Assembly: GCA_007674295.1 (NCBI GenBank)
Contig: CM017447.1
Coordinates: 1-64,000 of the forward strand
Source: Antonospora locustae
Lineage: Eukaryota; Microsporidia
Reading direction: 5' to 3'
DNA length: 64,000 nt
Within the stretch, counting starts at the first letter, position 1; each line of letters begins with the position of its first letter. The notes below the pieces were generated by a model. The model made no database searches. It was not told the DNA's origin and was given only the letters and a program-made list of their open reading frames with translations. Shown here one piece after another: positions 1-64,000 of this stretch. A program made the translations under genes and the position numbers.

Positions 1-1096
1 TGATATGTCCTTCGTCTCCATCAGCACCTCCACCAGTCGCTGCACTTCTCTCTGTCTCTGTACTCCTCGCTCACCTCCACTCTCAGAATCCAGTCTTCTG
101 TCCCGTTCTCTCTTCGATCTTATTGCTATGACTCGCCGAAGATCGAGTGTCTTTCTCTTCTCGTCCACTGTCAAATGCATTCCGTGCTCCTCTGCATACA
201 GTCTCAGAAGGTGTTTGTGTACAAAAAGATGTTGTCTGTTTTGGGATCTGCCACAAGCTCTTTTCCGATCTCCTCGATGTCTCCTATTGCTGCCTCTCTG
301 TTGTCTTCCTTTGTCTTCTTTTTCACAGACAGTCGTCGAAGATTCTGCATGCATAACAAGAAGATGTTCCAATAGCCTTCTGCCCACTGACTTTTCTTCT
401 TTTCTGGACACCCTGATCTCTTCTATTGCTGATTTCTGCCTTGCTCTCTTGTGGTCTTCCATTGTCTTTCTTGCCAGCTTGTCATAGCACGCCCATTCCC
501 ACTCTTTTCGTATGCCCAGGTAATCCATCACATGCAGAATATCCACCATGTCGCTTGCATTCACTTTCTCCTGCTCCTTTCCCATCATTATGTTGCATGT
601 CTTCTCAAAGATATTTCTTTCACACACGATCTCGTAAGTCTTCCTTTCCCACCTTGTTCCTGTATTTTTGTATTCAGGCACATGCAGCATGTCGACTTTC
701 CCTGTGCTCTGGTATGCCATTGCATGCAGAATCGCCTCCACCTCCTCGCCGTCGACCTTGCTCTGCTGTCCTCCAAGCATCTTGGACTGCCTCGGCAAAC
801 TTGTCTCTGTCCCACTGAACCTCCACTGCACCTCTTGTGTCGTGCATGTGTGCACTTTCTGTGTCTGTGCTCAGACTGGCCATTGCTCTCAGAATCGTCT
901 CCATCTCCCTGGCACTTACATGGCTCTGCTGTCCTCCAAGCATCTCAACTGTCCTGTCAAACACATATCTGTCCCATTGAAAACACATGTTGAATCTGTA
1001 TCTTTTCTCTTTGACTACGTTTCTCTTCTCGTCCATAAACTTGACTGCACATAGGCTGTTTTTTATCGTCTGTAAATGTGGTGAAAGTGCTGTCAT
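1..1096 (-). pseudogene. Frameshifted POZ-repeat/LRR family member (copy A), cut by the window edge
   Basis: This is a minus-strand gene relic with a possible ATG at 1096. It reads in one frame to about position 790, then continues open in a second frame to the left edge, so a one-base shift lies near 785-800. The protein contains tandem units of the form W-D-R-x-x-F-x-x-A-V-x-x-L-G-G followed by A-I-L-x-A-M-A-x-x-S-T. After these comes the linker motif LLRLYAEEHGM, which copy B at 2167-3769 and the two intact LRR genes also carry. The LRR part would lie beyond the left edge. Copy A lacks about 40 N-terminal residues found in copy B, and its ATG has no CCC triplet upstream. I read it as a decaying paralogue. 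A sequencing indel at a single site is the alternative. Confidence 0.6.
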
Positions 1097-1260
1097 TCTG
1101 CCGTGTGTCCTGTCACTTCATTCGTGCACACATCTCCGCAGACTCGATGATGCACCTAGCAGTCTGTCTCTCTTTGAACTGAGGTTGACAGTGCGTGTGG
1201 ATACTCGTGCTAGAATGTGACAGATGTAGAAAGATCCTTTATTTGTTCATTCGCCTGGTG
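1..1260. repeat. Diverged segmental duplication, unit A (partner about 2623-3990)
   Basis: Position 1 aligns with about 2623, and the similarity runs through the coding part into the 5' flank near 1260/3990. Long stretches differ only by scattered substitutions. Indels include an absence of about 120 bases near the 5' coding end of unit A. Unit A is the more decayed copy. Confidence 0.6.
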
Positions 1261-2166
1261 CTGCTGTTGCCCCTGTGTCCACGCCTTTTCGAACGTGCTT
1301 CTTCTCTGCTGTCCATGCTGTCAGCTTGCATGACCGTTTAGAGTATTGTGGTAACGTTTGTGTCAAATCATCCGTTTTTCCTCAGGACTTTCCACAAACT
1401 CTCTTTTAGTTGTTCTGTGCTTTTCTCGGGTTCTCTGTGGGTTCTTGTGCACTGTATCTCTCTTCTGCATACTCTTCTCGCCCAGCCTTCTCGTGTCCTT
1501 GTTGATCTCCTAGGCCACCTTCCCTATTCTTCCAAGGAATGCGGTATATGAGTGAGGAGAATGTTTTGTCAAGAAACCATGTCGAGGCGACAGGTAAGCC
1601 GAGTCGCAAACACGGTGCGAAGAGAACGGGCCACAAGTTCAGGTGGCATGACGATGTTCTCTGCAAAGTGCTCATCGGACACCGCCTGGAGACCTTTTCG
1701 GCTCGAACGCAGCAGCTATCTCTAGTGCACAGAATACACGAGGCGGCCGCTAGGCTGGAAAGAGAGACATGCACTGGCACCCCGCACGGACACTGCCATG
1801 ACAACACGCGGCTCAAAGCTGCAGACAATGGGTCACAATATGCGTCTGCAGAGCCGGTGCAACAAGACGGGACAGAGTGCATTCAGATACTCGTGTGACT
1901 CTGCCTGAGCGGTCTCTGTCTGACGTGCAATCCTTTGGCTGTGTGAAAAGAGATATATGGGCTGCGTTTATTAGGGCTCTGGTTTAGCTACCACTCGGTC
2001 CAGCGCATCCATGCCTGCTGTTGGCCATGCATCTCCTCCTCGCTGGCGGTTGTCGCCAGCTACAGACACAGAGCAACATCCAGACACTTGGCTGATTGCC
2101 ACACAATGCCTTTTCGAACGGCTGTCCCGGCATCACTTATTGTATTTTGTCTTTTGACATGCTATC
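1097..2166. other. Gene-free stretch between copies A and B
   Basis: I see no supportable gene. The first 160 bases match the upstream flank of copy B (about 3830-3990), for example the shared string ACTCGATGATG at about 1140 and 3839. The duplication that made A and B therefore included flanking DNA. Open frames at 1406-1882 (minus) and 1539-1898 (plus) overlap each other and show no recognisable motif. Confidence 0.5.
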
Positions 2167-3769
2167 TTAGTATATGCGATATCTGAGTCTTGCAAGGTAT
2201 CTCGAAAACTGCTCTTCTTGTATCTTACAGCCCCTTGTGTTCAGCCTCTTAAGCTTTGTCATTCTTCCTATTGTTATCCAATCTATTTCGATCAGGTTTT
2301 CGTATTCTGAAACATTCAGCTCCACAAGGTCCAGCTTCTGCATGTGCTTTGCGATGCTTCCTGCTTGAAGATTACAACGACTCATGTTCAGTCTCTTGAT
2401 ACTTGTTATCTCTCCTATTGTCTTCCAGTCTTTGTCGCTTAGATGGTTTTCTGAAACACCCAGCTCCACGACATTGTTCTTCAGCTTCCGCATGTGCTGT
2501 GCGATCGCTCCTGGCTCTACTTTACTGCTCTTTATTCTCAGCTCCGTCTTCTTTGCCTTGGAAATGATCCTCTCCACCATTATCTTGTCTTCTGGCTTCC
2601 ACTCCTCTACGTCCACCCTGACTGCTGTGTCCATCACCTCCATCAGCACCTCTGCCACTCGCTGCACCTCTGTCTGTCTTCTGTACTCGTCGCTCACCTC
2701 CAATCTCAGCTCCCAGTCTTCTGTTCTGTTCTCTCTCTGCTCTTTCTTGCTATTAGTGCGCCAAAGATCGAGTGTCTTTCTCTTCTCGTCCACCGTCAAA
2801 CGCATTCCGTGCTCCTCTGCATACAGCCTCAGAAGGTGCTGCGTGTACAGCAAGAAGCTTTGTGGCTTTATGTTCTCTTTCACCGCTTTTTTCCCTGAAC
2901 TTCTTGATGTACTCTACTGCTGTCTCTTTGCAGTCATCTGTTGTCTTTCTTTCCACATGCAGCCCCAGAAGATTCTGCACATGCGACAACAAAAATTTCC
3001 ATAGCATTGCTGCTTTCTTTATGAACATCTCGATGGATCCTGCTGCCTCTTTGTAGTCTTCCATTGTCTTTCTTGCCAGCTTGCCATAGCACGCCTCTTC
3101 CCACTCCTTTTGTATGCCCAGATAATCCATCAGATGCACAATCTCCACTATCTCGTCTGCATTCACTTTGTACTGTTCCTTTCCGACCAGTATGCTGTAT
3201 GCCTTATCAAAGATCTCTATGTCCCACGCGATCTCGTAACTCCCCCCGCTATGCTTTGCTACTGCCTCCATATAGCCAGACACCTGCAGAATGTCGATTT
3301 TGTCTGTGCTCTGGTAGGCCATTGCATGCAGAATCGCCTCCATCTCCTCAGCATTGACGTTGCTCTGCAGTCTTCCTCCATGAGTTCGGACTGCCCTGTC
3401 AAACACCTCTCTGTTCCATAGAATCTCCGCTGCACCTCTTGTGTCGTGCATGTGTGCACTCTCTGTGTCTGTGCTCTGACCGGCCATTGCTCTCAGAATC
3501 GCCTTCATCTTCTCAGCATCGATACAGCTCTGCAGTCCTCCAAGCATCTCGACTGCCCTGCCAAATGCCTCTCTGTCCCACCGAACACGCATGTCGAATC
3601 TGTATCTTTTCTCCTCAACAAATTCTCCGTTATCGTCCAAAAACTTGACTGCACGCTCGTTGGAGATGCACACTGTGAGTGCACTCTCGTCAGGTTGCGC
3701 GCTGCTGTCTCTTGTGCCGAGGCAACACAGCACATGCATTCCCATGCACACCGTCCTCTGCAGATACAT
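2167..3769 (-). pseudogene. POZ-like triple repeat plus LRR protein, split by one frameshift (copy B)
   Basis: The ATG at 3769 is directly preceded by CCC, the microsporidian start signal, so expression is plausible. The first frame (to 2753) encodes a short hydrophobic N-terminus, a strand-like segment (VKFLDDNGEFVEEKRYRF) and three tandem units resembling the second half of a POZ/Skp1 fold (D-x-E-x-F-D-x-A, then A-E-x-M-x-A-I-L-x-A-M). The last unit ends DYLGIQKEWEEACYGKLARK. Near 2887-2892, a run of six T (six A in the mRNA sense), the reading must shift one base to enter the second frame (2167-2883). That frame carries the linker LLRLYAEEHGMRLTVDEKRK and about three leucine-rich repeats. 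With a single lesion this could be a recent pseudogene, an indel error or a slippage gene. The biochemical function is unknown. Confidence 0.6.
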
Positions 3770-3990
3770 GGGCTGCTTCCCTATCGCCTGTAAATGTGGT
3801 AAAGGTACTATTCCTTGGCTTGTGCACACACGTGCACAGACTCGATGATGTACCTAGCAATGCTGTCACTCTTTTTGGACTGCAGTTGTCAGCAAACACA
3901 TTTGACATGTCATACCTCTGTGTGCTTGTGACACCGCACATCCAGAGGTAATGTGGCGTGTAGATGAATTGCCTTTATTTGTTGCATCTG
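2623..3990. repeat. Diverged segmental duplication, unit B (partner 1-1260)
   Basis: This is the second unit of the tandem duplication described for 1-1260. The matching region includes the CTTTATTTGTT motif about 150 bases upstream of both genes (near 1230 and 3970). Confidence 0.6.
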
Positions 3991-4388
3991 CGCGAACAAC
4001 TGCTATCATGTCGATGTGTGTTACACGAGCATTGACGAATCATCGTCCATTTCTTTTGCAGTAACCGTTGATTGAGACAAACTCTACGTCAGAAAATCGG
4101 ACAAGCCACGTGTGCTTTCACTTGTGTTGCAGTGGTTCTCAGTTTGCGTTCCTCGTGTGTTACAACAACGCCGCCTGCAGCGATATTTCTGCTGGTCTCA
4201 CTCTGTCCTTGTGCGGTTGATTGTTTGGCTTTCCGAAGGGGCGCTCGCACTCTGTCCTAATGTATGCACAGCAGCTGTGGGTGCTCTGTATTCTGTCCGA
4301 TGCACTTGTGGTCTCAAGATGTGCACACAGAAACGTCTCCGTCGAGTCCTCTCCGTTCTGTGCCACTTGGTCCAAGCACCCCTGCACT
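3830..4388. other. Gene-free stretch upstream of copy B
   Basis: The first 160 bases are the duplicated flank of copy B. The remainder contains only overlapping open frames without motifs. I see no supportable gene, RNA or repeat. Confidence 0.4.
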
Positions 4389-6009
4389 TCAGCGCGGCTG
4401 TCTCGCGGCCTCTGCGCTGCTTGCGACGCGTGTCTCCGCTGCAGAGCTGACGCGTATGTGTCTTTGTTTGTCTTCGTGCTCTTTCTTCTCGGTTGGCAAC
4501 CTGTAGTGCTCTTTGTGAGTGAGCACCATCTGCATGCGCGCAGTACTCGTTGCAAACAGCTTGCGCACTATGTAGCCGCGAGCATGAGTGTCCCTGAGCA
4601 AAGCTTGCTCTGCAGCTTCTGCACCAGGTGCACGCAGAGTAGAGCTGGCTATCGCTCTCGCATGCACAACATGTCCTGTGGAATACGCGTCGATGTGTGC
4701 ACACGCCTCCAATGGCACCATGGTGTGTGCAACTGCATATTGTGCCTCCACATACAATGTCTGCTCCGAGGACAGACGACCCGCACACAGGTGCATGCAT
4801 GTCCACTGCAAGATACATGCCCTCTGGACTCTTTTGGCAAGTCCCGGGTCCTCTGGCATTCTGTGCCAAAGAGGTCGCAGCAGTGCTTGCAGAATGGAAG
4901 CCCCACTTATCTGCTGCCCGAGAAATCGATAGGGCGCAGAGGGACGAGCGTGTCCATTGTTTGGCGATCACGGGCTCGCATCGTTGCAGAAGCACGCCAG
5001 TGTGGCTGCCTCGACGTTTTCCATCAGGTCCGACGGCACAAAGCTTGCTGCCCCTCCGTCGGAAAGAAGCACTGCTTCTAGCAGGAATCGGACTTCTTTT
5101 TGACACTTTGCGGCTTCGAAACAGTTCTCCATACAGTGTGAACACTGCTTCATCGGAGTGTGTGCCTGACCGAACGACAGTGCAAGAGCGTGGCTTGTGA
5201 GCAAGGATTCTCTGCTCCTGCGGCTGTGCTTGCACCTTGGTTCTGTTGTACATCTCTTCGGGCAACTTGAACGTCTCTGCACAAGAACAGCTTGCGAATG
5301 CCCAAGCAGCATTCTGGCCAAGACGCCTCAACAGACGCACCGTGGCTCGTGCATGTGCCCAACGCCAGAGCACGATGTCCCTGTGCAAGTCCAGGCAGTT
5401 GTTGTGTGTTTGTGCTCTCACGTGCTGTCTGCTGGGCTCGGTACAGGTAGGATGCCTGCATGTCCTCTGCATGTGTCCTTGGCACTTCACTGGTGAGAAA
5501 GTGCTCTGTGTGCACGCTGCTGTAGCATCGAAAAGAGGCTGTGTGTTCGTCGTCGTACTCAAAGACCTGGCGACATCCATGCGGCGAAAAAGCAATAGCA
5601 CGTTTCAAATCAGATGCACATGCTCACAGTCCCTCCAACATTGTTCTGCCAATGACAATTTGTCTGGCTTCTGCCCACAAGCACACTGTGCTTCTGCACA
5701 AGGCCGTGGACAAAGGCTGTTTTGACATTTGCGTCCTTCTTCTGATAGCAGCAGCGCATGCGGGCTTCTCTGCAAGCACCAGACACGCCCTATGTGTGAG
5801 CTCTGGTAGAAGTCGCCAAGGCCCTTTCTATGTCTCTGTGCAGCGGCATTGTCTGGAGTCCCACTCTGCTTCTCTGGCTTAGTTGCTGTCTTTGAAAATG
5901 GCTGCAACTGCTGCTTGCAGCCGAGCATCAACAAAGTGGCACAGACAACGATGCACACTTTCTTCACCCGGCCGATTGTCTTGCCCTGGTGGAATGTGCA
6001 TCTGCGCAT
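4389..6009 (-). pseudogene. Possible decayed gene for a secreted Cys-rich protein
   Basis: A minus-strand ATG at 6009 opens 134 codons. They start with basic residues and a hydrophobic stretch (VCIVVCATLLMLGC), as in a signal peptide or signal anchor. Downstream, coding-like pieces appear in different frames: 5150-5608, 4968-5321 (MKQCSHCMENCFEAAK) and 4389-4859 (ARGYIVRKLFATSTARMQ). This pattern fits a gene broken by several frameshifts. A single long frame (4198-5601) also exists but reads as low-complexity Cys/Arg/Ser sequence and is probably accidental. I do not recognise the family. The region lies among other decayed accessory genes, which supports the relic reading, but the evidence is weak. 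Confidence 0.3.
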
Positions 6010-6132
6010 GCACGCTGCATTGACGAAACACAGTGAACAGCTGCTTGTCTTGTCTTCATCTGGCGAAGGCGCATGCTGTCTCTCTGCTTTGTGTGCAGAC
6101 CCTCAGGACAGAGAAGACCGCAAGCAAGCCCC

Positions 6133-6976
6133 ATGATTGTACAGAAGTCGCTTGTGATTCAGTACCTTGCCCTGTCCGCAGCAGAAATGGGGCTTTATGT
6201 CTACTACACATACGACATAATCAAACACTACCACGAACAATATCCGGGCATGGCCATAAACATTCTTTTCGGCGAGCTGTGCATATCTGTAACGCGTGTT
6301 CTCTGTGTCCTGGCTCTGTTCAACACGATTCTAAACGACAGCTTCGAGTCGTTCTACGTCTTCATCGGACTGAAGCTCTCGATTGTTGTTCTGCTGCTCA
6401 TCGACATTCCGCTTTCTCACAGCTTCAGGTACGTGTTCATTTTCTACCTGGTTCCGCTTGTCGCACAGATCGTGTTTGTGGTTGTCAACTACGATGTGAT
6501 CATTCGCAATGCGCTGTGGAAGTACTACAGGTCCGTTGGGTCGTCTCCCACGCTCCAGAACGCACACAACGTAAGTCAAAGCTAACTAGATTCGGACGCT
6601 TCTGCGTGTTGCGCGCTTTATTTTCTACATGTATCTTGTTGTGAGGTTCTGGGTGTTCGTTGTCACATACAGCAGAATGCAGGAGGTCAGACATGTTGCT
6701 CAGTACTTCTACGTTATTGCCCTGCTGGACGCCCTCTGCTGCTTCTACGAGGCCAGAGAGATTGTTCTGTGCAAGCTTGTGTCTCTGGCCCTGACTGCTG
6801 CAATGATAGTGTACATGTCCATCGTCTTTGCATGGTTCATCACTGACTTCACGGAGAACGCGCTGGGTCTTCTCATTCTTGACATCGCAAGGGCGCTGAT
6901 CTACCTCCTCTTCTCGCTTCTTGACTACTTACACTACGGCACAGGCCTGAAGGTGCTGTATGAGGTCGACAGGTAG
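6133..6976 (+). CDS. Multi-pass membrane protein, two exons
   Basis: Two exons, 6133-6570 and 6590-6976, join in frame across a 19-base intron to give 274 residues. The ATG at 6133 is preceded by GCCCC. Unspliced, translation would stop at a TAA inside the intron after the residues NVSQS. The spliced protein is almost entirely hydrophobic, with about four membrane segments per exon (for example LSIVVLLLIDIPL, IVFVVVNYDVII, VSLALTAAMIVYM). Both exons have the same texture of bulky aliphatic and aromatic residues, which independently supports joining them. No transporter signature is visible and I do not recognise the family. It lies between decayed accessory genes and the LRR genes, so it may be lineage-specific. 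Confidence 0.8.
6571..6589 (+). other. 19-base spliceosomal intron
   Basis: The intron reads GTAAGTCAAAGCTAACTAG. It has a perfect GTAAGT donor, and a CTAAC branch-point motif fused to the acceptor TAG, the layout typical of microsporidian introns. It begins exactly at a codon boundary. It contains an in-frame stop, and its removal joins two hydrophobic open frames that otherwise lie in different phases. CUS1/SF3b2 and an LSm6-like protein encoded in this window show that splicing machinery exists. Confidence 0.85.
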
Positions 6977-7243
6977 GTTGCCTGCTGAAGGGCGCTTGAC
7001 TTGAGAGCTGGGAATCAGGCAGTGCTCATCGTGAGTCATAGTCTCCGCGACAACATCTGTCATACGCAGATAGGGTGCCATACATACACAGTAGGACAAC
7101 ATGTGCACCAAAAAATCGCACCTGTAAACAAAGAGACAACTAAATAAACCTTTTAGAAATCCAAATGCGGTCTGAACACATAGGTGTTAAAATAGAGTTG
7201 ATAGGAAAGAGGCATTTATTTTCTAAAGTGTGTTACCTGGGTC

Positions 7244-9589
7244 TTATTTGTCAATGGAAATGCCTTTTGAGCGCAGCTCGTTTATAACTTCTTCGTCTCT
7301 CTTACAGAAACTGAGACCCAGAACACAGAATATTTTCAGGCTTTCAAGCCCCTTAAGTCCAGCAAGACTTCCTGGATCTATCTTACAATAGCTCATGTCT
7401 AGCTTTACAATACTCTTGATCTTCCCGACCTCGTCAATGTCGTATTTTTTCAGCCTGTTATATGAGATGTCCAGCACCCTCAGATTTTCAAGGTCTTTAA
7501 GGTAATGGATGCATCCAGGCTCTATCTTGCAGCCACTAATGTCAAGGTTTATTATGCTTTTGATTTTGCCAATTTCAGCGACATCTTCCTTGTACATCTT
7601 GTTATGCGCAATGTACAGCTCTCTCAGACTTGCCAGAGTCCGGAGGTGCTGAATACCCCCGCGCTCTATTCTGCAATTTCCAATTCCAAGTTTTGTGAGG
7701 TTCCTCATTCTCCCGATCACCTCCATGTCTTCTTTGCTCAGATCACTGCTTGTGGCAAACAACTCTTCTAGACTTTCCAGTCCTTGAAGCTGCTTGGCAC
7801 TTCCAAAATCAACTCGGCAACCACATATATTCAGCTTCACAAGCCCCTTTACCTTTCCAATTTCTACTATGTCATCCATGTTTAAATCGTTGCTTGAGAC
7901 ATTTAACTCCCTCATGCTTTCGAGCCCCCCAATGCCCTGAATACATCCGGGATCCATGATGCAGTTGCTTATATCTAACCTTACTAGGTGTTTCATTCTA
8001 CCAATCACAGAGATGTCATCTTTGCTCAGACAGTTGCTGGAGATGTTCAGTTCTCTTAGTTCTCTCAGTCTTTGTATGCAGTTGAGGCTCCCTGGCACGA
8101 TCTTGCAGTTTCTAATAGTCAGATTTCGGAGGCGTCTTATTTGTCCGACAGCCAACATGTCGTCGCAGTTCAGTTCGTTGTCCGAGACATAGAGCTCTTC
8201 CAGGCCCTTCATCTTACGAAAATGCCAAACACTTCCGGGTTCTATTCCACAGCTGTCCATGCCCAAAAGTCTTAGCGCACTCTTCATTTTCGCAAGTTCC
8301 ATTACATCGCCCATGTCTAGCTTGTTGTAAGAAACATCCAGATCCTTCAAGTTTTTCATTCCCCGAACATACCGAATAGTCCCTGGCTCTATATTGCAGT
8401 CATAAACACGCATCTCTGTGAGGCTCTTTATCTGCACAAGACCTAGAATGTCGTCTCTGCCCAGCTCGTTGTGCGAGGCATGCAGAATCCTCAGGGTTTT
8501 CATTTGCTGAAGAGACTTTACACTTCCTGGATGTATCTTGCAGTCATCTATGCCCAGTCTTACGATTCTCTTCATCTCTGCAATCTCAGACACATCGTTT
8601 TTAGTCAGCTCATTCCCAGACACACAAAAATCTCTCAACTTTTCAAGCTCCTTGAGGTGGCGGATACTTCCGGGGGCTATATTGCAGTAACTTACGTCAA
8701 GACTTTCAAGTCCTTTCATCTTTCCAATGCATACAATAGCGTCAATATCCAGTTCACATTCAGCCAAGTTCAGCTCCTGTACTTCCATCATGTCCACAAA
8801 CCATTTCAGAAGACTAAGATCTTCTTTCCAGCCAGTTTTATCCATAGCATCCTTTGTTACTTTTATCTTATCAATCGACTCTACTTTGTCTATGTGAACG
8901 TGTTGCTGAAGAGCATTCACAGAGTGCAGTGTTGCTGTGTTTCCATCTATTTGCATCATTACTCCATGTGTATCGGCATGTTCCTTCAGAAGTTGCAGCA
9001 CATATGTTTTCGTGTCCAAGAGGCTTCTTTTCGTCTCCATCCTTTTCCTGAAGTTCTCGTCATTTGTTGTCGCCCTGGCCAGCTCTCTGTAGAACTTGGT
9101 CTTTTTACCTCCACTTGCAAGCTTCAGATGCTCAGCAAGGTCGAGGATATCAAAGATAACATCCGTGTCGACCATACATGACAGTGGTGCATCAAAAAGA
9201 GCGGCAGCCATCTCAAATGTTGCGGAGTCGCATGTCAGATCAATGTCTGTGTTGTTAAACCCTTGCTCTATGTGCAGGTGCTTTTCCACACATCTCTTCA
9301 GATACTTGGATATGCGGAATATTGCACTATTCTCGTCGTACTCTCTTGTGACAATGGTGCACCCGTCACTGCTCTTGAAACGCACAGTAATCATAGGGGC
9401 TTCTTGTATCCATTTGTTTTGGTTGTGTCGCGCATCTTCTCCGTCATAAGCCACATTTTGATCTGCACTACTCTTTATGTATGTCTTTTTTCGGCCGTTT
9501 TCCTTATAGGGAAATTGCGCCAGATATGTACTTGCTAGTTAAGATGCGCACGCCATCAGAAAGACTACTGATAATGTCAAGAGTCTCAT
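7244..9589 (-). CDS. POZ-like/LRR protein with signal peptide followed by an in-frame TAA
   Basis: An ATG at 9589 starts a classic signal peptide (MRLLTLSVVFLMACAS). A TAA at 9539-9541 follows immediately, and then the same frame stays open for 764 codons to 7244. Without readthrough, the first in-frame ATG is at 9394 (MITVRFK), which would give a cytosolic protein. The body has a POZ/Skp1-like N-terminal domain (VRFKSSDG, then FEMAAALFD, then DILDLAEHLKL) and a linker (LLKEHADTHGV). It then has ten 48-residue double LRRs with the core C-K-I-x-P-G-S and LRELDVSYN-like strands, and a short C-terminal cap. No frame-compatible splice donor precedes the CTTAACTAG at the stop. The gene is probably a host-directed or surface binding protein. 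Whether it is a nonsense allele, a readthrough gene or carries a sequencing error is open. Confidence 0.7.
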
Positions 9590-10951
9590 GTGTGTCTTAG
9601 TCAAGTGTGTGTGCCGATGCACCTAAAGTGTGTCTGAATAAGAACAATAAGGAACACCACCGCACAGTTAAGTTGGGGTTTTTCTTTACACTTTTGGTGT
9701 ATTTTAGCGTGTTTGCGATAATTATGGTAATATTGCAATCCGTTCTGCAACTCTGAGAGTAAGTTTAATGTAGAAAGACTCTGCAAGACCAGGCAGGCAC
9801 TTTTTTTTGTATTGAAAGAACAAAGAGGGACGTGAGCTGTCAAGTTCCTTTGAGAAAATGCGGGCCGCTGTCCGGTGACAGAAGTGGTGGTGGAAAGGTC
9901 CTCGAGAGCCAAAGCCAAAGTCTAGGAGAAAATGGATAGAGTCAGAAAAGCGATGCGTAAAAACCTCTGGATGATGAGTACATTCATGATGGAACCAATG
10001 ATGGTAAAGTATGAAGACTCTAGACAAAAACAACGTCGAAAGCTTCAATTATAAATGCGGCAAACTCGGTTTACAATAAGGTGTTTTGAGGATCACATTG
10101 TGTCTCATAAAAGTTCCTATGCACATAATGATAGTGTCAAAGATCCTGCAATGCTGAAGAAAGAGAAAACATCATCAACTGCAGTTTTGAAAAAGTTTTT
10201 CAAGAAATGATGGTTCTTGCTCATGTGTACGATGCTGCGGAGTCGCTCAAAAGAATAGCTGTCTCGCACCTTCAAAGTTGTCGGAAACACACGCTGTGTT
10301 TGATACATTACCAGGCACTCTTGTAGTGTGTTATGGCGCAGAGGCTCCTCAGATAGCATGCGTGCGCGAAAAAGCCTCAATGGAATTATCAAAATTTCGG
10401 AACTTGAAAGGCCCTTGTATGTATCAGATTGTCCAAACCTAGTACAGCAGTAGTACAAGTAAGCAGGCTTTAAAAGACGCTAAATAGTAACGCAGCTATG
10501 CATAATAAAGGAAGATACGTTGTCCTGCACTATCCAAGAAAACAGAGGTTTAGACATGTTTTTGTGCAATATGACCACTCTGCTTAGTAAGTGACATTTG
10601 CAATTTTGCAACATGTACTTGTTCAGTATCTCCAATCCCTTATTTTCTTATATCTGCTCTGCATTTCTATGGTTTTGCCATCAATTTTCTGTATCATTTG
10701 AAAAGGCACATGCGGCGACCATTTATACAAAAACATCAACAACAGTTGCTTTTCTCAGCGGGATTCTGCGCTCACCAGAATGCTTATGTTCTTGCAAGCG
10801 TCTATGAGTAATAGCATTGCAATAGGATTAAGCATGCGGCTAGAAAATGGTGAACAGTACAGGTCACGCATACAGAGGCACAGGAAAGACCAAACATTCC
10901 ATCGATAAAATTTTATTGGCTTTGCAGGCGCGCTTTTTGGTCTCTATGAAT
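9590..10951. other. 1.36 kb AT-rich stretch without a clear gene
   Basis: This interval separates the two LRR genes. It contains short minus-strand open frames. The best is an 80-codon frame from an ATG at 10359 to 10117 (MLSEEPLRHNTLQECLVMYQ at its start). It lacks a CCC signal and any known motif, and may be a relic. Frames at 9722-10048 and 9601-9918 start without ATG or overlap each other and are not supported. I recognise no structural RNA. Confidence 0.4.
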
Positions 10952-13027
10952 CTACGACTGGGATACGCACACGCCCCTTTGGCAAAGCACGCTCAGAACG
11001 TCAACATCCACCTGACTGAGAACACTGAGCCCAAAAGCATGCAGCGCTTTTAGACTCCTTAGCTCAAGAAGACACCGGAGACTTCCTGGCTCCACATTGC
11101 AGCCACGCATGTTTAGAATCACAAGGGTCCTCGTTCTTCCAAGCACGAAAAAGTCGTCCGTGTTTAGACAATTGTACGAAAGATCCAGCTCCTCTATGTC
11201 AGAAAGGTTGCGCAAGAGATTCTTAAGACTCCCTGGTGATATTCTGCAGCCCCTCACAAACAGCTTTGTAAGACTCCTTATCTTTCCAATTTCCTGTATG
11301 TCACATAAGCACAGATCATTGTATGACACGTTCAGTTCTCTCAAGTTTTCCAGCCCACGAAGATGCCCCAGACTAAAAGGCTCTATTTTGCAGTCTAGCA
11401 TGTTCAACGTCACGAGGCTCTTTATCTTTCCAATACCAATGAGATCCTCATTGCATAGGCTACAGTGCAAAACACACAGCTCCTTTAGATTTTCAAGCGA
11501 CTGGATATGAGAGACACATCCAGATGCCATTGTGCAGCTGCGAATGTCTAGTCTTTCAAGACTCATAATCTTTCCAATTTCTATCAGATCTTGTTCTTCT
11601 AGGTTGTTGTACGAGGCATCTAGATCCCTCAGACTCGTTGTATCCTGGAAGGCGTTTATGAGACTGCCTGAATGCATCTTGCAGCGACGAATGATTAATT
11701 TTTGAAGGCTTCTTATTTTCCCTGCTCCTAACAAATCGTCGTTGTTTAGCTTGCTGTTCAGGACACAAAGTTCTTTAAGATTGGGCAGTCTCTGGAGACA
11801 TTGAACGTCTCCCCGTTCTATTTTGCACTCGCTAATGTCCAGTTTCTCAAGGCTTTCAATACTCGCAATTTCCTGCAGATCGTCTATATTTAAGTCGTTG
11901 AATGAGACATCCAGCTCTCTTAGGCTATTCAGACTGCATTGGAAACTTTTAAGGTATCCAGGTTTTATTCCACAGTGGCTCATGCTTAGCTTCCTGAGAG
12001 AACTTAAATCTCTGATCGCCAAGAGGTCCTCACGATCCAGGCCGTTATGCGAGACATTCAGTTCCACAAGGCCCCTCAGTTCTCTAAGAAGAGATGGCAA
12101 ATGTCCTGCCAATATTCCGCAGCCGCTCAAATGCAATCTTGCAAGGTTGCGTGCCTTTCCAATTTCGTACAGCTCATTTCTATTCAGACTGATCCACGAG
12201 ACATCGATGCCTGTTAGGCTTCTCATGGATTGAAGAAGAAGCACAGAACACCCTTCTTCTACTGTGCAACTGTTCATGTTCATCACAGTGAAACCCTCTA
12301 TGTTTCGAATGAATTCCAGAGTCCGGATGTCTATCTTGCAACCCGCTATGTTCAGTGTATTCACACCCATGATGTCCATAAACCACCCCAGTGAAGACAT
12401 TACACCCTGCTGAACAAGTCTGATCATCACACTTTCCAATATCCTTATCTCGCAGACCGCCTCATCATTCTCGGCAGACCCGTATTGCTGAAAATGCCTG
12501 TTCTGAGGACACAGTGTTGCTCTTTTATTCTTGACCCTCACATCTACACCATGCACACAAGCATATCTTCTCAGAAGACTCAATGCGTACACACCAATTG
12601 CGTGGCTATTTTCTTGACATTGTAAGGCACTTTCAGAGCTGTTGTTGATACGAACAAGTCTGTACAGCTCGCTTTGCAGAAAAGCTCTTTCTTTTTTTCC
12701 GCTGAACATCAGATGCTCTGAAAGACGAAGTACACTGACAATGTCGTCTGCACTGGCACTTTCTAGTTGGCCGGCACCGTCAAACATCCCAGCCATCATA
12801 TCAAAAACCCTTGGTTCACAGTCCAGTTCCACATACACATTGTTCGAAACACACTCCCTCTTAGCATTTCTCAAATACTCAGACACGTTAAATATCGTAC
12901 ATTGCGCATCGTATTCTCTTGTCTCCAGGCTGCCTCCATCGTTCCATCTGAATCGAATGCTAACTCCTCTGCATGCTGCCTCACACAACACAGAGCAGAG
13001 CAGGACAGTGATAACCATTGTCTGCAT
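10952..13027 (-). CDS. Secreted POZ-like/leucine-rich repeat protein
   Basis: The gene has 691 codons from the ATG at 13027. Residues 1-20 (MQTMVITVLLCSVLCEAACR) form a signal peptide, so the protein should enter the secretory path. Residues about 22-125 align with the N-terminal domain of the neighbour at 7244: an IRFRWNDGG strand, FDMMAGMFD, then DIVSVLRLSEHLMF, a pattern like POZ/Skp1 folds. The linker LLRRYACVHGVDVRV follows. Then come nine double LRRs of about 48 residues, each with a conserved Cys and a G-S turn (SECKIERGD, LDCKIEPFS, RGCNVEPGS), and a cap matching the neighbour. TATATAAG lies about 20 bases upstream of the ATG. It belongs to an accessory family and is likely exported or displayed for contact with the host. 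The binding partner is unknown. Confidence 0.8.
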   Translation of the reverse strand: MQTMVITVLLCSVLCEAACRGVSIRFRWNDGGSLETREYDAQCTIFNVSEYLRNAKRECVSNNVYVELDCEPRVFDMMAGMFDGAGQLESASADDIVSVLRLSEHLMFSGKKERAFLQSELYRLVRINNSSESALQCQENSHAIGVYALSLLRRYACVHGVDVRVKNKRATLCPQNRHFQQYGSAENDEAVCEIRILESVMIRLVQQGVMSSLGWFMDIMGVNTLNIAGCKIDIRTLEFIRNIEGFTVMNMNSCTVEEGCSVLLLQSMRSLTGIDVSWISLNRNELYEIGKARNLARLHLSGCGILAGHLPSLLRELRGLVELNVSHNGLDREDLLAIRDLSSLRKLSMSHCGIKPGYLKSFQCSLNSLRELDVSFNDLNIDDLQEIASIESLEKLDISECKIERGDVQCLQRLPNLKELCVLNSKLNNDDLLGAGKIRSLQKLIIRRCKMHSGSLINAFQDTTSLRDLDASYNNLEEQDLIEIGKIMSLERLDIRSCTMASGCVSHIQSLENLKELCVLHCSLCNEDLIGIGKIKSLVTLNMLDCKIEPFSLGHLRGLENLRELNVSYNDLCLCDIQEIGKIRSLTKLFVRGCRISPGSLKNLLRNLSDIEELDLSYNCLNTDDFFVLGRTRTLVILNMRGCNVEPGSLRCLLELRSLKALHAFGLSVLSQVDVDVLSVLCQRGVCVSQS

Positions 13028-13432
13028 GTCATTTTTGTCTTATATAGTCTTACTTAAAATTTTTGCCGCAACTTTTCCTAAAAAAGCAAAATAATTGACA
13101 TATCCGTCGCTGCACACAGTTACATGGGCAGTAGGTGCGTCATATGTATTTGCACGTCAAAGACTTATTTTTCTTCATATAGGAGCCCGAATCTATGTGC
13201 TCTGTACTCAAACAGTTTCCCCATGTGCCATGCGCAGGCGTGCAGTATGTTGTTGAGTCAACCTATGCACACTTGATAAAAGTGAAGTATAAGAGTATGT
13301 TGCTGATTTGCGTGCCTGCCAGGGCACTGCAGGGCGTAAGCAATTTCCTGCGAGAAAGTGTTTGGCGCCATTCATGCATGCTACAACGCAATGCATAGAT
13401 GCAGACACTGTGCAGCGCAGAAAATACAGCCC
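13028..13432. other. Intergenic stretch, divergent promoters
   Basis: The stretch lies between the divergent LRR gene (13027) and the LSm gene (13433). Near the LRR gene it holds AAAAATTTTAAG and a TATATAAG box on the minus strand. Otherwise I see nothing. Confidence 0.4.
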
Positions 13433-13636
13433 ATGAATAGGCGAAGCCTATACGACGACTTCGTAGGTAAAATAGTGTCTATACGTACAAACGACATATG
13501 TATCAGCGGAAGACTCCTTTCCATCGATGGATACATGAATGTTGTTCTAGAAATTCCAGAAGATATACTCTACATTAAGGGAACCACTGTCGACTACATT
13601 GCGCTTGATAATGGAGCTGCGGAGAGCAGCACATAG
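13433..13636 (+). CDS. LSM6: LSm6-like Sm-fold protein
   Basis: This is a 67-residue Sm-fold protein. The Sm1 motif is visible as GRLLSIDGYMNVVLE and the Sm2 motif as YIKGTTVDYI. The spacing and the SIDGYMN signature fit LSm6 best (SmF is the alternative). LSm6 is part of the LSm1-7 ring in mRNA decay and the LSm2-8 ring on U6 snRNA. The loop between the two motifs is about a dozen residues shorter than in yeast LSm6, giving a minimal protein. The start is fixed by CCC directly before the ATG at 13433; longer upstream ATGs in the same frame lack this signal. Confidence 0.75.
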   Translation: MNRRSLYDDFVGKIVSIRTNDICISGRLLSIDGYMNVVLEIPEDILYIKGTTVDYIALDNGAAESST

Positions 13637-14166
13637 CACCGCATGTATGGTGTGTTCCTGAATTCTAGCAGACACAAAAATTAAATAAAAATATAGCAAA
13701 TTACAGGTGTCTGCTACACAAAAGTGCCCAGGTGTTTTAGACTTGCGTTGGGGTTCTGGGTGCAAAGTTTTTTTGTTGAGACATGCTCGCAATGATGGGA
13801 GCTGCCATCTGTTTGATACACGACATAATGGATGACAGTGCTTCTTGGGCAGCCTTGAACTTGAATTTGGCACGATATGGCTTTTTCTTGTTCATGGGAG
13901 CGATATGCGGAACACTCTTTCCACAACCTAAGTATTTGCAGTCTGCACTCTGCAGTCGCCATGCTGTTGTTGCAGCATTGAAGGCTTAAAGAGATAGTGG
14001 CGCCAGATGCAGTACCTGTGTACACGAACACTTAGGTATGCACTGAAAAGAGCGACAGACAATCCGGAATAGGGACATCAGCAGATATGGGTACAAGTCC
14101 CTAGACTACTGCCGGCCTTTTTGGTAAACAATGTGCAAATTCATAATATTGCACCAAGTACACCCC
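13637..14166. other. 530-base gap, no supported gene
   Basis: A 68-codon frame from an ATG at 13783 has hydrophobic stretches but no start signal or motif, and an antisense frame covers the same bases. I examined the stretch 14040-14110 for a tRNA and did not find a proper T-loop. Confidence 0.4.
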
Positions 14167-15531
14167 ATGCACATCGGAGTGATTGGCCTTGGTGCAATGG
14201 GAGAAAACCTTATTCTAAACCTTGAGGAGAAGGGATTTGCAGTAAGTATCTTCAACAGAACATCTAGCAAGACACGTGGCTTCCACACAAAGCATTGTAC
14301 CAAAAACATAAGAGACTTCTATGATATAGAGTCCTTTGTAACGTCGTTGGAGAGCCCAAAGATAATTCTGCTGATGGTCACCGCAGGCCCCCCTGTCGAC
14401 AAGGTACTTGAGTCTCTTCTGCCACATCTCACTCCAGAAGACATTGTGATGGACGGTGGCAACTCGTTTTTCGAGGATACCGAGCGAAGAAGCGCCCAGT
14501 ATGAAGGAAAGTTCCGGTTTCTAGGCTGCGGCATATCAGGCGGCGAGGAGGGCGCAAGACACGGCCCGTCAATAATGGTTGGCGGTGATCCTGACGCGTG
14601 GAAGATTGTGGAGGAAATACTTGTGAAGATAGCTGCATGCGCAGGAGACAAGAGCTGCTGTGCATACTTTGGGCCAGGAGGTGCTGGGCATTTTATCAAG
14701 ATGGTCCACAACGGTATAGAATACTGCGAGATGGAGGTGCTGGCCGAAGCATATATGCTTCTCAAAATGAGCGGTCTTGCAAACATGGATATTGGCAAGG
14801 TTCTTGCATCCTGGCTAGAAAACAGGTTTCTGCGCGGGTATCTGCTTGAGATTGCCTCGGAGATTCTGAGGAGAGACGACAACATCGTTGATTCAATCGA
14901 GGACAGGGCAACGCAGAAGGGAACGGGTCTACAGTGTGTAGTAACAGGCATGCATTGTGGCGTGCCCCTCACGTCTATGGCAGACGCTGTTTTTGCAAGA
15001 ATCATCTCGTCGCGGAAGGAATTACGTAATGCATTCAGCAGCCGCGTGAAAGTCAAGCGAAGAGGCGGCGACAGCTTGTGCCTGGGCGATCTTGAGAAAA
15101 GCGTGATCATGGCAAAGAGCGTTGCATATGTTCAAGGGTTTAACCTGCTTGCAGAGTTCAGTGCCCAGCGTGGGTGGGACATTGACTTGAGGAGCGTGTG
15201 CGACGTCTGGAAAAACGGATGCATTCTGCGGAGCGATTTTCTGAATGTAATGGAAAAGATGGTCTGCGAGACAGGTGGCAGCTTTGAGCTTAGTGCCCCA
15301 TTTGCCATGATATACAACGAAAACTACGAAGCGCTGAAGAGGATGACAATGTTGGGAGCAGAGCTCGAGATCCCAGTTTCAGCTCTTTCATCGTCTCTTT
15401 TCTACATTAACGGAATAAAGACAGCAAGAGGCGGTGGCAATCTGATTCAGGCTATGCGAGATCGCTTTGGTGGCCACACCGTGAAGCTGCTTGGAAAAGA
15501 GGAGAATGTCCATATAGAATGGAGCAGCTAG
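14167..15531 (+). CDS. GND1: 6-phosphogluconate dehydrogenase, decarboxylating
   Basis: This enzyme oxidises 6-phosphogluconate to ribulose 5-phosphate and CO2 with NADP reduction, in the oxidative pentose phosphate pathway of the cytosol. The 454-residue product shows the N-terminal Rossmann motif GLGAMGENL and NRT after beta-2. It also has GGNS, the substrate loop GCGISGGEEGARHGPS and the catalytic helix KMVHNGIEY containing the acid/base lysine. The C-terminal tail is NLIQAMRDRFGGHT. Length is near the family norm. I chose the ATG at 14167 because CACCCC precedes it and the protein then starts MHIGVIGLG, as in homologues. A further in-frame ATG at 14131 would add 12 residues with no counterpart in the family. 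Confidence 0.95.
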   Translation: MHIGVIGLGAMGENLILNLEEKGFAVSIFNRTSSKTRGFHTKHCTKNIRDFYDIESFVTSLESPKIILLMVTAGPPVDKVLESLLPHLTPEDIVMDGGNSFFEDTERRSAQYEGKFRFLGCGISGGEEGARHGPSIMVGGDPDAWKIVEEILVKIAACAGDKSCCAYFGPGGAGHFIKMVHNGIEYCEMEVLAEAYMLLKMSGLANMDIGKVLASWLENRFLRGYLLEIASEILRRDDNIVDSIEDRATQKGTGLQCVVTGMHCGVPLTSMADAVFARIISSRKELRNAFSSRVKVKRRGGDSLCLGDLEKSVIMAKSVAYVQGFNLLAEFSAQRGWDIDLRSVCDVWKNGCILRSDFLNVMEKMVCETGGSFELSAPFAMIYNENYEALKRMTMLGAELEIPVSALSSSLFYINGIKTARGGGNLIQAMRDRFGGHTVKLLGKEENVHIEWSS

Positions 15532-15633
15532 TTGATGTGTGCGGTCAACAAGCCTTCTGCAAAAACTATAAATGTTGATTGGATCTTGGTCTTCAAGTCT
15601 TTCCGCCTTTCGCTGCCTATCATTGTACGCCCA

Positions 15634-16014
15634 ATGCCCTGCAACCCTGCCATGAGCATGTGTAGCTTGGAGAAGCGTGTGCAGGATGCAGTGGAGCGAT
15701 GGACAGTCTTCAGACTTTTGGAATCGCATGTGGACACTGCCATGCTTGTAAGATTTAAAGAAAGCGTGTACCACAGTTTGCTCCTTTGCTCAAAACAGCT
15801 GCCGGTTGACAGAGTAGGCTCACTGGACACCTTAGCCACCGACATTCATGATCTTCTGGAGGACGCGAATGTCGACGTAGACATTTGTTCATGCAAAAGA
15901 ATGGCATCTATTCTCACAGACATATACACAGAATTTGCAGAAGGAAGGTCCGACTTCTACCAGAGACTTGTGCTGGCAAGACCTGTAGAATGTGAATACG
16001 AAAGTTCAGAGTGA
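15634..16014 (+). CDS. Hypothetical protein, about 126 residues
   Basis: I do not recognise this small protein. The frame is open from 15535. The ATG at 15634 follows GCCCA and is the best-marked start, though ATGs at 15535, 15652 and 15658 are possible. The sequence is mixed alpha-helical in character (LEKRVQDAVERWTVFRLLES, LATDIHDLLEDANVDVDICS) with an acidic C-terminus and no signal peptide. It sits between GND1 and CUS1 on the same strand with short gaps and follows core-gene codon use. Start and function are uncertain. Confidence 0.5.
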   Translation: MPCNPAMSMCSLEKRVQDAVERWTVFRLLESHVDTAMLVRFKESVYHSLLLCSKQLPVDRVGSLDTLATDIHDLLEDANVDVDICSCKRMASILTDIYTEFAEGRSDFYQRLVLARPVECEYESSE

Positions 16015-16072
16015 AAGTGATCTAGTTCAAGAGACCTCTTTCTAACGCACCCTTCTAACACGGTACTAGGGC

Positions 16073-17068
16073 ATGCACAAAGAGACTTGCTCAACGGAAC
16101 AAGAAAACACTCCCGAATATAATCGTGAGAGAGAATGTGTCAGGAATAGCGCATGCAAAAAAAAGCGCATGCTCCAGCTGGGCAGAGCATGTGAGAACCT
16201 CGAATTAAATGCAAACAAAAGACAGAGAAAGGCTCAGAAAATACAGCGGGCCTATGAAGAGTACAAGCTGTGTGTCCCGTATCCAGAGCTTCTCCAAATT
16301 GAGGACGTAGCGTCGCCTGACGTCCGTCTTTTAAATGTGTTGAGAGGAACTCCGCACTCCGTGCCGGTTCCGGGACATTGGAAGGAAAAGAGAGGTTATC
16401 TCAGCACAAAAGGCGCCATACACAAGAAGCCCTATACGGTGCCAGACAAAGTAATACAGACTGGTGTCTACGACGCAGTAAAGGCACGGCGTGCATACAG
16501 GGCGAGCCTTTCTCTTAAGCAAAAACAGAAGCTAAAGCTAAATCCTAAGGTGTTTTCTGAGGATGGAGCCTGCAAAGAGACAGAGATGGATGTTCCCTGT
16601 CCTGTACTCAGCTGCTTTGGTGACCTATATCGCGAAAACGCGTACAGCGAAGACGTGTTCAGAGAAGTGACGCCAGGAAAGCTGAGCACGGAGCTAGCAG
16701 CAGCTCTTGGTATACAAGACAGCAATAAGCCCCCGCCCTGGCTGTATGCCATGCAGAAGTACGGTCTTCCACCGGCATACCCAAACATGAGAGTGCCTGG
16801 CGTAAATGCGCCAATACCAAAAGGATGCAAGTTTGGGCGTGGAGACGAATGTTGGGGCATTCCACCGACAGAAAGTGACGGAAGACCTGTCTACCCAGAC
16901 GTCTACATTATGCCAGACGACAATGAGTGCGTGCAAGACAACTGCTGCTTCTTCAGGCCAGTAGATCTCTCAACGGTGATGTGCTGGAATATGACTGAAG
17001 AAAGCAGAGCATACAGAAAAGAAGGTAGCAAAAAAATTTTCAAAAAGGAAACAGGCTTGTTTGTCTAG
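16073..17068 (+). CDS. CUS1: Splicing factor SF3b subunit 2 (Cus1/SF3B145)
   Basis: This is the SF3b component that helps bind U2 snRNP to the intron branch point. The 331-residue product carries the family core. SVPVPGHWKEKRGYL and KKPYTVPDKVIQTGV match the DUF382 region. GDLYRENAYSEDVFREVTPG, PPPWLYAMQKYGLPPAYPN and VPGVNAPIPKGCKFG match the PSP motif region. It ends soon after VYIMPDDNE and is much shorter than the yeast or human protein, as usual in microsporidia. The N-terminus is Lys/Arg-rich. The start at 16073 is the first ATG of the frame. It is independent evidence for a working spliceosome, consistent with the intron at 6571. Confidence 0.93.
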   Translation: MHKETCSTEQENTPEYNRERECVRNSACKKKRMLQLGRACENLELNANKRQRKAQKIQRAYEEYKLCVPYPELLQIEDVASPDVRLLNVLRGTPHSVPVPGHWKEKRGYLSTKGAIHKKPYTVPDKVIQTGVYDAVKARRAYRASLSLKQKQKLKLNPKVFSEDGACKETEMDVPCPVLSCFGDLYRENAYSEDVFREVTPGKLSTELAAALGIQDSNKPPPWLYAMQKYGLPPAYPNMRVPGVNAPIPKGCKFGRGDECWGIPPTESDGRPVYPDVYIMPDDNECVQDNCCFFRPVDLSTVMCWNMTEESRAYRKEGSKKIFKKETGLFV

Positions 17069-17205
17069 TAACACACTGTTGCTGGGAGATTTCTGTGATG
17101 CTGAAGCATACAGTTTGTTCTCTGCATTATCGTGGAGTATGTGGCGTGGCAAGATGTGTATGTTCCGGTCTGCTGTGTTTCTGAATGCTAACTTTCAAAT
17201 TGTGC

Positions 17206-17223
17206 GCAAAAATTTGCACCCTC
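17206..17223 (+). promoter_or_regulatory. AAATTT-CCC start element of RPL22
   Basis: AAAAATTT followed by GCACCCTC abuts the ATG at 17224. This resembles the AAAATTTT-CCC elements at EF2 and RPL15 in this window and fits the microsporidian signal for highly expressed translation genes. Confidence 0.65.
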
Positions 17224-17568
17224 ATGAACAGCGTGCAAGCAGAGAACGATACTAGGTGCTATGAGCTAAATTGCAGTGTTCTTGTCAAGGACAGCCTTCT
17301 AAGCACAGAAGATTTAAATAGCTATCTGGAGGCTAGGATGAAGGTGAACGGAAGAACTGGGAACCTTGCAGGAAACATTGACCTGGTGTGCACAGAAGAG
17401 TCCATTTTAGTGAAGCCCCGAGTTCGGCTTTCCAAGAAGTACTTGAAATATCTTGTAAAGAAGTTTCTCTACAAAAAGGAGCTCATAGATTGGGTCAGGA
17501 TTCTCTCCACCGGAAAGAGCTCATACAAGCTGGCGTATTACCGAGTTGTCTCAAACAAGTACGAGTAG
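17224..17568 (+). CDS. RPL22: Ribosomal protein eL22
   Basis: This 114-residue 60S subunit protein has the eL22 signature. MKVNGRTGNLAGNIDL corresponds to the VEGAVGNLG region. KKYLKYLVKKFLYKKELIDWVR and YKLAYYRV form the RNA-binding helix and final strand. The ATG at 17224 follows an AAATTT-CACCC element directly, while earlier in-frame ATGs lie before that element. No intron is present, although microsporidian ribosomal protein genes sometimes have one. Confidence 0.93.
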   Translation: MNSVQAENDTRCYELNCSVLVKDSLLSTEDLNSYLEARMKVNGRTGNLAGNIDLVCTEESILVKPRVRLSKKYLKYLVKKFLYKKELIDWVRILSTGKSSYKLAYYRVVSNKYE

Positions 17569-17732
17569 GGGCTTTCATGCATGTGCTGCCGAATAAAAGA
17601 GCATGCGCGCCGTGAGAAGGCCTAGAGTAATAAATTAAATTAAGTACTTTTAGAACGTCTCAGCAGTTTGTCTTGCAATGCAAGAATGCATTTATGGTGT
17701 ACCGCTATTATAAGTCATGTCTTTAATGCAAA

Positions 17733-18632
17733 ATGGAGGATATGAAGTTTATTACAAAGCTGGGGAGAGGCGCACACGGAAGCGTCTATCTTTTTGAGAA
17801 CGAGAATATCGAGCTTGTTGCATGCAAGTCTATCGATAAGAAATTCAAGAAGCATGCACGCCGTGAGGTTTCTATTCTGAAGCAGATATCACACAAGAAC
17901 ATCATAAGGTACCTGAAAGACTTTTGCTTCAGGGACAACCTGATGATCTTTATGGAGTTTGCAAACTATGGGACTCTTGAGACCCTCATATCGTTCTTCC
18001 GAAAAAACCGTCTCCGTGTCAAGAACTGGCTTGCATGGTCTGCATTCGTGCAGCTACTTGACGGGCTGTCGTACTTGCATGCTATGAACATAATACACAG
18101 AGACATCAAGCCCTCAAACGTGCTTCTCAACAAGGTTTTTGCAGGCTCGTTGGAAATCATCGAGTTCAAGATATGTGACTTTAGCCTAGCAACGGTGACC
18201 GGTGATGAGGTTTTCATCAGGTCAAGTTCGTTGGTGGGTACGCCATACTATATGGCTCCTGAAATAGTCAACAAGAATAAGTACGACGCAACAGTAGACG
18301 TCTGGAGCCTTGGTGTGTGCATGTACGAGCTTTTCAAGCTCAAGAAGCCCTTCAACGGAGAGGCGTCGGCAGAGCTTTCGGAGGAAATTGTGTACAAGGA
18401 AATAAGTACTATTCCGTACTGCTTTGACACAGACCTCAGCGACGCAATACTTCAGTGTATGAAGAAGAAGGAAAGGCCATCCTCCGAGGCGCTGTGCATG
18501 ATTCCAGAGGTGTATTCCCGAATAAATACCCTTCGCAAAGCCTACAATTCTGGGTCATGCGACTCCTCGATAGAGATGGGCCCCAATGTGAAGGGAAAAG
18601 AGGTACCTGCATGGCCTCCTACACCGAATTAA
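17733..18632 (+). CDS. NEK-like Ser/Thr protein kinase with DFS instead of DFG
   Basis: This is a 299-residue, almost pure kinase domain. It has the glycine loop GRGAHGSVY, the ATP lysine K32 in VACK and the helix-C acid in REVSILK. The catalytic loop is HRDIKPSN and the activation-segment end is GTPYYMAPE. The overall pattern (EILKQISHKNIIRYLKDF, MAPEIVNKNKYDATVDVWSLG) is closest to the NIMA-related (KIN3/NEK) group, which acts in mitosis and on microtubules. The magnesium motif at residues 149-151 is DFS, where nearly all active kinases have DFG. The Asp is kept, so activity is possible. A short basic tail follows the domain. The start is the ATG at 17733; no CCC lies close by. Confidence 0.85.
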   Translation: MEDMKFITKLGRGAHGSVYLFENENIELVACKSIDKKFKKHARREVSILKQISHKNIIRYLKDFCFRDNLMIFMEFANYGTLETLISFFRKNRLRVKNWLAWSAFVQLLDGLSYLHAMNIIHRDIKPSNVLLNKVFAGSLEIIEFKICDFSLATVTGDEVFIRSSSLVGTPYYMAPEIVNKNKYDATVDVWSLGVCMYELFKLKKPFNGEASAELSEEIVYKEISTIPYCFDTDLSDAILQCMKKKERPSSEALCMIPEVYSRINTLRKAYNSGSCDSSIEMGPNVKGKEVPAWPPTPN

Positions 18633-18707
18633 ATATAAAATCTAGGAATTTATGTGTTATCTCCGACAAGGCAGTGTTGCAGTTTTAAATTGTTCTCTCT
18701 ATGGGTG

Positions 18708-18917
18708 TTACTTCTTTTCGCCCTCTCTCTGGCGCTGCCTCTCATCTCTTTCTGCATTGTTGATGATTATGACGTTTCCCTGCGAGTCTCTGTAGACATC
18801 CTCGGAGCTTGCTATTTTCACAACAAGAAGAACCACACAGAGAACAACAATCAAAAACACGAAAAGAATGATCATCCCCACTGTGTTGTTGAACATCTCT
18901 ATGACCTTTTCAAACAT
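18708..18917 (-). CDS. Small single-pass membrane protein
   Basis: From the ATG at 18917 the frame encodes 69 residues. There is a short N-terminus (MFEKVIEMFNNTVG), one very hydrophobic helix (MIILFVFLIVVLCVVLLVV), and a polar tail ending in alternating Arg/Gln/Glu. The frame is open to 19016 but upstream codons lack an ATG. I do not recognise the family, and such tiny membrane proteins are hard to assign. It converges with the kinase gene and diverges from TRM8. Confidence 0.5.
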   Translation of the reverse strand: MFEKVIEMFNNTVGMIILFVFLIVVLCVVLLVVKIASSEDVYRDSQGNVIIINNAERDERQRQREGEKK

Positions 18918-19072
18918 GTACACACGCCGCAGCACCTTAAGGCCTCTGCTCAGACAAATTACATTTGGTTTTGCATCAGTATGTGTGCTTTCTTTGGTTC
19001 CCTTGCATAGGAACAAATGGCATCACGGTGAAGTCAGCATGCAGGGCACTGTGTCTTGAAAAAAGCCCTCTC

Positions 19073-19753
19073 ATGAGGTCTTTTCCGAGAAAGAGGGATT
19101 ACCGGCCGCGTGCGCACTGCAACCCTTTTGCAGAAGTAGGCATGTTTGTCCCACGTTCACCAGATAACGTTGAGTGGGAGAAGTTCTACACGCATTCAGG
19201 CCCTCCAAGCTTTCTGGATGTCGGCTGCGGCTACGGGAGGTTTCTGATACACGTCGCAAGCCGGTTTTCCGAAAAAAACATATGCGGAATAGAGATACGG
19301 AGAAAGGTGGCGGAATTTACTGGCAAGAAGATACATGCGCTGCGGGAGAATGAAAAAACATGCACTAATGCACACGTCATTCACACAAACGCTCTGCTTT
19401 TTTTGCCAAACATATTTGCAGCAGGCTCTTTGGAAAAGGTCTTCGTGCTATTTCCAGATCCGCAATTTAAGAAAAAAAAACACAAGGCAAGGATTGTGTC
19501 GAGGCAGATGGCAGACATATATGCATACATTCTTGCAAAAAACGGGAGGCTCTACATTTCAACAGACATTGTAGAGCTTTTCGAGCACATGGCAAAATGC
19601 ATTGTGGAAAACGGGTCCTTTTCACACCTCTCTGAAAGCGAATGCCAGCAGGACGAGCTGTTCTTGTCAATCTACATGCACACTGACGAGTCTCTGCGTG
19701 CTGCAGTGAAGACAAAAGCTGCATATGCAGCAATATTTCAGAAGACCGCATGA
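19073..19753 (+). CDS. TRM8: tRNA (guanine-N7-)-methyltransferase catalytic subunit
   Basis: This enzyme methylates G46 in the variable loop of tRNA using S-adenosylmethionine; in yeast it works with Trm82. The 226-residue protein begins with the family block RPRAHCNPFAE. It has the SAM-binding motif FLDVGCGYGRFL, GIEIRRKV, and the signature LFPDPQFKKKKHKAR, which corresponds to the FPDPHFK block used in tRNA binding. DIYAYILAKNGRLYISTD completes the fold. The start at 19073 follows AGCCCTCTC. Longer in-frame readings upstream have no ATG with that signal and would overlap the small membrane protein gene on the other strand. Confidence 0.93.
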   Translation: MRSFPRKRDYRPRAHCNPFAEVGMFVPRSPDNVEWEKFYTHSGPPSFLDVGCGYGRFLIHVASRFSEKNICGIEIRRKVAEFTGKKIHALRENEKTCTNAHVIHTNALLFLPNIFAAGSLEKVFVLFPDPQFKKKKHKARIVSRQMADIYAYILAKNGRLYISTDIVELFEHMAKCIVENGSFSHLSESECQQDELFLSIYMHTDESLRAAVKTKAAYAAIFQKTA

Positions 19754-19890
19754 AGGACACCTAGTCTCAAATGGCGGAAGAAGTGCCTAGCGGCTCGTGT
19801 GTATGTCTGTAAATGCAGCAAGAGCAGGTACCAGTCTTCCACAGAAGACGAATGAAGCTCCTAGACACAATCAAGGCACATGAAGCCTAT

Positions 19891-20871
19891 TTAATTGCCC
19901 GTATGCACTACCAAAAGATCCTCACTTATGGTTCCCTGACACACAACTTTGCTTTCGTAGTGCGTGCCAAACGTCTCTATTTGTATGGTCACAAAGTCAA
20001 AGAAGAGCTCATCCTGTAGCACGTGCTTTGCCGCTCTCAATACAGCCTCATACTCGCTCACGCAGACGTCCTCCACAAGCAGCGTTGCATTTGCTGCGGT
20101 TATGCTGGCGCATATTGCCCAGAGCTTGACATCTACAACCTCGCAGACGTTTTCAAGGGCTTCAAGTCGCTTTTTTACCTCATTGCAGCTTACTCTTGCT
20201 GGAGCCATTTCCAGAAGTATCTGGACTCCGTCCTTCAGGATCATTCCTGTTGTGAAGAGGACCAATATTGAAAACACAACGGTGCAGACTACGTCAACAA
20301 CGACAAGAGTCGGGTAAAAGTACGTTATTGTGCCTGCAATGAGCACACCTGTCGACTGTATAAGGTCTCCTATCACATGCACATATGCAGCTCTTATGTT
20401 GAGATTTCGGTTGTGTGCATGGCCTGCATGTGTATCGTGTAGCAGCATGACGCATATGATGTTCACGATAAACCCGACTGCGGATATAATGAAAAAAATC
20501 TTTTCGTTGATTTGGTGTGGATGTCTGTACTTGTAGTAGGACTCTTGGATTAGATACCCCACTGCACACCATATCAGAAATATGGAGAACAACGCACCCA
20601 AAATCTCAACTCTGCCGTATCCAAATGTCATTCTGCTTGAAGGCTTTCTCTTTGTCCACCGCAGTGCAGAAAGGCTTACAACGAACCCAAACAGATCTGC
20701 CATCAGGTGTATTGAGTCTGCAAGAAGAGACAGTGTGTTTGATGCCCAGTGTCCCCACACCTCGAGCAGCATAAAAAGGCCGCAAAGCATCAGGACATTG
20801 TATATTTTTTTAATGTCGTTGTCTGCCTGTCTATCTATCTCCGCGGAGCAGTACCTATGGGGCGCACCCAT
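19891..20871 (-). CDS. Cation diffusion facilitator (zinc transporter)
   Basis: This is a 326-residue CDF/ZnT-type transporter that should move zinc out of the cytosol or into organelles by exchange with protons. Six membrane segments are visible. The metal-binding pairs are HLMAD in segment 2 and HVIGD in segment 5, the HxxxD pattern of zinc-preferring members. The His-rich loop typical of ZnT proteins is reduced to HDTHAGHAHN. The C-terminal cytosolic domain (about residues 225-310) is present. The start ATG at 20871 gives MGAPHRYCSAEID. The gene overlaps, tail to tail, no other gene, and its 5' end faces the ABC transporter gene. Confidence 0.9.
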   Translation of the reverse strand: MGAPHRYCSAEIDRQADNDIKKIYNVLMLCGLFMLLEVWGHWASNTLSLLADSIHLMADLFGFVVSLSALRWTKRKPSSRMTFGYGRVEILGALFSIFLIWCAVGYLIQESYYKYRHPHQINEKIFFIISAVGFIVNIICVMLLHDTHAGHAHNRNLNIRAAYVHVIGDLIQSTGVLIAGTITYFYPTLVVVDVVCTVVFSILVLFTTGMILKDGVQILLEMAPARVSCNEVKKRLEALENVCEVVDVKLWAICASITAANATLLVEDVCVSEYEAVLRAAKHVLQDELFFDFVTIQIETFGTHYESKVVCQGTISEDLLVVHTGN

Positions 20872-21081
20872 TCTTGTGTATTATTCTATGCTTATATTCT
20901 TTGTTTCAAAAGTGTTTTGTTGTTCATTCTCGTTCTCTGCACCAACGCCTCTTCACATCATCCACGCTGCATACTCAAAAACACGCGTCAGAGTGAGGTC
21001 CTTTCCTATGCTATACAGAGATTCACCCAGAAGAACAGACGGCATGGCAGGTCTTTATTTCAAAAACAAACACAGCAGGGC

Positions 21082-22920
21082 ATGAAGTTATCCTGGAACA
21101 ACATTTCGTTACAGGTCCGTGACAGAGGAGGACATTACAAGAAAATCCTTAGCAACATATCGGGTTCAGCTGAGTCAGGAAGGATGATGGTGTTTATGGG
21201 GCCTAGCGGCTGCGGAAAGACCACGCTTCTGAAGACTCTGTCCTGCGATGTCTGTCCCGGGCACAAAACAGGCGGAACTATCCTGCTGAATGGCAACCAC
21301 ATATCACAGAAATTCATGATGCACGTGTCTTTTCTGGATCAGGACAGCCGCTACTTGGGGTACTACACTGTATCTCAGTTTCTAGAGATAAACACCGCGG
21401 GCCGACACCGAGACAAGCAGCTCTGCGAGATCCGCAGCGAGGTCAACCACATTCTCGAGAAGTTCTATCTGGAGAAGTGCAGAGACGTTGTTCTGTCCAA
21501 GCTGAGCGGCGGCGAGATAAAGAGACTGCTTGTTGCAAACGAGATTTTGAGCGACAGGCCCATTATGTTTCTTGACGAGCCCACAACCGGCCTCGACTCT
21601 CGGCTTGCTCTTGAGCTCATATACATACTGAAAAGACTTGCAGTGGCTAGAAAAAAAATAGTGATTCTGACAATTCACCAGCCGAGCCAGACCATCATGA
21701 GGTTTGTGGACGATCTTTGCTTCATACAGGATGGAAAGCTTGTGTACTCAGGCCCGCTGCAAGACTGCGAGAAGTTTCTCATACAACACGGCCTTGAGAG
21801 GCCCGGTGACATTCCTCTTGCAGAGTATCTCTTCGTCCTGAGTGTGGTGGAGACAGACGATCCTGTTATACGCATGCAGAGTGTTCGCTTCAGAGGGCTT
21901 CTTGAAAGCATTCCCGAATGCGAGTTCTCTTTGCGCAACTCTGGAAAAAGTACACTGATGGCCGACAGTGCTTTCAAATACAGGCTTATTCCACACCTCT
22001 TTATGCGGCAGTTCAAGTATCGTCTCATTCCAGGCAAATGGTGGAAGTTTATGCTCAAGTGGGTGTTCATGATGTCCACGTACACAGTATTTCTTCTCTT
22101 CTTTTTCTATCTTATGAAATACAGCACAAAAGATATAGCCAGACACCGAGAGCTCTTTCGCCAACTTCCAAAACTTAACATGTTTCTGACGATAAAAAGC
22201 TTCATCGACTTCTTTTACCTTCTGATGGGGCTGCTATCCACTGCACTGCTCAAAGGCTCACTAGAAGAGATAAAGTACAACAGAATGGAAGTGAGAAAGT
22301 CGTACTATGCGGTCAACGAGTTTGCTTTTGCAGTACTGCTCTTTCAGCTGCTTGCTATGCACGTGTCTGTGTTTATCATATTTTGTGCACTTTGCTTCTT
22401 TCTTGACGCCGGGCTTCCGCTTCTCTTTCTCCAGTTCTTTGTGCCGGGGACGTCCTTTGTAGTTGTGCAGACTCTGCTTTTTCTTGTGCTTGCAAAAAGC
22501 GAGTCGGTTGCATCGTGTCTTAGCCTCATCGTTTTCTTTGGCAAGTCGTACGAAAGAGTAAGGATTTTCCAGCGGTTTCTGGCAAAGGTACGTCCATTTC
22601 TGCGTGTTTTTAGTCTTCTGCTGCATTTTTTCCCCACATCGGCATGCGAAATATATGCAGTGCGTTCTCTAAATGACATAGTGGATCGCTACATTTCAGA
22701 CCAGGAGGAGAACATTCGTCTTATTCTCGACGAGATCATCGGAAAATACTTTCGTGACGCAAACGAGACAAATCTTGAGCTTCTGAAGCAGTACGGAATC
22801 AGGTTCGATACATACATGCACATTTGTGTTGCAGTCTTTTTCTGCATGCTGCTCCTAGCGTATGTTGTACTTAAGCGTCGCCTGTCGACACCTACAAGAC
22901 TAAGGCTTGAAAAAAAATGA
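21082..22920 (+). CDS. ABCG-type half transporter
   Basis: This 612-residue transporter has the nucleotide-binding domain first, as in the White/ABCG group. The Walker A is GPSGCGKTT, the signature is LSGGE, the Walker B is IMFLDEPTTGLDS and the H-loop is TIHQPS. The second half holds about six membrane segments (for example VSVFIIFCALCFFLDAG, ICVAVFFCMLLLAYVVL). Half transporters work as dimers. Microsporidia often carry several, possibly for lipids or drugs; the substrate here is unknown. I chose the ATG at 21082 (MKLSWNNISLQV), where homologous sequence begins. The frame is open further upstream (ATG at 20857), but that would overlap the zinc transporter promoter and start codon. Confidence 0.9.
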   Translation: MKLSWNNISLQVRDRGGHYKKILSNISGSAESGRMMVFMGPSGCGKTTLLKTLSCDVCPGHKTGGTILLNGNHISQKFMMHVSFLDQDSRYLGYYTVSQFLEINTAGRHRDKQLCEIRSEVNHILEKFYLEKCRDVVLSKLSGGEIKRLLVANEILSDRPIMFLDEPTTGLDSRLALELIYILKRLAVARKKIVILTIHQPSQTIMRFVDDLCFIQDGKLVYSGPLQDCEKFLIQHGLERPGDIPLAEYLFVLSVVETDDPVIRMQSVRFRGLLESIPECEFSLRNSGKSTLMADSAFKYRLIPHLFMRQFKYRLIPGKWWKFMLKWVFMMSTYTVFLLFFFYLMKYSTKDIARHRELFRQLPKLNMFLTIKSFIDFFYLLMGLLSTALLKGSLEEIKYNRMEVRKSYYAVNEFAFAVLLFQLLAMHVSVFIIFCALCFFLDAGLPLLFLQFFVPGTSFVVVQTLLFLVLAKSESVASCLSLIVFFGKSYERVRIFQRFLAKVRPFLRVFSLLLHFFPTSACEIYAVRSLNDIVDRYISDQEENIRLILDEIIGKYFRDANETNLELLKQYGIRFDTYMHICVAVFFCMLLLAYVVLKRRLSTPTRLRLEKK

Positions 22921-23064
22921 GTTCTTTATGGTTTTATGCATGCGTCTGCAGCGTCTCTGTGGCAGTGCCAGCTGCTTGCTAGTTTGTAGAGAACCTCTGA
23001 ATCTCTCCGTTTTGGCTCCTTTTTTCATCAAAAAGTTGCGTCTTCGATGCACATCCTCTGTTTC

Positions 23065-23652
23065 ATGAGGCTGTTTTTTGTAACGTCTGATTCAGAGCGC
23101 TTTATGCAGTTCAGTTATCTTGTTCCGTACGAAGTATCCAGCGTGAACATTCCACGCAACCTCCAGAGCGTGTGCATGGAGTTTTGTGCCAGCACAATGC
23201 CTTTTGTGGAGGAAACTACTAAATGTAGCGACCCAATGCTGGTTTTTGACCGCGAACATCTCGAGATAAACTGTCTTAATGGGTTTCCGGGAGAGAACTT
23301 CACTGCGCTTGCTGATATTGGAGCGGAAAACATCAATATCATTCTTGGAACAAGAGGACGTAGTGCTGCACACAAAACGGTGCTACATATCGTCTTCAAA
23401 CACAACACGATACACAGATTCGCAGTTGAAGGCCGTACAGAGGGTGCGATAAGAAAAAGCTTTCCCAGAAAAGATACTTTGTCGACCGAAGATGTCTTTA
23501 TTCTGGAGAACTACGACACATCATTTAGGGAAATGAGGTTCAGGGAGAGGCTTGTAACGAACTCTCTTGGCGTCGCAGCAAAGAGATTCATAGACTTCAT
23601 CGAGGGGTCTGTGTATGGACAGCACATCCGGCGTGTAACTAAGAATCTATAG
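23065..23652 (+). CDS. Degenerate HAM1/ITPase-like protein
   Basis: This 195-residue protein follows the HAM1 (inosine triphosphate pyrophosphatase) layout. It starts with the strand MRLFFVTSDSERF. It then has LVFDREHLEINCLNGFPGENF (split here: LVFDREHLEI and NCLNGFPGENF), IHRFAVEGRTEGAIRK, and a C-terminal helix (LGVAAKRFIDFI). HAM1 enzymes remove deaminated purine nucleotides. The residues that normally bind and cleave substrate are changed: the TGNxxK loop reads TSDSER, the acidic E-D pair is altered, the W-D near GWD is missing, and the S-H-R motif is replaced. It may be a pseudoenzyme. The start at 23065 gives the family-like N-terminus; an ATG at 23047 adds six residues. Family assignment is by fold-like pattern only. 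Confidence 0.6.
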   Translation: MRLFFVTSDSERFMQFSYLVPYEVSSVNIPRNLQSVCMEFCASTMPFVEETTKCSDPMLVFDREHLEINCLNGFPGENFTALADIGAENINIILGTRGRSAAHKTVLHIVFKHNTIHRFAVEGRTEGAIRKSFPRKDTLSTEDVFILENYDTSFREMRFRERLVTNSLGVAAKRFIDFIEGSVYGQHIRRVTKNL

Positions 23653-23722
23653 ATGCTTGCACATATGATATGCAGGAAGGGCACGACATGCGCACTGCAT
23701 CTCCAAGACGAAAAACAGGCCC

Positions 23723-26101
23723 ATGGCAAAAAGGAGACTGCCCGAGAATGAGGAGAACATACCCAATACGGGGCATTCTGGTAGTCCATCCGAAGGCGAG
23801 GACGAGTCTGAGGATCTCTTTGGAAAAAACTACATGGACGACTACCGTTCTGACTCCGAGCTCGACACATACGACGCCACAGACACTGAGGAGGAGCCCA
23901 TGTCCTATGAGGAGATGCAGCGCATCGAGCATGAGGTCATTCAGCAGGAAAGGAGTCTCCTGCAGCAGGAACATGAAGTAGACAACATGGATGTGACGGA
24001 GACAGGCATAACCGAGGAGTTTCTAGAGAAAGAGTTCTATGCAAAAAAGATTGTCGATTTCTTTGTTGGCTTTCTTAACAACGCTGCATCCAAGAAGTAT
24101 GTAAAGCTGATCAAGAGAATGTGCTCTGAAAATGAAGAAAGCCTCTATGTGAGCTACATGGACCTCGAGAGGGAGAACGAAGCGGTAATCAAGCTTCTAC
24201 TGAAAAATGCAGAGGATGTGATCAAGCTTCTTGACAAGGGCCTGGAGGCTGCCGTTCACATGCAGTTTCCGCACTATAGCCTCATTAAGCCAAGGCTACA
24301 TGTGAGGCTTGTTGATCTGCCCGTTCTTGAGAGCATTCGCAACCTGCGCAACACACACCTGAACACTCTTGTGCGTGTGAACGGCATAGTCACGCGGAGG
24401 AGCTGTGTGCTTTCCCTTCTCTCGATAGTCAAGTTCTCGTGCACGAAGTGCAGCGCTGTTTTTGGGCCGTTTGCAGTTGAGACCGATGACTTTAGGCCAG
24501 CCAGCTGCTTTGAATGCCAGTCTCGGGGGCCGTTTTTTGTGAACTCAAGCGAGACTCTTTACAAGGACCACCAGAAGCTTGTCCTGCAGGAAATCCCCGG
24601 CACAGTACCGCCAGGTAATCTTCCGCGGAGCAAGGAGATAGTATGCTACTTTGACCTCATTGACAAGGCAAAGCCTGGAGACGAGGTGGAGGTTGTTGGT
24701 ATTTACAAAAATATATTTTCGCTCTCGCTGAACGTGAGAAACGGCTTTCCTGTTTTTTCTACTGTTATTGAGGCCGTAACAATAATCAACAGAGAGGAGG
24801 AATTTTCCACACTAAAAATAACAGAAGACGACATACGTGAGATCAGAAATATTTCGAAGAGGCCAAATATCCTAGAAATGATCTTCAGCAGCATCGCACC
24901 CTCTATATTTGGGTTTCGGGATGTTAAGAGAGCGCTTTCACTTGGTCTTTTCGGTGGCGAAAGGAAGGCTGTTAAGGACCACACCATACGGGGAGATATA
25001 AACGTCCTGCTTCTCGGCGACCCTGGAACGGCAAAGAGCCAGTTTCTGCGCTGCGTCCAGGGTCTGATGCACAAAGCAGTCCTGGCCACGGGGCAGGGCA
25101 CCTCGAGCGTGGGCCTCACAGCCTCTGTCCTTCGTGACCAAGTCACAAAGGAGTGGACGCTCGAGGGCGGTGCGCTTGTTCTTGCGGACAGGGGCATATG
25201 CCTCATAGACGAGTTTGACAAGATGAACGACGTGGACAGGACAAGCATTCACGAGGCGATGGAGCAGCAGACAGTCTCCATATCCAAGGCGGGGATCGTC
25301 ACGTCTCTAAACGCGCGATGCGGAGTGATAGCAGCTGCAAACCCAGTAAGGGGCAGGTACAACACTGCTCTCACATTTAGCCAGAACGTAAACTTGAGCG
25401 ACCCCATAATCACTCGCTTTGACATCCTATGTGTGGTTCGAGATGTTGTGGATGTGCAGGTAGACGAGAAGATGGCGTCTTTTGTGCTTGAAAATCATTA
25501 CAAAAGCACAGAAAAAGGAGACAGTGTGAGCGAGTCCTGTAAAGAGGAGGGCATGATAGACCAGGAGTTGTTAAGAAAATACATTGTATATGCACGTACA
25601 AACGTACATCCTATTGTGAAAGAGGTTGATCTTGAGAAGATATCGCAGCTCTACTCAGAGCTCCGTGAGGAGAGCTTTAGTGCAGGAAGCGTTCCAATAA
25701 CTGTACGCCACATAGAAAGCATTGTCCGCATGAGTGAAGCATTTGCCAGGATGAGGCTCAGCCCTGTTGTATCCTCGAACGACATAGACGAGGCCATACA
25801 TGTTGCACTTAGCTCGTTCATCGGGGCACAGAAGTACTCAATCACAAAAAGCCTGAGGAGGCGGTTTTCTAGATTCCTGGTCAAGAATGATGGCGAGGAT
25901 GTCATTTTCTATATTCTTAGCGAAATATTCAACGAGAAGATGAGGTGGAAGGGTAGTGCACACCTGTATGTCTCTCAGCACGAATTTGAGAATGTGGTTC
26001 GTAGCCACGGGTTTGTGGTTTCCTCTGGCTTCTATACTCTGGACAGGTTTCAAAGCAGTGGATATCTTCTTGATGCAGGTAAGATATTTCGAAGCGCCTG
26101 A
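23723..26101 (+). CDS. MCM2: MCM2 replicative helicase subunit
   Basis: MCM2 is part of the MCM2-7 ring that unwinds DNA at replication forks. The 792-residue product begins with an acidic tail including SEDLFGKNYMDDYRSD, which corresponds to the MCM2-specific DLFGD...DY region. The zinc ribbon is C-x2-C...C-x2-C within FSCTKCSAVFGP and SCFECQSRGPF. The AAA core has Walker A GDPGTAKSQFL, Walker B CLIDEFDKM and the arginine finger segment TRFD. LQEIPGTVPPGNLPRSKE is also typical of MCM2. The start is the ATG at 23723, immediately preceded by GGCCC. It shares the strand with the HAM1-like gene 70 bases upstream. Confidence 0.95.
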   Translation: MAKRRLPENEENIPNTGHSGSPSEGEDESEDLFGKNYMDDYRSDSELDTYDATDTEEEPMSYEEMQRIEHEVIQQERSLLQQEHEVDNMDVTETGITEEFLEKEFYAKKIVDFFVGFLNNAASKKYVKLIKRMCSENEESLYVSYMDLERENEAVIKLLLKNAEDVIKLLDKGLEAAVHMQFPHYSLIKPRLHVRLVDLPVLESIRNLRNTHLNTLVRVNGIVTRRSCVLSLLSIVKFSCTKCSAVFGPFAVETDDFRPASCFECQSRGPFFVNSSETLYKDHQKLVLQEIPGTVPPGNLPRSKEIVCYFDLIDKAKPGDEVEVVGIYKNIFSLSLNVRNGFPVFSTVIEAVTIINREEEFSTLKITEDDIREIRNISKRPNILEMIFSSIAPSIFGFRDVKRALSLGLFGGERKAVKDHTIRGDINVLLLGDPGTAKSQFLRCVQGLMHKAVLATGQGTSSVGLTASVLRDQVTKEWTLEGGALVLADRGICLIDEFDKMNDVDRTSIHEAMEQQTVSISKAGIVTSLNARCGVIAAANPVRGRYNTALTFSQNVNLSDPIITRFDILCVVRDVVDVQVDEKMASFVLENHYKSTEKGDSVSESCKEEGMIDQELLRKYIVYARTNVHPIVKEVDLEKISQLYSELREESFSAGSVPITVRHIESIVRMSEAFARMRLSPVVSSNDIDEAIHVALSSFIGAQKYSITKSLRRRFSRFLVKNDGEDVIFYILSEIFNEKMRWKGSAHLYVSQHEFENVVRSHGFVVSSGFYTLDRFQSSGYLLDAGKIFRSA

Positions 26102-26189
26102 GGTTTCTGATTAAACTTTGAACTACCGGCTTTTTTGTATTCTGCCATGCTGGCTGAGAGCGAATCTCTCCATGTTTGTTTCCCCTCCT

Positions 26190-26468
26190 ATGGCCGACCA
26201 AGAAGAAATATGCAGAAAGAAAAATGCAAACTTCCCCGCATCGCGCATAAAGAAGATAATGCTTAGTAACGAGGACATCGGAAAGATAACACCATCTACA
26301 CCGGTAGTTCTTGGCCGTGCCCTGGAGCTGTTCTTGGCTGACATATTGTCGGAAGCTGCGGAAGTGTGCAGAAAATGCGGGGGGACAAAGATCGGGGCCA
26401 GCGACATACAAACCGTCATAGATGGCAACGAGAGATACGGGTTTCTCAAGACTGACGCAGAGAAGTAG
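26190..26468 (+). CDS. BUR6: Histone-fold repressor NC2-alpha (Bur6/DRAP1)
   Basis: This 92-residue protein is essentially one histone fold: FPASRIKKIMLSNEDIGKI, TPVVLGRALELFLADILSEA, then GASDIQTVIDGNERYGFL. The combination of NEDIGKI, ALELFL and the final Y-x-F-L fits NC2-alpha, which pairs with NC2-beta to bind TBP on promoters and control transcription. A CENP-/POLE4- or NF-YC-type subunit is less likely because the C-terminal YGFL is NC2-like. The ATG at 26190 follows TTCCCCTCCT, the CCC signal; earlier in-frame ATGs would add a hydrophobic stretch foreign to the family. Confidence 0.85.
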   Translation: MADQEEICRKKNANFPASRIKKIMLSNEDIGKITPSTPVVLGRALELFLADILSEAAEVCRKCGGTKIGASDIQTVIDGNERYGFLKTDAEK

Positions 26469-26580
26469 GCCCACAACACCAAAAACATGTCCTAGCACGA
26501 CTCAGCTGTGGTAAGAGATTCTGGGTCTTTGTGTGCGCAGAGAAAAAAGCAGTATAATTCTGGTGTGGAGCCGGTGTTTA

Positions 26581-29130
26581 TTAAAGTTTGTCAAAGTAGT
26601 ATTCGGCATCCTTCAGGGGCGGCATTTTTCTTTTTTCTCTTATCTTCATCACTGTCTCGTAGAGAATACTGCCCGGATCTGACATCGAGCCTGGAAGTCT
26701 ATCGTAGTGGCTGAACGAGAGAGTCGACGTTGCCTTTCCCTTTGTTTTTTCCATCAGATAGTGGTTGAACCCAAAAGACTCACGAACCGGCAGTGTGCCC
26801 ACGATTATAGAACGCATGTTTCCCTCGGGAGACATGCTTGTCATGGCGCCCCGCTTGCTACATAATGCGGCGTTCACAGTGCCTATGTGGTCGTTGCTGA
26901 CGCTCACCTCGATTCGGAATATAGGCTCGTAGAGAATTGGCTCTGCATACAGTATCAGGCCCGAGCAGACCTGAACGGTGGGGCTCAGAATCTGGGGTGA
27001 TGTTCTATGTATTGCATCTGCATGCAGAACACAGTCAGTGAGGTTGAAGCGCACGCCGCGTAAAGGCTCGCCAATGAGTGGTCCTGACTCGGTCAGGTGC
27101 TGAAACGCTGCACGCAGGTGGTCCTTGATCTCGTGCAGATGCGCCACACCCTTGGTCTCGTCAACCATTATGTTGGGCCCTTTGTCAAGGGGACCGTAGA
27201 ACATTATCTTGCGAACCCACTCCTCCTTGATACCAAGGACATTGTTAAATCTTTGTGCCCTCTCCTTGGGGTCCTTACAGACCAGCTTCTCGTTCTCGAT
27301 GTTTCTGATGAGCTCTTCGTCGAGCGGCTCCACTGTCATGCTGATTCTATTGTGCTTGTTTGCACTCTTTGCCATTTTTGGCGTCTCAATTGTCTTTGCA
27401 ACGCTTTCCACATAGCTGACCATTGGCTCATCGATGATAATGTCGACATTTGCGTACTCGTTTCTCAGGTCGTTCAGGCATATCTCAAGGTGAAGTTCAC
27501 CAGCCCCAGCAACAGTCAGTTCTCCGTTGTCCATGCAGTTGACAACACACAGCGGGTCGCTTTTTGCAAGCTTTAGCAGGCCATCTTTAAGCTTTGGAAG
27601 GTCTATGGGGTTCTTTGGCCGTACTGCGTACTTTACAACGGGTGACACGCTGAACTTCATGCTACGGATGTTGTATGCGTTTTCATGCGTGGATATTGTT
27701 CCTGTCTTCTTCAGTGCCTGGTCTATTCCGATCAGCCCAATGATGTTTCCTGCGGGGCAGTTCGACACCTCTTTGAACGTTCTCCCCATCATCACCACAA
27801 CGCGCTGTATTGGTTTAATCTGCATGTCGCTGCTTGTTCCCGGCACGTAGTCTGGGCCCTGAATGCGTACCTTCATGCCTGCGCTGACATTTCCAGAAAA
27901 AACACGGCCAAACGCTATGAACCTGTTGTCTGTGAATGGAACCATCTTGGAGACAAACATCATTAGTGGTGCATTGTCGCTGGAGTCACACTTTTCAATG
28001 GATGTCAGGCAGACGTCCTTCTCACCGGTGTACAGCAGGTCGGCACGGTATGCCTGCGATGTGATGGGGCTGGGGAGCTTCATAACAATCTGCTCAAACA
28101 GCGTATCGGCAGCAGGCAGCCAGGCTCTCATCACAATCTTGAAAAGAGATTTTCCCTCCCCCTTCAGCTCCACGTCTCCAAAGTCAACCTCGTAGCGAGA
28201 GAGGTAGCTCCTGATGCCCTTGATATCGCCCTTCGCACACATATCCATGACCCTGTATATTGGTCTTAGCACAAATACAATGAAAAACGTTCTGCTGAGG
28301 TTGGGCTCCTTGACTAGCTTTCCCTGCATGTCCCAAGGGTCGTCTGATGAGAAGTGCACATGCGAAGCCCACAGCAGCCTGCATATTTGTGCCTCTCCGT
28401 CTTCACGCTTGTCCATGTTCAGTCTCTTCAGGTAAAATCTGGCGAACTGTCTGAGCGTAAACCCCCATCCTTGCAATCCAGAGCAGAACGAGACATCGCC
28501 TTTTGTTGGGTCTAGAGGCTTCACGCAGAACTTCTGGTCAGGGTCAATGCTTGCGATCTCGTCCAGCTTGCGGTTAAAGTCGTCTATCTTCTGCCGAAGC
28601 ATCACTGCTATCTCCTCAATGGGCGCACTCAGCTCCAGAAGGGACCGATCTAGCTTGTTCAGAACAAGAACAGGTTTGATCCTCTCTCCAATCGCCTGCC
28701 TCAGAACGGTCTCCGTCTGCACACATATACCATCAACACAGTCCACGACAACTACTGCACCATCCGTCACACGCAGTGCTGCAGTCACCTCCGAGCTGAA
28801 GTCAACGTGGCCCGGGCTGTCTATAAGGTTGATCAGGAACTCATTGCCGTTGTATTCTTGCTCCATGTGTCTCTTCAGTGTTGTTTCGTCCATCTCAAAA
28901 TGCATTGATATTGCAGTTGATTTTATGGTTATTCCGCGCTCCTGCTCGTCCTTGCGTGTGTCCATATACCTGTCTGTGGTGCTGTCTCGTGCTGCAATCT
29001 TGGCTTTGACAACAAGTGTGTCGGTGAGCGTGCTCTTGCCATGGTCCACATGTGCTATAACAGATATATTTCGTATGTTCTTCTTGTTATGCATCATGGC
29101 CTCTACCTTTTGAATCGAGAGATCCACCAT
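26581..29130 (-). CDS. EFT1: Translation elongation factor 2
   Basis: eEF2 is the GTPase that moves tRNA and mRNA through the ribosome. The 849-residue product has G1 AHVDHGKST, the switch segment ERGITIKST, G3 DSPGHVDF, G4 NKLD, and domains III to V complete to the C-terminus DKL. In domain IV the diphthamide loop reads DAIHRTSPQ where other eukaryotes have DAIHRGGGQ. The modified histidine (residue 708, codon 27007-27009) is kept, but the three glycines are replaced by Thr-Ser-Pro. The start at 29130 lies next to an AAAATTTT-CCC element. DPH5, encoded at 35696 in this window, belongs to the pathway that modifies this histidine. Confidence 0.97.
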   Translation of the reverse strand: MVDLSIQKVEAMMHNKKNIRNISVIAHVDHGKSTLTDTLVVKAKIAARDSTTDRYMDTRKDEQERGITIKSTAISMHFEMDETTLKRHMEQEYNGNEFLINLIDSPGHVDFSSEVTAALRVTDGAVVVVDCVDGICVQTETVLRQAIGERIKPVLVLNKLDRSLLELSAPIEEIAVMLRQKIDDFNRKLDEIASIDPDQKFCVKPLDPTKGDVSFCSGLQGWGFTLRQFARFYLKRLNMDKREDGEAQICRLLWASHVHFSSDDPWDMQGKLVKEPNLSRTFFIVFVLRPIYRVMDMCAKGDIKGIRSYLSRYEVDFGDVELKGEGKSLFKIVMRAWLPAADTLFEQIVMKLPSPITSQAYRADLLYTGEKDVCLTSIEKCDSSDNAPLMMFVSKMVPFTDNRFIAFGRVFSGNVSAGMKVRIQGPDYVPGTSSDMQIKPIQRVVVMMGRTFKEVSNCPAGNIIGLIGIDQALKKTGTISTHENAYNIRSMKFSVSPVVKYAVRPKNPIDLPKLKDGLLKLAKSDPLCVVNCMDNGELTVAGAGELHLEICLNDLRNEYANVDIIIDEPMVSYVESVAKTIETPKMAKSANKHNRISMTVEPLDEELIRNIENEKLVCKDPKERAQRFNNVLGIKEEWVRKIMFYGPLDKGPNIMVDETKGVAHLHEIKDHLRAAFQHLTESGPLIGEPLRGVRFNLTDCVLHADAIHRTSPQILSPTVQVCSGLILYAEPILYEPIFRIEVSVSNDHIGTVNAALCSKRGAMTSMSPEGNMRSIIVGTLPVRESFGFNHYLMEKTKGKATSTLSFSHYDRLPGSMSDPGSILYETVMKIREKRKMPPLKDAEYYFDKL

Positions 29131-29150
29131 TTATGGGTAAAATTTTTTGC
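29131..29150 (-). promoter_or_regulatory. AAAATTTT-CCC start element of EF2
   Basis: On the minus strand the bases before the EF2 ATG read AAAAAATTTTACCCATAA. The part AAAAAATTTTACCC is identical to the RPL15 element at 46979-46994. It most likely sets transcription start very close to the start codon. Confidence 0.75.
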
Positions 29151-29313
29151 TGGCTATTGCCTGGCTTTTTCTGGATATTCAATGCATAGACCGCTCAGGC
29201 AACTCGTGTTGCTCTGATGCATGTGCATGCTGAGATGTTTTGAGGCACACAGTGTACTTCTGTGCGGTTGCTGCCCAGCATCCTCTGTATACAGCGTTGC
29301 ACGGGACAACCCC

Positions 29314-30357
29314 ATGAATGAGAAGCAGACACGCGAGAAGCTTCTGGAGATAGTGGCAGAGAAAAGCTGGTCCAAATGCCTCGAGGCCTTCAAAGAGAAC
29401 GTCACTGTACTTGACGCGGTCGAAAGCCTCCCTGCGACCGCGCCAACGCGTTGGGGCGAGCTTGTGATCAAAATTCTACGCCTGAGAAGGGACATCAGAT
29501 GCAAGAATCTGAAGGCTATCAGAGACATTCCAGAGCAAGATCTGTATGAGAGCAGTGTGAAACTTGACCTTTTCACTGCAATACTTATCAATTATCACTT
29601 TAAGCTGAACAAGGAAATGCATGCAGCCAGCGACGCACTCTACTTTAGTCTTCTTTCGTTTCACAAGGAGCTCGGGCACAGCGAGTGTGTCTCTGTCCTG
29701 GTTAACATCTGTCTCAAGATTCTAATTCAGTGCGGCAAATGGAACCTGTGCATAGAGAATGTACCAGGACTGGAGCACCAGGGTCTCTACTTCTATTACA
29801 CAGGGTATATGCACCTTGTCAACCAAAGATATGCAGAGGCTCTTCGAGACTTCAAGCACAGCACAATTCTGAGGTCAAGTCTTGTCACCGAGGCGTGTGT
29901 GGTTGTCACATCTCTTCTCCTCAGCGAGAACTACAAGCCCAAGAAGTACAGACAACTTCTCCCATATGTCGAACTGAAGTGTGCAGTAGAGAAAGGAGAC
30001 TACGCAGACTTTGAGAGAGTTCTTAGAGAGCACGGACATGTGTTTGATGCCGACAGACTGCTTTTTATTGTACAAAGGCTGGATCGAAATGTGGCTGAGC
30101 AAAATATAAAGAAGATAAAAAAGGTGTACAGCAGGATCGACACTAGCAGTCTCGCAAAGATGGGTGTCTGCCCTGAGTTGGTAGCCTCCAGCAGCGATGT
30201 GGCGGTGTTCAGAGATGCAGACAGGCCACTGTTGGATATCGAGTCTCGAATTTCAGAAAGCGAGATGTTGATAGCTAAGATCGCCTCTCTAATGAGGTAC
30301 CGCGAGGTAGAACCTCTCTGCTACGAGACAGTAAATAATGCTGCAGAGCATACCTAA
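29314..30357 (+). CDS. RPN3: 26S proteasome regulatory subunit Rpn3 (PSMD3)
   Basis: Rpn3 is a scaffold subunit of the proteasome lid. The 347-residue protein is alpha-helical. Repeat-like helices (YFYYTGYMHLVNQRYAEALRD, split as YFYYTGYMHL and NQRYAEALRD) are followed by a PCI-type winged helix. There LLFIVQRLDRNVAEQNIKKI and YSRIDTSSLAKMGV correspond to the Rpn3 block with R-L-R-x-N-V and Y-S-R-I. It is shorter than the yeast protein at the N-terminus. The ATG at 29314 is directly preceded by AACCCC, and earlier in-frame codons have no such signal. It is divergent from EF2, with 183 bases between start codons. Confidence 0.85.
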   Translation: MNEKQTREKLLEIVAEKSWSKCLEAFKENVTVLDAVESLPATAPTRWGELVIKILRLRRDIRCKNLKAIRDIPEQDLYESSVKLDLFTAILINYHFKLNKEMHAASDALYFSLLSFHKELGHSECVSVLVNICLKILIQCGKWNLCIENVPGLEHQGLYFYYTGYMHLVNQRYAEALRDFKHSTILRSSLVTEACVVVTSLLLSENYKPKKYRQLLPYVELKCAVEKGDYADFERVLREHGHVFDADRLLFIVQRLDRNVAEQNIKKIKKVYSRIDTSSLAKMGVCPELVASSSDVAVFRDADRPLLDIESRISESEMLIAKIASLMRYREVEPLCYETVNNAAEHT

Positions 30358-30394
30358 GCTGCCAGTGGTTGCAGACAAGTACAGCCACGGTGAT

Positions 30395-31204
30395 TTATTC
30401 AGACTTCTTCAGCGGAACTTCCTTAAATAGACCTGAGATGTCGGGGACGAAGTGTCTGACACAGGAGTCGCCATATCCAACGCTCAGCGAGTACCCTGTC
30501 CTGCTCCATGCTAGAGAATAAACAGGCTGTCCAATCTCAATCACCTGCTTTTTGAACACATCACCATCCTTGTTGTATATGATGACCGTTCCGTCGTCCG
30601 AGCATGATGCAAAGCAGAAGATTTCAAACTCTCCAACACCGCACACACCCACGTCCCTAACGACTTTACTGTGGTCTGTGTTTCTCCTCACCTCCTTCAT
30701 GCTCCCAACATCAAATATTGCGGTTGTGTGGTCCATAGAGCCCGTCATCAGATATCTGTCGTTGTTGCTTACGCTTGATATTCCGGAACGGTGGCAGAAG
30801 ATCTCTGTCTCCACAGTACCAAACTTTGTGTCAAACACAACAACCCTCAGATTTCCATCGGAGCATCCACAGAAAATACGAAACGAATTCTCAAGCCACT
30901 GATGTGATATGGCGTTTATCGAGCCGTCAAACAGCTTTTTTTCAAACTTGCGGTTGTATGTTGTGCCCTCGAGTTTCCAGATTAAAAGTTCTCCAGTGTA
31001 GCAGGATGCGCCAATGAGCTCTCCCTTATTGAGAAAGATTGCCTTTGTCACCGGTCCTGGAAGGTCCTTTATCTCTGCTTCGCGCGCAAGGTCTTCTCCA
31101 TTCAGGCGGAAAAGTCGGACAGTCCTGTCCGAAGAGGCTGTTATGATGCGTGTCTCGCTGCTATCTGCAGCCATGCTGTGTATGATCTCCCTCTGCACCT
31201 CCAT
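30395..31204 (-). CDS. SEC13: COPII/nuclear pore WD-repeat protein Sec13
   Basis: Sec13 is a six-blade WD40 protein of the COPII vesicle coat and the Nup84 complex. The 269-residue frame shows an opening blade (IIHSMAADSSETRIITASSD, RTVRLF) that matches the Sec13 start I-H-D...ATCSSDRT-VK-IF. Later blades include GELLIWKLEG, GCSDGNLRVVVFD and SCSDDGTVIIYNKDG, and the ending SLAWSRTGYSLSVGYGDSCV resembles the Sec13 W-S-L-T-G-N-x-L-A-V-x-G-G-D block. I favour the ATG at 31204, preceded by GCCCCTCA. An ATG at 31231 would add nine residues. It is tail to tail with RPN3, 37 bases apart. Confidence 0.85.
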   Translation of the reverse strand: MEVQREIIHSMAADSSETRIITASSDRTVRLFRLNGEDLAREAEIKDLPGPVTKAIFLNKGELIGASCYTGELLIWKLEGTTYNRKFEKKLFDGSINAISHQWLENSFRIFCGCSDGNLRVVVFDTKFGTVETEIFCHRSGISSVSNNDRYLMTGSMDHTTAIFDVGSMKEVRRNTDHSKVVRDVGVCGVGEFEIFCFASCSDDGTVIIYNKDGDVFKKQVIEIGQPVYSLAWSRTGYSLSVGYGDSCVRHFVPDISGLFKEVPLKKSE

Positions 31205-31383
31205 TGAGGGGCTTCTGAATTCGAGGCCCATCACCGCACAGACCCTAGAATTCGCCGTGAATTCTGCATCTGCAGAGACTCCGCATTGATCACTTTCGCG
31301 ACAACCTCGTGAAACGCAGGCATGCAACGAAACGCAGCAGTTTCGGAATTTTGAAAATATAAATATTCTGCTCCCGGCAAAGT

Positions 31384-34300
31384 ATGGGAATTTTGCTACT
31401 ATGCATGTTGCATCCACAGATAGCTATGGCTGATCCCTATGGACGAACAGCAGGCCATCTAAACAACTTGGGCGAAATGCATGAGAGAGAGTTGCCCGGA
31501 GCCAACGCGCTTCACAACGATAACCCCTTCTCGTGGGGCAAAAACCGCCATCATGGGGACGAGACAAGTTTGTCTGCAGCAGAGGACGCGAGCAGGGCAA
31601 TGGACCGCCATGCGCGGGACTCTGCTGCCGGCGGGCGCCAAGGGCGCTTGCACGGGAGAGACGAAGGCGATGTGTTTGGCCCTACTGGGCGTGCAAAAGA
31701 TAAGGTTATGAGGGACAAGTTAGATGATGCAGCTGCTACTGCAGCCATCGCAGGAAATGCCCAAACTTCACGTTCTCTTGAGAAAATGGCTGAGAACGGC
31801 GATATGGGCGCTGCTTCTGCACTTGCGGGGCTCAGAGAGCTAGGCGGTGATCAGGACAGACTGTCTGCAGCTGCAGCTGCTGGTGATGGAGAAGCATTGG
31901 ATGATCTTGAAAGAATGGCTGCCCGTGGAGATGCAGGTGCTGCCGCTACACTTGATGCAATAGGAGGTGGGTCTATTGGGAGAGAGGTTGCGGCAACTGC
32001 TGGGAGAAACAGGGGCCTTGCTGATGGTGGAAGAAGAGGCCATGGAAGTGGAAGAGGTCATGGAAGTGGAAGAGGTCATGGAAGTGGAAGAGGTCATGGA
32101 AGTGGAAGAGGCCATGGACATGGAAGAGGCCATGGACACGGAAGAGGCCATGGACACGGAAGAGGCCATGGACACGGTGGCTATGGACTTGGTGGCAGCG
32201 GACATGGACATGGCGGTAGCCATGGTCGTGGTGGCCATCGATGGAATACTGGCAACGGCACTGAGAACGGTGATGGTATGGGTGGTTCAAGCTATCCTAC
32301 AGGCAACGGTATAGGCGGAGGCGGCGGCTCCACAAACACTCATCCAGTCTATCCTGTATCTGAAGCATTGGACTCTATGAATCGAGATGCAATTGCACAG
32401 CAGGAAGGCCTAGCAGCCCTAGCAGGAGAAGAGACAGGTGCAGATAAAGCACTTGGCTACAGGAATGCAGGAGACCGTCCAGAGGATGCTGTTCTGGGAC
32501 AAACTCCAAGGCCAGATGTCGAAGCAGCAGCTCTTGCAATGGGAGCTTCTCCAAGGCAGGCTCGCAGAGCTGGCCAGAATGCGGCGCTCTACGATCCACT
32601 AACACCCGCTGAAAAAGCAGCAGCACGTGCTCTGGATGCTGCTGAGGAGGAGGCTGCCGATAATTTGATGGATGACTTGGCTGATGAAATAGTAGCTGGT
32701 AATGGAGGAATACCTGGTGCAATCGCAGGAGAAGCAGCCGGTGCTGGCGCTGGCGAGGCAGCAGGTGCTGGTGCTGGAGAAGCAGCAGGTGCTGGTGCTG
32801 GCGAGGCAGCAGGTGCTGGTGCTGGAGAAGCAGCAGGTGCTGGTGCTGGCGAGGCAGCAGGTGCTGGTGCTGGCGAGGCAGCAGGTGCTGGTGCTGGCGA
32901 GGCAGCAGGTGCTGGTGCTGGAGAAGCAGCAGGTGCCGGTGCTGGAGAAGCAGCAGGTGCCGGTGCTGGCGAGGAAGCAGGTGCCGGTGCTGGCGAGGAA
33001 GCAGGTGCAGCCGCAGGTGAGATGGCGGGTGCAGCCGCAGGTGATATAGGGGCTGCTGCTGGAAAGATGGCCGGGGCTGCTGCTGGTAGAACTGCTGGTG
33101 GCGGTGCTGGCAGAACTGCTGGTGGCGGTGCTGGCAGAACTGCTGGTGGCGGTGCTGGCGGAATGGCTGGTGGTGGTGCTGGTGGAATGGCCGGTGGCGG
33201 TGCTGGCAGAGCGGCCGGTGGCGGTGCTGGCAGAGCGGCCGGTGGCGGTGCTGGCGGAATGGCCGGCGGTGACGCTGGTGGAATGGCCGGCGGAATGGCC
33301 GGTGGCGGTGCTGGCGGAATGGCCGGTGGCGGTGCTGGCGGAATGGCCGGCGGTGACGCTGGTGGAATGGCTGGTGCAGGTGCAGGTGAGATGGCTGGTG
33401 GAATGGCTGGTGCTAGTGTTGGTGAGATGGCCGGCGGAATGGCTGGTGCAGGTGCAGGTGAGATGGCTGGTGGAATGGCTGGTGCTAGTGTTGGTGAGGT
33501 GGCTGGCGGAATGGCTGGTGCTGATGCTGGCGGAATGGCTGGTGAGATGGCTGGCGGAATGGCTGGTGCTGATGCTGGCGGAATGGCTGGTGAGATGGCC
33601 GGTGAGATGGCCGGTGCTGGTGCCGGCGAAACGGCCGGTGGAATGGCTGGCAGAATGGCTGGCGAGATGGCCGGTACAGCTGTTGCACAAAGAATTGCCG
33701 AGGAAGAGGCTGCAGCGGGCCAGGAGGAGGCTGAGATGGAAGAAGCACCTATTGAAAGAGCAAAAGCACTTGGCAAGATGGGTGATGCCTACAAAGATGC
33801 AGCACATGCAGAGGCTGCTGGAAGTAGAGCACAAGACCCCACACACCCCCCGGGAATGAGTGCCAAAGAGAGGGCCCAGCCAAGCGAAGATGATACAGAG
33901 GAAGACCTTGGAATCATAGGCACAATACCTGATGATGCAAAGTCTGTTGAAATACAGAATGGACACATGGACTTGCCTCTAAAGACATTCTCTAACGAGA
34001 AGCCCAAAAACGAAGGAGAGCTTGCAGCAAAGAAGAAGCAAGGTAGGATGGCGGATCGTCTAAGAAACACTGTAACACGTGACAATGTCCCAAGCCCACT
34101 CAACACGGTGAAAGGTGGTGACGGCACTGTCTTCAACATTCCGGAGAGTGCGCAGAAGCTTAAAATTGACGATGGAACGGTTTACTACCCAGAAAGTGCG
34201 AAGGCAGAGATGGAGAAGGAAGGTCTTGACACTTCACCGCTGAAACACCGCTACAACCTTGGGGAAAGAAAGAATAAGCCAATAGGCGAGGGATACTATG

Positions 34301-35604
34301 CTGCGGACGCATCTGGAAAGGAGATGGACCTGCCGTCTCCAACGCTCAAGTCTCCGCCAAAAGTTCTCAGTGGGGATGATGGTCTTCTGGATACTGGAAA
34401 GGCTGATGCGCTTGATATAGGAAAAGGCCGAATTGAAATGACACCGTGGGAGGAGTACAACAAGCAGATGCATTCAGAGGTCAATTTCCCTTCCAAACTT
34501 CCGGTGATTCCTGCGGCGGTTGAGAAAGCACTGCGAAACGCAGAGAAGGATGCAGAAGCCCTAGCAATGACAAAGAAAGAGGTGATTACGAACCCTAGTG
34601 GCAAACAGTACGTCCGAATCACGCCGCCAATAGGTGTTCCTGAACAGGTAGACATGGAAGATGTCGTGAAGTCAGCAGAGGATGGCAACATTATGCCTGG
34701 AAAGGGCAGTGGCCAGGACAGGACAGGCTACTTTGATCCTGAAGAGTCCATTGGTGAAGGAAAGCCCAGATCTCTCAACATTGAGGAACATGCATCCCCC
34801 GCAAGCCAGAACACTAGCGAGGATGCATACGGACGCAAAGAGCTGTCCAATGCAAAGATGGATAGCGACACCAAGGATATACCTTCAAAGACCAACTCAT
34901 TCAACAGGCAATCCAGCCCTAGCAAGGAGAGCATTCTCAACAAAACTGCAGAAAAAACACGCGAAAAAAAGAACAATCTGGATTGCAGAGATCCTGCAAA
35001 TGAGGCAAAGGTCCTTGCTAGTGTTATTGACGAAAACTCAGATGCGTTTTCATCCACAATGCAAATGCCGGAAGAGGAGTTTATGTCAGCATATTCCAAC
35101 ATTCCCGAAAAAACAATCAGAGTGTTCTTGAGGTATGGAAAGGAGCGCAATAATCCGGAGTATCAAAAAGAATACATAAGCGCATATGACGACCTAAAGA
35201 CAATATACGGACAGAAGTCAGAGATGATGCTGAAGATACTAAGTGGTGCAATCAAGGTTGCGAAAGAAAGGTGCACGCCGATCAGAGTTGTTTCCAAAAA
35301 CGTTGTGAAAATTCCTATTCGCAAAAAGGTTCTTGTATACCCAAAAGCAAAGAGCCTACACAAGCCCGTAAAAGTGGTGGAGAGAAAGAAGATTGTCCTT
35401 CTGAAGCCGACTGTTGTGGAAAAGAACGTCCTTACACCGGTTATGCAAGTCAATATCCAGAAAGGCTGGGTGAAAGAAAAGCCTCGCTGGGTGAAAGAAA
35501 AAACTCGGCCACACTGGGTTCAGGAAATTCCAAAAAGCAAAAGACAAGTGATTAAGACCAATGTTTTAGATAGTACGTCAATGGAGAAAGCCAGTCGTAT
35601 TTAA
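31384..35604 (+). CDS. Large secreted Gly/Ala-rich repeat protein, candidate polar tube or spore wall protein
   Basis: The 1406-residue protein begins with a signal peptide (MGILLLCMLHPQIAMA). Residues about 220-270 hold GHGSGR and then GHGHGR repeats. Residues about 447-550 hold roughly ten GEAAGAGA octapeptides, followed by long arrays of GGMAGGGA-like units to about residue 765. The rest is acidic and then strongly basic, with repeated valine/lysine stretches near the end (RWVKEKTRPHWVQE). The mature part is nearly free of cysteine. A repeat-rich, secreted, almost Cys-free protein of this size with a basic C-terminus recalls polar tube protein 3. I cannot show homology, so spore-wall or other secreted protein remain options. 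CTCCCGG lies about ten bases before the ATG. Confidence 0.75.
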   Translation: MGILLLCMLHPQIAMADPYGRTAGHLNNLGEMHERELPGANALHNDNPFSWGKNRHHGDETSLSAAEDASRAMDRHARDSAAGGRQGRLHGRDEGDVFGPTGRAKDKVMRDKLDDAAATAAIAGNAQTSRSLEKMAENGDMGAASALAGLRELGGDQDRLSAAAAAGDGEALDDLERMAARGDAGAAATLDAIGGGSIGREVAATAGRNRGLADGGRRGHGSGRGHGSGRGHGSGRGHGSGRGHGHGRGHGHGRGHGHGRGHGHGGYGLGGSGHGHGGSHGRGGHRWNTGNGTENGDGMGGSSYPTGNGIGGGGGSTNTHPVYPVSEALDSMNRDAIAQQEGLAALAGEETGADKALGYRNAGDRPEDAVLGQTPRPDVEAAALAMGASPRQARRAGQNAALYDPLTPAEKAAARALDAAEEEAADNLMDDLADEIVAGNGGIPGAIAGEAAGAGAGEAAGAGAGEAAGAGAGEAAGAGAGEAAGAGAGEAAGAGAGEAAGAGAGEAAGAGAGEAAGAGAGEAAGAGAGEEAGAGAGEEAGAAAGEMAGAAAGDIGAAAGKMAGAAAGRTAGGGAGRTAGGGAGRTAGGGAGGMAGGGAGGMAGGGAGRAAGGGAGRAAGGGAGGMAGGDAGGMAGGMAGGGAGGMAGGGAGGMAGGDAGGMAGAGAGEMAGGMAGASVGEMAGGMAGAGAGEMAGGMAGASVGEVAGGMAGADAGGMAGEMAGGMAGADAGGMAGEMAGEMAGAGAGETAGGMAGRMAGEMAGTAVAQRIAEEEAAAGQEEAEMEEAPIERAKALGKMGDAYKDAAHAEAAGSRAQDPTHPPGMSAKERAQPSEDDTEEDLGIIGTIPDDAKSVEIQNGHMDLPLKTFSNEKPKNEGELAAKKKQGRMADRLRNTVTRDNVPSPLNTVKGGDGTVFNIPESAQKLKIDDGTVYYPESAKAEMEKEGLDTSPLKHRYNLGERKNKPIGEGYYAADASGKEMDLPSPTLKSPPKVLSGDDGLLDTGKADALDIGKGRIEMTPWEEYNKQMHSEVNFPSKLPVIPAAVEKALRNAEKDAEALAMTKKEVITNPSGKQYVRITPPIGVPEQVDMEDVVKSAEDGNIMPGKGSGQDRTGYFDPEESIGEGKPRSLNIEEHASPASQNTSEDAYGRKELSNAKMDSDTKDIPSKTNSFNRQSSPSKESILNKTAEKTREKKNNLDCRDPANEAKVLASVIDENSDAFSSTMQMPEEEFMSAYSNIPEKTIRVFLRYGKERNNPEYQKEYISAYDDLKTIYGQKSEMMLKILSGAIKVAKERCTPIRVVSKNVVKIPIRKKVLVYPKAKSLHKPVKVVERKKIVLLKPTVVEKNVLTPVMQVNIQKGWVKEKPRWVKEKTRPHWVQEIPKSKRQVIKTNVLDSTSMEKASRI
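32038..32180 (+). repeat. 18-base tandem repeat coding GHGSGR/GHGHGR
   Basis: About eight 18-base units lie in the secreted protein gene. The first four encode GHGSGR and the next four GHGHGR. Near-identity between neighbouring units suggests recent expansion. Confidence 0.85.
32720..33690 (+). repeat. 24-base and related tandem repeats coding GEAAGAGA and GGMAGGGA units
   Basis: The array has about ten near-identical 24-base units (GEAAGAGA), then diverged derivatives (GRTAGGGA, GGMAGGGA, GEMAGGMA) in higher-order arrangement. The repeat keeps several other frames free of stops, which creates long spurious antisense frames. Confidence 0.85.
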
Positions 35605-35695
35605 CAAAATCAAGGCTCTATGTCCTAGAAGCGGCCCAGAATGTCTGCAGAATCAGCACATTTTTAGCTAAGTAGCAATCAGAAGCGTTGATTTT

Positions 35696-36454
35696 TTATC
35701 TGAAGAGAGCCTCCGCATGCTCTCTTTCAATCACGTCCATCTTTGCGGGGATGATCAGAGAGTGCAGCGGCATGCCGAAGTCTCTGTCTCTCAAGTCCAC
35801 TATTTTTCCAAAGATTATCCTTTCAGCAGGACATCCAAAACGACACACAATAAAAACTTCTGTCTCGTCACCTATTATGTGCATGCCCTCTGCTGCCTCG
35901 CATTCTTCAAGTTGGCGCAATGCGGTGTTTGCGGTCATATACCTCTTCTGTGTCTCATCTATGCGTATGTCCAGAAGACAAAGTGTGTGCAGTCCGGCTG
36001 CAATGTTTTTTGCGATGTTTGTGTAGAAGCTCGTGGGTTTCCAGCTCTGCTCAAAAAACGGAATTGAGACTGTCCTCCCAAATGCATATGAGTACAATCC
36101 ACAGCAGCCCATCACATTGAGTATCGACGCGTTGTGTACTGTATGTACCGGGACTCCATGTTCTCTTGCTCTTATCAGAAGGTCGGTGTGTGTTGTTGCA
36201 AAGAGTGGCGACCCTGCCACAAGAAGCGCGACGTCTCCGTGGGCAGCCTCCTTAATTATCGTATCTGTGCATTCCAGAAGGCTTCTTGGTGCAGGCTCGA
36301 TGCGGACTCCACAAAGACTCTCGAGAGCTGCGATTTCCTCGACAACTTGAGACGTATAGTTCTCCAGATAAACTTTGCTGCATGCCTGCAATCTCTCTAG
36401 AGAGCCTATCGAGATGTCCTTTGCTGTGAGCCCAATCCCAATCAAGTACAGCAT
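35696..36454 (-). CDS. DPH5: Diphthine methyl ester synthase Dph5
   Basis: Dph5 is the SAM-dependent methyltransferase that methylates the 3-amino-3-carboxypropyl group on the eEF2 histidine during diphthamide synthesis. The 252-residue protein starts MLYLIGIGLTAKDISI, matching the family start. It has SKVYLENYTS, GDVALLVAGSPLFATTHTD (the SAM/precorrin-type loop), HNASILNVMGCCGLYSYAFG and SFYTNIAKN. Length is close to the usual size. Its substrate gene EF2, with a changed diphthamide loop, lies about 6.6 kb away. It is head to head with HSP104, with 89 bases between start codons. Confidence 0.93.
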   Translation of the reverse strand: MLYLIGIGLTAKDISIGSLERLQACSKVYLENYTSQVVEEIAALESLCGVRIEPAPRSLLECTDTIIKEAAHGDVALLVAGSPLFATTHTDLLIRAREHGVPVHTVHNASILNVMGCCGLYSYAFGRTVSIPFFEQSWKPTSFYTNIAKNIAAGLHTLCLLDIRIDETQKRYMTANTALRQLEECEAAEGMHIIGDETEVFIVCRFGCPAERIIFGKIVDLRDRDFGMPLHSLIIPAKMDVIEREHAEALFR

Positions 36455-36489
36455 GGCAAATGCTTAGCATGGACGGACTATGTTGTATT

Positions 36490-36502
36490 TTCTAGAAAAT
36501 TC
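36490..36502. promoter_or_regulatory. Perfect heat-shock element
   Basis: TTCTAGAAAATTC contains three alternating pentamer cores TTC-GAA-TTC with exact 2-base spacing, the binding site of heat-shock factor. It lies 41 bases upstream of the HSP104 ATG, with a TATA-like tract just downstream of it. It may also serve the divergent DPH5 gene. Confidence 0.75.
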
Positions 36503-36510
36503 AAGAGAAA

Positions 36511-36525
36511 AAAAAATATATATAA
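36511..36525 (+). promoter_or_regulatory. TATA box of HSP104
   Basis: AATATATATAAGCG lies about 20 bases upstream of the ATG at 36544 and directly after the heat-shock element. That order and spacing suit an inducible promoter. Confidence 0.6.
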
Positions 36526-36543
36526 GCGTGTTTTTAGAAATCC

Positions 36544-39087
36544 ATGAAACAAAACTTCACGAAGCTTGCGCAGAGTGCAATCGAGAAAGCAGTGCAGAAG
36601 GCGACAACTAACGGAAACCAGTATGTCGAGCCTGAGCATCTGCTTAGGGCGATTCTTGACGAAAGGAAGTCCAATGTGTGCTCTGTCCTGTCTGGAGATG
36701 AGCGCACCAAGCTCATGGCACAGCTTGACAAGATGATCGCTAGCTTTCCTAAGGTCAGCCCGCCGCAGATGGCAAGCATAAGCCAGTCGCTGTATTTCAT
36801 CATGATGAACGCAGAGCAGCTTACTCAGAAGTATGTTAGCCTTGATAATCTTGTGATTGCGTCGCTGCAAATTGACCGTATCAAGAACCTGCTTCCCAGT
36901 GACATTCGCGAGAGACTCGAGAGGGTTGGGCAGAAAGCTGGTGCTGGTGCGGACGGCCAAAATGCAGATGATGTGTCCAACAAGATTGAGCAGTTTGCAG
37001 TGGACATGGTTGAACAGGCACGAAAGGGCGACTTTGACCCCGTCATCGGAAGGGATGAAGAGATAAGACTCATCATGGAGATTCTGTGCAAGAAGACGAA
37101 AAGTAATCCCATACTCGTAGGAATGCCTGGTGTTGGAAAGACGGCACTGGTGAACGGCCTTGCACAACTGATAGCAGACGGCAAGGCGCCAGGGCTTGGA
37201 AAGGCCAAGATATACAATGTCGATATTGGATCCATGGTTGCAGGAGCTGGTGTCCGCGGCGAGTTTGAGGAGAGGCTGAAGAACGTAGTTAAGGAGGCAG
37301 AGCGAAACTCAAACGTGATTCTTTTTATTGACGAGGTACATTGCGTGCTGTCTGCAGGAAAGGTTGACGGTGCTCTCGATGCTGCCAACATGCTGAAGCC
37401 TGCGCTGGCTTCTGGTGCAATCAGGTGCATTGGTGCCACTACGTTTGACGAGTACAGGAAGTACGTTGAAAAGGACCCTGCATTTGCACGGAGGTTTGTG
37501 CAGGTTAGTGTTTCTGAGCCGTCTGTGGAGGACTCCATCACCATGCTCAGAGGCCTCAGGGAAAGGCTTGAAACACACCATGGAGCAAAGATTAGCGACA
37601 GTGCGCTGGTATTTGCAGCAAAGTCCGCAAAAAAGTACATTCCAAACCGAAGGCTGCCCGACATTGCGATAGACCTGGTAGATACTGCGTGTGCTAGTGC
37701 AATAATCTCCCTTGAGAGCGAGCCGCAGGAGATTATGAATGTAAAGAACAAGATATGGTCCTCAGAGCTTGAGAAAGCTGCTCTTGAGCTTGAGTTGCAG
37801 AGAAAGAAGGACGCCAATACACAGCAGAGACTGGACGAGGTTTCTGCAAGGATAAACAACCTTATGAAAGAGCTTGAGCCTCTTGAACTCGAGTTCAAGA
37901 AGGATAGGGCACATATTCTCGAGTCAAGGAATCTCAAGAAAAAGCTGGAGGAGTGCAATCTAAAGATAGCACGTGCAGAGCGAGAGCGAGATTTTTACAC
38001 GGTCCTTGACATTCAGAACAACGTCATTCCAAGAATACATGAGAAACTCAAGGAAATCGAGGGCTCAGAGATCATTACTGCGATGCACGTTGCTGAGATC
38101 ATAGGCAGATGGACAGGAATACCGGTCAAGCGACTCACGCTAAAGGAAAACGAAAGACTGCTTGAGATGGGTACAAGGTTGAAGTCGCGCATATACGGTC
38201 AGGACGAGGCGGTGGACGCTGTTGTTGAGTCCATTCTGCAGTCTCGAGTTGGGCTTTCAGCAAAGAACAGGCCTATTGGCGCCTTTTTGTTTCTGGGCCC
38301 CACAGGCGTTGGAAAGACAGAGCTTGCTAAGGCTGTTTCGTTTGAGCTTTTTGACGACGAGAAAGGCATGGTGTTTCTAGACATGAGTGACTATAGCAAC
38401 GAGATAAGCATCACAAAGTTCATAGGCGCCCCTGCAGGGTACATAGGATACAACGAGGGCGGGGCACTGACAGAGCCTGTGAAAAACAAGCCATACAACG
38501 TGGTTCTACTGGACGAAGTTGACCTTGCCCACACAAAGGTTCTGAACGTCCTCTATCAGTTGATGGACGAGGGACGTATTGTCGATGGCAAGGGTGCCGT
38601 AATTGACTTCACAAACACAGTTGTCATTATGACATCAAACCTGGGCCAAGACATTCTCATGAAGGGCAATCTGTGCGATGACGACAAAAGCATGCTTGAG
38701 AAGATGATCACCGATAGGTTTGGCCCTGCGTTTTTCAACCGAATAGACAGCGTTGTGTGCTTCCGCCCGCTGCAGACAGGCTCTCTGCGTTCCATCATGG
38801 AGTATCAGATCTCCTTGCTCAACAAAAGTCTTGCAGAAAGAAATGTCCTTTTCAAGGTGAGTGAAGCAGCCGCACAACATGTGATTGAGAAGTCCTATTC
38901 TCCCCTCTATGGTGCAAGGCCGCTGAAGAGGTATGTGCAGAAGGTGTTTGTGGGTGCTCTTACAAGAATGCTGCTTATGACGGGCAAGAACGAGGAGGAC
39001 AAGATACTTGTAGATTGCTACCACGAGTCAGAAGTCGTGGATGGCGTGAGAATGGGCGACTACGTGTACCGCTGGAATAAGGTATAG
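36544..39087 (+). CDS. HSP104: Hsp104/ClpB protein disaggregase
   Basis: Hsp104 is a hexameric AAA+ machine that pulls proteins out of aggregates with Hsp70. The 847-residue protein has an N-terminal Clp domain (residues 1-150). The first AAA module has Walker A GMPGVGKTAL and Walker B ILFIDEVH. The coiled-coil middle domain (about 385-500) is rich in Glu/Lys. The second AAA module has Walker A GPTGVGKTELAK and Walker B VVLLDEVD. Pore-loop tyrosine is visible in GAPAGYIGYNEGG. A heat-shock element and TATA box precede it. No CCC triplet is close to the ATG, which fits a TATA-type rather than CCC-type promoter. Confidence 0.95.
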   Translation: MKQNFTKLAQSAIEKAVQKATTNGNQYVEPEHLLRAILDERKSNVCSVLSGDERTKLMAQLDKMIASFPKVSPPQMASISQSLYFIMMNAEQLTQKYVSLDNLVIASLQIDRIKNLLPSDIRERLERVGQKAGAGADGQNADDVSNKIEQFAVDMVEQARKGDFDPVIGRDEEIRLIMEILCKKTKSNPILVGMPGVGKTALVNGLAQLIADGKAPGLGKAKIYNVDIGSMVAGAGVRGEFEERLKNVVKEAERNSNVILFIDEVHCVLSAGKVDGALDAANMLKPALASGAIRCIGATTFDEYRKYVEKDPAFARRFVQVSVSEPSVEDSITMLRGLRERLETHHGAKISDSALVFAAKSAKKYIPNRRLPDIAIDLVDTACASAIISLESEPQEIMNVKNKIWSSELEKAALELELQRKKDANTQQRLDEVSARINNLMKELEPLELEFKKDRAHILESRNLKKKLEECNLKIARAERERDFYTVLDIQNNVIPRIHEKLKEIEGSEIITAMHVAEIIGRWTGIPVKRLTLKENERLLEMGTRLKSRIYGQDEAVDAVVESILQSRVGLSAKNRPIGAFLFLGPTGVGKTELAKAVSFELFDDEKGMVFLDMSDYSNEISITKFIGAPAGYIGYNEGGALTEPVKNKPYNVVLLDEVDLAHTKVLNVLYQLMDEGRIVDGKGAVIDFTNTVVIMTSNLGQDILMKGNLCDDDKSMLEKMITDRFGPAFFNRIDSVVCFRPLQTGSLRSIMEYQISLLNKSLAERNVLFKVSEAAAQHVIEKSYSPLYGARPLKRYVQKVFVGALTRMLLMTGKNEEDKILVDCYHESEVVDGVRMGDYVYRWNKV

Positions 39088-39214
39088 GTGCTCTAATGTC
39101 GGTACATAGAACGAACACTCACCTAATAATAAACAAATTTGTTTATCACTACTTCTCTGCTGCTGTTGAGGAGCACCGGAACATCCTTTACAGCCATTTT
39201 TTTGCAGGCCGCTC

Positions 39215-39598
39215 TCACAAAATCTCCTCAAGCAACGTCTCTGGCCTGAAGCACTTTGACTTTATGGGCATTTCCAGAACATAAAAGGGATTTTTCATAA
39301 CGTAGTCCACGTACATTCTGTACACAGCCTTGATCCATCTGCACGCAGGCTCTCTTCCAACAAACACAAACGACGTACCTGTTGCTGTTTTATAAAGTGT
39401 AATAGTGTGCATCTTGAATACATATACCTGTGTAGAGTCAAGCATAGACATTTCGCTGTAGATGCTTTCAAAGATGGTGCTTACTGAGTGCAGCGTGCTT
39501 GTGAGTATCATAAGGTCGTTGGTGCTGGATCTCCTTGCTCTTTCGAACGCATATATCAGCCCTCCGGATTTGTTTATGACAAAGAGTTGGTGTATCAT
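39215..39598 (-). CDS. TRS23: TRAPP complex subunit Trs23 (TRAPPC4)
   Basis: Trs23 is a core subunit of the TRAPP tether, which activates the Rab Ypt1 in ER-to-Golgi transport. The 127-residue longin-like protein starts HQLFVINKSGGLIYAFER and continues with the block MILTSTLHSVSTIFESIYSE. It ends YVDYVMKNPFYVLEMPIK, the hallmark of this subunit. The insertion found between strands in longer homologues is absent. The start is the ATG at 39598; AGCCCCT lies about 25 bases before it. A second TRAPP subunit, Trs31, is encoded at 45690. Confidence 0.88.
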   Translation of the reverse strand: MIHQLFVINKSGGLIYAFERARRSSTNDLMILTSTLHSVSTIFESIYSEMSMLDSTQVYVFKMHTITLYKTATGTSFVFVGREPACRWIKAVYRMYVDYVMKNPFYVLEMPIKSKCFRPETLLEEIL

Positions 39599-39656
39599 AA
39601 GGTCCTATGGATGGAGGGGCTCTTTTTAACGATATGGGCACCACTCCACAACATGT

Positions 39657-42600
39657 CTATTTTGTGTGGTCTGCACACTCCTCCAGCACAGGCACGAGTG
39701 GCAACATGAATCCAGCAAACTGCTGCATGTCAAAGTCCATGTCCACAAGCACAGCACCGCATATCGCCTCAAATATGTCGCCAAACAGCTTATTGACATG
39801 GTTTCCGTCTCCAACTATCTTATTCTGGACTTGTAACATGTATTCAGCAGGAAAACACGTGTGTATGTGGGGCACCAGACCTATGTGAAACAGTGCTCTT
39901 GCAAGCGAAAAGTTATTGACGAGGCTTTTTCTCTCTGCATTCATTTTTCCAGGCCCGAACTCAGGGTACTTGTGAAATATGTTCTGCGTGACAAGTAGCT
40001 CAAGCGAGCAGTCACCAAGTAGTTCCAGGCTCTGAAAGAAGGTAGACCCGAATATGTTGTTGTGCGAAGAGGGATGTATTATGGCTTTCTCAAGCAATCC
40101 CTTCTGTTTGAAGATGTATCCCAGCTTTTGTTCAACAAGCGATATTTCGTGAATCTCTAGAACTTTGTTATGGCTCTTTGTGCCATCAGAAGGTGGCAAG
40201 CTCTCTCTTGTGAGAATCCCAATGTCGTATATGAATTCAGATGCGCTCTCCAGATCATTCTCCAGCATGTACATTCCTATTATAGCCTCAAGAATATCTG
40301 CATACACTTTTCTGTTTCTAGAAATATCTGTACCTTCGCTGTCCTTTGTGTCTCTGGAGTGTTTCTCAGAATTTTGTGCATGAAACACGTTCTCCACTCT
40401 GAAGTAGCTTATGCACTCGCGCATGTTCTCTCTGTACGTTCTGTCTTCTATCGTATCTATCAGCTCAAAAAGGTCTGGTGGCCGAAACTGATTCTCCGAA
40501 GAGCTAAGAAGCACAACATGCTCCGGAATGCCCAGTCTTTCTGCTATTCTCTGCAGATTTGCATTACATACAATTGAGTCCTTTACTCTGGCAACTTCGC
40601 TAGGCTGCGCATGGTTGGCGAGAAACAAATGCCTTATTACGATGTACTTCAAGATAGAGTCGCCCAGAAACTCATATCTCTCGTAGCATTTTCCCCCGCA
40701 GCTTTTGCCTCTCCCTTTGGGAGTCAGAGCAACCACTGTCTTTTCAATGCTTATTTTCAGTCCTAGCTTGATCTTGAGGTCAAACGCTAGTGCTGCTGCT
40801 TCAAATGCAACAAAGTGGTTCACAAACCTCGCATACTGCCTGCAGAGATCTTTTCTAACACGCGTCACACACATTATCTCGCTGCTCATGACAGAGCATG
40901 CCTGACTTTCTCCCTTACTGGTGTAGAGACCACCTCTGAACAGAAGCCTGCGGTCGCTGTGTTTGTGCAGAAGCTCTACATTGTACTTCTTCTCGAAGTA
41001 CTCTGCATACGATGCATGCCCTGTTATGCCTTCCTTTGCAAAGAACTTTCTTCCCTGCATTGGAATTACTTTTTCCGTTATGGTACTATCAGGATCGGAA
41101 TTGTGGCATGTAAAGAACATCTTTGTTATTGGGTTAAACACCAGGTAGTCTTGATGGCTCTCGTCGGTCTCTTCGTACACGCTATTCTTCATAAAGCCAG
41201 ACAAGAACGTGTTCAGAAACGGAATGTCCACTTGCCCATCGCTTAATGGTACAACAAGGTAGCAGCAGGCATTTTTGACTACCGAGAGCTCGCAGGTCTT
41301 TTTAAAGTGTAAACCAAAGAACAGAACCTGGAAAAAAAAAATCATTTCCAGCTCTTCCAAAGTAAACGCCACAGAGTACAGGTACTTTATGCAGACTCCA
41401 TTCACACGAACATCCTCTTCAAAGGAGGCACCACAGCATATTCCCAAATTCTGCTCGCTGTCTTCAGCCTCGCAAAAGGCATAGACATGGAACCGCTTAG
41501 GATATGACAGAAGACACTTAGGACATTTTCTTTGCGATCCCTTCCGCGACATTGTCTTTCTTGCTTCTGCATTTAGAAATAATGCATACTTCCTTCTAAA
41601 AAGGTTCTCGACCTGTTCTGCACTTGTGAATGGATCTCCTGCCCTTTCACTGTGAAACTCGTGTCTGATTTTGGATATTTCGCTGTGTGATGTGGTTCCG
41701 TACATATCTCTTAGATATGCGTTGTACACCTTGTTTTTACTAACAAATTTCTCTGTGGGAAAGAAGTTGTTGTCTACAAAGCCCTCGTCGTGCATATGCA
41801 CGAGGAGCTTGGCAGAAATGTCGTCCAGCGCGCTTTTTTTCCTTGAGTGCAGGCCAGATGCATGTGCCTCTGTGAACAAAAAGTGGTCACAGAGGTACGG
41901 AAGTGATACAATGCATACAAAGCCATTTTCCAGATGCTCATATCGGCATTGTATGGCCATGTCTCTAATAAACAACATGTGTTCATCCAGGTAATTTTTG
42001 AGCAGATACAAAAAGTTTGTGAGCATCTTGTGCGCCATGAAACACGGTACACTTGCACCGGTGCCTTTCATGAAAAAACATGGCGTCTCTTCTTTTGAGC
42101 GTCTGACAAACTCCATTTCGTTTCTGGTTTCTGTGCTGCCTGCTATTTTGTTTTGTGCGTTTCTAATTTGAAGGAAGTTGTCGAAGCTGCTTTCAAGAAG
42201 ATGAATAACTACAACCACTCGAAAAGGAACCTCCGCCATTTCAGTGTGAATATAGTCGTAGAAAAGCAGAGTGGATTCTCCTGACATCTTCGCAAGCTCT
42301 TCATGCGTGAAGCTATGAGGGTCGAGCAATCTTGCTCGAAGGCCTTCTTTCACAAGGCCAAATATGTTCTTATTATTAGTAACCAGAAAGACGTTGGATT
42401 CTGTCTCCTCAAGCACGCGCATTGTCTTTTGAAATTTCATTTCGTTAACAAGCATCTCTTGTATGTCGCTAAACGCTACAGCTTCTCGAAAACTCTGTGA
42501 CTTGATACACTTGAGTTCTACTTTTGTCCTTATTAGCTCAAACGCAAGACCAAAGCTGGTACATTCAATTTGCATGGCCTCTTTGAGTAGCTTTTCCATC

Positions 42601-43412
42601 TCTTTGTTGCCTGTCTGTTTGATATACGATTTTAGCAGAATCTTTAGTGACAGGTACTTTTCAAGCAATGGCGTGTATGCGGGCTCAACCACGAGCAAGC
42701 GAAACTGTGCTGCACTTTCTCTCTTTGTTATACTGTCGCTATGTGTATTCTTGGCGCTTGACTCTGCGCATTTCATGTACAGGCTTCTGAATGTGTCTTC
42801 GCCGCCTGTGTCTACTTCTCTAGAAAACGCACTGCAATCTGCAAATACGTCGTCTTTGCAAAGCACACTGCTTGCTTCATTTCCGTTCTCTATCTCCCCT
42901 ACATTTTCAATAGCCATGCTTACATTGTACTCTGCGCTCTGGTTTCTCAGACCCAGCAGGAGAGTATCGAAACGGGATATTTCCTTCAGAAACACGCATA
43001 CATTGACATCAAAAAATGTGCGCGGCCACTTTTGTGCAGTGTCCCTGTCTGCAGCACAGAACTGCCGAAAGCAGCATGCAAAGTTCTTTTCTACGCTGGA
43101 GAGCCTTACGATGACATATTCAAAGCAGCGAATACTGATGTATCCGAACAGTGCTAAAAAAGCGAACTTGGTAGCTTGCACTTGAAATCTGTCGGTGATA
43201 GCTCCTTTCCGTATGATTTCGTATACTGAAAGATGGAACATGCTTCTGATTCCTGTGTAAGAATGTACATGCGCGTCGCCGCACACAAGTAGAACTTTTT
43301 TATATGAAGATAGTATGTTTTCTATTTTCAAAGTGGTGGCCTCGCCCTCGTCAAGGTATATTCCACACTTGTCTGCGTCTGTCAAACTTTCTGTATTCAC
43401 GTTGGCTGCCAT
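39657..43412 (-). CDS. Dicer-like RNase III with degenerate helicase region
   Basis: This 1251-residue protein has two tandem C-terminal RNase III domains. RNase IIIa has YERYEFLGDS (910-919) and KVYADILEA (about 1035). RNase IIIb has SLELLGD (about 1128) and KLFGDIFEA (about 1208). The catalytic Glu and Asp pairs are present in both. The N-terminal two-thirds occupy the place of helicase, dimerisation and PAZ domains, but I find no G-K-T Walker A and no D-E-C-H box. A weak trace of the last helicase motif may be FLQIRNAQNKIAGS. No double-stranded RNA-binding domain follows. It implies small-RNA processing. The start at 43412 (MAANVNTES) is uncertain; ATGs at 43442 and 43457 are in frame. Confidence 0.85.
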   Translation of the reverse strand: MAANVNTESLTDADKCGIYLDEGEATTLKIENILSSYKKVLLVCGDAHVHSYTGIRSMFHLSVYEIIRKGAITDRFQVQATKFAFLALFGYISIRCFEYVIVRLSSVEKNFACCFRQFCAADRDTAQKWPRTFFDVNVCVFLKEISRFDTLLLGLRNQSAEYNVSMAIENVGEIENGNEASSVLCKDDVFADCSAFSREVDTGGEDTFRSLYMKCAESSAKNTHSDSITKRESAAQFRLLVVEPAYTPLLEKYLSLKILLKSYIKQTGNKEMEKLLKEAMQIECTSFGLAFELIRTKVELKCIKSQSFREAVAFSDIQEMLVNEMKFQKTMRVLEETESNVFLVTNNKNIFGLVKEGLRARLLDPHSFTHEELAKMSGESTLLFYDYIHTEMAEVPFRVVVVIHLLESSFDNFLQIRNAQNKIAGSTETRNEMEFVRRSKEETPCFFMKGTGASVPCFMAHKMLTNFLYLLKNYLDEHMLFIRDMAIQCRYEHLENGFVCIVSLPYLCDHFLFTEAHASGLHSRKKSALDDISAKLLVHMHDEGFVDNNFFPTEKFVSKNKVYNAYLRDMYGTTSHSEISKIRHEFHSERAGDPFTSAEQVENLFRRKYALFLNAEARKTMSRKGSQRKCPKCLLSYPKRFHVYAFCEAEDSEQNLGICCGASFEEDVRVNGVCIKYLYSVAFTLEELEMIFFFQVLFFGLHFKKTCELSVVKNACCYLVVPLSDGQVDIPFLNTFLSGFMKNSVYEETDESHQDYLVFNPITKMFFTCHNSDPDSTITEKVIPMQGRKFFAKEGITGHASYAEYFEKKYNVELLHKHSDRRLLFRGGLYTSKGESQACSVMSSEIMCVTRVRKDLCRQYARFVNHFVAFEAAALAFDLKIKLGLKISIEKTVVALTPKGRGKSCGGKCYERYEFLGDSILKYIVIRHLFLANHAQPSEVARVKDSIVCNANLQRIAERLGIPEHVVLLSSSENQFRPPDLFELIDTIEDRTYRENMRECISYFRVENVFHAQNSEKHSRDTKDSEGTDISRNRKVYADILEAIIGMYMLENDLESASEFIYDIGILTRESLPPSDGTKSHNKVLEIHEISLVEQKLGYIFKQKGLLEKAIIHPSSHNNIFGSTFFQSLELLGDCSLELLVTQNIFHKYPEFGPGKMNAERKSLVNNFSLARALFHIGLVPHIHTCFPAEYMLQVQNKIVGDGNHVNKLFGDIFEAICGAVLVDMDFDMQQFAGFMLPLVPVLEECADHTK

Positions 43413-43466
43413 TTTCTGTACAGCTTTGCAGGGATAGAGCATAAATATAATTATCATGCTGCCGCC

Positions 43467-43486
43467 AACCTGTCGCAAAACAGGTT
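43467..43486. repeat. Short inverted repeat upstream of Dicer
   Basis: AACCTG and CAGGTT form a 6-base stem with an 8-base loop, 55 bases upstream of the Dicer ATG. It may be chance, but a second, stronger hairpin lies 50 bases further on. Confidence 0.4.
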
Positions 43487-43536
43487 GTTCTGTACCACAG
43501 ACTGCAAGAAGGGCGTACACACCTGCAGGTTCTGAT

Positions 43537-43570
43537 TCTAGTGCATCAGCATCGCAGCGGATGCACTAGA
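43537..43570. repeat. Perfect 11-base inverted repeat between Dicer and the TPP1-like gene
   Basis: TCTAGTGCATC and GATGCACTAGA are exact reverse complements separated by 12 bases. The element lies in the 218-base gap between two divergent genes, so it could be a palindromic protein-binding site for both or a transcribed hairpin. Confidence 0.65.
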
Positions 43571-43630
43571 GACCATGTCCTCGTTCAGCATAGTGATGAT
43601 GCACTCTCCAGCAAAAAAGAAATCACCCCT

Positions 43631-44686
43631 ATGTCAAGTTTTATTAGAGAGCCATGGATACATTCGCTGCTCTGTGACCAGCTTTACCGAAATGTTATTC
43701 CGAGCACAAGCCAAAGGTGCCAGTTAATAGACATTGTTGGCAAAGCAGATGCCCTTGAGGTCATTGTAAGCGACTGCATCCACTCCATAACGGCTGTGCT
43801 CAGCAGAGAGTCCACAACTAACTTCAAAAAAACATATGCTCTGGACTGGGTTGATGTCAAGGGATGTCTTATGACTCTGGACAGGTTTTGCTTTGACTAT
43901 TCGTTTGAGAAAAATGCGTTTTTCATATGCACAGAGGATTTCTCGTACTTTGGAAGTGAGAGTGAGATAATTGGCGATCCGATCAGTGTCAACCATGCAA
44001 AGGATATCAGAGAAGTGCTCGGACATGGTGTTTGTGGAAAACTGCATATCAGCGAGCTGGATCCGCTGTACTGCGTTGTAGAGAGAGAGACAAATGATAG
44101 GAGAAGAGTGCTTGACTTAGTCCTAGAAAATACAACTGGCAAACACATCGAAACATTCAACAAATGCCCCAACGGAGATGAGAATATGGCGCATTTTCTA
44201 AAACAAGACGATTTTGTAGGCATTGATGCAGACAAGACAGAGAAAAGCCAGAATCATTCCGTTGAAATTCTTGCTACACATTCAATGGACTATACAGCTT
44301 CTCCTGTACAAAATAGCGACAGTGGCTGCTCTAGAGCATTTTCTTCATCGGATTCAAGTGTGACGATGTGTGTAAGTAGCCAAGAAGAGTGCGTTGTCAG
44401 CGGCGGCAACAGGCAACATACTCTGCATGAAGAGTGTGCAGCAAAGAATGATACTTCTAAAGAAAATGTGATACATACACCAGAAAGACCAGACTGTAGC
44501 AAAATACAGGAGTCTGCTCTTTTCGAATGCACCACTACAACTTGTTCTGTGTTGCCTCCCTCTATCTGTTACAAGAAAGAGAGAGGTGTTATAGACTTCC
44601 ATGACATAGGTCCTACTACAAGCTTTGATCTTTCTATATTTACAAAAATAAAAAAAAACAGAACTGCAGATAACAGATATGCGTAG
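43631..44686 (+). CDS. Candidate TPP1/Tpz1-like telomere OB-fold protein
   Basis: The 351-residue protein has an N-terminal region (residues 5-130) that follows the order of conserved positions in the TPP1 (ACD) OB fold. PWIHSLL at 8-14 parallels the family PWI-x-x-L opening. QLIDIV at 31-36 follows, then LEVIVSDCIHSITAVLSRES at 42-61 parallels the L-V-S-D-x-T-H-S...L-V-T-R-E strand pair. A final helix is near HAKDIREVL. TPP1 links POT1 to the rest of shelterin and recruits telomerase. The C-terminal two-thirds are Ser/Thr/Cys-rich and probably disordered, ending in a short conserved-looking segment (DFHDIGPTTSFDLSIF). The start follows CACCCCT. The match is by eye and could be another OB-fold family. 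Confidence 0.45.
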   Translation: MSSFIREPWIHSLLCDQLYRNVIPSTSQRCQLIDIVGKADALEVIVSDCIHSITAVLSRESTTNFKKTYALDWVDVKGCLMTLDRFCFDYSFEKNAFFICTEDFSYFGSESEIIGDPISVNHAKDIREVLGHGVCGKLHISELDPLYCVVERETNDRRRVLDLVLENTTGKHIETFNKCPNGDENMAHFLKQDDFVGIDADKTEKSQNHSVEILATHSMDYTASPVQNSDSGCSRAFSSSDSSVTMCVSSQEECVVSGGNRQHTLHEECAAKNDTSKENVIHTPERPDCSKIQESALFECTTTTCSVLPPSICYKKERGVIDFHDIGPTTSFDLSIFTKIKKNRTADNRYA

Positions 44687-45085
44687 AGACAGGTTCGAAA
44701 CACATGAAGTTTCTTGTTATAATATTGTTAGTTTTAGCATAGTGCAGACGACACAAAGCTCTCATGTATCATGACATAATTACTTATAGACACCCGCAGT
44801 AATCTGCAAATCAGAAGCAATCAAGAAAGCATAGTTAAAGTGTACATCTGAAGCTCATCATGCTACTCTGCGCAAAGAGGTCTCGTATTAATCATCAAAG
44901 TGTTAATCAGCACCATAGATGCTACAGTAGTGTCTAAACCATCGAATGTGAGTTTTTTGGAGGTGAAAGTTAAATGAAGTACACCAGAGGACATAACATG
45001 ATATCTCTCCACAAAAATGTGCATGTTTAACTCTATAATGCTAATCTGTATGTACAAACAAGCAGAACCTCAAAAACAAGTCTTC
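44687..45085. other. 400-base AT-rich gap, no supported gene
   Basis: This is a convergent intergenic stretch between the TPP1-like gene and RPB9. It contains only a short frame without a motif. I see no repeat, RNA gene or promoter signal. Confidence 0.4.
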
Positions 45086-45427
45086 TTATGAATCTGCTGC
45101 CCAGATCTCATGACAACTGGAGCAAACATAATACACAAGAAATGCTGTGTCCTCATCCACCTCGTCTCCATAATATAAAACAGCCTCTCTGTTGTCGCAT
45201 CTGGGGCACTTCACACGGACGCGCGGAAGTGTTGGATCGCTTACAATATCTTTTGACAAAATTGAATTTGGCACACGCTTTCTGCCATAATAAATACTGT
45301 ACACAATGTTTGATTTTGCCTCCTCAAAATGCTCGCAGCTCTTGCATGCCATGAAGAGCTGCTTATCGTCTCTATCTTCCTTGAGATACAGAATGTTGCT
45401 GCACTCCTTGCAAAACTCTTGTATCAT
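45086..45427 (-). CDS. RPB9: RNA polymerase II subunit Rpb9
   Basis: Rpb9 sits in the jaw of RNA polymerase II and aids start-site choice and transcript cleavage. The 113-residue protein has two zinc ribbons, CKEC...CKSC at the N-terminus and CPRC...CSSC at the C-terminus. SDPTLPR, a Rpb9 signature, lies between them. LVYYVCSSCHEIW matches the C-terminal ribbon. The ATG at 45427 is directly preceded by CTGCCCC; the frame extends upstream but without that signal. Confidence 0.93.
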   Translation of the reverse strand: MIQEFCKECSNILYLKEDRDDKQLFMACKSCEHFEEAKSNIVYSIYYGRKRVPNSILSKDIVSDPTLPRVRVKCPRCDNREAVLYYGDEVDEDTAFLVYYVCSSCHEIWAADS

Positions 45428-45689
45428 GGGGCAGAGATACCAGAGCAATCCTTTTGCAAGAGACATACTCAAGGCTACAACATCCAGACAAACTCAACGC
45501 GCATGCTGGCTCCAGCTACAAGAAGCATTTTGTCGGATGATGTGCTTGGCAATTCCATGCCATAATGCATTCTTGATGATGCTTAGAGGAAAGGCCTAAA
45601 GAACAAGCACCATTGCTACAGAGACAGTACTCTTTTTTATGTGCATTCTTGATGACACAAAAACTTATAATAGCCATTGCACTGTGCTC

Positions 45690-46169
45690 TTAATAACTTT
45701 CAAAAACACGCATGCTGTTCATTATTTCCACAAGATAAAGTGTCTTCTGAAACGGACTCTCGGAGGGCGATATGTATGCGTTTACAGTGCATCTGTATCC
45801 AGTGGCACATATGGCCATTTCAATTATTCCAGCAACCATGGCGTCAGCACAGAACCTGCTGTTGCACTCCGGTGGCTGCATGTACACACCAAAAAGTGGC
45901 TCGTCTTCTGTAATCACAAACACGTTTTCTTTATCTTTTAGACTTTCTGCCTTTCTGCCAGACTCATGTATCTGAGGCAGCAGGTGGTATGTTATTTTAT
46001 ACACCAGACTCGGCAGGTCTACATCACGGTCAAAGCCAAACAACTCGAGAATCTTCATGCCTGTCTTCCGTCCAATTTGGTGCAAAACCCGCTCAACGTC
46101 TCTGCCCTCGGACATAAGATCCTGAATGATCTCGGAAACTACAAAACAAAGAAGGGTGCTGTCAACCAT
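45690..46169 (-). CDS. TRS31: TRAPP complex subunit Trs31 (TRAPPC5)
   Basis: This is a 159-residue Bet3-fold subunit of the TRAPP tether. Family blocks seen are LLCFVVSEIIQDL, VLHQIGRKTGMKILELFGF, ITEDEPLF, CADAMVAGIIEMAICATGY and CTVNAYISP, in the order of Trs31. The family conserves D-N-E-P and F-x-A-G-I-V-E at these places. The ATG at 46169 is preceded by GATCCC; the open frame upstream lacks an ATG. With Trs23 at 39215 it indicates that a reduced TRAPP core is retained. Confidence 0.85.
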   Translation of the reverse strand: MVDSTLLCFVVSEIIQDLMSEGRDVERVLHQIGRKTGMKILELFGFDRDVDLPSLVYKITYHLLPQIHESGRKAESLKDKENVFVITEDEPLFGVYMQPPECNSRFCADAMVAGIIEMAICATGYRCTVNAYISPSESPFQKTLYLVEIMNSMRVFESY

Positions 46170-46362
46170 GGGATCCTTGTTACAAAACTTTATCCACCCA
46201 GCAGAGTACAAAACACTTTCTTAGATAACTGGCACTGAGACCGTGCAGATAGTTAGAATGAAAGAGGAATCTCTGTTGAGGAGTAGTATGTTGGGCGCAG
46301 CTAGAACCAGCACACCTTTGTTAACAGAGCCGGTGCTAGACTTCAAAGCGAATGTAAAGAAT

Positions 46363-46977
46363 TTAACGATATCTGCGCAAAGAAACTGTGTTTCTCCTTC
46401 TCCAAGCAGCCTTTCTGGATCCACCAATTGTATGGTTGTATCTTATGCCCTTACCAAGACCTCTGCTCTTTCTGCTAGCGCTTGTAAGACCACGGCACTC
46501 CCTGTGTTTCATCGTGCTCTTGCAGATCCAGTTTAGCTTTGGGTCATTTCTGATCGCATTGTGATTTGGGTCCACCATGATCACCTCAAAGTATTTGTAC
46601 ACACCGTCCTGGCCAACCCAGTAGGAGTTCAGAACTCTCAGGTTGCCTGCACGCTTTCCGGCCTTCAGCTCTGCCATGCTTTGAAGACTATTGGCGGGCT
46701 TCAGCTGGTATATTCCGGCATTCACAGGTTTTCCGCGTGTGTTTCCGTTGTTTACAAGCCTCTTTCTACCTCCTCTTCTTATGCGCACTCTGAAGATGCA
46801 TATTCCCTGCTTGGCCTTGTAGCCTAGCTTGTGTGCCCGCTCCGGAAAGGTGGGCCTTTCTGCGCGATGAACAGCAGTGTTGAGCCTGAACTCATAGTTT
46901 CGGATTGTTCCCAGATACCGTGCAAGATCGCTCTGTTTTTTCTTTCGAATCTCCCGCAGATATTCGCTGGCGCTCAT
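46363..46977 (-). CDS. RPL15: Ribosomal protein eL15
   Basis: This is a 204-residue 60S protein. It starts [20 protein letters not shown] and has [28 protein letters not shown] and [13 protein letters not shown]. It ends [20 protein letters not shown], all typical for eL15. Length is normal. The ATG at 46977 follows the AAAATTTT-CCCC element, and there is no intron. Confidence 0.97.
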
Positions 46978-46994
46978 TGGGGTAAAATTTTTTA
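46978..46994 (-). promoter_or_regulatory. AAAATTTT-CCC start element of RPL15
   Basis: The minus strand reads AAAAAATTTTACCCCA directly before the ATG. It shares AAAAAATTTTACCC exactly with the EF2 element at 29131-29150. Confidence 0.8.
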
Positions 46995-47242
46995 CACTCG
47001 TTTAGGCCCAGTTCACCTGGGCCAGAATCTCTTCTCAAACGCAGACGCAGGCTGCACAGTGGGTTCAGACAGCAATATCCATCAGCATGCTCTGCCCAGA
47101 TTGCTTGACATCTCAAGTTGTGTGTGCATCTCACCTGCTATGTGCGTACATTCCTATGTTATGCGCTGCGCTCCAGATGTTTTGCACAGAAAGGCAGTGC
47201 ACGCAGACGTTTTCAATCTTTGACTTGTGTAGATTGATCCCC

Positions 47243-47719
47243 ATGGAAGAGGAAGTACTTTTTGAAGAAGTTGAGCACAGCGATCAGAGCTCAACATCTA
47301 TTGAAGTTGTCACAGAGAAGCAACCCGCAGGCTATGGTGATGTCCAGGATGTGCCGCAGATAGATGGCCAGGGAATCTATGACTTTGAAATTGACAACAT
47401 GGAGGAAAAGCCATGGGAAAAACCGGGGGCAGATATAACAGACTACTTCAACTACGGATTCAATGAACACACGTGGAAGAAGTACTGCGCGGCACAGAGA
47501 GAGTTTGTAAAGGGAATAGCAAACAAAAAAAGCAGAGGCGAAAAACACACCAGACGGCGAGAGGAGCGAGAGAGATACAGCAGCAAGGGAGAGCGAAAGG
47601 GCCGTAACAAGGAGGAACATGTATACGAAGAGAAGGAGATGGACTCGCGGAGAGAAGAAAAGATACGTAGAAGCAGAGGAAAGAGAAGTGGGCGCGACAA
47701 AAGATACAGCAGAAGATGA
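47243..47719 (+). CDS. FIP1: mRNA 3'-end processing factor Fip1
   Basis: Fip1 tethers poly(A) polymerase to the cleavage and polyadenylation complex. The 158-residue protein contains the Fip1 motif KPWEKPGADITDYFNYGF followed by NEHTWKKYCAAQ. The N-terminus is acidic, and the C-terminus is a mixed-charge Arg/Glu/Lys stretch like the RD/RE tail of animal Fip1. The ATG at 47243 follows GATCCCC. RPL15 lies divergently, 265 bases away. Confidence 0.93.
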   Translation: MEEEVLFEEVEHSDQSSTSIEVVTEKQPAGYGDVQDVPQIDGQGIYDFEIDNMEEKPWEKPGADITDYFNYGFNEHTWKKYCAAQREFVKGIANKKSRGEKHTRRREERERYSSKGERKGRNKEEHVYEEKEMDSRREEKIRRSRGKRSGRDKRYSRR

Positions 47720-47908
47720 GCAAGTGCGTTGTGTGTGCTGCATCGATAGACAAGACAAATAGCAGCATCGCTAAGTTCAACCGACTATAAAATAAACATA
47801 TCACACAATTTTACAACATAACTGTGAGTTCCATCTGCAAATATTGCAAGCTACATCAACAAAGATCATCGGGCAGATGAGACTAGCTATGTGTATAAAG
47901 TATCCCCT

Positions 47909-49354
47909 ATGAAGATTCTTATCACGTCAGACAATCATCTTGGCTATAAAGAAAGGGACCCGGTGCTTTCCATGGACTCTTTTATCACGTTTGAGGAGAT
48001 ACTGTGCATTGCAAACATAAAAAACGTGGACCTGATAATACAGGGCGGCGATCTCTTTCACGAAAACAGACCTTCGCGATTCACGCTTGCGCAGGCCATA
48101 TCGTGCATCAAAAGGTACACTTTTGGTAATCGTGATCTGAACCTGTGCTGTAACAGAAAGCTGAACTACGAGGACCCAAACATAAATGTTGCTATACCTA
48201 TTGTAGCAATACACGGAAACCATGATGATCCCACAGGTGCCTTTTCGACAAGTGCACTGGACATTCTCAGCTCATTCAACCTCATCAACTATTTAGGGCA
48301 AACCCGCAACGTCGACTTTATTGAGATAGAACCTCTAGTCTTCAACGACGAGGTTGCGCTGTATCTTCTAGGCAATGTACGAGACAGGAGGCTTTACAGA
48401 ACGTTTTTGCAGAAGAAAGTTAATTTTCTGAGGCCAGAGGGAAACTATTATAACATCCTGGTTGTTCACCAGAACAGAGTACCGTATGGTGTCAAGGACT
48501 ACCTGCCGCACGAGTTCATTCCACAGTGGTTCGACCTTGTGATCTACGGCCATGAGCACGAGAGCCTTGTTCTCAACATGAAGGATTTCGTGCTGCTTCA
48601 GCCCGGCTCAACTGTGCGGACCAGCCTGGCAGAAAACGAGTCCTTTGACAAATTTGTCTACATACTTGACAGTGCCTCAAGGGAACTTGAGAGAATAGAG
48701 CTCCAGACTGTTCGGCCGTTTTTGATACGGACTCTGGAGCTGGAGATGGATGACGTAGAGGCGTATCTGAGGGACCAGGCAGATATAATGCTGAGTATGC
48801 TGGAGAAGGAAGAGGGAATAAAAAGAAGACATGTGGATGAAAAAAATCTGTCCGTGCATGAAAAGAGAATCAAGGAGATGTTGGAGTGTATGAACAGAGT
48901 GCCGCTTGTCAGAATACGCGGCAAGATTAAGACACAGGACATAGTTAGTAACTATAAGTTTGGAATGAGCTTTGAGGGCAGAGTTGCAAATGCAGGAGAT
49001 ATGCTGAAGCTTACAAGAGAAAGATCGAGAAAGGCAAGAGACACACACAAGAACACAGTTGTGGAAAAGATCGAATTTCTTGATATAGTGAGGAGTCATC
49101 TTAGTTTCAAGGCTCTGAGTGAAGAGAAATTTGCATGTACAATCAGCGATTTTATTGTGAAAGATGACAAGAATGGGTTTTCTCACCTGTTTAGCACAAG
49201 CATCAAATACATGGTTGAGAAGCTATGTGACAAGGGGTTTGATGACATAGAGAACAAGATCACCGAGATAAAAAATGAAGTTAACGTATATGAAGAGGCT
49301 GCAGGCAACATATCTGAAATTGACGACAAGTGTGCATTCACTAACATGCTTTGA
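47909..49354 (+). CDS. MRE11: DNA repair nuclease Mre11
   Basis: Mre11 is the Mn-dependent nuclease of the Mre11-Rad50 complex, acting at double-strand breaks and telomeres. The 481-residue protein has all phosphoesterase motifs: SDNHLGY, GGDLFHENRPSR, AIHGNHDDP, VVHQNR and IYGHEHES. LQPGSTVRTSL and the capping domain follow. The long acidic/basic C-terminal tail of yeast Mre11 is missing. The ATG at 47909 is preceded by TATCCCCT; an upstream in-frame codon lacks this signal. Confidence 0.95.
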   Translation: MKILITSDNHLGYKERDPVLSMDSFITFEEILCIANIKNVDLIIQGGDLFHENRPSRFTLAQAISCIKRYTFGNRDLNLCCNRKLNYEDPNINVAIPIVAIHGNHDDPTGAFSTSALDILSSFNLINYLGQTRNVDFIEIEPLVFNDEVALYLLGNVRDRRLYRTFLQKKVNFLRPEGNYYNILVVHQNRVPYGVKDYLPHEFIPQWFDLVIYGHEHESLVLNMKDFVLLQPGSTVRTSLAENESFDKFVYILDSASRELERIELQTVRPFLIRTLELEMDDVEAYLRDQADIMLSMLEKEEGIKRRHVDEKNLSVHEKRIKEMLECMNRVPLVRIRGKIKTQDIVSNYKFGMSFEGRVANAGDMLKLTRERSRKARDTHKNTVVEKIEFLDIVRSHLSFKALSEEKFACTISDFIVKDDKNGFSHLFSTSIKYMVEKLCDKGFDDIENKITEIKNEVNVYEEAAGNISEIDDKCAFTNML

Positions 49355-49565
49355 GCATAGTTTTATAAGCCCCTGAATACATCTTTCAGGTTATACATTG
49401 CGTAAAATAGCAGCGAACAGTGTGTGCAAACTTTCACATGGCTTACTAACTGTTTATGTTTAGCTCTATAGATGTTGGTGGCCTAGAAATGCTTGAAGAA
49501 TGAATGCCATGGTGCAATCATGCTGCTGTTTATGAAGACAGGGGTGTTTTCAGTCGAGCATCTCT

Positions 49566-50309
49566 TTATTTAACAACTAATTTACACTTGTATTGTGACG
49601 AGGAGCTTTCTCCTGCAATGGCGTGCAAGTTTTCCGAAATCACTCTTTCTGTAGCAGTGTCCAACTGTTTTTTTGCCCTTTTGGAAACGGCGTCTCCAGT
49701 AGTGTTTCCACAACATGGCTCCTCACCTGTACAATTGCTTTTCTTACCTCTTGTACGAGACGTTTTCTTTGACACAAAGGACTCGTCAATTGCCCAATAT
49801 CCGCCCTTTCCAACAGAATTTCTTTCTCTAGATATTTTTCTAAAGCTCTTGTTAAGTGAGAGATTGTGCCGTATTGAGTTCTGCCACACAGAATCGCCCT
49901 TTTTGAAAAACGGGTAGTTTTGCTTTATCCAGCAGTATATCTCACTGAGCGTCAGCTTTCCGTTTGGACTAGACATCAGGGCGCTTCTGATGAGCTCCGC
50001 ATAAGAGCACTTTGGCTTTTCGTAATCCACTCCGCCACTATTTTCAGTGTCTTCTGTGGCACTATCCATTCTATCTTTTGGCTGATCCTGAAAAACGGCA
50101 GAGTGCACAAAAACATTATCTTGTACATTTTCGCCATTGTAGAACGTCCTGTTGTATGCATCGTAGTTCACAAACTCTTTCTCTTTCTCGGTAAGGTAGG
50201 GAAAAGACATATTTATTTCTTCGCAAATAATATTTCTTGTTACTGCAAATTTTTCCAGAACGACAGCTTGGATGCCAATACTAGTGATATGCATAGGTGT
50301 TTTCACCAT
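49566..50309 (-). CDS. Forkhead transcription factor
   Basis: This is a 247-residue protein with a full forkhead winged helix at residues about 98-178. [17 protein letters not shown] opens it, [13 protein letters not shown] is helix 2, [15 protein letters not shown] is the DNA-recognition helix, and GKGGYWAID closes it. The conserved N-x-I-R-H-N-L-S segment is intact. Such proteins control cell-cycle genes in fungi (Hcm1/Fkh type); which one this matches is unclear because the flanks are not conserved. The start is uncertain: ATGs at 50309, 50294 and 50210 are in frame and none has a close CCC. Confidence 0.9.
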
Positions 50310-50821
50310 TACCCTCTTTTCCGCCTCTTTTTTGTTAATATAATACAACTTTGTAGTATTTGTAAGGTTTCAAGGAATATTCGAAAAGTCACAAAAATAC
50401 CCTTTTTAGCAAAATTGAGTTTCTTATAGTCGATAGCATTTAGTTTGCACACTTTGTAGCCAAAGTACAGCCGTGTGCATCGATGATGCCAAAACACGTC
50501 TTTCATGAATCGCTCTAAAAAGTGTGCAGGCTCCTGCTCTTCCTTACCTCTTGCCTTACCGTTGCATAGATTTTGGGTCAATTTATTTGTTTTTATTGGT
50601 AAAGAATATGCAAAGTGGCCAAGAGACAGGCAAATAACAGATACAGGTAGCTCGGTGCCTAGAAGTCATTAAATTTTGGTGTAGGCATGTTGTTGAAGTC
50701 AGGTGCCTAATAACATGGCAGAGTACACGTGCATCTGACGATATCATGTAAAATAATGGCAGAGGAGCCAAAGTTGCCTCTTTCAAAAGTAAAGTTAAGA
50801 TTGCAAGTATTCCTAACCCCT
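50310..50821. other. Divergent intergenic stretch upstream of forkhead and SOD genes
   Basis: The stretch holds an AT-rich region and a 90-codon minus-strand frame without ATG at its start (50309-50581), which I do not support. The last 66 bases are an in-frame upstream extension of the SOD gene. Confidence 0.4.
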
Positions 50822-51508
50822 ATGAAATTTGCTTTGCCAGAGCTAAAATACGCATACGATGCGCTTTCTCCCCACGTGGACTGCAAAACTATGCACGAAC
50901 ACCATGACTTTCACCACAAGGCATACGTGGACAACTTAAACAAGTTTGTCGAAAAAGTAGGCTGCAATAACGAGGACCTTGTTCAGCTCCTAACAAAAAC
51001 CGTTCATGACAAGTCCATTTGTGAGGATGTGCGGCACGGAATAATCAACAACGGCGGAGGCCACTACAATCATAGTCTTTTCTGGATCATAATGTGCGAG
51101 GAGTCACGCGCTAAGGAAGCTTGCGGGCCACAGGGAAAACTGTCTGAGATGATTAACAGCACCTTTGGGTCACTTGATAATTTCAAGAGTGAGTTTAACA
51201 GCAGCGCACTTAAGGTTTTCGGGTCTGGATGGGCATGGCTTGTGTATGACGCAAGCAGTGCGAGACTTGAGATCACAACAACCCCCAATCAGGACACTCC
51301 ATTTTTGCATAACCGTGCAAAGCTCCCGGTGCTGTGTCTTGATGTATGGGAGCATGCATACTACCTGCAATACATGCACAACCGCAGCCAATATGCAGAG
51401 TGTTGGTGGAATGTTGTGGACTGGAAGAGCGTAGAGCACCTTTTCGAGAAGTATGCTCTGCAGAAGAAGATTGTGCACGTAAATGCAGACGGAACTGTCA
51501 ATTATTAA
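50822..51508 (+). CDS. SOD2: Manganese superoxide dismutase
   Basis: This enzyme converts superoxide to oxygen and hydrogen peroxide. The 228-residue protein begins FALPELKYAYDALSP. Metal ligands lie in MHEHHDFHHKAYVDNLN, in GGGHYNHSLFW and in LDVWEHAYYLQY. The Gln in TTPNQDTP is the position typical of Mn rather than Fe enzymes. I chose the ATG at 50822 because AACCCCT directly precedes it. The frame is open to an ATG at 50756, which would add 22 residues with basic and hydrophobic character. The CCC-marked start leaves no targeting peptide, so the enzyme is probably cytosolic. A short tail follows the normal C-terminus. Confidence 0.95.
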   Translation: MKFALPELKYAYDALSPHVDCKTMHEHHDFHHKAYVDNLNKFVEKVGCNNEDLVQLLTKTVHDKSICEDVRHGIINNGGGHYNHSLFWIIMCEESRAKEACGPQGKLSEMINSTFGSLDNFKSEFNSSALKVFGSGWAWLVYDASSARLEITTTPNQDTPFLHNRAKLPVLCLDVWEHAYYLQYMHNRSQYAECWWNVVDWKSVEHLFEKYALQKKIVHVNADGTVNY

Positions 51509-51606
51509 ACTTTTACTCAAAGCCACAGTACTTATCCTTCAATCTAGTCTGCCTTTCAAATGTTGGTTAAGGTAGCAACGCAGCAGAATGCAGAAGACTG
51601 TGTATG

Positions 51607-52893
51607 TTAAGACACGGAGCCGAATCTCTCGTTCCACTTTTGGTACAACTCGAGGTCGCTGCTTGAAACACTTCTCCTGATTTGTTTCATTGCTCTTTTG
51701 AAGTCGTTTAGATCAATGGGCCTTGTCTTGTCGCCGTCCACCGCTCTGATGTCGCTAATCTCTCTAAGAGGCTCCAGCGAAGCCTCTCTGCATAGGTTAA
51801 ACATGTCTGATCCAGAATACCCGTCTGTATCCGTTGCAATTGCATCAAGGTTCTCTGTGGTAAGCACGTTACTGTAGTCGCTTAGGAGGTTTCTGATCAT
51901 TCTCTTTCGAGACTCCGCCTCTGGCAGCGGAACATATATTCTCTTTACAAGCCTGCGTCTTGCAGCCTCGTCTATTTCCTGGGGTCTATTTGTGGCGCCT
52001 ATAAGGAGTATGCGATCCTCGTTGCTTGTCCCTAGCCCGTCAAACTGGACAAGAAACTCTGTTTTGATTCGCCTTGATCCTTCATTCTCGTTTTCGCTGC
52101 GCTGGGAAAGAAGCGAGTCTATCTCGTCAACAAATATCACAGACGGCTGCATCTTTCGTGACAAGTGAAACAGCGCTCTGACCATCTTCTCTCCCTCGCC
52201 AACCCACTTTGACGTGAGCGATGATGCGCTTATCGAGAAAAAAGTTGCCTTTACCTGGCTCGCAATACACTTTCCAATCATTGTCTTTCCAGTACCTGGC
52301 GGGCCAAACAGAAGAAGCCCCTTTGGTGGGCCCCTGAGGCCTTTAAAAATATCCGGACGCTGCATAGGCCACAGCACAATTTCGTTTATGTTTTTTTTAA
52401 CAAGATCCAGCCCAACAACGTCATCCCAGTCGATGTTAATTGTAGAATGCAGAATCTCAGACTTGATTCGCTCGATGATATGTGCTTCTACATTGCTTTC
52501 TTCGTCAATGCTCTCTGTCTTTGCCTTCTTTGGCTTCTCCTCGCAGTCGCTCTGCTTTCCTGCTGTTCTAAACTCGTTTCTTATGTTTTCAGATGTGCGT
52601 GTCTCGGATGCATGGCGGCATGTGCACTCGCTCTCATCGTCTGCAACAAGATCTTTGTGTCTCAAAAGGCTTTCAACAACGCATAGATCTGTGGGAACAG
52701 GAAGTCCAATAAAGTCCACGAGAAGCACCACGTTTCTTGGGTCTTTTCGCGCATCCTCAAGCGACTGAAAATAGAGGTCTTTCATCTTCTCCTCAATCTC
52801 CGATGTGCGCTGCTCTCTGGGGAGAAACGACGGATACTCGGGAAGGCCTCTTTCTTTCAAAAGCATCTGTATGTCTCTAAATGATTTATGCAT
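51607..52893 (-). CDS. Fidgetin-like AAA ATPase
   Basis: This 428-residue AAA protein belongs to the meiotic clade (katanin, spastin, fidgetin). [20 protein letters not shown], split here as GLRGPPKG and [12 protein letters not shown], and [20 protein letters not shown] match fidgetin-like 1 most closely. Walker B is [10 protein letters not shown], and the arginine fingers lie in [10 protein letters not shown]. The C-terminal Vps4-type helix is present. Fidgetin-like proteins act on microtubules or remove Rad51 from DNA. The N-terminal 140 residues are not recognisable. The start is the ATG at 52893; CCCCCC lies further upstream. Confidence 0.85.
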
Positions 52894-53175
52894 CAAAAGA
52901 ACCAACAGCCGTTGTTGAATATGCAAAGGGGGGAATTTACATTAAATAGCGATTATTACTTGTAAATCTCAAAGCACAGCAAACACAGCTGCAGACCGAC
53001 TTGAGGCTTTCAGTGTATTGAGCTTGTGTCTGCGAAGGTACTTCTTAGTTTCTATTTTACATACAAAGTTTACATGTAGAGGATGGAGTCCCAAGACCAG
53101 GCTCAAAACAGAGATCGACGCACAGGTTGACATTTGTAAATGTCTTTGAACAGTGTAGCTATAGTGATACAATGC

Positions 53176-53676
53176 TTAGAAGCTATAATTCACATTTCTG
53201 TATTTTCTTTCGTATATGGTGTGCATGTTCGTGTTTTTTATGGCTGTTCTTATTATATCTGCCTCAACTGCATCCATGGTGTCAAGGTCTTTCTCGTCCA
53301 GCTTCTTCTCAACAAACTTCTGTAAGAAACAGCTAAGTCTGTTCAAAAGCACATCACAAAAGAACTCTGCGTCTTGGGAATAGAAAATTCTAGCAAGGCT
53401 GTAGAAGTGTCTTGATATATGGCTGAGATGCACATTAGATGGCTTTGCATGCAGGTCTTCACGTGTCTCAACTGGAACGACTTCTCTCTCAACCGAGCAA
53501 TGGTCGTTCTGTAGAATGAAGTCAAGAAGAAAAATTGGTACTTCAATTCGTTTGTGGGCAGGAATTTCAGATCTTTCTGGACTGAGGACAAAACTAAGAG
53601 ACGTGATTCTATGTGGAAACCTTACGCAAACATACTCCTCTCGTACAAGAATGTCTCTGAGGTCGAAGTAGTCCAT
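53176..53676 (-). CDS. PSF3: GINS complex subunit Psf3
   Basis: Psf3 is part of GINS, which joins Cdc45 and MCM2-7 to form the active replicative helicase. The 166-residue protein begins MDYFDLRDILVREEYVCVRF, matching the family start Y-W/F-D-I-D-D-I-L-A-E-E. KRIEVPIFLLDFIL corresponds to K-V-E-L-P-x-W-L-A. The alpha-helical half follows. The ATG at 53676 is directly preceded by TTACCC. Only 59 bases separate it from the divergent gene at 53736. MCM2, a direct partner in the helicase, is also in this window. Confidence 0.75.
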   Translation of the reverse strand: MDYFDLRDILVREEYVCVRFPHRITSLSFVLSPERSEIPAHKRIEVPIFLLDFILQNDHCSVEREVVPVETREDLHAKPSNVHLSHISRHFYSLARIFYSQDAEFFCDVLLNRLSCFLQKFVEKKLDEKDLDTMDAVEADIIRTAIKNTNMHTIYERKYRNVNYSF

Positions 53677-53735
53677 GGGTAAGTGCGCAAAGCATGTAAC
53701 ATCTGCATGCCCTGCCAATAACTAGTAAAACAAAG

Positions 53736-54146
53736 ATGCAGAAAAAAGATGGCGTCAGAGACACGTGTGAACCAACTACTCTACTGCCTGCTAGTTCTGT
53801 TGACACATCCCTCGTTGATGATATCACCGTTCTTCTAGAAAGCTCGTTCACTCTTCAATCGACAAAGTACTTGGAAAAGAAGACCTGCTTTGTCTTTCAC
53901 TATGTGAGACTCTCAAACTTAAACATACTGTATCCATTCATGATAACTATAGTAAAGAAAATAGGACACAGCAGCTACAGCGGATATGACAACTCGACAT
54001 ACTGCCTTGTTAAAACAGAAAAGTGTATGGTGCCAGGTATAAGGTATATGGTCTACGGTAAGGTAAGAAAAGCGCGTCTGTACATTCTACATGCAGAAAA
54101 GGCAGAGCCTATTGACTACAAAAAACTGTGTTATAGTGTTTTTTAG
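53736..54146 (+). CDS. Hypothetical protein, 136 residues
   Basis: I do not recognise this gene. It has an ATG at 53736, core-gene-like codon use and a divergent arrangement with PSF3. The second half alternates short strands (YCLVKTEKC, RYMVYGKVRKARLYILHAEK) in a way that could suit a small OB fold, but no signature is clear. No signal peptide or membrane segment is seen. Confidence 0.6.
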   Translation: MQKKDGVRDTCEPTTLLPASSVDTSLVDDITVLLESSFTLQSTKYLEKKTCFVFHYVRLSNLNILYPFMITIVKKIGHSSYSGYDNSTYCLVKTEKCMVPGIRYMVYGKVRKARLYILHAEKAEPIDYKKLCYSVF

Positions 54147-54224
54147 CAAGAGTTATGCGCGATCGCAGCCGCAAAGAAGCTGCATTTGCTAGTGGAGAAA
54201 CACACAAACATTGCTCTTGCTTGT

Positions 54225-54761
54225 TTATTCGAGTTTTCGCCGGCAATTGGGACAAGTGTTGTGGCTTCTCAGCCAACCAGCAGCACATCTTGTGTGAAAG
54301 AAGTGCTGGCAACTAAAAAGAAAGCCTTTGTCACCTCGCTTGTAGTCTGAGAGACAGATACTGCAGGAACCATCGCTTGTCGATATTTTAGTCTTCAACT
54401 TCGTGCTTCTATGCGGAGACTTGCGCACACAATCCTCGCTTGCTAATAACTCTAGCGCGAAGTCGCCAATTACATCGTCAGGTAGGTAGTTTCTGATGTC
54501 TGCAGCTATTTCCGAACGGCGTGGCCTTTCAAATGTGCGTGTGCGAGAGCTACGATTATTGTGCGCAGAGAAATCCAGAATTCGGAGATCCTCTATAATT
54601 GTAAGGACTGTCTCAATATGATCGCTGAACATCATGTGCTTCAGTGGATCGTATATTTCAACAGAGCGTCCTCCACATACAATACACGCCATGTTGTGGC
54701 CTACGTAAACCTGCTCTCTACAGTGGTGGCAAAAGTATGATAGCTGGGTGTGCGTAAACAT
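54225..54761 (-). CDS. RING-H2 E3 ubiquitin ligase, RNF126/115-like
   Basis: This 178-residue protein has an N-terminal C2-C2 zinc ribbon (YFCHHCREQV, then ACIVCGG). Its C-terminal RING-H2 finger is CSICLSDYKRGDKG...CQHFFHTRCAAGWL...CPNC. That pairing is the layout of RNF115/RNF126-type ligases, which handle misfolded or membrane protein clients. The middle is Arg/Ser-rich and probably flexible. It should accept an E2 through the RING. The start is the ATG at 54761, with no close CCC. Confidence 0.85.
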   Translation of the reverse strand: MFTHTQLSYFCHHCREQVYVGHNMACIVCGGRSVEIYDPLKHMMFSDHIETVLTIIEDLRILDFSAHNNRSSRTRTFERPRRSEIAADIRNYLPDDVIGDFALELLASEDCVRKSPHRSTKLKTKISTSDGSCSICLSDYKRGDKGFLFSCQHFFHTRCAAGWLRSHNTCPNCRRKLE

Positions 54762-54968
54762 GCATAAAAGTCTATTTTAAACTCTATTTGCGATCACCAG
54801 CGTATTTGCCTTGGCATTAGTATTTTCTTAGAAACAACACGAAAGAGTGACGGCTTCATGCATCAATTGTGACGCGCTGTAACCCAAAATGCATGTGCCA
54901 CACTGCAAACAACCTCATGCAGCTATGTTGTGAAATAAATTTTATAATGTCTCTCGAATTGCTAAGTA

Positions 54969-57900
54969 CTAATCAAACTCAAACCTAGGTGTTATGTTCA
55001 TTGCCATTAGCTCCTGTACTAAAAGCTTAAAGGCATATGGCACGTCGACATTCGCTATTTTTGTCCGGTTCTTACAGCCCCTGCATTCTGCAATCTCAGG
55101 AGTGGAGACGGCAAACAGCCCGCATAGCTCACAGACAGACAGTGAATACGGGTCACTTACGTCAAAAAGTCTCTCCTTGAGGAAGGATGATGCACCATGG
55201 CTTATGATGCAGTCTCGCTCCATCTCGCCAAAACGCAGCCCGCCCTCTCGAGATCGACCCTCAACTGGCTGCCGCGTCATTATCTGCACAGGGCCCCTTG
55301 CACGTGCATGTATCTTGTCCTCCACCATGTGCTTCAGTCTTTGGTAATATGTGGGGCCAACAAACACCTGTGCCTCGAGCTTGCGACCAGTAAATCCAGA
55401 ATACATAACCTCAAGACCTCGCTTCTGATACCCAAGACTCTCGAGCTTCTGGCTTATTTTGTCAACAGTGACGTCTGTAAAGGGAGTTGCATCTCCTTCA
55501 TCTCCACTTAGAGCACTTACCTTTCCAAGCAGCGCCTCAATGAGATGCCCGATCGTCATTCTGTTTGGAATTGCATGTGGGTTGATTATGATGTCAGGAA
55601 CAATGCCTTCCTTGGTGAAAGGCATGTCCTCCTGTCGCAGAGTAATTCCTATTGTGCCCTTCTGCCCATGTCTGGATGCAAATTTGTCTCCGGTCTGCGG
55701 AATACGGTTGCTGCGGACTCTGACTTTTGCAAACTTATATCCCTCCTTTGTGCTTACAATTACGTTATCCACAACACCATTTTCTGTGCTTCGCATTGCA
55801 ACCGAGTTGTCCTTCATAACATACACAGGGTTATCCCGTGTGGACTTCTCCGCATCCAGAACTGGAACAGCCTTTCCCATTAGAATGTCAACTCCTGTAA
55901 CACGGACTTGGCTGTTGATCAGGCCGTCAGAGTCTAGTTTTTCGTAGTTCAAGTTCTTCATGCGAATCACCTTGTCCCGCGTTGGCCTGACAAAGGACTC
56001 GTTTTGTCCGGGCTTGTGGCAGGATTCCTGGTCAGTGTATGATCTGTAGAAGAAACTCCGAAATAACCCGCGGTCTATGGCGCTTTGATTCATGATAATC
56101 GAGTCCTCCTGATTGTATCCTGTGTAACATGCTATGGTTACGATGGCGTTTTGCCCTGACGGAAGCTCTCTAAACCTTAAGTACTCCATACTTCTTGTGG
56201 TGACCAGAGGCTTCTGAGGATAGTACAGAATATTAGCAAGCGTGTCCATTCGCAGAAGAAAATTGGTTGCGTAAATCCCCATCGCCTGCTTTGACATTGC
56301 ACTTTGGTATGTGTTTCTGGGGCTCTGATTGTGATCTGGAAATGGAATCATTGATGCGCATATTCCAAGTATCATTGCAGGGTGTATCTCGCAATGAGTG
56401 TACCGTACATTTTCAAACTGGGCTCTTGCATTCTGATTTTCCGTGTCTTCCTGCTGCTTGCCCAATACGCTACGGCTTGCCCGCGCCAGCTCGTCAGGCG
56501 ACATGGAAATCATCGATATTTCCTCCTCCTCAACATCTAAATACTCAATCAACCCTTCCTTGATAATTGTGTCCCATGTGTATTCTATTCTGTCCTCAAG
56601 CAGCTTGATGTGTTTTTTTTTAATATTAAGCTTGTTTCCACTGACCGTGAAAAGCGGCCTGCAAACGCGTCCTCCATCACAGAAAATGCGCAGCTCACGC
56701 TCAAGAACGTCTTTTACGATGCTCATCTCCTTGTCAATTGCAAGGCTTCTTCTTAACTCCTTAAGCCCTCTGATCACAAAATCAACGTTGTTGTGAATGC
56801 CAAGCCACATGCCATTTACAAATATCTTATAGGACGTGCTCTTTGCCTCCATCTCCTCAAGATTCTCCATTCCACACTCCTCCAGAAACTCGACAATTGT
56901 GGATGAGTTTGTGCCCACGGAAATGTACGCCATCAAGCTCAGATTCTTCACAAGGCCACAGCTCTGGCCCTCAGGGGTCTCTGCAGGGCATATCATTCCC
57001 CAGTGTGTATTGTGCAACTGGCGCGGCTTTGCAAGCTTGCCCTCCTTTCCAATGGGAGTATTTACTCTTCTCAGATGGCTGATTGTCGATATGAAGTTGT
57101 ATCTGTTTAGAACCTGCGCAACACCAGCCTTGCTCTGCATAAACTTTGTCTGTTCGCCCCAATTTCCAGTTGCCAGTGCATACCTAAATCCTTGTGTTAA
57201 AATGCTTGTTTTTAGGCATAGTGCAATGTTGAACTCCTTTCCGTACTCAACACACTTCTGTATATGCTTGGAAGTCTCCATGTGCAGCCTTCTGAAAAGC
57301 GTTTTGAAGAGAGAGCATAGCAGCGGTCCGCTTAGATCCATTCGCTTTTTCCCATAGTGATCTCTGTCATCTTCTCCTTTTCTATTCAGATAGACCATGA
57401 GCAGCTTGTTGATCATGTATCCAAAGAAATATGCCTTCTTTGTTTCACAGAACTCTCGAGTGCCCACATGAGGAAGAAACTCTTTTTGCAAAACCTTCCG
57501 CGCAAAGCTTATTCTCTGAGACTGTGTGGAACCTATTGGTGCCCCCCTTCTACCTATGAAGTCCAGTGCCTGACTTTCGTCATTTATAACATCTGCCTCC
57601 TCGATGCTTGGCCTTACAAGTTCAAGAATGGCACTATCTTCCGAAATATGCTTCAAAATTTCCTTGTCCGAGCTGAACCCCAATGCCCTAAAGATCACAA
57701 TTATCGGAATGTCCTGCAAGATGAGTGGTATCTGCGCCCTGATCACAACCTCACTAGAGTCGGGCTTTTTTATAAGCTTGATCACGACCTGCGAGGGCAC
57801 CTTCCCTCCCTTTTCTGGTGCAGATCTTATTTCCGAGACAAAGAGGTTTTGTTTTTTGAAAACGTATGCTATATTTGTTGCCATGCGCTCCTGCGCAACA

Positions 57901-58427
57901 AGCACCTTTTCTGTTCCATTAATTATGAAGTATCCTCCCTGGTCGTATGGACATTCGCCCAGCTCAATGAGGTCGCGGTCGCTCAGACCGTTCAGAACAC
58001 AATAGGAGGATCGAAGCATGATTGGCATCAGGCCTATAGGAACCTTGTTGTACAAATGCTCGTCCATCTGCCCCGTCTCGCTGATACTTGTCTTCTTTAC
58101 GTCAATAAAAAGAGGCGATGCATAAGTAAGATCCCGCAGTCTTGCCTCCTGTGGAAAAATCTCCACTGTCTTACCATCAGGTTCTGTGACAACAGGCGAC
58201 TTGCTTAAGTATATCTGTCCAAACTTAAGTCTGATTGTCTGTCCAAACTGTGTTTTACCCGTACCCACTGATTTCACAACAATGGTCGAGTTTTCATCAA
58301 CAACCTCTTGCATTGTTCTTCTGACAAACATGTCGAATGAGTCAAGCTGTTGTCGAACAAGACCCTTTTGCTCAAAGTATGATGATATCACAGTCCAGCT
58401 ATCTTCTTGTGTTATTTCCTCAGACAT
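54969..58427 (-). CDS. RPB2: RNA polymerase II second-largest subunit Rpb2
   Basis: The 1152-residue catalytic subunit starts MSEEITQEDSWTVISSYF, aligning with the yeast D-S-W-A-V-I-S block. It has the lobe, protrusion and hybrid-binding segments: GYFIINGTEKVLVAQER, SHLRRVNTPIG, GYNQEDSIIMNQ and KFASRHGQKGTIGI. The C-terminal zinc site is CELCG...CRGCKN, and the end is ELMAMNITPRFEF. I chose the ATG at 58427. The frame runs further upstream to a TAG at about 58470 but has no other ATG. TATAAAAAG lies about 110 bases upstream on the minus strand. Confidence 0.97.
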   Translation of the reverse strand: MSEEITQEDSWTVISSYFEQKGLVRQQLDSFDMFVRRTMQEVVDENSTIVVKSVGTGKTQFGQTIRLKFGQIYLSKSPVVTEPDGKTVEIFPQEARLRDLTYASPLFIDVKKTSISETGQMDEHLYNKVPIGLMPIMLRSSYCVLNGLSDRDLIELGECPYDQGGYFIINGTEKVLVAQERMATNIAYVFKKQNLFVSEIRSAPEKGGKVPSQVVIKLIKKPDSSEVVIRAQIPLILQDIPIIVIFRALGFSSDKEILKHISEDSAILELVRPSIEEADVINDESQALDFIGRRGAPIGSTQSQRISFARKVLQKEFLPHVGTREFCETKKAYFFGYMINKLLMVYLNRKGEDDRDHYGKKRMDLSGPLLCSLFKTLFRRLHMETSKHIQKCVEYGKEFNIALCLKTSILTQGFRYALATGNWGEQTKFMQSKAGVAQVLNRYNFISTISHLRRVNTPIGKEGKLAKPRQLHNTHWGMICPAETPEGQSCGLVKNLSLMAYISVGTNSSTIVEFLEECGMENLEEMEAKSTSYKIFVNGMWLGIHNNVDFVIRGLKELRRSLAIDKEMSIVKDVLERELRIFCDGGRVCRPLFTVSGNKLNIKKKHIKLLEDRIEYTWDTIIKEGLIEYLDVEEEEISMISMSPDELARASRSVLGKQQEDTENQNARAQFENVRYTHCEIHPAMILGICASMIPFPDHNQSPRNTYQSAMSKQAMGIYATNFLLRMDTLANILYYPQKPLVTTRSMEYLRFRELPSGQNAIVTIACYTGYNQEDSIIMNQSAIDRGLFRSFFYRSYTDQESCHKPGQNESFVRPTRDKVIRMKNLNYEKLDSDGLINSQVRVTGVDILMGKAVPVLDAEKSTRDNPVYVMKDNSVAMRSTENGVVDNVIVSTKEGYKFAKVRVRSNRIPQTGDKFASRHGQKGTIGITLRQEDMPFTKEGIVPDIIINPHAIPNRMTIGHLIEALLGKVSALSGDEGDATPFTDVTVDKISQKLESLGYQKRGLEVMYSGFTGRKLEAQVFVGPTYYQRLKHMVEDKIHARARGPVQIMTRQPVEGRSREGGLRFGEMERDCIISHGASSFLKERLFDVSDPYSLSVCELCGLFAVSTPEIAECRGCKNRTKIANVDVPYAFKLLVQELMAMNITPRFEFD

Positions 58428-58596
58428 GAGGGTCTGCACATTTTCGACTTCAATACTCTTCACATTTTTCCATCGCTAGTTAAGAAAGTGGTGCCATTCT
58501 CTTGTTTCTATTCACATCTTTCTGCCGCCGCAAAAAAGCTTTTTATACGGCTTTTCCGAAGAAGACAGGCGCTATCGTGTCCGCTCAAAGCAACCC

Positions 58597-59442
58597 ATGG
58601 CATCGAAAAATACTGCTGATGTTCTCTGCATAAAGTATCTCGACGTGGTCATAGATTGTGGCGTTTACAAAAAGAATACCGCGAGAGAGGTTTTGAAGCA
58701 TCTCCTGACACAGAGCACTATCTCAACACAACAGTTTAAGTTCATTCTGTCTGTACAGAAGTCGGGCGTCTGCAGAAGCCTTGTTCATAAAGCTTTGATT
58801 AAGTTTAAGCCTCTGTTTGACATCAGCAGTACTTGTAGCGTTAGTGCGGAGCCGGTTCATGAGTCAAGCTACGAGCCATACACGTACGATGAAGTGCTCT
58901 ATGCGTGTTCAAACTACATTCGAAACGAGTCCTACATCAATTTCACGAAAAACTACCATGCAATATTCAATGAACACTGGACAATCAAGAAAGACATGCA
59001 GCAGAAGTTTATGGATGATCTCCTCAGGATAATAAGTGTCTTTGAAGAAAAGAAGTGCAAGAGGCCCTACACAAGAAGGTTTCCCGTGCGCGAGTCTCTA
59101 ATGTTTTTCATTAGGTACAAATCCTTCAACGACTTTCTGAGGTTCCAAATATTTGCTATCTTCAAAAAGGGAAAGCTCGATGATAACGTCTGCAGAGAAA
59201 TGCTCGACTCGGAGGTCAAGTGGAATCATTGGCGTACATACGGATTTCCACAAAACCATAGCTGCGATGATTTTAACATTGAATGCACTAGCGGTGCTTT
59301 GAAAACGAGCAGAGACACCACAAAGGAGACCCCCGCAAAGGACTCTCTTTTCATCGAATTCATGGAAAGAGAGGATGTAAGCAATATAGCATCCGGAGAC
59401 TCTGCTGAGTGGTATCAGAGACGAGCACATCTTTTTAGGTAG
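58597..59442 (+). CDS. Hypothetical protein, 281 residues
   Basis: The ATG at 58597 follows AACCC, so the gene is likely real. The protein is helical, with many aromatic residues (NYIRNESYINFTKNYHAIF, FPVRESLMFFIRYKSF) and a polar C-terminus. I see no signal peptide, membrane helix or known motif. It is head to head with RPB2 (169 bases between starts), which might suggest a nuclear role, but function cannot be assigned. Confidence 0.7.
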   Translation: MASKNTADVLCIKYLDVVIDCGVYKKNTAREVLKHLLTQSTISTQQFKFILSVQKSGVCRSLVHKALIKFKPLFDISSTCSVSAEPVHESSYEPYTYDEVLYACSNYIRNESYINFTKNYHAIFNEHWTIKKDMQQKFMDDLLRIISVFEEKKCKRPYTRRFPVRESLMFFIRYKSFNDFLRFQIFAIFKKGKLDDNVCREMLDSEVKWNHWRTYGFPQNHSCDDFNIECTSGALKTSRDTTKETPAKDSLFIEFMEREDVSNIASGDSAEWYQRRAHLFR

Positions 59443-59560
59443 CGAGGCTTGTCATCGGCTGGTGTATGTATGAATGTACCTCTGTGCCCTCAAAAAAGAC
59501 ATATCATGTGTTTTTTGCATGCTGATATAAATTTTAAATAGCAGTTTCCAACATTTTTGT

Positions 59561-60154
59561 CTACAATGCTGAGCTTACAGCATCATTGCAGGAAATTACA
59601 GAGTATCCTACCATATTTTTTATGACGAACACAACCACCATGTAGTCTGGACATGAAAGATCCACCTTTAAAGACACATTCCGCGTAATAGTTTCGAAAA
59701 GCACGTTTCTGCAAATAAGTCCACTTGAACGCTGTCTGTACATTATTTTGTATGACTTGCCTGTATTTGCATTCAGCTTAGACAGATCTGCTGAAATGCA
59801 GTCCAGAATGAGGTGCAGCGGTCCAAGTCTTTGCAGAGGTGTTATGTTTTGAATGTATCTTCTCGAGATACTCAGATTTCTGACAAGCGAGCACATTAAA
59901 ACAACATCATGTTCTACTAGACTCTCCAGAAGTACAAAGTTTCTCACATTTTTCAGTGGAACAGGCCTTGCTTTTTCCTGGACCAATCTTCTTATCTCGT
60001 CCCTAACCTCTGCTGCATAGTCGATTGGCGAGTTTACCTTGGAAACGAGCGACTGAATGCTGTGTATAACTCTATTTAAAATGTCTGTTAGCTCTTTAGA
60101 TGCTGCTCTCTCTCTGCCTGCGTTGCAAGTCACAAGAAATGCAGATTTTATCAT
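59561..60154 (-). CDS. TAN1: THUMP-domain tRNA acetylation adaptor Tan1
   Basis: Tan1/THUMPD1 binds tRNA and helps the acetyltransferase Kre33/NAT10 make ac4C12 in tRNA-Ser and tRNA-Leu. The 197-residue protein starts with AFLVTCNAGRERAASKELTD, the Tan1-type opening. SRRYIQNITPLQRLG, SYKIMYRQRSSGLICR and KVDLSCPDYMVVVFVIKN are typical of a THUMP domain. It is shorter than yeast Tan1. The start is the ATG at 60154. Confidence 0.8.
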   Translation of the reverse strand: MIKSAFLVTCNAGRERAASKELTDILNRVIHSIQSLVSKVNSPIDYAAEVRDEIRRLVQEKARPVPLKNVRNFVLLESLVEHDVVLMCSLVRNLSISRRYIQNITPLQRLGPLHLILDCISADLSKLNANTGKSYKIMYRQRSSGLICRNVLFETITRNVSLKVDLSCPDYMVVVFVIKNMVGYSVISCNDAVSSAL

Positions 60155-60283
60155 GTTTTATTATGCAGCTAGGGTTTTAATTGCACAAAACCATGTAAGC
60201 TATCACTTTCTGCTACGCGTTGCTAGTTCTTGATCTAGTCTAAACTATTGTATGAATACAACAAAGGTGAATTCTAACCGTGG

Positions 60284-61915
60284 ATGTCAAAAAGAAAAGT
60301 TGGAAAAAACAGGCTGGACAAGTACTATCATCTTGCTAAAGAAAGAGGATATCGTGCGCGGTCTGCATTCAAGCTGATACAGCTTGACCAAAAGTACGGC
60401 ATGCTCACAAACTGCTCGTCGGTAGTAGACTTGTGTGCTTCTCCCGGAGGCTGGCTGCAGGTGGTCGCAGAAAGAAACATTGAGACTATAGTGGGCATTG
60501 ACATCGTGCCAATCAAGCCAATAACAGGTGTGGAGTGTATTGTCTGCGATATAACTACAGACACATGCAGAAAGGAGCTGTACCGTGTGATGGGAGAAAA
60601 AAAGGCAGATCTCTTTCTCCACGATGGGTCGCCGAACTCTGGTGTCTCGTGGGTACAGGATGCCTATGCCCAGAACGAGCTGGTGCTCTTTGCCATGAGA
60701 CTTGCATCTGAGTTTCTGAGAGAGGGCGGTGCGTTTCTGACAAAGGTATTTAGGTCTAGTGACTACTGTGCTCTTCTTTCAGTATGCAATAGAATCTTTG
60801 AGGTGGTTGAGGCTACAAAACCACTGAGCTCCAGAAGCGAGAGCGCAGAGATATTTGTGTACTGTAAAGGTTTTCTTCCGGAAAGAGTCCGCATAGATCT
60901 CTTCAACCCGAATATTGCGTTTAGAGAGGAAGTGATTTCCGGAACATTCAACACAACAAAGGTGCTTGAGTTTGCAGACTTTCTAAAGTCTGTAAGCACT
61001 CTTAGAGAATTGCAGTCACTTGAAAAGATCAGATATACTGCTGTCGATGGTTTGGAAGACGTTGTTGATGAAGAAACACGGCTGTCTTTTGATGACTTGC
61101 GCCTTCTAGGCCCATCTGCAATGAAGAACCTCCTGCGAAAGCGGAGGAAAATACTCCGTCTGATCGAAAAAAAGAAAGTTTCGGTGGATGGTATTGATGT
61201 CTCCACATTCAAAAGCATGCCCCGCGAAAAAAAAAGAGTCCATGACGGCACAGACCATGATTGTCCCGCGAACAAAGAGCGAAAAGAAAGGAAGAAGCGC
61301 CAAAAGGACATAAAAAGTAAGTACAAGAACCAGCTGCCCCTACCAAACACGCACTTTTTTAACGATAGAATATTTAGGTCCGAAAACGAAGAAGAGCTGT
61401 CTGAAGATATAGCACTTCAGGTTCGCTCTGAAGAAGAGTATGAAATAAGCAACTGCAGTGATAGCATGGAACTTGATGAAGAGGAGCTTCTAGCAGCTGC
61501 CCGTCTGAAGGAGGACGAGGAGGAGTTCATAATGGAGACAGTAGACAGGCACTGTAACAATGACCTGTGTAATCTTCCTGAATTCATTCGGGAAGAAGAA
61601 AAAGCATTCGAAAGAAGAGTCGCACAGCCTCTGCATAACAAAAAGGAGCTGGAGGCAATAGGAAGACGAAGAAAGAGAGCCATGAGAATTGCACAAAAAG
61701 CCAATGGACAAAAAACAGAGAACGATATCGACGATGAGGATTGCATTGCACGCAAGCGTACCATGAGAGGACCGTATAGAAAAACACGATCAAAGCCCAG
61801 AATAGTGTTTGCAACAAAAGGAAGGTTTAAGATACCAAAGGGAAAGGGAAGGCTCAAGTTTGTAGATAGGCGAATGAAAAAAGACAAAAGAGGCCTGAAA
61901 TCAAAAAGAAGATGA
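60284..61915 (+). CDS. SPB1: rRNA 2'-O-methyltransferase Spb1
   Basis: Spb1 methylates the A-loop of large-subunit rRNA and is needed for 60S assembly in the nucleolus. The 543-residue protein has an FtsJ domain first. RARSAFKLIQ carries the first catalytic Lys, VVDLCASPGGWLQV binds SAM, LHDGSPN has the Asp, FLTKVFRS the second Lys and SAEIFVYCKGF the Glu. The Spb1-specific middle and C-terminal regions follow, with ...KGRLKFVDRRMKKD at the end. It is shorter than yeast Spb1 but complete in domains. The start is the ATG at 60284. Confidence 0.95.
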   Translation: MSKRKVGKNRLDKYYHLAKERGYRARSAFKLIQLDQKYGMLTNCSSVVDLCASPGGWLQVVAERNIETIVGIDIVPIKPITGVECIVCDITTDTCRKELYRVMGEKKADLFLHDGSPNSGVSWVQDAYAQNELVLFAMRLASEFLREGGAFLTKVFRSSDYCALLSVCNRIFEVVEATKPLSSRSESAEIFVYCKGFLPERVRIDLFNPNIAFREEVISGTFNTTKVLEFADFLKSVSTLRELQSLEKIRYTAVDGLEDVVDEETRLSFDDLRLLGPSAMKNLLRKRRKILRLIEKKKVSVDGIDVSTFKSMPREKKRVHDGTDHDCPANKERKERKKRQKDIKSKYKNQLPLPNTHFFNDRIFRSENEEELSEDIALQVRSEEEYEISNCSDSMELDEEELLAAARLKEDEEEFIMETVDRHCNNDLCNLPEFIREEEKAFERRVAQPLHNKKELEAIGRRRKRAMRIAQKANGQKTENDIDDEDCIARKRTMRGPYRKTRSKPRIVFATKGRFKIPKGKGRLKFVDRRMKKDKRGLKSKRR

Positions 61916-62112
61916 GGTCTTATGGTGCATAAAGCTTCTGAGATTTGATAGCTGCATGTGTTCACACTAGGCAGCCGTTTGAATTGTGTAATCATGTAAT
62001 GGATTGAGGACAGTGTGATGCAAAAAGCCCTGCATACGAGGATTGCTGTGCTTTTTGTATCTTTTTTACTCACAAACACATCGGTGCATATTTGTCTGAT
62101 TTGAAATTGCCC

Positions 62113-63084
62113 ATGGATGCCAAAATTACAATTGATGATCTGGTGACAGAAAAGGAACGCAGAGCATATGGCATAGAAAGAATAAGAGAGGACATCACAA
62201 GTGCATCCGTCTATGATGCAGTAAAGGATGATATAAAGAACATGCTCACGTCTCGGCACAGGAGAAGCACACCCCATGTGAATTTCTACAATCTGGCGCC
62301 TGCAACGGAACTGGAAAAATCGATCCACGAGGTTCTGAGCAAGAAGGAGGTTGACATCGTGCTGAAAAGACGTGAAAACAACATACTTTTTGACTTTGAA
62401 AAAAAGATGCAGAGATTCAATAAGATAAAGAGCAAGAAGTTCCGAAGATTGCGCAGACGTGAGAGAGAGAGAAATGCGGCTGCAGGCGACATTGTAAAAA
62501 GAATGGAAGAGACTGAAGAAGTAGAGGAAGATGGAGAAAGTGATACATGTAGCACAAAATCGGAAAATGCCGGCGAATCCAGGGGCTTGTGCCACCCTGA
62601 AAATCCAGTGATGACTTTTTATGGTCATGAAACAAAGGAGAATGCTATAAACGAAGAATACGAGCAGTGTGATGATGAAGAGTTTGCCCAAGAAAAGACG
62701 AATGTTGCTGCGAAAGACATGCCAGTTGCTGAGGAAATAGTCCTACCTGGATGGGGTGTGTGGGGTGGACATGGATGTGATATAAAAAGGACAAAGGTAA
62801 ATGTTATTCGGAGGCAGGTTGATGGCATAAAGCTGCAAGATAGAAAGGACAAAGGCTTTGCACATGTGATTATTAACGAGAAGCAGCCTACTCTGGATAG
62901 CAAGTACAAGGTAAGCTTGCCATATGGGTACACAAAGGAGGAGTATGCAAAAAAATTAAAAATGCCTTCGTCGCACGAGTGGACCTCGTTGAGAGTTTTG
63001 AACAAGTTTGTAAAGCCTAAGTCAGAGATCAGAAGTGGCGAGGTGATAGAGCAATTTCACTTTGAACCACAATACGAAGATTAA
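62113..63084 (+). CDS. UTP14: SSU processome component Utp14
   Basis: Utp14 works in the small-subunit processome and activates the helicase Dhr1. The 323-residue protein has a Lys/Arg-rich middle and the Utp14 C-terminal signature: VLPGWGVWGGHG, RKDKGFAHVIINEK, KYKVSLPYGYTKEEYAKKL and SHEWTSLRVL. It is less than half the yeast length, mainly through loss of acidic linkers. The ATG at 62113 is directly preceded by TTGCCC. SPB1 lies upstream on the same strand. Confidence 0.9.
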   Translation: MDAKITIDDLVTEKERRAYGIERIREDITSASVYDAVKDDIKNMLTSRHRRSTPHVNFYNLAPATELEKSIHEVLSKKEVDIVLKRRENNILFDFEKKMQRFNKIKSKKFRRLRRRERERNAAAGDIVKRMEETEEVEEDGESDTCSTKSENAGESRGLCHPENPVMTFYGHETKENAINEEYEQCDDEEFAQEKTNVAAKDMPVAEEIVLPGWGVWGGHGCDIKRTKVNVIRRQVDGIKLQDRKDKGFAHVIINEKQPTLDSKYKVSLPYGYTKEEYAKKLKMPSSHEWTSLRVLNKFVKPKSEIRSGEVIEQFHFEPQYED

Positions 63085-63244
63085 GCCTTGTTATGTTTCA
63101 TATCAACAGATAGCACATTTGCCACGGCACAGCTTGCTGTGCATATATGGCACTTCAGCGCTACAGTAATACTTTTTCGCACGTCCATATCGCCTTTGCT
63201 TCGCCAGGTTGTGATTTGACGGTGATTAATATATAGCTGACAAT

Positions 63245-63670
63245 ATGTCTGTGCAAATTTCTTGCTGCAATGGTGCATGGACCCCTAAGCCACTCATGAT
63301 TCCAATTGCAAAGCCTCTTGCTAGTGTAAACACTGTAAAGCGAATACAGAAGATAATTAAGGAAAAACGTAACACACATCAGCTACACCGAGGAATTAAG
63401 CACTGCCAGAAGGCTGTGCTGAGGTGTGAAAAGGGGCTGCTGGTTCTGTGTGCAGACATAACTCCTATGGACTTGATCACACACTTACCAGGAATATGCG
63501 AAGATAAAAACATTCCGTACATATTTGTTAAATCAAAACGCGACTTGAAAATTGCCAGTCCAAAGAGCGACAGCGTGACGTGTTGTTTTGTGGAAGTGGA
63601 CAGCTACTTGTGTAGCGAAAGAATGACAAAGGTGATTGCAGAATCTTGTTATAGCAGGACAAACCCATAA
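63245..63670 (+). CDS. NHP2: H/ACA snoRNP protein Nhp2
   Basis: Nhp2 is an L7Ae-family RNA-binding protein of H/ACA snoRNPs, which guide pseudouridylation of rRNA. The 141-residue product has PIAKPLASVNTVKRIQKIIK and LHRGIKHCQKAVLRCEKGLL. It also has CADITPMDLITHLPGICED and IPYIFVKSKRDL, in the order and spacing of Nhp2. The ATG at 63245 starts just before the conserved region and follows TATATAG about 12 bases upstream. Confidence 0.93.
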   Translation: MSVQISCCNGAWTPKPLMIPIAKPLASVNTVKRIQKIIKEKRNTHQLHRGIKHCQKAVLRCEKGLLVLCADITPMDLITHLPGICEDKNIPYIFVKSKRDLKIASPKSDSVTCCFVEVDSYLCSERMTKVIAESCYSRTNP

Positions 63671-63697
63671 GTTTTAGTTAAGCGACAACCAATATGC

Positions 63698-63928
63698 TTA
63701 CCATTCGAGATCACTGTCTCTGTACATGTGTGCTGTTTCTGGAAAAGCGCACTTGCTCATCTTTTTTGCAAGTAAAGTCCGATCAAAGAGCACATCGCTA
63801 TCGTATTCTATGACTTTTTTTGATATCAAGAGACCGTACATGTGATAAACCTTATTGCCTCTGTTCATTATCTCCTCTATGAGCTGCTCATAGCCAAGCA
63901 ACTTGCCTTGCATGGTATCTCTATCCAT
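63698..63928 (-). CDS. Hypothetical small protein, 76 residues
   Basis: The ATG at 63928 is directly preceded by GGCCC; a longer reading from 63964 adds 12 residues. The sequence is helical with strands (KLLGYEQLIEEIMNRG, YGLLISKKVIEYDSD). There is only a faint, unproven resemblance in size and layout to the TFIIH subunit Tfb5. It ends 27 bases from NHP2 in a tail-to-tail arrangement. Confidence 0.55.
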   Translation of the reverse strand: MDRDTMQGKLLGYEQLIEEIMNRGNKVYHMYGLLISKKVIEYDSDVLFDRTLLAKKMSKCAFPETAHMYRDSDLEW

Positions 63929-64000
63929 GGGCCTCATTATGCATGATATAGCTAAGCTCTGCATATAAAGATAACCATTACACAGAACATACAGTTCCTT

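What the first reader, a model, noticed from the sequence alone, without database searches (positions are those of the whole stretch)
6571..6589. A 19-base intron with perfect microsporidian splice signals in mid-gene
Seen: GTAAGT donor, CTAAC branch motif fused to TAG, an in-frame stop inside, and exact restoration of a hydrophobic reading frame on removal (exon 1 phase 0, exon 2 open for 128 codons). Known: microsporidian introns are few, short, mostly near the 5' end, and carry a branch point next to the acceptor. Inference: at 19 bases this is near the lower physical limit for a spliceosomal intron and is oddly placed in the middle of a membrane protein gene.
Basis: partly seen in the sequence, partly recalled or inferred. 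Interest (0 to 1): 0.82.

Follow-up and report, generated by a model that had tools for sequence, protein, structure and literature searches.

The report
Tiny real intron in locust parasite
A 19-letter stretch in the middle of a membrane-protein gene of a locust-infecting microsporidian is very probably a genuine intron that is spliced out, one letter shorter than in its relatives; it is unusually short but not at the known lower limit.

Summary
Window 6571-6589 is GTAAGTCAAAGCTAACTAG; removing it joins 146 and 128 codons into one 274-residue membrane protein. Frame 0 and the exon-2 frame are both stopped inside the 19 bases, so one frameshift cannot join the halves. The strongest evidence is comparative: P0002, P0003 and P0007 (59-63% identical) read through the site as VSQSLT, VSQILI and VSRILI plus R, i.e. 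a 20-base insert, after which exon 2 is encoded in a shifted frame (14/17, 46/65, 21/24 residues compatible; 0 of 5000 shuffles each). A decayed paralogue on C10 keeps a 20-base version at the same place. The genome, identified as Paranosema (Antonospora) locustae through PDB 6zu5, has U2, U6 and Prp8, and the same signals interrupt eL39 (20), a ThiF/E1-like gene (21), eS30 (22) and eS6 (23). So this is a spliceosomal intron of an ultra-short kind: below the 22-76 nt reported for E. cuniculi, but not near the physical limit (15-17 nt is known). Its mid-gene place is atypical yet conserved. No RNA evidence was available; splicing itself is inferred.

The parts
6133..6570 (+). Exon 1: 146 codons, three hydrophobic segments, phase 0 end ...TLQNAHN
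   Evidence: homologues P0002, P0003, P0006 align from their first residue
6571..6589 (+). 19-base intron GTAAGTCAAAGCTAACTAG
   Evidence: 20-base equivalents in three relatives (codon reading) and in a decayed paralogue (DNA)
6571..6576 (+). 5' splice site GTAAGT
   Evidence: Sequence; the same hexamer in the other introns accepted here, but nearly every pattern searched required it
6582..6586 (+). Branch motif CTAAC; presumed branch A at 6585
   Evidence: Sequence; U2 of this genome carries GTAGTA. Which A is used is inferred
6583..6585 (+). In-frame TAA that ends the unspliced reading (...NVSQS)
6587..6589 (+). 3' splice site TAG, also a stop in the exon-2 frame
   Evidence: Sequence
6590..6976 (+). 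Exon 2: 128 codons and TAG stop, three or four hydrophobic segments
   Evidence: P0005 is 61% identical over residues 9-128 of exon 2

Best explanation
A genuine U2-type spliceosomal micro-intron of Paranosema (Antonospora) locustae. The spliceosome recognises GTAAGT through U6 and the CTAAC branch motif through U2, with about 14 bases from the first intron base to the branch A, and uses the AG right after it. Its removal makes a single 274-residue membrane protein; retention gives a 150-residue product ending NVSQS. The insert is 20 bases in the relatives and in a paralogue, so this copy most likely lost one base in the short spacer, which is possible only because the spacer is not coding. 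Shown: sequence, frames, conservation of both exons across the insert, presence of U2, U6 and Prp8, other introns of the same form. Inferred: that the RNA is in fact spliced, the branch base, the direction of the length change, and how efficient splicing is.
For: Exact frame restoration. Two stops in the exon-2 frame (TAA 6572-6574, TAG 6587-6589) and one in frame 0 within the 19 bases, so no single frameshift joins the halves (sequence). P0002, P0003 and P0007 read 20 bases through the site and then encode exon 2 in the shifted frame: 14 of 17, 46 of 65 and 21 of 24 residues compatible with window exon 2, 0 of 5000 tail shuffles reaching this; sliding by 1-2 codons drops P0002 to at most 5 and P0003 to at most 16 (P0007 not slid). 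P0005, whose longest contig has the same length (9334) as that of P0002, is the separate exon-2 frame, 61% identical. P0006 (a protein of a record marked as contaminant, Menopon gallinae) is a model that joins both halves and leaves exon 1 at the same residue. Decayed paralogue C10:63416-63435 with GTAAGTCAAATTTTAATTAG at the homologous place; local alignment score 342 against at most 74 in 50 shuffles. Same signals in eL39, ThiF-like, eS30 and eS6 genes, each recognised by Pfam after joining. PDB 6zu5 eS6 begins MKLNVAYP, the reading across the 23-base intron. U6, U2, Prp8 present.
Against: No RNA evidence. The protein collection holds the unspliced 150-residue form (P0001, a cluster of 4 sequences on 5 contigs) and the searches returned no 274-residue spliced form of this species (one search scored only the 7994 candidates sharing most words); what data those contigs come from is not shown. 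In Spraguea lophii 6 of 8 motif-bearing introns, the short ones, were found retained (PMC3749934, passages), and in Vavraia culicis most introns are inefficiently spliced (PMC4435813, passages). The PDB eS30 chain has E at residue 2, as in the unspliced frame, so the PDB is not uniform support, and the MK start of eS6 could have been added by homology. Most hits of the looser intron patterns were not accepted (30 of 38 loci), and these patterns were not commoner than their reversed controls in three of four cases (21 against 54, 9 against 23, 10 against 20; 8 against 6).
Confidence: 0.93

Rival explanations
1. A true intron position (overlaps with the best explanation), but now mostly or always retained, so that the cell mainly makes a 150-residue half protein; splicing is rare or depends on life stage.
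For: Short motif-bearing introns retained in S. lophii transcripts (PMC3749934, passages) and median splicing efficiency of 25.3% in V. culicis (PMC4435813, passages); only the unspliced form of this species' protein was returned.
Against: Exon 2 is as conserved as exon 1 (61% for P0005 against 63% for P0002), so the full-length product should matter; a one-base difference of insert length left the joined frame intact.
Confidence: 0.2
2. A broken gene or two adjacent genes: an in-frame stop or indel split an ancestral open frame, and the intron look is chance.
For: The motif alone is expected 0.23 times per window; a decayed paralogue exists; the gene sits in a subtelomeric duplication.
Against: The same insert with compatible signals in three relatives of 59-63% identity with both halves conserved; two of its frames are stopped within 19 bases yet exon 2 stays open for 128 codons.
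Confidence: 0.03
3. Translational recoding: the ribosome hops over the 19 bases instead of the RNA being spliced.
For: Would also join the two frames; phage gene 60 bypassing is a precedent (recalled, from no call).
Against: Frame 0 and the exon-2 frame are both closed inside the segment, so a simple shift fails (sequence); complete GT-branch-AG signals shared with genes where introns are expected; insert length differs by one base between relatives.
Confidence: 0.01
4. Assembly error in the insert length (true length 20, as in relatives).
For: Relatives have 20 bases by codon reading.
Against: Both genomic copies give 19, and the collection's P0001, which stands for 4 sequences on 5 contigs of at most 3401 bases, ends NVSQS, which a 20-base insert would not give (its other members were not seen). 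Either way it would be an intron.
Confidence: 0.03

Closest known systems
Spliceosomal introns of Encephalitozoon cuniculi (37 introns, sizes given as 22-76 nt; PMC3629993, section 10 read and passages)
   Different: This one is 19 nt, below that range, and lies after base 438 of an 825-base coding sequence of a non-ribosomal membrane protein
Chlorarachniophyte nucleomorph introns (18-21 nt; 19 commonest in B. natans and L. oceanica; PMC10245619 and PMC4035089, passages)
   Same: Same length class and narrow size range
   Different: Unrelated lineage; hundreds of introns against a handful found here
Mikrocytid introns (16 or 17 nt; PMC10245619, passages)
   Same: Reduced parasite, small spliceosome, ultra-short introns with conserved sequence
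   Different: Shorter, more numerous (224 in M. mackini), nearly uniform length, rhizarian
Octosporea bayeri introns (at least 6, 24-33 bp; PMC2784321, passages)
   Same: Microsporidian, ribosomal proteins with introns at or near the start codon, L39 among them as here
   Different: Longer; all near the start codon

Membership tests
U2-type spliceosomal intron | GT...AG ends with 5' splice consensus | tested here: met
   GTAAGT...TAG
U2-type spliceosomal intron | Branch-site motif matching the organism's U2 | tested here: met
   CTAAC at 6582-6586; GTAGTA in the U2 match at C17:62264-62453
U2-type spliceosomal intron | Organism has the spliceosome core | tested here: met
   U6 63.5 bits, U2 71.8 bits, Prp8 U6-binding domain 202.9 bits, all over cut-off; other parts not searched
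U2-type spliceosomal intron | Removal restores a conserved coding frame | tested here: met
U2-type spliceosomal intron | Insert is non-coding: length free to change out of frame between relatives | tested here: met
   19 here, 20 in three relatives by codon reading and in a decayed paralogue by DNA
U2-type spliceosomal intron | Removed from RNA through a lariat | not testable with these tools
   No RNA reads available
Microsporidian intron class | Short and with branch site next to the acceptor | tested here: met
   19 nt; branch motif followed directly by TAG
Microsporidian intron class | Usually close to the start codon | tested here: not met
   After base 438 of 825; a tendency, not a rule (two spliced S. 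lophii introns lie 89 and 152 nt from the start; PMC3749934, passages)
Microsporidian intron class | Mostly in ribosomal protein genes | tested here: not met
   Uncharacterised membrane protein, no Pfam match at E 1 for the joined protein; also only a tendency
Group I/II or tRNA-type intron | Catalytic RNA or tRNA structure | tested here: not met
   19 bases are too few; no Rfam match at gathering threshold and no tRNA in the window

The most novel reading that the evidence does not exclude
In the P. locustae lineage the microsporidian intron set has been squeezed into about 19-23 nt, below most of the E. cuniculi range, with one mid-gene intron kept through speciation and gene duplication at 20 nt and trimmed to 19 in this copy; the U6 box of this genome reads ACUGAG where the Rfam consensus has ACAGAG, which would pair fully with AGU of GUAAGU and may help recognise such short introns.
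Probability: 0.5. Interest if true: 0.62.

Novelty: new member of a known kind. Interest (0 to 1): 0.5.

Why it matters
If splicing is confirmed, this is shorter than the microsporidian intron sizes stated in the passages I saw (E. cuniculi 22-76, O. bayeri 24-33; sizes for S. lophii, T. hominis, N. ceranae and V. culicis introns were not seen), and it would add a fungal-related lineage to those that reached the 15-21 nt range. A natural pair of 19- and 20-base versions of one intron lets the minimal distance between donor and branch be studied. In practice, such introns can split or distort gene models: the Menopon contaminant model drops 29 residues with one hydrophobic segment right after this site; that a minimum intron length in the software is the cause is my inference.

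Tried and rejected
Scans of viral and prokaryote contigs for the relatives' DNA confirmed none (12 and 37 pattern stretches, no tblastn match). Loose intron patterns over the genome gave 38 distinct loci (21, 4 more, 8, 5 more; two of them overlap at one donor). All 38 were read for frames (21, 3, 9 after re-orienting, 5). 8 were accepted: this gene and its duplicate, ThiF-like, eS30, eS6, eL39, the decayed paralogue, and one probable case at C14:18393-18411. 30 were not. Of those, L018 (17 bases) and L011 (18 bases) lie in frames that are open without removal; L031 (GTAAGGCAGAAATTCTAACAG) and L009 (28 bases, 355 open codons before and 37 after removal, but the donor's TAA could simply be the gene's stop) were left unresolved; L009, if real, would widen the size range. 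The PDB eS30 chain was looked at as possible proof of splicing and dropped, since its residue 2 is E, the unspliced frame's reading; the eL39 chain starts at GSRK and is neutral. A structure model of P0006 has mean pLDDT 61.7, too weak for a fold search, which I did not run. Searches for a spliced 274-residue protein returned none of this species.

Not readable here, so prior report cannot be excluded: the A. locustae genome paper (PMC7643970), Lee 2010 (PMC3809491) and Whelan 2019 (PMC6349667). Of the ten paper searches, nine bore on microsporidian introns or this species (one search found nothing) and one on the ribosome; I saw listings with abstract starts, and of papers only section 10 of PMC3629993 and the passages cited. 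I did not notice this intron in them.

Full report
What is there. Window bases 6571-6589 read GTAAGTCAAAGCTAACTAG. Upstream an open frame from ATG 6133 runs 146 codons to ...SPTLQNAHN; read on, it gives VSQS and stops at TAA 6583-6585. Taking out the 19 bases continues the frame for 128 codons to TAG 6974-6976: a 274-residue protein with six or seven hydrophobic segments by a simple 19-residue scan, depending on the threshold; the insert falls between the segments at residues 100-118 and 153-171. The exon-2 frame itself is closed by TAA 6572-6574 and TAG 6587-6589, and frame 0 is closed at 6583-6585, so one frameshift cannot connect the halves.

Chance. The motif by itself is weak: 1 found, 0.23 expected. 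Adding the demand for 100 open codons on each side and a broken unspliced frame leaves this single site on both strands of the window. Genome-wide the strict form GTAAGT-N(0-14)-YTAAYTAG has 6 matches against 2 for its reverse. Looser forms are not commoner than their reversed controls in three of four searches (21 against 54, 9 against 23, 10 against 20; 8 against 6), so frames and homology, not motifs, carry the argument.

Where it comes from. The own assembly is 3,170,203 bases in 17 contigs. Its eS30 matches PDB 6zu5 chain SEE at 58 of 58 aligned residues, its eL39 chain LLL at 51 of 51, and its eS6 chain SG0 at 112 of 112 over the part compared; 6ZU5 is the Paranosema locustae ribosome (PMC7644102, passages). 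The species name is therefore well supported; that the assembly is that of strain CLX is recall only. The gene starts about 6 kb from a contig end, and 4751 bases up to window 6984 recur at 99.87% identity near the end of C11, with the insert identical.

Relatives. The joined protein finds P0002 (63%) and P0003 (59%) and, through an alignment, P0007 (61%) and P0006 (55% over the full length). P0002, P0003 and P0007 are unspliced readings: after NAHN or NAYN come VSQSLT, VSQILI, VSRILI and then R, that is 20 bases if the R begins with AG. Their tails are exon 2 read in a shifted frame. For each tail residue I listed all codons and asked whether the shifted frame could encode the window's exon-2 residue: 14 of 17, 46 of 65 and 21 of 24 can, with shuffle means of 4.9, 14.3 and 7.2 and 0 of 5000 shuffles reaching the observed value in each case; sliding the register destroys the fit (P0002 and P0003 only). 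P0005 is the other frame as its own call, 61% identical to exon 2. Codons for each insert include versions with GTAAGT, YTAAY and AG, which only shows compatibility. P0006, from a record marked as contaminant in Menopon gallinae, joins both halves but leaves out 29 residues after the same exon-1 end; a minimum intron length in the gene caller would explain this, which is my inference.

Paralogues. C10:63416-63435 holds GTAAGTCAAATTTTAATTAG between NAYN and IQTLL in a decayed copy with stops elsewhere; its DNA aligns to the whole window gene with score 342, against at most 74 in 50 shuffles and 43 for the reversed sequence. C14:17695-18523 holds a possible distant relative (20% identity over window residues 39-267, BLASTP E 0.041; same C-terminal GxGLK) with GTAAGTGCAATTTAATTAG, 19 bases, before its last hydrophobic segment; the donor's TAA is also its stop if unspliced, so this one is probable only.

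Other introns in the genome. eL39 (ATG then 20 bases), ThiF/E1-like (21 bases inside the glycine-rich motif: VLIGG-CGGTG), eS30 (ATG then 22), eS6 (ATGAAG then 23); each joined product matches its Pfam family over the cut-off. In V. culicis a ThiF gene also has an intron (PMC4435813, passages); whether it is the same gene or place I did not test. The searches were limited to GTAAG-type donors, YTAAY branch motifs and total lengths of at most about 47-50 bases, so other introns may have been missed, and a 28-base candidate (L009) is unresolved; the 19-23 range is provisional.

Machinery. U6 (C3), U2 (C17, with the GTAGTA branch-pairing box) and the Prp8 U6-binding domain (C6, in an open frame of 1925 residues) are present over their cut-offs.

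Mechanism and limits. By established knowledge of the spliceosome, U6 pairs with the donor and U2 with the branch motif, giving a lariat with 14 bases from the first base to the branch A. Comparable or shorter introns are known elsewhere: 16-17 nt in mikrocytids, 15-16 in heterotrich ciliates, 18-21 in nucleomorphs with 19 commonest (PMC10245619, PMC4035089, passages). So 19 is feasible and not record-setting. Among microsporidian sizes I saw stated, it is below the 22-76 of E. cuniculi and 24-33 of O. bayeri. RNA evidence is missing, and the short introns of S. lophii were found retained, so efficiency is open. Because papers on this genome and on microsporidian introns could not be read, I cannot say the intron is unreported.

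Noticed in passing
L027 1501-1599 (C3:143216-143314): U6 of this genome has ACUGAG where the Rfam consensus has ACAGAG; the change would let U6 pair with all of AGU in GUAAGU. Whether other microsporidia share it was not tested.
   Followed up: partly
window 1-6984: Subtelomeric duplication with the end of C11: 99.87% over 4751 bases (window 2234-6984) and 98.2% over 2450 bases (window 1-2442); it ends 8 bases after the stop codon of the intron gene.
   Followed up: partly
window 7244-9394 (-) and 10952-13027 (-): Two large leucine-rich-repeat proteins, the first convergent with the intron gene; on C14 the possible distant membrane paralogue is also followed by an antisense frame that looks related by eye (not tested).
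   Followed up: partly
C10:63379-63684 (-), L007 and L044: Decayed paralogue of the intron gene with a 20-base insert at the same site.
   Followed up: yes
L022 1498-1700 (C14 eS30): The PDB 6zu5 eS30 chain sequence carries E at residue 2, the reading of the unspliced frame just before exon 2, so its N-terminus may be mis-assigned (the map was not looked at).
   Followed up: partly
window 13391-13636 (+): Small LSM-domain protein (PF01423, 27.1 bits, cut-off 23.4).
   Followed up: no
L031 (C16:4224-4244, -) and L009 (C1:94828-94855, +): Two unresolved intron candidates: GTAAGGCAGAAATTCTAACAG (21 bases) in a short charged frame, and a 28-base one after 355 open codons.
   Followed up: no
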